From positions 1 through 25,337 of IMG/VR virus record IMGVR_UViG_3300045999_013115: DNA of 25,337 bases; one strand, written 5' to 3'. The position numbers and the translations under genes were made by a program. Within the stretch, counting starts at the first letter, position 1, and each line of letters opens with the position of its first letter. The stretch comes from a virus. Below the pieces are notes generated by a model that saw nothing but the letters and a program-made list of their open reading frames with translations, did not search any database and was not told the DNA's origin. Shown piece by piece: positions 1-25,337 of this stretch.

Positions 1-34
1 TTTCATTCTATTCGTATATTATTCATAGTAGTAT

Positions 35-754
35 TTAGAATTGTCTCCACAGTGAGGGGTCTAACCTACTATACTCACACTTCAAATAATCTGTTCTCAA
101 AGTTAGAGTTATATCTCCACATAAAGAAATTCTATCTTTTTTCCTTTCGTGCATTTGTACTGTTGAATGCATCATATTACTAGGAAATAAAACAACAGTT
201 CCCTCTACTGGACTCACATAATAATTATTGCAATTATACTTATTATATTTTTTTATTAAATTATACTTCCCACTAATTGTGGTTTGAAACATAAAGTCGG
301 AAACCTCATTATTATTATTTTGCTGATGCAAGCACAATTTATCTGAAGTCTCATCTGAGTTTAGGTAATAACAAAAAGATATATCACTGCAATTATGAAT
401 ATGTGTTTTTATATTAGGTAAATCGTCTTTATGAATATTGACCCAAGATTTTGTAATATGAACATTTAATAATGTATCATCAACATCAAGAATTTTTAAA
501 TATTGACGAACATTATTTGAAAGACACTCGAAAAAAATTTTATATTTTTCTTCGTGGTGTAAAAAATATCTTCCAGAATTTTCTGGAGATTGTAATTCTT
601 CTCTTGGCAAATCCTCAGCATAATGCCAATACTCACAAAGTTCTTGTTGATATTTTTCTTTGAATTCTTTGTGGCAAGGTATTTCTCCCCTATAAATTAT
701 TGTTGGGAAAATTTCATAAATCTGATGTTTTAGGTTCTCCTTTGTGTACTGCAT
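35..754 (-). CDS. 2OG-Fe(II) oxygenase-like protein
   Basis: Likely a 2-oxoglutarate/Fe(II)-dependent dioxygenase of the small phage type (2OG-FeII_Oxy_5-like). The opening FPTIIYRGEIP matches the usual start of this family, and the double-stranded beta-helix ligands are visible: H118 and H120 in THIHN, H196 in MMHSTVQ, and R208 in DRISLCGDI for 2OG binding. The open frame extends to a GTG at 766, but I chose the ATG at 754, which follows an AGGTGG ribosome site by about 7 nt. Either start overlaps the 3' end of the fibre gene by 40-50 nt, so the two are translationally linked. The substrate is unknown; a place at the end of the fibre operon suggests hydroxylation of a virion or host protein, which is inference. 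The family call is fairly secure. Confidence 0.75.
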   Translation of the reverse strand: MQYTKENLKHQIYEIFPTIIYRGEIPCHKEFKEKYQQELCEYWHYAEDLPREELQSPENSGRYFLHHEEKYKIFFECLSNNVRQYLKILDVDDTLLNVHITKSWVNIHKDDLPNIKTHIHNCSDISFCYYLNSDETSDKLCLHQQNNNNEVSDFMFQTTISGKYNLIKKYNKYNCNNYYVSPVEGTVVLFPSNMMHSTVQMHERKKDRISLCGDITLTLRTDYLKCEYSRLDPSLWRQF

Positions 755-1622
755 AATCCCAACCACCTAACGCATATTCACTATTATCGCCCGGATAATC
801 ATACGGTGTCAATCCCCTATATTCTGTTTGTAGTTTATCGTGAGTGACCCTTTCTGCGAAGACAGTGTAATGGCAATGTATTTTAGTTCCAGAGTTATTT
901 TTTACTTTGATTCTTGTTCCCCATTCTATATTTTCTTCTACATATAATTCTTGATATTGACCAATTGGAGTTAAATTTACTGTAATCGATTCCGGATAAA
1001 CCAGTTTTCTCCAGTATTCTGGAAGTTCAATAATATCAGAACCATTTAAAGTTCCTCTAATGTATGCACCAACTTCTGGTCCTTCTAAACAAATATATCT
1101 CAAACGATGTTCTTTTTTTGTTGGATGTGGAATATCAAATCCCTTTCCTGCAAGTGCTCGAATACTTTCAAGCTGTCCAGTCAACCAACCGCAATTAATT
1201 ATACCAGAGACAGTCAAAGCACCATTAACTATCGCATTAGAATTTCTTACTGTTTGTCCATTTCCAAAATCTTGAGAGTTTTTTAAATCAATTCCTTGTT
1301 TTATTTCCAAGGAATTCATAGTGACAAGTGCTCCAAAATTAGCAACGCCAGTAAAATTACTAATGGCAGGAACATTAAGATTGCCAATAATATTACTAAT
1401 TCCAGTCACTTCCAATGAAGCTGGAATAGAAGGACCCAATGGAGGTCCAATCATACAAGAAGCACGAGCAACTCCTGCCTGCGGAGTTGCTCCAACAAAT
1501 ACAGGTCCATTTAATACAGTGGTTCCTGGCAGTAATTTTTGTCCAGCAGTAGCATATGATGTGTCTATCTGACCAACAATTAATTTGTCACCAATGGTAA
1601 AAATAGAAGCAGTAGCAGCCAT
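714..1622 (-). CDS. Tail fibre-like virion protein with C-terminal conserved beta domain
   Basis: A 302-residue putative structural protein. The first 160 residues are Gly/Ala/Thr/Asn-rich with short repeated beta-strand patterns (LEVTGISNIIGNLNV, then LTVSGIINC), as in trimeric phage fibres. From about residue 165 there is a conserved domain seen in many marine phage tail proteins, marked by KGFDIPHPTKKEHRLRY, CLEGPEVGAYIRG, ELPEYW and SITVNLTPIGQ. It lies 4 nt after the spike gene and overlaps the oxygenase gene, so it is in the late baseplate operon. A host-contact or short-fibre role is inferred from composition and place; no receptor specificity can be read. It has no T4 gp12 or gp37 signature that I recognise. 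Confidence 0.65.
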   Translation of the reverse strand: MAATASIFTIGDKLIVGQIDTSYATAGQKLLPGTTVLNGPVFVGATPQAGVARASCMIGPPLGPSIPASLEVTGISNIIGNLNVPAISNFTGVANFGALVTMNSLEIKQGIDLKNSQDFGNGQTVRNSNAIVNGALTVSGIINCGWLTGQLESIRALAGKGFDIPHPTKKEHRLRYICLEGPEVGAYIRGTLNGSDIIELPEYWRKLVYPESITVNLTPIGQYQELYVEENIEWGTRIKVKNNSGTKIHCHYTVFAERVTHDKLQTEYRGLTPYDYPGDNSEYALGGWDYAVHKGEPKTSDL

Positions 1623-1626
1623 AAGT

Positions 1627-2205
1627 TTATGGTAAGTAAAGTTTTAAATATTTTTCAAATTTCCCCAAAATACTTAATAGTGCTCCAATAAAAGATCCCT
1701 TTTTGGAATCAGTAATTGTCCCCATTGACGCCTGAACACCACCAACTACTTCTGAAAATTCTCCCATCATAGATGCTTGAGAGTTAGCGGCAATATCAAC
1801 ATTTGTTCCAACAACTTTTGTAGATGGAGCATCTGTTTGAATTATTTTATTAGATTTTAATGTAATTTCACCACTACCATCTTCTGCAACAATTCTTATA
1901 TTTTTTGCAATTAATGTAATTTGACCACCAGGAGCACGAATTTCTATGTCTCCATTTTTTGCATATATGACTTTTGCTGGTTCTTTATCGGTACATTTTG
2001 CTCCGACAACTTCTAATGAAGTTCTTGGAGTTGTTTCTATTTTATCCCCATCATCGCACAAAAATATAGACTGAACATCATTTGTTGGTCCGCCATTAGT
2101 TGCAACCCCCCATTCTACGGTCTTTCCAAAAGTTTTGGATTCAACTCCACCATAAACTTTATAATTTTTATGAACTTCTAAATCCCTTCTTTGTTGTTCG
2201 CTCAT
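1627..2205 (-). CDS. Baseplate central spike beta-helix protein (gp5 C-terminal-like)
   Basis: A 192-residue protein whose middle (about 80-150) is a run of short alternating polar/hydrophobic strands such as NGDIEIRAPGGQITLIAKN, GEITLKSNK and VVGTNVDIAANSQ. This resembles the triple-stranded beta-helix of the T4 gp5 C-terminal needle and the VgrG/gpV spike. The C-terminus (SFIGALLSILGKFEKYLKLYLP region) is hydrophobic and amphipathic. The start ATG overlaps the stop of the gp5-like gene (ATGA), consistent with a 1:1 partner. I infer that it supplies the membrane-piercing needle that in T4 is part of gp5 itself. A separate small structural protein is the alternative. Confidence 0.6.
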   Translation of the reverse strand: MSEQQRRDLEVHKNYKVYGGVESKTFGKTVEWGVATNGGPTNDVQSIFLCDDGDKIETTPRTSLEVVGAKCTDKEPAKVIYAKNGDIEIRAPGGQITLIAKNIRIVAEDGSGEITLKSNKIIQTDAPSTKVVGTNVDIAANSQASMMGEFSEVVGGVQASMGTITDSKKGSFIGALLSILGKFEKYLKLYLP

Positions 2206-4985
2206 ATGCAGTCAATTACACTTAGGTTGCCACTTCTGTTAATAATTCTTGGAGATGTCTTATATTTTCTTTTCAATTCTGTCAGAGGGAAAACAGCAGC
2301 GCCTTCTCCCGTCAATGTATTTATAGATAAAATGGGATTGCGTGAAAAACTGTTATTGACAGTGAATGGATACCTAGGATCTGGTTCGGCTCCAATTATT
2401 GAACCCCTATCGGTAATTATTGGAATAAAGGTAGATATTCCACCAACAACAATTCTATCCCCAGAAGTATATCCAATTCCTGGAGATGATACTATAATAT
2501 CAGTGACAATTACTTCTATTTCGTCTGATATTAGTCCAGGATCTCCTATATTAATAATAGTAGAACCAACTCCAATGTTAATGTCAGTTCCAATTCCTGG
2601 TGGAATTACATCATAAATTATTCCCTGGATGGATGGGATATTAGTATCAAGTCCCACATTAATTCCCTGTATCCCAATAGAAGTTGCACCAATTCCAGTA
2701 ATTCCTTGAGAACCAACAATATTGCCAATTCCTTGAATTCCTTGAATTCCCATATCTCCTGCTATTCCTTGGATTCCTTGCAATCTTATTGAATCTCCTA
2801 TGGTTTCTTGTAGACCTTGAATTCCTTGAGTTGGAATTATTGCAGGCACAGGAGTTCCTGGAGGAGATTCTGGAAGAGTTGTTGGAATAATAGTAGTTGG
2901 TAAACTGGTATCATTTACCATCACAATTGTTCTTGCGACATAATTTGAATTACTATCGTATAAATTAAATTCTACAATGTCAATTCCTTCTGGAGAATCA
3001 TCGTTAAATGGACGTAATTGTAAATTAAATCTTCCTTCAGAATTTAAAGTTATTTGTCCCGAAAGATCTACGCCATCACGTTCAGATTCTTCCAGTCCTA
3101 AAATTTCATATCTCACTTTATATGAATTTTGATCTTGTAAATTATACCCCTGAACAGTGAATGTTACAATTTCTCCTTCTCTTATTGAGTATCTATCCGC
3201 ATAAACAACATAAAATGGAACAAGAGCAATTGAACTATAATCATCTTGTGCATATCCAGATCCTGGTGCTATCACTAGAATTGCTTGCACAGATTCTTCA
3301 ACAACCACAGCTTGCAGTCTTGCCCCCTTTCCGCAATTTGATTTATCCTTTATTCTAACACTAGGGGTACTTTTAAATCCATATCCTCCATCTAAAACAG
3401 ATACAGCAATTATTTCACCACCAGAAGATACAATGGGAATAGCAGAAACTCCCATTCCTCCACCACCAATTACAGAAAGTGTTGGGGGACGACATGTACG
3501 TGCGCGGACACCTAAAGGTGGATCACCATTAACTACCTCTTGTGAGCAAGACGGAAAATAACCATCACCAAAACCATATACAGATAAGTATGAAACTGCT
3601 TCGTCTACTCCACCATTAAACGTTTTTAGGACATTCATATTGTCCAAAACTCTCGACCAACTTTCCCCATTCGATTCTGAAGGTCCAAAATTCATAGACC
3701 ACTCAGATGGTGTCTCGCATTTTAGCGCATCGCAACCAATAAAACTAATAATTTTGTTTGCAATTGAAGATGCCTTTGATAAAACATCGGATATTTTATC
3801 AAGACCACCAGTTAACCATTCAATTCCAGAAAATATTGGAGCGAGAAGATCATCAAGTAATTCTGTGACCTTATTTAAAAGTGCTCCAATCCATTCTTCG
3901 GCAGCACATAAAGGTACGCTAACTGCTCTACCAATTAACCCCAAGAGCATATCTTCAATAAAATCAGACAATTCATCCAATAATTTTTCAAATAAACAAA
4001 AAATTAAATTTAAAATATTTTTAGTTGCTTCACCAACTGTAGGCACTTGAGGTTCTGGTAAAATTAAAGCAATAAATTCTCTAAACAATTTGGAGACCAA
4101 ACCCATTATAGTTGATCTCATTATGTTTAACATGCCTTTCAATAAACCAGCTATTTTAGAAGCAGCTGACTTAATCTGATTCCCAATATCAACTACAGTA
4201 TTTAAAACTGGATCAATATAAGTGTTTCTAAACTTTTGAAGTCCATTAACAAAAGCAACAAAATCTTGAAGAACCTGTGTTATTTTTCCAATTGAATTAT
4301 TGGAGCATCCATTTTCTCGTTGTATTGTAATGGATAAACTTTCTTTAAGAGCAGCATTTAACGCAGAATCTTCATCAAATATTTGATCGGCAGAAGGATC
4401 ACTTGGAGGTAAATCCTGACTAATTGGTGATGGTCCATCATCAGAAGGTTGCACACCAACAATTGCCGGTGGAGAAGAAGGACGACTTGCTTCTCCTTGA
4501 GTTCCTTTATTCGTTCCTCTTCTTTGAGTTTCTTTTATAGCCATATTACCTTGATGTCCGGTAAATGGTCTAAATTGAGAACTTTTTTCTTGATTTATGA
4601 GTTCTGGCGTGATTAAACTTTGTGTACTTTTATTTCTAAAAATTAATCCAACAACAACTGGTTGCTGTGCGTCATCACCATCTAAGAAAAATCCAAAGGC
4701 AGTTTCTCCACCAACTAAATTGTGGCTTTTTCCTAATCCACCCTGAGAGGTTCCATCAACTGGATCCACCATCACATGTGCCCAAGGTAAATCCTGGTCT
4801 GGTAAAATGTCACCATCAAAGGTGTGATAACCAATAATTCTAACTTTACATCTATAAGCCCACCCTTCCGAATCTATTTCGGATCTTTCATCTCTCCAAA
4901 CGGATGGGGGTGCAATTTGCCCAATCCACCATATAAATCCATCTTTTCCTATAAAATTTGATTTTAATAAAGATTCTTCTATCAT
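2202..4985 (-). CDS. gp5-like baseplate hub protein: OB-fold, no lysozyme domain, collagen-like segment
   Basis: A 927-residue virion protein. Residues 1-125 look like the OB-fold of T4 gp5 (GWAYRCKVRIIGYHTFDGDI, then DLPWAHVMVDPVDGTSQGG, GETAFGFFLDGDDAQQPVVVG). Residues 205-420 are largely amphipathic helix with few charged breaks. Residues 500-585 hold two Gly-Tyr-Gly beta motifs (DGGYGFKSTPSVRI and PGSGYAQDD). Residues 595-695 look like a Calx-beta or Ig-like strand domain. Residues 720-776 carry collagen-like G-x-y triplets rich in GIQ. No T4-type lysozyme domain is visible; cell-wall hydrolases sit in two upstream genes instead. It overlaps cp12 upstream and the spike gene downstream by 1-4 nt. 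The hub role is fairly sure; the added domains are not assigned. Confidence 0.72.
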   Translation of the reverse strand: MIEESLLKSNFIGKDGFIWWIGQIAPPSVWRDERSEIDSEGWAYRCKVRIIGYHTFDGDILPDQDLPWAHVMVDPVDGTSQGGLGKSHNLVGGETAFGFFLDGDDAQQPVVVGLIFRNKSTQSLITPELINQEKSSQFRPFTGHQGNMAIKETQRRGTNKGTQGEASRPSSPPAIVGVQPSDDGPSPISQDLPPSDPSADQIFDEDSALNAALKESLSITIQRENGCSNNSIGKITQVLQDFVAFVNGLQKFRNTYIDPVLNTVVDIGNQIKSAASKIAGLLKGMLNIMRSTIMGLVSKLFREFIALILPEPQVPTVGEATKNILNLIFCLFEKLLDELSDFIEDMLLGLIGRAVSVPLCAAEEWIGALLNKVTELLDDLLAPIFSGIEWLTGGLDKISDVLSKASSIANKIISFIGCDALKCETPSEWSMNFGPSESNGESWSRVLDNMNVLKTFNGGVDEAVSYLSVYGFGDGYFPSCSQEVVNGDPPLGVRARTCRPPTLSVIGGGGMGVSAIPIVSSGGEIIAVSVLDGGYGFKSTPSVRIKDKSNCGKGARLQAVVVEESVQAILVIAPGSGYAQDDYSSIALVPFYVVYADRYSIREGEIVTFTVQGYNLQDQNSYKVRYEILGLEESERDGVDLSGQITLNSEGRFNLQLRPFNDDSPEGIDIVEFNLYDSNSNYVARTIVMVNDTSLPTTIIPTTLPESPPGTPVPAIIPTQGIQGLQETIGDSIRLQGIQGIAGDMGIQGIQGIGNIVGSQGITGIGATSIGIQGINVGLDTNIPSIQGIIYDVIPPGIGTDINIGVGSTIINIGDPGLISDEIEVIVTDIIVSSPGIGYTSGDRIVVGGISTFIPIITDRGSIIGAEPDPRYPFTVNNSFSRNPILSINTLTGEGAAVFPLTELKRKYKTSPRIINRSGNLSVIDCI
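2318..2325 (-). promoter_or_regulatory. Late-promoter-like TATAAATA inside the gp5-like gene
   Basis: On the minus strand this reads TATAAATA, identical to the T4 late promoter box. It lies within the coding sequence, 113 nt before the start of the spike gene, and could give extra late transcription of spike, fibre and oxygenase genes. In AT-rich DNA a chance match is possible. Confidence 0.35.
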
Positions 4986-5206
4986 CAGTCTTCGTACACC
5001 CTACACTCTAATGCATCTGGATTTTTATCGCAAAATAATTCCAATGAAGTTGGATCATGCTCATCATTTGGATGATTTCTTTTATATGATTCTAATGATT
5101 CTAGTTCATCTTCAGTATGTCTACGTGCTTGAGCGGAAATAAGTGGATCATCTAAAATCATTTTATCTTTTTCAATATGCTCATCTATTGTCTTTTTATT
5201 TTCCAT
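4985..5206 (-). CDS. cp12: CP12, Calvin-cycle inhibitor
   Basis: CP12 is a small disordered protein that binds phosphoribulokinase and glyceraldehyde-3-phosphate dehydrogenase and switches off the Calvin cycle; it is a known cyanophage auxiliary metabolic gene. This 73-residue protein has the diagnostic C-terminus, SLELFCDKNPDALECRVYED, with C59 and C68 forming the CX8C pair that makes the regulatory disulfide. An acidic helix (DELESLESYKRNHPNDEHD) precedes it. The N-terminal Cys pair of plant CP12 is absent, as in picocyanobacterial forms. GGAG lies 6 nt before the ATG. It sits between the gp27-like and gp5-like hub genes, 17 nt after the former and coupled by TGATG to the latter, so it should be made with late virion proteins. 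The call is strong. Confidence 0.9.
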   Translation of the reverse strand: MENKKTIDEHIEKDKMILDDPLISAQARRHTEDELESLESYKRNHPNDEHDPTSLELFCDKNPDALECRVYED

Positions 5207-5223
5207 TTTTTGCTCCAGTTTAA

Positions 5224-6489
5224 TTAATTTCCAGAAAGACCATAACTATCCCTCAAGAGTCTTAGACTAGTTATACAAGTTCCACCCTCAAAATGATGTC
5301 TCAATTCTTTAATTAAATAATATCCACTTTGTTGTTCATCAGATTCCTTATTGTCGTTTCTAGATACTCTAGGAAATTCTGCTTCTAAGATGTCTCCAAC
5401 CTTTAGGGTTATATTGCACGGTACAACGATATTTAGAGATTGAGAAAACAATATATTATATCTTGAATATGATTTTGCCATATCAGCAACATCTCTACCA
5501 GAATCTGCGTTAATTTCATTACTTGGGGTAACTCCACTATCAGAGACTCTAAACATTATTCTAGATATTGCTTTTTCTAGACCTTCTAAAATAGGTATTT
5601 CCGAGTCTGCTCCTAATTTGTTATTTACCTGCTCTTTCAAAAAATAATCAAATTCTTGAAGAGTATGGTTATAGAAATCTGCAAAATAAGTTCTATTTGC
5701 ATAAGTACCGACTCGTAAAGATTTCACTAAATCAATATTTTTATCAAATGTATAATTTATTATTTTGAATTCATTTAGTACTCTTGCTTCCTCTTGTCCG
5801 TCCCCATAAGTATATTTTTTTATTTGTTGAGATGTAGAAGATGATGTTAAACTATCTATACTCTTAAAATTAAATCCTTCTATATTCTCATAAAAAAGAT
5901 AACCACCAACTCCTCTTGCTTCTTTTCCTGAAGTTCCTCCAGTAATAGCAGGCATAGCTTTTGGGCATAACCATGTGAGAATATGGAATGGTTTTTTATA
6001 ATTTCCTATGAACGTATATGAATTTCCAGTTTGTTCAATATTTTCTTCAGAATAATTTTCTGTATTTAAAACATTTTTTAATATATCCTCAACTGTGTTT
6101 TTTATATTTCCATTATATCTTTTTTGACATCTACTAGTTTCATTAGATAAAAGTTCTCTTGGCACTAAATGTAAAGTAATCATTTCACTAGTGCTATCTT
6201 GAACTATTGAACTAACTTTATTGACATATAAAGTTCTTTCTTCTTCAAAATCAAATTCACCAAAAAGAGTACTAAAACCAAAAGCAACTCTTTCCCCACC
6301 ACGAATGGGAAGATTGTGCAAAATGGAACTACTATTCATCAAAGTTGCAATTACTGTTATACATGGAGATAAAATATCTTCATAATAATCAACAGATAAA
6401 ATAGAGTTAGTTAGATCAACTGTATTTTCTTGATCCAATGATTCTATTAAAAAATATTTTGGTTTATATGAATTAAGAGATATTGACAT
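5224..6489 (-). CDS. Baseplate hub protein (gp27-like)
   Basis: A 421-residue protein in the position of a contractile-tail hub subunit. The N-terminus (LTNSILSVDYYEDILSPC, then IRGGERVAFGFSTLFGEF) resembles the start of gp27/gpD-type hub proteins, which form the trimeric ring between tail tube and spike. The C-terminal part has strand-rich text (NIVVPCNITLKVGDILEAEF, SGYYLIKELRHHFEGG) typical of the tube-like domain of this fold. It shares one base with the M23 gene stop/start and is followed by cp12 and then the gp5-like partner. Gene order and features support gp27; direct identity with T4 gp27 is low by eye. Confidence 0.62.
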   Translation of the reverse strand: MSISLNSYKPKYFLIESLDQENTVDLTNSILSVDYYEDILSPCITVIATLMNSSSILHNLPIRGGERVAFGFSTLFGEFDFEEERTLYVNKVSSIVQDSTSEMITLHLVPRELLSNETSRCQKRYNGNIKNTVEDILKNVLNTENYSEENIEQTGNSYTFIGNYKKPFHILTWLCPKAMPAITGGTSGKEARGVGGYLFYENIEGFNFKSIDSLTSSSTSQQIKKYTYGDGQEEARVLNEFKIINYTFDKNIDLVKSLRVGTYANRTYFADFYNHTLQEFDYFLKEQVNNKLGADSEIPILEGLEKAISRIMFRVSDSGVTPSNEINADSGRDVADMAKSYSRYNILFSQSLNIVVPCNITLKVGDILEAEFPRVSRNDNKESDEQQSGYYLIKELRHHFEGGTCITSLRLLRDSYGLSGN

Positions 6490-8228
6490 TAGGATGCTGA
6501 AAGATTTGTAAGTAGCATAGTCTTAATTAATTCAGATGTTATTTCCCCAGGTGATGGTGGCATAATAGCAATAGTAGATTCCTTTGAACCTCCCCCTCCA
6601 GAAATAACTACTGGTCTTTGTTGAGAGTTAGATCCAACAGATATTGGGATAATAGTAGTTATTGATTGTGCTTGATTATATGTAGGATAGTATTGGATTG
6701 TATTTACTTTTTGTGGAATATAATTTTGATTTGATTGTGGAACAATTAACTGAGATGTATCACTTTTGATGGTATTAGTGGAAATATTTTCCTGAGAAGA
6801 ATTTGGAGAAATATTTTGAGATATCATTTGATTTTTATTTTGTGGAGTATTTCCCTTTATTTGACTTTGGTTATTTTCTTGTTGTTGGTAATTTGTAGAT
6901 ACATCTCCGAGTTTCTGTGCTACATCATTAGGTTTTCTTGGTTTGACTGAGACTTTGCCACCATATCTGAAATATTTTGAAGCAGCGGACCTACCATCAA
7001 CTGGTTTTGTTCCTGGTCCACCAGGTCTATATTCAAAGTGAATGTGTGGTCCAGTAGATCTTCCAGTGCTTCCTTGATTGCCTATAACTGTCCCCGCTTC
7101 AATTCGTTGACCCTTTTTGACATTGACTTTACTCAAGTGTCCATAAAATGTTTCTGCTCCATCCGTATGATGGACAGCAACCCAATTTCCATACCCACCT
7201 TCATAACCACTATCAACAACTCCCGGTTGCAATACAGTAACTGGTGAATTTTGATTAGGATGAGCAAAATCAACTCCACTATGGAGTTGATACCTACCAG
7301 TTTTTGGATTAACTCTCATTCCAAATCCAGAAGTAAAATGAGGTGCTGGTGAATCTCCACCTTCTGCAGTGTAAATTTCACTTACTTGGTCAACAGATGG
7401 CTCTTCCTCAATGTATTCTGTTTTCACTTCTCCACTAACATCTTCCATTGGTGCTTCACCTTGTTCTGACATTGAACCAAAAAGACCTTGAGATACCCCT
7501 GCTTCAAATTTTTCCACTGCAGAACCAAACCTATTAATTACTTCACTAAATGATGAACCACCAGATACTAAAGATTTTTGCTTTATTTCTTGTTCCTTTA
7601 GTTTTTGTTTTTGCTTTCCTGATATTCCTTCACCCAATTCCATGGCTCTATCTGCTACATATCCACCAAGGAATCCTCCAGCCATACTACCAAGGACAAA
7701 TCCAAGTCCAGGGACTGGTATCAATGCCTGTCCAATTGCTCCACCAAGCAAACTACCAGCAAGAGAACCACCAGCACCTGCTGCTGCTTTTCCTACAGAT
7801 TCACCTTCTTGAAGACCAGTGGCAAAATCCAATCCAGCAAAGAGAGCGTTAGCAACACCAAGTGCTCTAACTCCTCCCAATTTCAACTTTGGACCCTTTA
7901 CAACTGGTTTTGGTGGTTTAACCTCCTTTGGTTGCCTTGATGGGAAAAAATTCCCTAGAAATCCAGCAACATCTAATGCACCACCTGCTAAAGAAGTAAG
8001 TAAATTAGTTGGTTTTCCAAAAGTAGATGCAATGTTTAATTTTGCAAGTGCTTTTATTTTTTTATCAGATGGAAGTTTTTCTTTTTCTAACTGTAATTGT
8101 TGAATCTCTAAAAACTGTAAAAATCCAGAAAAATCACTTTGCAATTTGTTTGCCATCTTTGCAGATGCACCCAAATTACCTATACGATTAAATGCAGTAA
8201 TTAGTGGAGAAGATACTTGTTTTGCCAT
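6489..8228 (-). CDS. Virion protein with M23 (LytM-type) zinc endopeptidase domain
   Basis: A 579-residue protein. Residues about 295-410 form an M23 peptidase that would cut peptidoglycan cross-bridges: SGFGMRVNPKTGRYQLHSGVD supplies the zinc ligands H316 and D320, FYGHLS gives H364, and STGPHIHFEY gives H395 and the ligand H397, so all active-site residues are present. Residues 147-192 are a Gly/Ala-rich hydrophobic stretch like a glycine zipper, which may insert into membrane. The C-terminal 170 residues are Asn/Gln/Ser-rich and probably disordered. It lies between the tail-lysozyme gene and the gp27-like gene with start/stop overlaps, so it is very likely in the baseplate or tail. I infer a role in local wall digestion at DNA entry. 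Confidence 0.8.
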   Translation of the reverse strand: MAKQVSSPLITAFNRIGNLGASAKMANKLQSDFSGFLQFLEIQQLQLEKEKLPSDKKIKALAKLNIASTFGKPTNLLTSLAGGALDVAGFLGNFFPSRQPKEVKPPKPVVKGPKLKLGGVRALGVANALFAGLDFATGLQEGESVGKAAAGAGGSLAGSLLGGAIGQALIPVPGLGFVLGSMAGGFLGGYVADRAMELGEGISGKQKQKLKEQEIKQKSLVSGGSSFSEVINRFGSAVEKFEAGVSQGLFGSMSEQGEAPMEDVSGEVKTEYIEEEPSVDQVSEIYTAEGGDSPAPHFTSGFGMRVNPKTGRYQLHSGVDFAHPNQNSPVTVLQPGVVDSGYEGGYGNWVAVHHTDGAETFYGHLSKVNVKKGQRIEAGTVIGNQGSTGRSTGPHIHFEYRPGGPGTKPVDGRSAASKYFRYGGKVSVKPRKPNDVAQKLGDVSTNYQQQENNQSQIKGNTPQNKNQMISQNISPNSSQENISTNTIKSDTSQLIVPQSNQNYIPQKVNTIQYYPTYNQAQSITTIIPISVGSNSQQRPVVISGGGGSKESTIAIMPPSPGEITSELIKTMLLTNLSAS

Positions 8229-10501
8229 TATCCGTCAACTATATTGTAAACCATTTTTGAGTAAAGTAGTAAAAAGTTATCGGGATTACCTGAAGGAAGA
8301 AATGGAACTGAAGGTCCTTGTGTTTTTTTGGATGGAGATGGAGATAGAGAAGAAGACGAAGCAGATTGTTGTTGCCCTCCAGTCATATCTATGGGCATGA
8401 TATTAACTTGAGGTTCTGCTTGAGATGGTGGTGGCTGTGATATTGCTTGAGCGGTAGTTGATTTAGCAGAAGGAACAAGTTTTGATGGTTCAACAATTGT
8501 AGTTGTTGAAGAAATCGAATCTTTCCCCTGTGCTCCAGTCTTTCCATCAATTCCAGGCTTTCCTGGTTGTACTTTACCCCCATATTTGGATAGTACTTGT
8601 TGTCCAAATCTAATTCTATTGGAATCCATAGCCTCTGCTTCGCCAGGTCTAAGATATTGTTTTCTCACCAGTACTGCAGCTTCCTCTACGCTTTTTGTTC
8701 CCTGCAATCTGCCTTTTGATAGTCCACCAGACCCTGTTTTTAATTCTTGTTCAACAAATTGAAGTTGTGCTTCAAGAGTATTTGGATCCAATCCTTTTGA
8801 TTTTGCGAATGCAACCATCTTTGGATATCTATCTTTAGGATCCCACTGTGCTATACCTTTATGTCCTATAGAATTAGCCACAGTTGGATTTAATGCACGG
8901 TTTTCTTGCATTAGATTTCCAACGATTCCCGCTGCTTGTTCTTTGGTATATCCCTGACTAATAAAATAATTGAAAGCTTTTTCTTCATTTCCAGATCCAG
9001 AAAAATCTGCAGGTCCTCCTGGTGTTCCTCCACCAGAAGTACCTCCACCGGGAGAACCAGAAGAAGGCACCCCACCGCCGCCACCGCCCGATGGTTTTGC
9101 CATTGCCTGTGTTTTTTTATTTCCAGTTGCTCCTTTTATTAAATTATCAACAGCATTTGTAAATCTATCAACAATTATATTGAACTGGTCAACAACATTT
9201 CCAGGAATCATTGGTTGTGCCGCTACTGGTTGAACCTGCCCAGTATCTGCAAGAGCATTAACTGTTGCTGCTCCTGCAGCACCAAGTCCAAGTGCTCCTG
9301 CGCCCATAGCAAGCATTTTACCCTTTCCCATTCCACGGGCACTTCTGGGCAAAGATTGTTTCATCTTTGGTCCAGGTATATCCACATCAATATCAAATCC
9401 ACCTCCACCAGAAGGAGATGCCTTCGGCAAATTTGATAATTGTTTTACTATTTTGACAATAACTTGACGTAATATTTTTGCAGTAGAAAAACTCTCAGTA
9501 AAAGATTCTTTTATTGCATTTAAATTTTCTTTAAGTTTTCCTATATTTTTTCTATTGCCAAAAAACTGAGCAAAACCAAATGCAGTATTATATGCATCAA
9601 TAAACTTTTGAAGTATATTAGTCGGTTTTGCAGTATCAACCTCCTCAATTTTTTTACGATAACTTGTGGTAAAACTTGTAATAGTTTTATTTAAAGTCTC
9701 ATTTACATTTTCTCTAATATTTTTAACTGTCTCCCTAAGTTGGGTAGTCATTCCACCAAAACCTTGTTGAGGCGGAGTGGTTATTTGTACTTGCGATACT
9801 TCGTTTCTAACTTGACTTATAGTTGTTTCTAACTGATCAATTTTTTTAACTAAGTTTGATTGTAAAATGGTAGTATTGATATAATCAATAATTTCTACTT
9901 TGTTATTTACGATATCTCTTTTATTTTCATTTATTAGTTGTATTAATTCTTCTTTTTTATCCTCAGTAATTAATTTAATTATTTGTTCTTTATTTACTAA
10001 ATTATTTTTAGAAATATAATTAATTAATTCCTGCTTATTTGAGTTTATTTTTGTCTCAATTACTTTAATTTCATTTAATAAGTTTTGTTTATTTTCAACA
10101 TTTTTTACATTAATATAATTAATTAACTCTACTTTATTATCTGATAATTCACTAATACTATTAATTTTATTCTCAATATTTTTTATAACTTGTAAAAATT
10201 CAGTTTTAAAGTTTTCTATTTTCCCATCAACTGTTTTGTTTAAAACTTGGGAGTTTGTATTTATTGAATTACTTACATTATTGACAATATTGGAAGAAAT
10301 ACTGCTAATAATTGAATTGATGTCGGGTATAGATGGTCTGACCCCAGCATTTCTTTGAAATCCAACTATTTTATTAGAAGCCGAAGCAACAACAGAATCT
10401 CCTAAAATATTTCCACCAGAAATAAATCTTTGAGCTTCCTTTGAAGTAGCTCTTTTGTTTCTTGTTATTTTTTCTGGTGTTAAAACAGAACTAAGTGCCA
10501 T
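8228..10501 (-). CDS. Tail protein with coiled coil and phage tail-lysozyme domain; possible tape measure
   Basis: A 757-residue protein. Residues 60-300 are a long coiled coil with a repeated unit of about 25-30 residues (KVELINYIN, KQELINYIS, EELIQLINEN, KVEIIDYIN). Residues 393-418 are hydrophobic Gly/Ala-rich. Residues 465-500 are a Gly/Pro linker. Residues 505-642 match the phage tail lysozyme family: FNYFISQGYTKEQAAGIVGN, then LMQENRALNP with the likely catalytic Glu533, GIAQWDPKDR and KQYLRPGEAEA. A five-triplet collagen-like patch follows (647-661), then a Pro/Ser tail. Its place after gp51 and before gp27, where T4 has 27-29, plus coil and hydrophobic segment, suggests a tape-measure/hub role like gp29 with added muramidase. 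The hydrolase domain is secure; the tape-measure role is inference. Confidence 0.75.
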   Translation of the reverse strand: MALSSVLTPEKITRNKRATSKEAQRFISGGNILGDSVVASASNKIVGFQRNAGVRPSIPDINSIISSISSNIVNNVSNSINTNSQVLNKTVDGKIENFKTEFLQVIKNIENKINSISELSDNKVELINYINVKNVENKQNLLNEIKVIETKINSNKQELINYISKNNLVNKEQIIKLITEDKKEELIQLINENKRDIVNNKVEIIDYINTTILQSNLVKKIDQLETTISQVRNEVSQVQITTPPQQGFGGMTTQLRETVKNIRENVNETLNKTITSFTTSYRKKIEEVDTAKPTNILQKFIDAYNTAFGFAQFFGNRKNIGKLKENLNAIKESFTESFSTAKILRQVIVKIVKQLSNLPKASPSGGGGFDIDVDIPGPKMKQSLPRSARGMGKGKMLAMGAGALGLGAAGAATVNALADTGQVQPVAAQPMIPGNVVDQFNIIVDRFTNAVDNLIKGATGNKKTQAMAKPSGGGGGGVPSSGSPGGGTSGGGTPGGPADFSGSGNEEKAFNYFISQGYTKEQAAGIVGNLMQENRALNPTVANSIGHKGIAQWDPKDRYPKMVAFAKSKGLDPNTLEAQLQFVEQELKTGSGGLSKGRLQGTKSVEEAAVLVRKQYLRPGEAEAMDSNRIRFGQQVLSKYGGKVQPGKPGIDGKTGAQGKDSISSTTTIVEPSKLVPSAKSTTAQAISQPPPSQAEPQVNIMPIDMTGGQQQSASSSSLSPSPSKKTQGPSVPFLPSGNPDNFLLLYSKMVYNIVDG

Positions 10502-10680
10502 TAGTGATTCTTTTGCTGTTGTTGTTTTAACTTCTCATCTTCAATATGTTGTTGTAAAAGTGCCAAGTAAATATCTCTTTCCCATGGCATCATATTTTCA
10601 ATTTCTGTCAATGAATATTTATGGAATTGCATTAAGGCAAAATTAATTTTGAAATATGACTCAAGTTCCATATGAGCCAT
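10501..10680 (-). CDS. 51: Baseplate hub assembly protein (gp51-like)
   Basis: A 59-residue helical protein matching in size, place and look the cyanophage gp51, which in T4 acts as an assembly catalyst of the baseplate hub. The text MELESYFKINFALMQFHKY then PWERDIYLALLQQHIEDE is mostly amphipathic helix, with a Gln/Lys tail. The frame opens at a TTG at 10686, but the ATG at 10680, 2 nt after the gp26 stop, is the natural start. The stop overlaps the next start (TAATG). The assignment leans on context because such small proteins carry little signature. Confidence 0.6.
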   Translation of the reverse strand: MAHMELESYFKINFALMQFHKYSLTEIENMMPWERDIYLALLQQHIEDEKLKQQQQKNH

Positions 10681-10682
10681 AA

Positions 10683-11411
10683 TCAACCGAAAAAACTTGT
10701 AAGTCCCTCAAGCTCTACAGTATTTTCCACTTTAGTTTTTGGATTTACGACAGTAATGGTATGTGAAAGTTTTGGCATAGTTTCAAAAAAGTTTTCAATC
10801 AACTTGAATTGATTTGAATTCATTCCTTCTATAAATTCTACCAACTCCTTTTTAGTGCAATCAGACGCTGCCCAACTTTCATCTTCTGTAAAAATTACAT
10901 CCATACAAGATGTTATAATATCAAATGATTTATCTATGTTTGAAGAACTTTGCTCAGAAGTAAAATCAAAATTATTTTTTATAAATTGATCCAGAGATGG
11001 ATACTTCATCCTCAAAACTAACTTATCATCTAATTTGATATCTCTATTATGTGATTCATTCTTTTTAACATTAATTTCATCAACATATACAGTCACTGGA
11101 ACTTGTGTTTCTCCATCATCAGAACAGGTCACAATTAAATCTATCGACTCACCTACGGACTTTCCTCTAACATTTAAAAAGATATATTCTATATCAAATG
11201 TTGGAAGATCTTCTACATTAATACCTCTAGTCATAATGCAATCTTTTAGAACTTGTTTAATTGCATTTGTTATATTTTTAGTATTTTGTGATTCTAAAGC
11301 AAGTATTAAAATTTTTTCTTCTTTTACTAGGAAGGGACGATATTTAATTTTTTTTCCACTAGATGGCAACTCAAGATCATAAGTTGGTGTAGAAATTTTA
11401 GGTAATGGCAT
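10683..11411 (-). CDS. 26: Baseplate hub subunit gp26
   Basis: A 242-residue protein of the T4 gp26 type, a baseplate hub component. The region KIKYRPFLVKEEKILILALE is the recognisable family block; a second block (LRMKYPSLDQFIKNNF) follows about residue 130. T4 gp26 is 208 residues, so this is slightly longer. It is followed 2 nt later by gp51 and preceded by a CATAAATA late-promoter-like box that overlaps the stop of the gp54-like gene, so it can be transcribed both from its own promoter and from upstream. Confidence 0.78.
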   Translation of the reverse strand: MPLPKISTPTYDLELPSSGKKIKYRPFLVKEEKILILALESQNTKNITNAIKQVLKDCIMTRGINVEDLPTFDIEYIFLNVRGKSVGESIDLIVTCSDDGETQVPVTVYVDEINVKKNESHNRDIKLDDKLVLRMKYPSLDQFIKNNFDFTSEQSSSNIDKSFDIITSCMDVIFTEDESWAASDCTKKELVEFIEGMNSNQFKLIENFFETMPKLSHTITVVNPKTKVENTVELEGLTSFFG

Positions 11412-11433
11412 AATTTTTTATAATCATTGCAAG

Positions 11434-11441
11434 TATTTATG
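11434..11441 (-). promoter_or_regulatory. Late-promoter-like CATAAATA before gp26
   Basis: The minus strand reads CATAAATA 22 nt before the gp26 ATG, overlapping the stop codon of the gp54-like gene. It matches the T4 late box (TATAAATA) at seven of eight positions and lies at a suitable distance from the gene, in one of the few non-coding gaps of this block. Confidence 0.55.
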
Positions 11442-12264
11442 ATAGGGTTTCACCAATGAAGTCTCCTGGACCAGTTCCTGCATTTCTCTCAATAACGTAT
11501 CTAGAATAACTAAATTCAACTGTTGTTTTTAATATTGTACTTCCTTCGTATGAGACTGGCATTCCTGTTATATTTGTTGGAAATGCATCTATCATTCTAT
11601 AAGTTATAGATGGCACATTTCCTAATTGACCTGCTCGGTTAGTTTCATTCAATGTGTTAGTGTATGGATTTGAATACTTTATAAAATTTCTTTCAAATTT
11701 TACAACAGAAATAATTCTTTTGTATGAGTCTGGATACCTTAATCTAAAAAAATCTGTAGTATTTTTTGCATCTCCTTGTCCTCTTTCACTTCCCGGAAAA
11801 ATTCCATTGTTAGTATATACTGGATTAATATAATTCATCCACTCTTCAAATAAACGAATTAACCGATAATCATTGTCAACATAAAATGTCATAGTGAATG
11901 GAGTATATACTCTTTTTAATGGAAACTTTTCAATTACTCCCTGACGACTTCCAGATTCATCAAACGTATCAAAGGTTGCTCCAGGCAAAGTAGTTTCTGC
12001 ACAGTAAAAATTATAATACTCATTTTTTTCCGCTTGATTAGTTAATCCTAATCTAGTCAAATAACTACTTAAAACATCTCCAGTTCCACCGCTAGTTAAA
12101 TGAAGAGCAACTTTAAATTGACTACTAAGAGATAATTTACCAAAAATCTCCAGAGCACCAGGAAGGCGTGCTTCTCCATCAGTCCTTGCTTCCGTGGTCT
12201 TAATATAAAGAGGACCAATTTCTGGGTATCCACTTTTTCTTAATTCTGGATTCTCTCCTGCCAT
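11437..12264 (-). CDS. 54: Baseplate tail tube initiator (gp54-like)
   Basis: A 275-residue protein with the tube-type fold shared by gp19, gp48 and gp54. Family-like text includes YIKTTEARTDGEARLPGALE, the motif CAETTLPGATFDTFDESGSR and the strand pair FTMTFYVDNDYRLIRLFEEW followed by MNYINPVY. In T4 gp54 sits on the gp27/gp48 platform and starts tail-tube polymerisation. It is the first gene of the minus-strand late block and diverges from gp4 across a 32-bp gap. T4 gp54 is 320 residues. It could in principle be the gp19 tube itself, but length and operon position favour gp54. Confidence 0.72.
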   Translation of the reverse strand: MAGENPELRKSGYPEIGPLYIKTTEARTDGEARLPGALEIFGKLSLSSQFKVALHLTSGGTGDVLSSYLTRLGLTNQAEKNEYYNFYCAETTLPGATFDTFDESGSRQGVIEKFPLKRVYTPFTMTFYVDNDYRLIRLFEEWMNYINPVYTNNGIFPGSERGQGDAKNTTDFFRLRYPDSYKRIISVVKFERNFIKYSNPYTNTLNETNRAGQLGNVPSITYRMIDAFPTNITGMPVSYEGSTILKTTVEFSYSRYVIERNAGTGPGDFIGETLS

Positions 12265-12267
12265 TTA

Positions 12268-12275
12268 AATAAATA
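12268..12275 (+). promoter_or_regulatory. Late-promoter-like AATAAATA before gp4
   Basis: The plus strand reads AATAAATA 21 nt before the gp4 ATG, inside the 32-bp divergent gap. It fits the late promoter expected for the plus-strand virion operon. Confidence 0.55.
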
Positions 12276-12282
12276 GTTTGAG

Positions 12283-12290
12283 TATCTATA
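12283..12290 (-). promoter_or_regulatory. Late-promoter-like TATAGATA before gp54-like gene
   Basis: The minus strand reads TATAGATA 18 nt before the ATG of the gp54-like gene, one base off the TATAAATA box. Together with the plus-strand box 7 bp away it makes a compact divergent late promoter pair. Confidence 0.4.
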
Positions 12291-12296
12291 CTATGT

Positions 12297-12734
12297 ATGC
12301 CTGATTACAAGCAAGGAAAGTTTAAGCCTAGATTTCCAGAAAAGTACAAAGGCGATCCGACAAACATTGTTTATCGGTCATCATATGAGTTAAAGTTTAT
12401 GAATTATTGCGACCTCAATGAGGGTGTGAATGAATGGAGGTCCGAAGAATTTTTTATTCCATATGTTTCACCAATAGATGGAAAAGTGCATAGATATTTT
12501 CCAGACTTTTATGTTAAGTATAAGGGAAAGATAATTATAATAGAAGTTAAGCCACAAAAAGATTTAAAAATGCCAGAAACAAACCCCAAGAAAAAAACAA
12601 AATCTTGGGCATATAAAGTTAAAACTTGGTCAATAAATCAAGCAAAATGGAAAGCAGCCAGAGAATATTGTAAAGACAGAAATTATGAATTTAGAATCTT
12701 TACTGAAAAAGAATTAGGAATAGAAGTAAAATGA
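12297..12734 (+). CDS. 4: Head completion nuclease-like protein gp4
   Basis: A 145-residue protein of the T4 gp4 (gp50/4) family, needed to complete filled heads before tail joining. It has the TnsA-like PD-(D/E)xK nuclease core: IVYRSSYELKFMNYCDLN with E31, YFPDFYVKYKGK with D70, and IIIIEVKPQKD with E83 and K85. T4 gp4 is 150 residues, so this is full length. It is the first gene of the plus-strand block and its stop overlaps the next start (ATGA). The family call is strong; whether it cuts DNA in the virion is not shown. Confidence 0.85.
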   Translation: MPDYKQGKFKPRFPEKYKGDPTNIVYRSSYELKFMNYCDLNEGVNEWRSEEFFIPYVSPIDGKVHRYFPDFYVKYKGKIIIIEVKPQKDLKMPETNPKKKTKSWAYKVKTWSINQAKWKAAREYCKDRNYEFRIFTEKELGIEVK

Positions 12735-13228
12735 TTGCAGAAGAAATTAAAAAGCAAGCAGGAAAAAAATATAGAAGTACTAGTTGGTGGACAAATTCAT
12801 TAATGAATGAATTGCAAAATTATCAAAACAAAAATATAAATGAACTCGATACAAATTTTATAATACCTGGTGATTTAGTATTTTTTATGTATTCGGCTGC
12901 ATATCCACAAAGATATCAATATTGGGATAGACAACCACTTTCTTATATTATAGAAGTAAATCCGAGAGGTGGTTGGTTTCTCGGATCCAACCTACATTAC
13001 TTAAATCCACAATATAGAGCAGGAGTTGCAAATTCTTATCTAAATAAAAATGGAATCGTAAACGCACCTAAAAAAACATTGCATAAATATCTTTTCTCTG
13101 GAATTGTATCTGATTTTTTTAAAGTTCCAGAAAAAGAGTGGGGTGAAGTTTCATTATTACCGACTGAAAGATTTGTTGATAAAAGAGGACAACCAGTATT
13201 TAAAACGAAAGTTTGGGACGCACCATAA
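12731..13228 (+). CDS. Conserved phage protein of unknown function between gp4 and gp48
   Basis: A 165-residue protein with a recognisable but unassigned phage domain: IPGDLVFFMYSAAYPQ, YWDRQPLSYIIEV, then GGWFLGSNLHYLNPQYR. I have seen the D/W-D-x-x-P-L and NLHYL pattern as a small domain in phage packaging or structural regions but cannot name it. The gene is coupled to gp4 by ATGA and directly abuts gp48 (TAAATG). In T4 gene 2 (DNA end protector) neighbours gene 4, so a gp2-like role is one possibility; this is inference from place only. Confidence 0.7.
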   Translation: MIAEEIKKQAGKKYRSTSWWTNSLMNELQNYQNKNINELDTNFIIPGDLVFFMYSAAYPQRYQYWDRQPLSYIIEVNPRGGWFLGSNLHYLNPQYRAGVANSYLNKNGIVNAPKKTLHKYLFSGIVSDFFKVPEKEWGEVSLLPTERFVDKRGQPVFKTKVWDAP

Positions 13229-14722
13229 ATGGCAATACCAGCAGGATGGTCATTAGGCCAAAATAACTCATATACTAATAATCGATTCAATGTAAATGGA
13301 ATTGATTATCAAATTTCGGTAAATTCCCAAACAGGAAACGCAGAATTATATTCAATAGATGTTGTTAATGGAAATAAAAAAATAGCATCTACAGATAGTG
13401 GAAATAATTGGCAAATTACAGATCAAGATGCATTTCTAAAATCTATTCCCGCAGGAACAACAACAAAAAATAATTTAAATACTTATTTTTCAACTAACTT
13501 TACATTACCATTAAATCAATATAGATCCAGTTTAATAAATGGAGCAAACCAAAATACAAGTTCATTTACCAATACACCGGGAGTAAATAATGTTCAATTG
13601 ACCGGAAGCACTACCACTCCAATATCCTCTGCAACTCCAATAACTTCATTAAATCCCATTGATCAAATTAAGCAAATTATAGGTTTAATACAAGATCCAC
13701 TATCATCTGCAGATGAAATCGCTGGAGGATTTGATGGTAACGAAGGAGAACTATTTGCTAACTTCTTATTAAAATATCCAATTGATTTATTAGATAAAAG
13801 ACAAGATACTCTGTCAATTTCACAATATAGATATCAAGCCCCACAAAATGATATTTTCAAACCTAAAGATCCCGATAATGTAATTGATAATTTTAACAGA
13901 ATAATTAATGACGGATTAACTAGAGGAATTGATTACCAAAAGACACTATTAGGAAAAGTAATTCTTCCCATGCCTAATAGAGTATCAGATTCAAATAATG
14001 TGGGATGGGGAGGAGATGAAATGAGTGCGTTAAATGCTGCTGTTGGATCCGATGTTGCGTCAAGAATGCCAGAATATCTAGGTGCTTTTCTTGGTGGGCA
14101 AGGTCTTAACATAGCAGGAGCACCAATTAATGGTTCTCAATTAACATCAGCGATGGTTCTTTTAAAACTACTACAAAACTTTACAAACAAAAATGTAAAA
14201 ACTTCGGCGGGTGCTGGATTAGTTTCAACAATTGCTGGGGCTGCTGGGTATGAAATACCACCAGAATCAATTCTATCTAGAGGTTTTGGAATAATACCAA
14301 ATTCTAATTTAGAATTACTATTTACTGGTCCACAATTAAGGCAATTTGCATTTGCGTATAGATTAAGTCCAAGAAGTAGCACAGAGGCAAGGGCAGTTAG
14401 AAATATCTTAAGATTTTTCAAACAAGGTATGAGTGCGAGAAAGAGTTCTTCTGGAAGCAACTTTTTTCTTGGAACTCCTAATGTTTTTCAATTACAATAT
14501 AAGTATGATGGTATTAATGAATTGAAAGGAGTAAATAAAATAAAAACTTGCGCTTTAACTGGATTCGCTGTTGATTATGCTCCAGATGGAATGTGGGCAT
14601 CATATGAACAGGGGCAACCAGCTTCAGTCACTATTAATATGTCATTTTCAGAATTGGAGCCAATATATAATACGGATTATTCTACTAGCAATAATGTTTC
14701 AAACGATTCTGTAGGATTCTAA
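13229..14722 (+). CDS. 48: Baseplate tail tube cap gp48
   Basis: A 497-residue protein with the conserved C-terminal half of cyanophage gp48: LRQFAFAYRLSPRSSTEA, RNILRFFKQGMSARKSS, FLGTPNVFQLQYKYDG, then KTCALTGFAVDYAPDGMW and SVTINMSFSELEPIY. This last part is the tube-type fold that lets gp48 cap the hub and prime tube growth with gp54. The N-terminal 130 residues are Asn/Ser/Thr-rich and strand-like. T4 gp48 is 364 residues, so the extra length is N-terminal, as is usual in cyanophages. It starts directly after the previous stop and is 1 nt from gp53. Confidence 0.82.
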   Translation: MAIPAGWSLGQNNSYTNNRFNVNGIDYQISVNSQTGNAELYSIDVVNGNKKIASTDSGNNWQITDQDAFLKSIPAGTTTKNNLNTYFSTNFTLPLNQYRSSLINGANQNTSSFTNTPGVNNVQLTGSTTTPISSATPITSLNPIDQIKQIIGLIQDPLSSADEIAGGFDGNEGELFANFLLKYPIDLLDKRQDTLSISQYRYQAPQNDIFKPKDPDNVIDNFNRIINDGLTRGIDYQKTLLGKVILPMPNRVSDSNNVGWGGDEMSALNAAVGSDVASRMPEYLGAFLGGQGLNIAGAPINGSQLTSAMVLLKLLQNFTNKNVKTSAGAGLVSTIAGAAGYEIPPESILSRGFGIIPNSNLELLFTGPQLRQFAFAYRLSPRSSTEARAVRNILRFFKQGMSARKSSSGSNFFLGTPNVFQLQYKYDGINELKGVNKIKTCALTGFAVDYAPDGMWASYEQGQPASVTINMSFSELEPIYNTDYSTSNNVSNDSVGF

Positions 14723-14723
14723 G

Positions 14724-15554
14724 ATGAGCTATTTTAACGAATTACCAAACATAGAATATATTTCTCCATTTAGTGATAAAACATCAAATAAAGATTATGT
14801 GCTGTCTAAAAATATATTTTCTAGAGCAAAAGTAAAAAATAATATTTTAAACAATATAACAGCATTTACTCCATATTATATAAAAGATGGGGAAAGACCA
14901 GATACAATAGCGAATAAAGCATATAATAATTCAGAATTAGATTGGGTTGTTTTAACCACAAACAATATAACAAATATAAATGAACAATGGCCTCTAGACA
15001 ATAATAGTTTATACAAATATTTACTGGACAAATATGGATCCGAAGAGGCATTAGGTGAAGTTCACCACTATGAAACAATAGAATTAAAGGATCAATATAA
15101 TAGAGTAATCTTAGATGGAGGATTGCAAGTTGATAGTGGATTCACCAGAACATTTTTAACAGAAGAAGGTCAAGGAACATATTCTCTTCCCCAATATCAA
15201 GATTCAAATTTAAACAAAGAAGTAAAAATAAATTTGAATCAAGTTTTAGAAATCCCCGGAAGAAATTTTATAGGAAAAATAAAAATAAATGATATAAAAA
15301 TAAAATCATCTTCTTTGTTTATTCAGGGAAGAGAAAATTCATATGAAATAAACATAACTAACACATTATCTCCCTGGCCTGCTAGTTGGGGAGGTTCATT
15401 AAATGTAAAGACAAGAAGCGGAACAGTAAACGTAGAAATAGGAGATGGAATAGGAGATACATATATAAATATTCCAGATTATCTATATAAAATAGTTAAA
15501 AAAGAAGTAAACGGGGAAATAATTTCAGAATTAGTATTTACTCCACAAGCATAA
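14724..15554 (+). CDS. 53: Baseplate wedge subunit gp53
   Basis: A 276-residue protein of the gp53 family, which joins wedges to the hub in T4. Typical text is MSYFNELPNIEYISPF, then FTPYYIKDGERPDTIANKAY (a LysM-like block), SELDWVVLTTNNITNINEQW and LDKYGSEEALGEVHHYET. T4 gp53 is 196 residues; the C-terminal 90 residues here (SLFIQGRENSYEINITNTLS to the end) are an added strand-rich piece. It follows gp48 by 1 nt. Confidence 0.85.
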   Translation: MSYFNELPNIEYISPFSDKTSNKDYVLSKNIFSRAKVKNNILNNITAFTPYYIKDGERPDTIANKAYNNSELDWVVLTTNNITNINEQWPLDNNSLYKYLLDKYGSEEALGEVHHYETIELKDQYNRVILDGGLQVDSGFTRTFLTEEGQGTYSLPQYQDSNLNKEVKINLNQVLEIPGRNFIGKIKINDIKIKSSSLFIQGRENSYEINITNTLSPWPASWGGSLNVKTRSGTVNVEIGDGIGDTYINIPDYLYKIVKKEVNGEIISELVFTPQA

Positions 15555-15556
15555 AA

Positions 15557-15847
15557 ATGTCTACCCCAATACCTGGACTAACCATACAAATATCAACAAC
15601 ACAAGAATTAATTTTTTTTGATATTGACACGAGAGAAGTCAAAAAAATATCTTCAATAAAAGAAGTGTCTAATTACGAATATGAAGTCGCTGAAAACGAG
15701 AAAAAAAGAAAAATCCTTTTATTGAGAAAAGAATATTTACCTGCATTTATTGAGGATTTTAGAAAAGCAATGAGATATGATAAAAATTCTCAGTATATAA
15801 ACAATAAAAATAAAAGAACAAGTAATCCCAATATTTCAAATATATAA
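15557..15847 (+). CDS. Small conserved cyanophage protein, function unknown
   Basis: A 96-residue protein ending the plus-strand late block. The N-terminus is strand-like (GLTIQISTTQELIFFDIDTR), the middle is charged (ENEKKRKILLLRKEYLPAFI) and the tail is Asn/Lys-rich. No motif allows a function. It starts 2 nt after gp53, so a minor virion or assembly role is possible. Its stop lies directly before the hairpin terminator. Confidence 0.65.
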   Translation: MSTPIPGLTIQISTTQELIFFDIDTREVKKISSIKEVSNYEYEVAENEKKRKILLLRKEYLPAFIEDFRKAMRYDKNSQYINNKNKRTSNPNISNI

Positions 15848-15874
15848 AAAAAAACTCCCATAATGGGAGTTTTA
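15846..15874. terminator. Bidirectional intrinsic terminator
   Basis: A perfect 10-bp stem (15851-15860 with 15864-15873, AAAACTCCCA/TGGGAGTTTT) closes a 3-nt TAA loop. The flanking A-run gives a U-tract for minus-strand transcripts and the stem's own TTTT serves the plus strand. It lies exactly where the plus-strand late block and the minus-strand replication block converge, and overlaps the stop codon of the 81-residue gene. Confidence 0.85.
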
Positions 15875-16117
15875 TCTACAAGGAACTTCTATTATTTCTC
15901 TCCATTTTTTGACATAACCAGGAGAATATATATCCCCTGGCACGTATTGTTCACGATAGATTTCCTTTTTACAGACCTCAAATATTCTTGTTTGTCTATA
16001 CCTATAAGAATTGGGATAATATCCATTATTAAATGGTTCCCAAAACTCTTTCCATGTTATAGCATAACTTGGAGTAGAAACAATTAAAAGAATAAAAAGA
16101 GGAAAGTATTTTATCAT
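15872..16117 (-). CDS. Small secreted or periplasmic protein, function unknown
   Basis: An 81-residue protein with a clear signal peptide: MIKYFPLFILLIVSTPSYA, with likely cleavage after SYA at residue 19. The mature part is aromatic and basic (ITWKEFWEPFNNGYYPNSYR) with two cysteines, C49 and C80, that could pair outside the cytoplasm. Its start overlaps the gp32 stop (ATGA), so it is translated from the gp32 message, an odd partner for an exported protein. I do not recognise the family. Confidence 0.7.
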   Translation of the reverse strand: MIKYFPLFILLIVSTPSYAITWKEFWEPFNNGYYPNSYRYRQTRIFEVCKKEIYREQYVPGDIYSPGYVKKWREIIEVPCR

Positions 16118-17034
16118 GATTCAGCGAGTTTTTGGAAATAACTCAGAGCATCATCATCATCTTCGTCATCAGATTGATAAGAAGACTTAGTTTCTGAAAC
16201 TGAACTTACCGAAGAAGTAGTTTCTCCACGACGCTCACGTTCCCATTCTTCCTCTTCAGCAACAACCTCGGGATCTTGATTTTTAGGAACACCACGAAGA
16301 CCAAGGGTATAATCAAGACGCTTCTTCAAATCATCATAAGACTTGAACTCTTTAGGATCAACAAAATCATTCAGGTTATTCAGAGACTTATAGATGCGTT
16401 CCAGTTCATCATCGTCTCCATCAAGAAGAGCAGAAGGAGATGCAAACTCGGACTTATCATAATTCCAATAACCATCTTTCTTTACAAGTTTCAATTTGAA
16501 GTTAGCACCAGTCCAGAAGTCAAAAGGATTGATGGGAGTTTCATCTTCAAATTCAGGTTGCATTGAGGCAAGAATCTTATCGTAAATTTTCTTACCAAAC
16601 TTATAAAGAAAAACTTTACCTTCATTGTCGGGATTAGCAGGATCACGAACAACATAAATGTTTGCGAAATAAGAAAGCTTACGCTTCTGCTTACGTGCTT
16701 CTTCTTTATCTCGGTCAGAACCAGAGTTCCATAGAACACGGTTCTTTTCACAAACAGGACATTGCTGACCAAGAGTAGTCAGGCAGTTGTCGATTAACCA
16801 ACCACCAGGACCTTGGAATGCGTGAGACCATACTTGTGCCCAAGGTAGTTCACAACCTTCTGGGGCAGGGAGAAAACGGATAACTGCGGAACCTACACCG
16901 CTCTTATCCATTACAGGTTTCCAAAAACGGTCGTCATCTTTGGAACCAGAATCATTCAGTTTTTCTACTTGTTTAATGAGTTTCTCAGTGAGGGAACCCA
17001 TTTTGGATTGCTTTTTAAGATCAGCAAAAGACAT
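16114..17034 (-). CDS. 32: Single-stranded DNA binding protein gp32
   Basis: gp32 coats single-stranded DNA in T4-type replication, recombination and repair. The protein starts MSFADLKKQSKMGSL (basic N-terminal B domain for cooperative binding); this ATG at 17034 follows GGAG by 8 nt, so the longer frame to 17097 is not used. The zinc site is intact: H71, C84, C92 and C95 in SHAFQGPGGWLIDNC and QQCPVC, close to the T4 H-x12-C and C-x2-C layout. The C-terminus is the acidic protein-contact tail (SDDEDDDDALSYFQKL). At 306 residues it is near the 301 of T4. It has its own leader with a sigma70-like promoter and tandem repeats. Confidence 0.92.
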   Translation of the reverse strand: MSFADLKKQSKMGSLTEKLIKQVEKLNDSGSKDDDRFWKPVMDKSGVGSAVIRFLPAPEGCELPWAQVWSHAFQGPGGWLIDNCLTTLGQQCPVCEKNRVLWNSGSDRDKEEARKQKRKLSYFANIYVVRDPANPDNEGKVFLYKFGKKIYDKILASMQPEFEDETPINPFDFWTGANFKLKLVKKDGYWNYDKSEFASPSALLDGDDDELERIYKSLNNLNDFVDPKEFKSYDDLKKRLDYTLGLRGVPKNQDPEVVAEEEEWERERRGETTSSVSSVSETKSSYQSDDEDDDDALSYFQKLAES

Positions 17035-17044
17035 TCGTATTCTC

Positions 17045-17076
17045 CGTATTAAATGTGTAAGTCGCATTAAACGTGT
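17045..17076 (-). repeat. Two tandem 14-nt repeats in the gp32 leader
   Basis: On the minus strand ACACGTTTAATGCG (17063-17076) and ACACATTTAATACG (17045-17058) match at 12 of 14 bases with an 18-nt period. They lie between the predicted transcription start and the ribosome site of gp32. T4 gp32 represses its own translation by binding an unstructured AU-rich leader, so these are candidate operator elements. Confidence 0.55.
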
Positions 17077-17087
17077 GTTACTTGTAT

Positions 17088-17116
17088 ATCGTAGCAAATG
17101 AGAGGTCAGGTGTCAA
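17088..17116 (-). promoter_or_regulatory. Sigma70-like promoter of gp32
   Basis: The minus strand has TTGACA (17111-17116, perfect -35), a 17-nt spacer and TACGAT (17088-17093, four of six -10 bases). The -35 overlaps the last codons of the DUF1825 gene. It would start a transcript about 45 nt before the gp32 ATG. Confidence 0.65.
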
Positions 17117-17438
17117 GGGTTTTTTCCAGATTTTTAATTGACTGCTCCATTTTTACAAAAAAATCTTGCAGTGTTTCATTATCTTTCATTCCAAAAATTT
17201 TAGCAGATTCAATCATTCTCTCTTTTAATTCTAAAACTTCTGGGTCATCAGATAAGGACATCCTAAAAACAAAAAGTTTTTGTTTTTCCAAAAACTCCTT
17301 CATTATTTCTAGATGTTCTTTCTTTCTATCATTATCAAAAAATGGAAGCATTAGGAGTTCATTAAAAATTCTATCCTGAAGGAAATCAAGTTCCTTTAAA
17401 GATTTTCTGACTTCTTCCGAATCAAAAAATCTACTCAT
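17106..17438 (-). CDS. DUF1825 family protein
   Basis: A 110-residue helical protein matching DUF1825, a family found in cyanobacteria and their phages. It starts MSRFFDSEEVRKSLKELDFL as family members do (M-x-F-F-D-S) and keeps the later blocks EHLEIMKEFLEKQKLFVFRM, LSDDPEVLELKERM and FFVKMEQSIKNLEKTL. The biochemical role is not known to me. It is inserted between genes 59 and 32, which are direct neighbours in T4, with an ATGA overlap to gp59, so a link to replication is possible but unproved. Confidence 0.8.
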   Translation of the reverse strand: MSRFFDSEEVRKSLKELDFLQDRIFNELLMLPFFDNDRKKEHLEIMKEFLEKQKLFVFRMSLSDDPEVLELKERMIESAKIFGMKDNETLQDFFVKMEQSIKNLEKTLDT

Positions 17439-18028
17439 AACACAATCTCCTTTAGAATTTTTTTGTATTTTGCCACATCAATATTTAGGAAAGGTTTATA
17501 TTTTCTAATCCTCAAACTTACGGTATTCCACACTGGGTCATCCATTTTTTTATCAAATCTCTTAACGTAATCAAATACCATGTCAAATATAACCATTGTT
17601 TCCAATGTTATTGCTTTCTGTAAGTATTTTTTTAGAAGTTCTGGATGCTGATTAGGTTTTTGTTTAAATAAATTTTCCAAATTATCTTTATCAATAACAA
17701 AAACTTCTACTTCAGTCTTAAACAAATAGGCAAGACTTTGATTTCTTTTTACCCATTCATTGAAAACTTTTTCTCCATTTTCGATGATTTCTCCAATCCA
17801 AAGAGATTGAGGATCAGAACAATCCACAAAATTTGCAACAAAATATGCTTTTATTTCTTCATCAGATTTTTGTCTTGAAGTCCTTTCAAAGAAATACCTA
17901 TCCTTTCTCTTATGAAAAGAGTCCAGAGAAGCTCTGGACTTTCCACAATATTTAAAATAATCGTAATTTTCTTTTGTAAAATGATTTTTAAATGCTAAGT
18001 AATTTTTATATACTTCAAATGGTGTCAC
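17435..18028 (-). CDS. 59: Replicative helicase loader gp59
   Basis: gp59 loads the gp41 helicase onto gp32-coated forks in T4. This 197-residue protein (T4: 217) keeps the family landmarks: FEVYKNYLAFKNHF, KRKDRYFFERTS, SLWIGEI, then FDMVFDYVKRFDKKMDDPVW and SLRIRKYKPFLNIDVAKYKK. It begins with GTG, whose GTGA overlaps the gp33 stop, so the start is set by coupling. The order 33-59-32 is the same as in T4 with only the DUF1825 gene added. Confidence 0.85.
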   Translation of the reverse strand: MTPFEVYKNYLAFKNHFTKENYDYFKYCGKSRASLDSFHKRKDRYFFERTSRQKSDEEIKAYFVANFVDCSDPQSLWIGEIIENGEKVFNEWVKRNQSLAYLFKTEVEVFVIDKDNLENLFKQKPNQHPELLKKYLQKAITLETMVIFDMVFDYVKRFDKKMDDPVWNTVSLRIRKYKPFLNIDVAKYKKILKEIVL

Positions 18029-18279
18029 AATGGTAATTTTGCTCTAGTAGTTTTTTTCAAAAAATTTAATTCAATAGCATCATTTTTTAATTTTTCTTTT
18101 AGTGGTTTTGAAACCAATTTAGAAATTGTCTCAACTTCTACATTATTTTCTTCGCAATAATGAACAATGGCATCAATGTAATTAATTTTTGATACTTTTA
18201 CAATGTTCTCTATCTCTTGAGCAAATTTCTGTGGGCACAGAAATCTTTTGTTGATTTCATCTCTAACCTGACTATTCAT
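18025..18279 (-). CDS. 33: Late promoter transcription accessory protein gp33
   Basis: gp33 is the T4 co-activator that ties RNA polymerase with the late sigma gp55 to the sliding clamp gp45. I place the start at the ATG at 18279 (MNSQVRDEINKRFLCPQKFA), which overlaps the nuclease stop as ATGAATAG and gives 84 residues; the frame is open to 18384 but that would overlap the nuclease by 113 nt. The motif KFAQEIENIVKVSKINYIDAI is helical and typical. The acidic clamp-binding tail of T4 gp33 is not seen; the end is TTRAKLPL, which may serve instead. Gene order 33-59-32 supports the call. Confidence 0.75.
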   Translation of the reverse strand: MNSQVRDEINKRFLCPQKFAQEIENIVKVSKINYIDAIVHYCEENNVEVETISKLVSKPLKEKLKNDAIELNFLKKTTRAKLPL

Positions 18280-18961
18280 ACTGCTTAAGGGTATTTCTAA
18301 CAAACTCTCTAATGTATTCGGTAAGTAGTTTGATGTATTTTGCTTTATCGTATTCTTCATAAACAACGCATTCTCCATTTTCACAGGACATAATGATTAC
18401 AAACTTCTTTACCATTATACCAGTAAGTTCGTATAACATACAAGCATACGCAGCACATTGAACAAAATAGTGTTCAATCCATTCTACTGGCTTTGGTTTT
18501 TTGGAAGTTTTAAAGTCAATTATAGATAATTCTGGAATATTGTTTTTTCCTGTATACTCAGCGATGCAATCAACTGTACCGGCAATCCCTAAAACTTTAC
18601 TGTAAAGGGAACTTTCGAGAGCATGAATATTATTTATCTTATTTAATTCTGGTTTAGCGATTTTGAATAAAAATTCAGACAAAGGCTGAACTTGGGGGAG
18701 AGTATCATTATTCAAAAGATGTTCAACTAGAGTATGCATATCTGTGCCTCGACTAGTTGCCTGTCTAGTAATCTTGTCTGCTTCCTCTTCACCAACTTTT
18801 TTACGCCAGTTTGCAAAAAACTGGCGATTTTTAAAACTAGTCACTGATGTAATAGAAACAAGTCTTATGAGTTCTTCTGCATCAGGAACTTTATAATATC
18901 GAATACCATCAATTGTCTCCCTATCAAGTTTAGGAAGATTCAACTCAACATGTTTAAACAT
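18272..18961 (-). CDS. PD-(D/E)XK exonuclease (RecB/Cas4-like)
   Basis: A 229-residue nuclease of the RecB/Cas4/MGME1 type often found in cyanophages beside phoH. Visible motifs in order: SRGTDMHTLVEHLL (H76, E80), ALESSLY (E116), LGIAGTVDCIAEY (D131), SIIDFKTSKKP (D149, K151) and YFVQCAAYACM (Q168). All catalytic positions are present. There is no Cys cluster for the Cas4 iron-sulfur site. The start overlaps the phoH stop (TAATG) and the stop overlaps the gp33 start. A role in processing DNA ends or degrading host DNA is likely; the exact polarity cannot be told. Confidence 0.8.
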   Translation of the reverse strand: MFKHVELNLPKLDRETIDGIRYYKVPDAEELIRLVSITSVTSFKNRQFFANWRKKVGEEEADKITRQATSRGTDMHTLVEHLLNNDTLPQVQPLSEFLFKIAKPELNKINNIHALESSLYSKVLGIAGTVDCIAEYTGKNNIPELSIIDFKTSKKPKPVEWIEHYFVQCAAYACMLYELTGIMVKKFVIIMSCENGECVVYEEYDKAKYIKLLTEYIREFVRNTLKQYE

Positions 18962-19719
18962 TAAAGACCTGCTTCCATTTTTGCAATAATATATTCTTTG
19001 ACAAGTCCAGAACGAACAATGTCATCTACACCAAATTCAACAATATCAAAAGAAGGCATTTTACGAATAATATTCATAAAATCACTAATCCCATTTCTCT
19101 CATTAGTCTTCACTAAATCTGACTGAGTAGCGTCTCCACAAAACATAATCTTACTATTCTCTCCAACACGGGTAATAATAGAATCTAATTCATGGAAATT
19201 CAAATTTTGATATTCGTCAACAATAATAATAGAATTATCTAATGTAGATCCACGAAGAAATGATGTACTCCAAAACTTAATTGTTTCTTGAGTTTTTAAA
19301 TTACCATACAGCATCTCAAAATCCGCATCAGATGGCATTTGGAACATATACTTTACCATATTTTTATATGGAATTTGGTAAAGGGCAGACTTGTCATCGT
19401 GATCTCCAGGTAGAAATCCAATCTCACGAGTTGCCACTAGTGAGCGAACAATATAAATCTGTTCATATGGACTATGTTCACTTAAAACATCTTTAAGAGC
19501 ATTATAGAGTGTGATGAAAGTTTTTCCTGTACCTGCAGCTCCATAAGCTACAATATGTTTTCCTTCGGCATAAGACTCAAATAATTTTTTTTGATTTTCC
19601 GTAAGAGGGTCAATGTCAATCAAATATTCAAAATTGATTGGTTTTTTCCTCTTCATTTGTTTAGCGGTTAATCCAACACCAATTGGTTGTTCGCCGTTGT
19701 TTCTTCTTTTTCTTGCCAT
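18961..19719 (-). CDS. phoH: PhoH family P-loop ATPase
   Basis: PhoH-like ATPases are common in marine phages; the name comes from the E. coli phosphate-starvation gene, and the role in phage is unsettled. This 252-residue protein has Walker A GAAGTGKT (60-67), Walker B IIIVDE (164-169) followed by YQNLNFHELDSIITRVG, and the sensor-like KIMFCGDATQSDL. The N-terminus is short and basic (MARKRRNNGE). It is preceded 3 nt away by a small FmdB-like gene and is coupled to the nuclease gene. No Pho box was recognised upstream. Confidence 0.9.
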   Translation of the reverse strand: MARKRRNNGEQPIGVGLTAKQMKRKKPINFEYLIDIDPLTENQKKLFESYAEGKHIVAYGAAGTGKTFITLYNALKDVLSEHSPYEQIYIVRSLVATREIGFLPGDHDDKSALYQIPYKNMVKYMFQMPSDADFEMLYGNLKTQETIKFWSTSFLRGSTLDNSIIIVDEYQNLNFHELDSIITRVGENSKIMFCGDATQSDLVKTNERNGISDFMNIIRKMPSFDIVEFGVDDIVRSGLVKEYIIAKMEAGL

Positions 19720-19722
19720 AGA

Positions 19723-19962
19723 TTAAATTGGTTTTACGTTTGAACCTGGAACTTTAGAAACCTTTCTTAGAACATCGTTCCAACCTGGGTTTTTATTTAC
19801 GTGCTTACTTAACAAATCACCAACTTCCCCAACATTCATTTGAGTTGGAATGAGTGCTTTTAAATGGGGATTTTCTTCGAGAAATGGTTCTTTTTCTGCC
19901 ATATACATCCATTTCTCAAAAATTTCTCCTGTTTCAGTATTTTCAAATCTATATGTAGGCAT
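19723..19962 (-). CDS. Small conserved protein with FmdB-like N-terminus lacking cysteines
   Basis: A 79-residue protein. It opens MPTYRFENTETGEIFEKWM, which follows the pattern of FmdB/CxxC zinc-ribbon proteins (MPTY-x-F-x-C-x-x-C-G-x-x-F-E) but with Asn, Glu and Thr where the zinc cysteines would be. The rest (LLSKHVNKNPGWNDVLRKVS) also resembles the tail of that family, which often ends with a PGWxEVL-type phrase. It is probably a zinc-free derivative; function unknown. It heads the phoH group behind its own late-type promoter motif. Confidence 0.7.
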   Translation of the reverse strand: MPTYRFENTETGEIFEKWMYMAEKEPFLEENPHLKALIPTQMNVGEVGDLLSKHVNKNPGWNDVLRKVSKVPGSNVKPI

Positions 19963-19984
19963 TTGTGTATAATTATTACTAAAA

Positions 19985-19992
19985 TATTTATT
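19985..19992 (-). promoter_or_regulatory. Late-promoter-like AATAAATA
   Basis: The minus strand reads AATAAATA 22 nt before the ATG of the FmdB-like gene, overlapping the thyX stop codon. Position and sequence match the other late-type boxes of this window. Confidence 0.5.
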
Positions 19993-20704
19993 CTATTGTA
20001 ATAGAGGGAGCATCATTACAATCTGGACAATTTTCTGGTTCCCAACCAAGTGCTTTAGCAATATCAGGAAACTGGCAGATAAAGACACATCGTGCTGCTT
20101 CTGCAATATCCATATGTTCTTTTTGAGTTCCATGAGCAGAACGAAGGTCAATATAATGAATCCATGACCTTACAGATCCCTTCATGTAAATTCTAGTGGG
20201 GGTTGAGAGCGGAAGCACAAACCTTGCACATTCCTTTGCAACTCCTGCATCAAGCATCTTATCGTACAGACGTTGTGCCTCTTCAAAGTGTTGCTCAATC
20301 ATCCCTTCAAACTTTTCCCTTACATGCTCATCAAGATCATTCGTTGAGTTCTGACGATTCTTTTCATCCTGCCTACGAAGTTCAGGGACCTCAGGGAGAT
20401 CAGTCAGAAGTTTAGTGTCTGCATATCGTTGTGAAAATTCCTGAAATGTAAACGACCTATGACGAAGCACCTGAGCTGCAATACCACGAGTAGTATTAAT
20501 CTCAAGAGTCATATCTGCTTGCTCAAAAATAGACCAATGATTTTGTTTAATACAATACCGAAGAAGTCCAGCAGCAGTATCAAATTTAAGTTGATTATTT
20601 GGATTACTTACACGAGCATTGTAGGTAATCACTTCTTGTGCAGATTTTCCTGCAAGTTCTCCTGCACCTTGAGTGACAGAAATTAGTTTAACAATTTGTT
20701 TCAT
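19988..20704 (-). CDS. thyX: Flavin-dependent thymidylate synthase ThyX
   Basis: ThyX makes dTMP from dUMP with methylene-tetrahydrofolate, FAD and NADPH. The 238-residue protein carries the signature RHRSFTFQEFSQRY (81-94), a conservative form of RHRxxSxxxxSxR with Thr85-Phe86-Gln near the first Ser position, and the late block STPTRIYMKGSVRSWIHYID with the substrate-binding Arg region. Length is normal for the family. It lies 4 nt after a small coiled-coil gene and has no clear Shine-Dalgarno, so coupling may help its translation. It uses NADPH, which the gnd product can help supply. Confidence 0.93.
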   Translation of the reverse strand: MKQIVKLISVTQGAGELAGKSAQEVITYNARVSNPNNQLKFDTAAGLLRYCIKQNHWSIFEQADMTLEINTTRGIAAQVLRHRSFTFQEFSQRYADTKLLTDLPEVPELRRQDEKNRQNSTNDLDEHVREKFEGMIEQHFEEAQRLYDKMLDAGVAKECARFVLPLSTPTRIYMKGSVRSWIHYIDLRSAHGTQKEHMDIAEAARCVFICQFPDIAKALGWEPENCPDCNDAPSITIE

Positions 20705-20708
20705 AAAA

Positions 20709-20879
20709 TTATTTTACTTTTTTAAATCCCTTTGATGTTTGTTCTTCCAATCGCACAATTTCTTCTTTTACGGTTTTTAATTGTGCTTTTATTTCTTTAA
20801 TTTGTTCATCAGAATAAAGATGTTCCTGTTTTAACAAACGTTCGAGCATTTTTACAAGTTTTTTTGCTCTTTTAGTCAT
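20709..20879 (-). CDS. Small coiled-coil protein, function unknown
   Basis: A 56-residue, highly charged helical protein from MTKRAKKLVKMLERLL through KEIKAQLKTVKEEIVRLEEQ, with leucine/isoleucine spacing of a two-stranded coil. I chose the ATG at 20879, whose ATGACTAA overlaps the preceding stop, over the ATG at 20891. It stands between another small gene and thyX. No function can be assigned. Confidence 0.6.
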   Translation of the reverse strand: MTKRAKKLVKMLERLLKQEHLYSDEQIKEIKAQLKTVKEEIVRLEEQTSKGFKKVK

Positions 20880-21030
20880 CGTCATCTTCAAATACTTCGT
20901 CGTAATCTAAATGCCTTGGTGGCTTTTCTTCAATTGTATAAGCAGAAACATCAGAATACACTTCTGCTTTTAGCGAGTCAATCAATAACTCAAGATTACG
21001 GACTATAAGTTTTAATTTGTCTTTGTCCAT
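20872..21030 (-). CDS. Small acidic-tailed protein, function unknown
   Basis: A 52-residue protein with an N-terminal helix (MDKDKLKLIVRNLELLIDSL) and an acidic end (YDEVFEDDDD). The frame is open to 21081, but the stretch above 21030 holds a terminator and a promoter, so the ATG at 21030 is the start. A sigma70-like promoter lies directly upstream. It leads the thyX group. Confidence 0.65.
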   Translation of the reverse strand: MDKDKLKLIVRNLELLIDSLKAEVYSDVSAYTIEEKPPRHLDYDEVFEDDDD

Positions 21031-21052
21031 TAGTTGGGTAATCTCTTCTATG

Positions 21053-21081
21053 ATTATACGAAAAAAAAGAGGGGCAGTCAA
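21053..21081 (-). promoter_or_regulatory. Sigma70-like promoter nested in a terminator
   Basis: The minus strand has TTGACT (21076-21081), a 17-nt spacer and a perfect TATAAT (21053-21058). The -35 box is in the loop of the hairpin terminator of the upstream cluster and the U-tract is in the spacer. The start point would fall near 21046, before the ATG at 21030. Confidence 0.7.
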
Positions 21082-21089
21082 CCCCCCTT
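21061..21089 (-). terminator. Intrinsic terminator of the small-gene cluster
   Basis: On the minus strand AGGGG (21084-21088) pairs with CCCCT (21070-21074), with a 9-nt loop and then C and eight T residues (21061-21068). It follows and overlaps the end of the 55-residue gene. Confidence 0.65.
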
Positions 21090-21245
21090 GTTATAAATTG
21101 ATTTGATTTCCAATATCTTCTCAAACCACTCTCGAAGATGTATTCTATAACAAGACCAATACTTACATCCCCTATATGTTAATTGATAACAAGCAGGTGG
21201 TCTATTGTCTTTATCCGCATCATCCCAGTGGTAATTATAATTCAT
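21078..21245 (-). CDS. Small YRG-motif protein (DUF4278-like)
   Basis: A 55-residue protein, too short for usual gene finders: MNYNYHWDDADKDNRPPACY, then QLTYRGCKYWSCYRIHLREW. The L-T-Y-R-G-x-x-Y core resembles DUF4278, a small family in cyanobacteria and cyanophages, here with three nearby cysteines. Its ATG overlaps the previous stop (TAATG) and its stop lies inside the terminator loop, so it is the last gene of a four-gene coupled cluster. Function unknown. Confidence 0.6.
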   Translation of the reverse strand: MNYNYHWDDADKDNRPPACYQLTYRGCKYWSCYRIHLREWFEKILEIKSIYNKGG

Positions 21246-21331
21246 TACTTATACAACCATTGTATATACACTGACAATAAGATAGTTGTAAGTGCAATAG
21301 CAGCAGTAGTAGAAACTATAACTTGTCCCAT
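21245..21331 (-). CDS. 28-residue single-pass membrane peptide
   Basis: The peptide reads MGQVIVSTTAAIALTTILLS then VYIQWLYK: one hydrophobic helix with a short aromatic/basic end. Both ends overlap neighbours as TAATG, which argues that it is translated. Function unknown; very short membrane peptides are common in cyanobacterial photosystems and their phages, but no such homology is visible. Confidence 0.5.
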   Translation of the reverse strand: MGQVIVSTTAAIALTTILLSVYIQWLYK

Positions 21332-21429
21332 TACTTTGCTCCAACTAAGTGTGCTAGTTGTGCTTGGTATTGGCGGTCTTCTTTTTGTTTTTTTTCTTTA
21401 ATGAGTTGAAGTGCATTAAGTTTTTTCAT
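21331..21429 (-). CDS. 32-residue basic helical peptide
   Basis: The peptide reads MKKLNALQLIKEKKQKEDRQ then YQAQLAHLVGAK, a charged helix. Its ATG overlaps the stop of the upstream YRG gene (TGATG) and its stop overlaps the next start (TAATG). Support is the coupling on both sides; function unknown. Confidence 0.5.
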   Translation of the reverse strand: MKKLNALQLIKEKKQKEDRQYQAQLAHLVGAK

Positions 21430-21566
21430 CACTTATGCCCCTCTTTTACGAACTTAACACCACGATATGTTTCATCGTATTGTTGAGTTTGCTGCATCAT
21501 TTGCTGTTGATACTCTAAACGCTTTTGCGTATCGTATTCAACGCCACGATATACTACTTTAGACAT
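21429..21566 (-). CDS. Small YRG-repeat protein (DUF4278-like)
   Basis: A 45-residue protein with two copies of the motif: MSKVVYRGVEYDTQKR near the start and ETYRGVKFVKEGHK at the end, joined by a Gln/Met-rich linker. The Y-R-G-V-x-Y/F core resembles DUF4278 of cyanobacteria. An AAGGAG ribosome site lies 9 nt before the ATG, the best in the cluster, so this is the lead gene of four coupled small genes. Function unknown. Confidence 0.65.
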   Translation of the reverse strand: MSKVVYRGVEYDTQKRLEYQQQMMQQTQQYDETYRGVKFVKEGHK

Positions 21567-21599
21567 TAGGTTTTCTCCTTAGTTTTTTAAGTTAAAGAG

Positions 21600-21617
21600 C
21601 GTTCCTTCAGTCGGCTT
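21600..21617 (-). repeat. Direct repeat, copy 2 (AAGCCGACTGAAGGAACG)
   Basis: The second copy of an imperfect direct repeat that brackets the 51-residue gene. It covers the stop codon of that gene. Compared with copy 1 it differs by a 2-nt insertion; 15 bases are shared. Confidence 0.5.
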
Positions 21618-21762
21618 TTGCGTCTATAAAACATCCTTTTTTTGTTATCTGCTTTAATTCCCAAACAATATCATTCTTCTGATGAAGAGTTAATTCTGGG
21701 TGTTTAATCACTCTACTAATAATAAAATTTGCTTGAATGCAGGTTAAAAAAAGTGCTTCCAT
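21607..21762 (-). CDS. 51-residue conserved-looking protein, function unknown
   Basis: A small helical protein, MEALFLTCIQANFIISRVIK through LTLHQKNDIVWELKQITKKG. The frame is open to an ATG at 21822, but a strong promoter has its -10 box touching that ATG, so the transcript starts after it and the ATG at 21762 is the usable start. The leader and the stop carry the two copies of a direct repeat. Function unknown. Confidence 0.55.
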   Translation of the reverse strand: MEALFLTCIQANFIISRVIKHPELTLHQKNDIVWELKQITKKGCFIDAKAD

Positions 21763-21774
21763 AGATGAACGATC

Positions 21775-21790
21775 CGTTCCGAGTCGGCTT
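21775..21790 (-). repeat. Direct repeat, copy 1 (AAGCCGACTCGGAACG)
   Basis: The first copy, in the untranslated leader of the 51-residue gene. It contains the palindrome CCGACTCGG. See the copy at 21600-21617, in the same orientation. Confidence 0.5.
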
Positions 21791-21820
21791 ACTTCCGTCC
21801 CAAGGGATGAACGTAAGGTC

Positions 21821-21849
21821 ATTATAGACCTATTGACTTATATAGACAA
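21821..21849 (-). promoter_or_regulatory. Sigma70-like promoter of the 51-residue gene and small cluster
   Basis: The minus strand has TTGTCT (21844-21849), a 17-nt spacer and a perfect TATAAT (21821-21826). An AT-only palindrome, 7-bp arms around 3 nt, abuts it upstream (21850-21866) and may act as an UP element or operator. It lies in the gap after the 85-residue gene. Confidence 0.7.
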
Positions 21850-21870
21850 ATATTTTTGTAAAATATGATA

Positions 21871-22128
21871 CTATTTTTTCTTTTTGTTATCTTTTGGAAC
21901 ATATCCATAAACTTTTGGACTTACTCGCCCTTCAGTCCATTTTATAGACTGTATACTACCTTTTCCATACTCGTCGTAGTAAGTATCAAATACTTCAACA
22001 AAAGAACCAGCCTGAACTATATCGTATTTGTTTATATCTTTTAAAATATAAGAAACAATATAAGAATTGATAGGAAGACTCTTATCTTTTGCTAATGATG
22101 GATTGCAGTCTTTATGTATTACCATCAT
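21871..22128 (-). CDS. Conserved cyanophage protein, function unknown
   Basis: An 85-residue protein of a type I recall from cyanophage genomes: MMVIHKDCNPSLAKDKSLPI, YDIVQAGSFVEVFDTYYDEY, then IKWTEGRVSPKVYGYVP and a lysine-rich end. A perfect AGGAGG lies 7 nt before the first of two ATG codons. It follows the DUF6433-like gene by 18 nt. It looks like a compact beta-rich protein; no catalytic motif is seen. Confidence 0.72.
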   Translation of the reverse strand: MMVIHKDCNPSLAKDKSLPINSYIVSYILKDINKYDIVQAGSFVEVFDTYYDEYGKGSIQSIKWTEGRVSPKVYGYVPKDNKKKK

Positions 22129-22146
22129 GATTAGTCCTCCTAATAA

Positions 22147-22659
22147 TTAACTTCTACCACCCCATTTAATATCTGGATATGCTTCAGATACAATTTCTTT
22201 AGTAATTTTATACTTTTCTTGAAGTCTTTTATCTTTAACTAAACAAAGGATTTCTGCTTCAAGTGGATGAATTCCTTCGAGAATATTAATAAAAATATTC
22301 TCTCTCTTAATTCCATTCATGGAATCGTTTCCACCTTTAATAAAGTTATAAAATTTTGTATATTCTTTTTTAATTGTAGAATATTTTTGGTCAACGGCAC
22401 CAATGGAACCACTTGAATCCATTTTAGAAACAGCATCTTCAATTCTTTCGGAAATTGTAGATGTTTTCACCGTGTTGTCCCCAAAGTAAGGAACATCTCC
22501 CTCAGGTAAAAGGGAGATTACAGACTCGTCAAAGTTCCAAATAAAAATTGCTTTAAGAGAAGGATCTTCATGCTCTTTAAGAATTTCTACTTTCTTTTCT
22601 TTCGACCTTTGCTTTGATACCAATTGCAAAACTTCAAATGCAAAAGGATTTGGTGGCAA
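22147..22659 (-). CDS. DUF6433-like cyanophage protein
   Basis: A 170-residue protein resembling the cyanophage family DUF6433: FAFEVLQLVSKQRSKEKKVE, then LKAIFIWNFDESVISLLPEG, KRENIFINILEGIHPLEAEI and CLVKDKRLQEKYKITKEIVS ending YPDIKWGGRS. I prefer a TTG start at 22659, which follows AGGTGG by 5 nt and gives MPPNPFAFEVL. The frame is open to an ATG at 22734, but those extra 25 residues are low-complexity Thr/Lys/Ser text that overlaps the acidic tail codons of the upstream gene. Function unknown. Confidence 0.7.
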   Translation of the reverse strand: MPPNPFAFEVLQLVSKQRSKEKKVEILKEHEDPSLKAIFIWNFDESVISLLPEGDVPYFGDNTVKTSTISERIEDAVSKMDSSGSIGAVDQKYSTIKKEYTKFYNFIKGGNDSMNGIKRENIFINILEGIHPLEAEILCLVKDKRLQEKYKITKEIVSEAYPDIKWGGRS

Positions 22660-22681
22660 TTTTTCCACCTGAGAAGAAGTA

Positions 22682-22918
22682 CTAGTCGTCCTCTTCTTCG
22701 TCTTCGTCGCTGATACTGTCATAATCGTTTTCAAATCTTACTGCTAAAATTTCATCAGGAATAATATTACCATTGTCATCAAACATTTCTGGATGAACGT
22801 AAACTTGCCTAACTTGATTCTCATATACATGATTTCGAGTCAACCAACCAACTATACCTCCAACAATTAAAAACAAAAAACTTAAAAGGGAAAAAATGGC
22901 AATTTCTGATGCTAACAT
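22682..22918 (-). CDS. Small membrane protein with acidic cytoplasmic tail
   Basis: A 78-residue protein with one membrane helix (IAIFSLLSFLFLIVGGIVGW, about 6-26) followed by TRNHVYENQVRQVYVHPEMF and a very acidic end (SISDEDEEEDD). GGAG lies 8 nt before the ATG. It resembles small single-pass proteins found in cyanophages beside glutaredoxin genes; function unknown. Confidence 0.7.
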   Translation of the reverse strand: MLASEIAIFSLLSFLFLIVGGIVGWLTRNHVYENQVRQVYVHPEMFDDNGNIIPDEILAVRFENDYDSISDEDEEEDD

Positions 22919-22936
22919 TTTTCTTCTCCGAGAGAC

Positions 22937-23116
22937 TTACTTTTTTTTCACACTAAGTTCAATTTTAATTTGAAAATCTCTCTTTAGGAAAGAAAACAAC
23001 TTAAAAAAATTGAACTTTTGCACATCCAATTTTGGCTGGTCTTTTTCTTTCCTCCTACGAAGCATTAATTCAACACCACGGTCCACACCGTGGTTTTCAA
23101 AATTATTTATGGTCAT
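22937..23116 (-). CDS. 59-residue basic protein, function unknown
   Basis: A short frame missed by length cut-offs: MTINNFENHGVDRGVELMLR, RRKEKDQPKLDVQKFNFFKL, then FLKRDFQIKIELSVKKK. The opening GVDRGVELMLRRR looks like a conserved cyanophage phrase to me. The ATG lies 1 nt after the glutaredoxin stop, so it is coupled, and it fills an otherwise empty 200-nt gap. A perfect hairpin sits in its early codons. Confidence 0.6.
   Translation of the reverse strand: MTINNFENHGVDRGVELMLRRRKEKDQPKLDVQKFNFFKLFSFLKRDFQIKIELSVKKK
23075..23094. repeat. Perfect inverted repeat in early codons of the 59-residue gene
   Basis: ACCACGG (23075-23081) pairs with CCGTGGT (23088-23094) around a 6-nt loop. The stem is GC-rich in AT-rich DNA. 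On the plus strand TTT follows, but no plus-strand gene ends here, so a regulatory or RNA-stability hairpin in the minus-strand message is more likely than a terminator. Confidence 0.45.
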
Positions 23117-23117
23117 A

Positions 23118-23366
23118 TTAAAACATTTTTTCTTCCATCAAATACTTAACAGTATCCGTGCATCCTCCAATGTGTTTTTCGTTAAGAATTACTTGAGGGA
23201 ATGTAGAACCTTGTCCAAATTTATTATAAAATTCTTCTCTATTAAAATCAGTATTTAATTCATAAAAACTTACATCATAACCCTTCTTAGATTTCAATTC
23301 AGTAAGAACTGTTTTAATCTTTTCACAAAAAGGACAACCCGATTTAGAATAAACTGTAAAATTCAT
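23118..23366 (-). CDS. Glutaredoxin
   Basis: An 82-residue thiol-disulfide oxidoreductase that would reduce ribonucleotide reductase or other phage/host proteins with glutathione. The active site is CPFC (C11-C14) in MNFTVYSKSGCPFCEKIK; the cis-proline block STFPQVILNEKHIGG and the glutathione-binding GGCTDTVKYL follow. Length and all motifs are normal. It follows the HNH gene after a 50-nt gap and leads a group of small genes. It is the functional counterpart of T4 nrdC. Confidence 0.92.
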   Translation of the reverse strand: MNFTVYSKSGCPFCEKIKTVLTELKSKKGYDVSFYELNTDFNREEFYNKFGQGSTFPQVILNEKHIGGCTDTVKYLMEEKMF

Positions 23367-23415
23367 ATCTTTTATTTTAAATAATAAATTTTGAAAAAAT
23401 AGAAATGTATATTAC

Positions 23416-23787
23416 CTAAGAAGCATTGTTTTTTCTTGGTTTATATCTATACAATTCTTTCTTTTGCGAAAATTGTGTCCAATCAATAATAGCATTCTTT
23501 TTGTCAATAGTAAAGAACTCTTGCCTAGAGAACCAATCTTCCCAATCTTGATGGGATTTTGACTTATTACATTGTTCGCAGCAACAAATTACGTTGCCTA
23601 TAAAATCACTTCCACCTCTTGATTGTGGTATAACGTGATCTATTGTTAAATTGTCCGCAGACTCACAATACGCACATTTATTTTTCCATTTTTCTTTTAT
23701 CTTTTTTTTCCACATTCTCCTTGCTTCACCTGGACTTGTCGTGTATAGATTAAACAAGTATTCTTGGGGAGAGTGAAAAAGTTCCAT
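23416..23787 (-). CDS. HNH endonuclease
   Basis: A 123-residue HNH nuclease with a zinc-bound core: KCAYC (C38, C41), LTIDHVIPQSRGGSDFIGN (D50, H51 and N65), and CCCEQCNKSKSHQDW with C70, C73 and N74. The D-H-x-x-P-x-S-x-G-G and N-x-x-x-C-C/x-x-C-N-x-x-K pattern is complete. The C-terminus is basic (LYRYKPRKNN). It could be a free-standing homing-type nuclease or one used in DNA processing; position among small accessory genes favours the former. A zinc-ribbon peptide gene lies 3 nt upstream. Confidence 0.9.
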   Translation of the reverse strand: MELFHSPQEYLFNLYTTSPGEARRMWKKKIKEKWKNKCAYCESADNLTIDHVIPQSRGGSDFIGNVICCCEQCNKSKSHQDWEDWFSRQEFFTIDKKNAIIDWTQFSQKKELYRYKPRKNNAS

Positions 23788-23790
23788 AAA

Positions 23791-23940
23791 TTACTGCAAC
23801 TTATCATTATTTATTTTCTTACAAGAACCTCTTGCATATGCTCTTGCCATACTATCAACATAAGAACAAGGTTTTCCTGATTTTTTGCAATAGGGACATT
23901 TAGAATCTGGAGGGTCATTAGAATATTTAAACTTACTCAT
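23791..23940 (-). CDS. 49-residue zinc-ribbon-like protein
   Basis: Read by hand: MSKFKYSNDPPDSKCPYCKK then SGKPCSYVDSMARAYARGSC. Four cysteines, C15, C18, C25 and C40, could bind one zinc. The ATG overlaps the stop of the upstream gene (ATGA) and the stop lies 3 nt before the HNH start. The short N-terminal zinc knuckle suggests nucleic-acid or protein contact; no further function is claimed. Confidence 0.68.
   Translation of the reverse strand: MSKFKYSNDPPDSKCPYCKKSGKPCSYVDSMARAYARGSCKKINNDKLQ
23808..23815 (-). promoter_or_regulatory. Late-promoter-like AATAAATA before the HNH gene
   Basis: The minus strand reads AATAAATA 20 nt before the HNH ATG, inside the 3' end of the zinc-ribbon gene. 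Spacing equals that of the other late-type boxes in the window. Confidence 0.4.
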
Positions 23941-24209
23941 ACAATTACAGGTTGCCCTTCACCTTCATTAAGTCGAATTATCTCGGGATTAATTTTATTG
24001 ACATTTCCAGCAGGCAACCCCTGCTTCCCAGGAAGTTGTTTATCAGTAGTGAAAGTAATGTCAATAACTTGATCCATCAAGAATCGATGTCTGCTATAAG
24101 AACGTTTATTTGGAGCAAAAGAAACTAACATTATTGCGTCATTAATATCACCACAATGTGCTATAACTCTCCCTGTCCTATTTTCTATCACTATCCAATA
24201 TTCGTTCAT
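23937..24209 (-). CDS. Conserved cyanophage protein, function unknown
   Basis: A 90-residue protein widely seen in cyanophages by my recollection: MNEYWIVIENRTGRVIAHCG, INDAIMLVSFAPNKRSYSRH, then FLMDQVIDITFTTDKQLPGK and QGLPAGN. The text is beta-rich with a Pro/Gly-rich tail. There is no enzyme motif. It is coupled to the zinc-ribbon gene downstream and overlaps a small frame upstream. No clear Shine-Dalgarno is present. Confidence 0.75.
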   Translation of the reverse strand: MNEYWIVIENRTGRVIAHCGDINDAIMLVSFAPNKRSYSRHRFLMDQVIDITFTTDKQLPGKQGLPAGNVNKINPEIIRLNEGEGQPVIV

Positions 24210-24288
24210 TGTTTAACTTTCTTATGGTATTATTATTTTTTGGTTTTCTATAAAGATTTGGCCAAGTATCTCTAATGATTTCCGCCAT
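24178..24288 (-). CDS. Possible 36-residue protein
   Basis: A short frame, MAEIIRDTWPNLYRKPKNNN then TIRKLNNERILDSDRK, fills the gap between two genes. Its ATG is 1 nt after the upstream stop, which suggests coupling, but it runs 32 nt into the next gene and has no strong ribosome site. I list it as a candidate only. Confidence 0.4.
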   Translation of the reverse strand: MAEIIRDTWPNLYRKPKNNNTIRKLNNERILDSDRK

Positions 24289-24289
24289 C

Positions 24290-24466
24290 TTATAAGGTGT
24301 CGTCGATGATATCATTTTTTCCATCAATTTCATTAAGATAATCAATCCACCACTGTGGGTCTTTATTCATTCTCCAATTCGGAACTTGCATTCCCCTCTC
24401 AAAATACCAGTCCCATATAGATTTGTCAATTATTTCCTTTGTCTCAATAATCCTCTTCTTTTTCAT
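24290..24466 (-). CDS. Small Trp-rich protein, function unknown
   Basis: A 58-residue protein, MKKKRIIETKEIIDKSIWDW, YFERGMQVPNWRMNKDPQWW, then IDYLNEIDGKNDI. The Trp-rich W-D-W-Y-F-E-R-G-M-Q-V-P-N-W block is striking. I chose the ATG at 24466 because GGAG lies 6 nt before it; the frame is open to 24529 but that would overlap the membrane gene by 86 nt. Function unknown. Confidence 0.6.
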   Translation of the reverse strand: MKKKRIIETKEIIDKSIWDWYFERGMQVPNWRMNKDPQWWIDYLNEIDGKNDIIDDTL

Positions 24467-24635
24467 CAATATCTCCATACGAGTCTTCCAAATAAGGTCC
24501 ATGTTCTCGTTTGGAATCTTCTCTGACATAATTGATTTCAGATAAACTTTCAGTTAACCAAAGTGATAGCTTCGTTACTATGTAGATAACCGCAAGGGGA
24601 AGAAAACATAAGGTTAAAATCAATGCATGTTTCAT
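24444..24635 (-). CDS. Small membrane protein
   Basis: A 63-residue protein with one membrane helix at the N-terminus (ALILTLCFLPLAVIYIVTKL) and an acidic cytoplasmic tail (YLEDSYGDIDEKEEDY). The ATG overlaps the gnd stop (ATGA), so it is translated from the gnd message. The pattern helix plus acidic tail is the same as in the 22682-22918 gene. Function unknown. Confidence 0.65.
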   Translation of the reverse strand: MKHALILTLCFLPLAVIYIVTKLSLWLTESLSEINYVREDSKREHGPYLEDSYGDIDEKEEDY

Positions 24636-25337
24636 CTTACGTGATGTCCCCCAAACATATATCGCATACCATTCAAAACCTTGGATGCGAAAGTGCCCAA
24701 GTTGCGTGAATTAAATCTTTCAAAAAGGGCAGTAGTAATGACAGGAGCGGGTACACCAAGGTCCACAGCGGCAGAAACAGTCCAACGACCCTCACCACTG
24801 TCGGAAACCCCACCAGAGAACTGTTTAAGTTGACCATCATTCCGTAGAACATCAGCGGTAAGATCAAGAAGCCAACTACCAACAACACTACCACGACGCC
24901 ATAACTCAGCAACCTCAGCAACGTCAATATCATAGCAATAAGATTCCGGGTCTGCCATTGGAGCAACCTCAGCATCTCCTTCCCTGACATACTTTGCACC
25001 TGCGTTTGCATTTTTAATAATATTAAATCCTTCGGCATATGCCTGCATTATACCATACTCTATGCCATTGTGAACCATCTTCACAAAATGCCCTGCACCT
25101 GGACCACCACAGTGCAACCAACCAAACTCTGCGGAGGTTAGAGGTGTGTCAAACTGAGTCCTCGGGGCAGCGTTGATTCCTGGAGAGAGGGCATCAAAAA
25201 TGCTCGCACAAGTGGCGACCGCAGTATTTCCGCCACCAACCATAAGACAGTATCCACGATCCAAACCATAAACACCGCCGCTAGTGCCACAATCAATATA
25301 TTGGATACCAAGTTTTGCCAACCGTTCGGCTCTTTTC
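24632..25337 (-). CDS. gnd: 6-phosphogluconate dehydrogenase (5' end outside window)
   Basis: Gnd oxidises and decarboxylates 6-phosphogluconate to ribulose-5-phosphate and makes NADPH. The visible 234 residues are the C-terminal part of the protein; the frame continues upstream through the window edge (KRAERLAKLGIQYIDCG), so the gene is cut, not truncated. Signature blocks are CGTSGGVYGLDRGYCLMVGG, the active-site GPGAGHFVKMVHNGIEYGIM with its lysine, and the end YMFGGHHVR, typical of the short YqeC/GndA-type enzymes. Base composition is about 50 percent GC by eye over sampled lines, well above neighbours. It is a known cyanophage auxiliary gene. It is coupled to a small membrane-protein gene downstream. 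Confidence 0.92.
   Translation of the reverse strand, partial: KRAERLAKLGIQYIDCGTSGGVYGLDRGYCLMVGGGNTAVATCASIFDALSPGINAAPRTQFDTPLTSAEFGWLHCGGPGAGHFVKMVHNGIEYGIMQAYAEGFNIIKNANAGAKYVREGDAEVAPMADPESYCYDIDVAEVAELWRRGSVVGSWLLDLTADVLRNDGQLKQFSGGVSDSGEGRWTVSAAVDLGVPAPVITTALFERFNSRNLGTFASKVLNGMRYMFGGHHVR

Follow-up and report, generated by a model that had tools for sequence, protein, structure and literature searches.

The cp12 gene in the window (the whole stretch of DNA analysed here, a 25,337-base IMG/VR virus record) is a real and correctly recognised CP12 gene, and its family, its slot among the baseplate hub genes, the packing of the surrounding genes and the positions of the promoter motifs can be read directly from the DNA. 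We consider it fairly likely that this gene is expressed late, on the hub transcript, with translation of gp5 coupled to its own, and that its product inhibits host Gap2 in the cytoplasm and with it the Calvin cycle. Among phage genes that switch carbon fixation off, cp12 is the standard case. The timing of cp12 found in the literature is that of one phage type, in which cp12 is a middle gene; the promoter-motif evidence on its timing presented below is new.

The hub genes of the window

The annotated relatives nearest to the window by megablast are cyanophages (S-SRM01, P-SSM2, S-PM2 and others), and the window phage is most likely a T4-like cyanophage of the Kyanoviridae type. At the window end, a 6-phosphogluconate dehydrogenase-like gene (24632-25336, minus strand, phrog_1319 'dehydrogenase') runs off the sequence; the window phage therefore also carries a pentose-phosphate gene. 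The features around cp12 are the following:

11434..11440, minus: ATAAATA, T4-like late motif, -29 relative to gp26; no other in the hub run is at a canonical distance
10683..11411, minus: gp26-like baseplate hub gene, head of the hub run (phrog_150, E 1e-77)
10501..10686, minus: gp51-like hub assembly catalyst, 61 aa (phrog_634, E 2e-27)
8228..10501, minus: tail-lysozyme gene of the hub run, 757 aa (Pfam Phage_lysozyme2, 2e-29)
6489..8228, minus: M23 peptidase gene of the hub run, 579 aa (Pfam M23, 3e-26)
5224..6489, minus: gp27-like baseplate hub/tail gene, 421 aa (phrog_350 'tail protein', E 3e-94)
5213..5216, minus: GGAG ribosome-binding site, 6 nt before the cp12 ATG (read from the sequence)
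4985..5206, minus: cp12, 73 aa, ATG to TGA (ORF list, Pfam CP12, PHROG 627)
5032-5030 to 5005-5003, minus: CX8C, from C59 to C68 (C59-DKNPDALE-C68)
4983..4987, minus: TGATG overlap of the cp12 stop and the gp5 start (read from the sequence)
2202..4985, minus: gp5-like hub and spike gene, 927 aa (phrog_1922, E 6e-123)
1627..2205, minus: gene after gp5, overlapping it by 4 nt (ORF, weak PHROG match)

Between gp26 and gp5, neighbouring genes abut or overlap throughout, with the sole exception of the 17 nt between the gp27-like gene and cp12. An earlier reading of the letters alone (the sequence-only reading) had placed cp12 between gp27-like and gp5-like genes, with its own GGAG site and a TGATG overlap with gp5, and all three statements hold: phrog_350 stands before the gene and phrog_1922, annotated as 'baseplate hub subunit and tail lysozyme', after it, GGAG is located at 5216-5213 and TGATG at 4987-4983. 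Since the cp12 stop and the gp5 start have one A in common, translation of the two genes is probably coupled. The gp5-like protein (2202-4985, minus strand) contains a collagen-like GIQGIQG repeat stretch at about residues 690-770. Elsewhere in the window, two consecutive plus-strand ORFs (14724-15554 and 15557-15847) both match the baseplate wedge family phrog_232, covering profile positions 2-154 and 142-214, as if a gp53-like gene had been split.

Identity of the CP12 protein

The strand of cp12, which had not been given before, is the minus strand (read 5206 to 4985), and the product is MENKKTIDEHIEKDKMILDDPLISAQARRHTEDELESLESYKRNHPNDEHDPTSLELFCDKNPDALECRVYED. Pfam CP12 matches its residues 8-72 with E 2.8e-13 and 50.9 bits, above the curated cut-off of 22.7 bits, PHROG 627 matches with E 5e-28, and a profile (A1) made from 20 phage homologues together with the window CP12 hits CP12 chains of solved structure, among them 6gfo at 5e-8. 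The sequence-only reading had called the CX8C tail unmistakable, a fair description for a protein of the CP12-C type, and had named a C-terminal match failing against CP12 profiles as grounds for giving up the assignment; all three profiles match. A chance match is ruled out by the profile matches together with the residue conservation.

Residues were compared across two sets, 111 CP12s from phages and 78 genomic ones of the picocyanobacterial type. CxxxPxxxxC, including the central proline, is kept in 189 of 189 proteins (111/111 phage, 78/78 genomic). The N-terminal cysteine pair is absent from the window CP12, which has no cysteine before C59, and likewise from the phage CP12s and the 78 genomic ones. 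The AWD_VEEL core is missing from the window protein, which carries ARRHTEDELESLESY at that place, and an AWD core occurs in none of the 111 phage and 78 genomic proteins. RRH is found in 110/111 phage CP12s, and most host proteins have KVRH there. Because CxxxPxxxxC is present in all and the AWD core and the N-terminal cysteine pair are absent, the window CP12 is by its residues of the CP12-C type, not of the classical plant type; the CP12-C type has been described for cyanophages, and binding and inhibition of GAPDH (and PRK) are known for members of the CP12 family (PMC3906501). The window CP12 would most probably act in the cytoplasm, as a GAPDH inhibitor of the ordinary kind.

Promoters in the hub run

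In the window, no late motif at canonical distance is located before cp12, gp5, the gp27-like gene, the M23 gene or the lysozyme gene. Other canonical late motifs lie before gp4 (-28), a regulator (-29) and an HNH gene (-27); the latter is an HNH endonuclease-like ORF (23416-23787, minus strand, assigned by sequence motif), and its ATAAATA at -27 is placed as before late genes. Internal TAAATA sites occur at chance density (44 found, 47 expected), and a CTAAATA at 5436-5430 inside gp27 is a candidate internal site of this chance-density kind. A late promoter of its own was rejected for the window cp12, since none is canonical and internal TAAATA sites do not exceed chance. A sigma-70 promoter of its own was likewise rejected: the 80 nt before cp12 contain no sigma-70 match of at least 9/12 (best 7/12), and going upstream on the minus strand, the scan meets its first candidate after about 600 nt, within gp27.

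Since the sole canonical motif is at gp26, the genes are packed and no sigma-70 match is near cp12, the window cp12 would most simply be read on the late hub transcript. The sequence-only reading had proposed that CP12 is made in step with late virion proteins, and had seen an internal early promoter as the observation that would contradict this. The 80 nt before the gene hold no such sigma-70 match, and the proposal is supported by the gp26 motif, the only canonical one of the run, and by the motifs that relatives often have before cp12.

The gp27-gp5 slot in other phages

We found cp12 in 372 phage records with tblastn. The comparison of gene order with other cyanophages that had been suggested earlier revealed the same slot in many of them: behind the gp27-like gene of viral contigs, 75 junctions were readable, with cp12 in 58 and gp5 in 17. 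The direct order gp27-like, cp12, gp5 is present in S-T4, DSL-LC02, DSL-LC03, S-WAM2, S-SSM7, S-CAM4, S-H9-1 and S-RSM4. Extra genes (cpeT, a 2OG oxygenase, tRNA or other genes) stand between cp12 and gp5 in S-SZBM1, S-RIM8, Syn9, Syn33, S-SM1, P-RSM3, ACG-2014d, P-SSM3 and S-RIM2. S-SRM01, P-HM1, P-HM2, S-TIM5, S-SKS1 and P-TIM68 have cp12 outside the hub slot. Counting IMG/VR cp12 loci with both neighbours visible, or with a flank long enough to rule the neighbours out, 49 of 71 are in the slot and 22 elsewhere. A slot unique to the window phage is ruled out by the 58/75 junctions and the many named isolates. In addition, the slot near gp5 is already known in general terms, since it has been reported that cp12 may be located near gp5 and an insertion hot-spot with tRNAs was named there (PMC3037559). 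The position is thus less odd than had been implied.

Without cp12, gp27 joins gp5 directly, often with a 4-nt overlap (the 17/75 junctions), and because of this cp12 probably arrived there by insertion between two genes, gp27 and gp5, that overlapped. Four isolates with cp12 elsewhere have readable gp27-gp5 junctions (S-SRM01, S-SKS1, P-HM1 and P-TIM68; P-HM2 was left out, having no usable start), and in these four gp27 abuts or overlaps gp5 and the late motif is absent. In a CP12 tree, whose columns are too few to count the entries into the slot and which has few well-supported branches, the slot labels cluster (19 changes, shuffled mean 44).

Phage CP12 might have taken on a new role in folding or assembling the gp27-gp5 hub, as it is a small acidic protein with inferred coupling to both hub genes. 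We regard this as highly improbable, given that gp27 joins gp5 directly in the 17 junctions and that CP12 encoded outside the slot keeps the same residues.

Carriage in virions

The sequence-only reading had also considered that CP12 is carried in virions and does its work on entry; it might then be packaged in a hub-bound form. The genomic position of cp12 would fit, and so would one 5.9-kb contig (L055, IMGVR_UViG_3300008113_004374), in which cp12 is in frame at 627-3392 with a gp5 that lacks its start and is truncated at the N-terminus. This cp12-gp5 junction was found once in the collection, and compared with contig L086 about 155 nt are missing there; the fusion is a deletion or an assembly error. 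It was rejected as evidence for carriage, coming from a single contig with a unique junction and a deleted gp5 start. No consistent fusion or targeting feature of phage CP12 was seen, and the CP12 sequence is not specialised in phages with the hub slot. The virion proteome of S-CREM2 names no CP12, its cp12 being divergent and located outside the hub slot, and according to the Table 3 coordinates the S-CREM2 gp27-gp5 pair overlaps without cp12 (PMC10665884). Carriage is therefore very improbable. Of the earlier interpretation, synthesis in step with late virion proteins has support from the sequence, carriage in virions is without support and the oddity of the position has become weaker.

Late-promoter motifs upstream of cp12 in relatives

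The published late motif of cyanophages is NATAAATA (PMC2984593), and we scored NTAAATA, the T4-like late-promoter motif. In S-SM1, scanned from -40 to -14, it precedes 10 of 36 genes on the late/structural list, to which cp12, cpeT and GC945 (cp12 and two neighbours) were assigned by position, versus a single one of the 27 genes classed as early, replication or metabolic; the late-list genes bearing it include gp26, gp5, gp25, gp9, gp8, gp19, gp20, a fibre gene and cp12. Upstream of cp12, NTAAATA was present in 56 of 90 dereplicated loci, with 1.06 expected from the local density, and its position showed a sharp peak at -28. Outside the hub slot it was present in 28 of 30 loci. Within the slot, cp12 has its own motif in 27/28 loci with a gap after gp27 of at least 18 nt and in 1/32 with a gap of at most 17 nt, a split that is partly geometric, because the -28 motif uses the gp27 stop codon at a gap of about 20 nt. 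Sigma-70-like boxes of 9/12 within 80 nt before cp12 were in mild excess (34 in 107 loci versus 21.6 in shuffles).

Among 24 isolates, NTAAATA was found upstream of cp12 in 18/24, talC in 10/21, psbA in 0/22 and nrdA in 0/23. This within-isolate control replaced a first one on oceanic contigs (psbA 0/55, talC 2/54), which was biased to P-HM2-like phages since the contigs had been fetched with P-HM2-type queries; with the replacement, talC rose from 2/54 to 10/21. The talC motif is located at about -30, often directly after a terminator-like hairpin (upstream regions L357-L366, from S-SM1, Syn9, Syn33, S-RIM8 and others). In S-SRM01 (MW015081.1, 207378-209780), the psbA matches are divided among four segments spread over 2.4 kb, a pattern expected of introns or inserts in a phage psbA gene. 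Taken from these motifs, cp12 is probably late in most relatives, with two architectures, an own late promoter or the hub operon.

It might also be that foreign genes are simply tolerated at the gp27-gp5 junction, a hot-spot of insertion, which gives cp12 a place without any timing advantage. The slot also takes cpeT, a 2OG oxygenase, tRNA-Val and other genes, and a hot-spot with tRNAs has been named near gp5 (PMC3037559). However, in the loci examined cp12 stands directly behind gp27 with the extras after it, and the 28/30 loci outside the slot carry a late-type motif, so that timing appears to be selected wherever cp12 sits. We consider the hot-spot explanation rather unlikely.

Conflicting evidence on timing

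In P-HM2, cp12 and other auxiliary metabolic genes (AMGs) are found only in the middle expression cluster, and genes common to P-HM2 and P-SSM2 keep their cluster in 95% (PMC5082946). The P-HM2 cp12 has ATAAATA at -31, overlapped by a host-like box, TTGACA-17-TAGGAT (10/12); being a middle gene despite this ATAAATA, it shows that the motif is no proof of late timing. Host-like promoters were reportedly assigned to middle genes in the Syn9 study (Doron 2016), which would explain the timing of the P-HM2 cp12. Host CO2 fixation stops at about 2 h with S-RSM4 versus about 4 h with S-PM2 (PMC10452541), a phage without cp12 (PMC3037559). The S-RSM4 cp12 is located in the hub slot and has its own CTAAATA; a stop of CO2 fixation at about 2 h comes early if the gene is purely late, and this is the main evidence against late expression. 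The zwf, gnd and talC genes of S-RSM4 could be an alternative cause.

These data would agree with cp12 being a middle gene, transcribed either through early read-through or from a host-like promoter concealed within gp27; that it stands among late genes would then be incidental. The P-HM1 and P-HM2 genes lie outside the hub slot, however, and have TTGACA-17-TAGGAT, whereas the window reaches 7/12 at best within 80 nt and has its nearest candidate some 600 nt upstream in gp27. A middle-gene cp12 in the window is thus unlikely, and we retain late expression from the hub transcript.

A possible mechanism and its meaning

According to the reading we prefer, a T4-like cyanophage acquired a CP12-C type gene between its gp27 and gp5. 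Having no promoter of its own detectable by our scans, the window cp12 would be read late, as part of a long transcript initiated at the gp55-type late promoter upstream of gp26. Its own GGAG site would serve its translation, and that of gp5 would be coupled to it through TGATG. CP12 would stay in the cytoplasm, where its C-terminal disulfide tail may bind host GAPDH (Gap2), and this binding would keep the Calvin cycle shut during late replication and virion assembly. We infer the timing, the translational coupling, the GAPDH binding and the benefit to the phage from sequence.

Quite possibly, though this is a tentative suggestion, T4-like cyanophages express their AMGs in two waves, psbA and nrdA as middle genes and cp12 (often with talC) late with the virion genes. 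If so, cp12 would be a late gene in most members of the family, owing either to a late promoter of its own or to the hub operon, and the statement that AMGs are middle genes would hold only for lineages such as P-HM2. If most relatives make CP12 late, the model in which CP12 makes NADPH available for producing nucleotides would have to be reconsidered, and phage lineages could differ in when CO2 fixation is shut down.

Comparison with known systems

Picocyanobacterial CP12-C proteins, for example that of Synechococcus WH7803 (L487), likewise have only the C-terminal cysteine pair and no AWD core; the host proteins read KAEGN..KVRH where phage CP12 has DPxxSPQxRRH. The cp12 of P-HM1 and P-HM2 encodes the same CP12-C type as the window's, but is located next to talC with a host-like promoter, middle expression having been measured for P-HM2 (PMC5082946), whereas the window gene is in the hub slot. 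As in the window, the cp12 genes of Syn9 (gp17), S-SM1 (SSM1_018, T4-GC 337) and S-RSM4 (SRSM4_226) have gp27 upstream and gp5 behind; unlike the window gene, all three have their own NTAAATA, which in Syn9 is CTAAATA at -33, and Syn9 and S-SM1 have cpeT and a tRNA between cp12 and gp5, which the window lacks. S-T4, DSL-LC02 and DSL-LC03 have the same tight gp27-cp12-gp5 order without an own motif, with a gap after gp27 of -1 to 2 nt compared to 17 nt in the window, and their CP12 proteins are 64-70% identical to that of the window.
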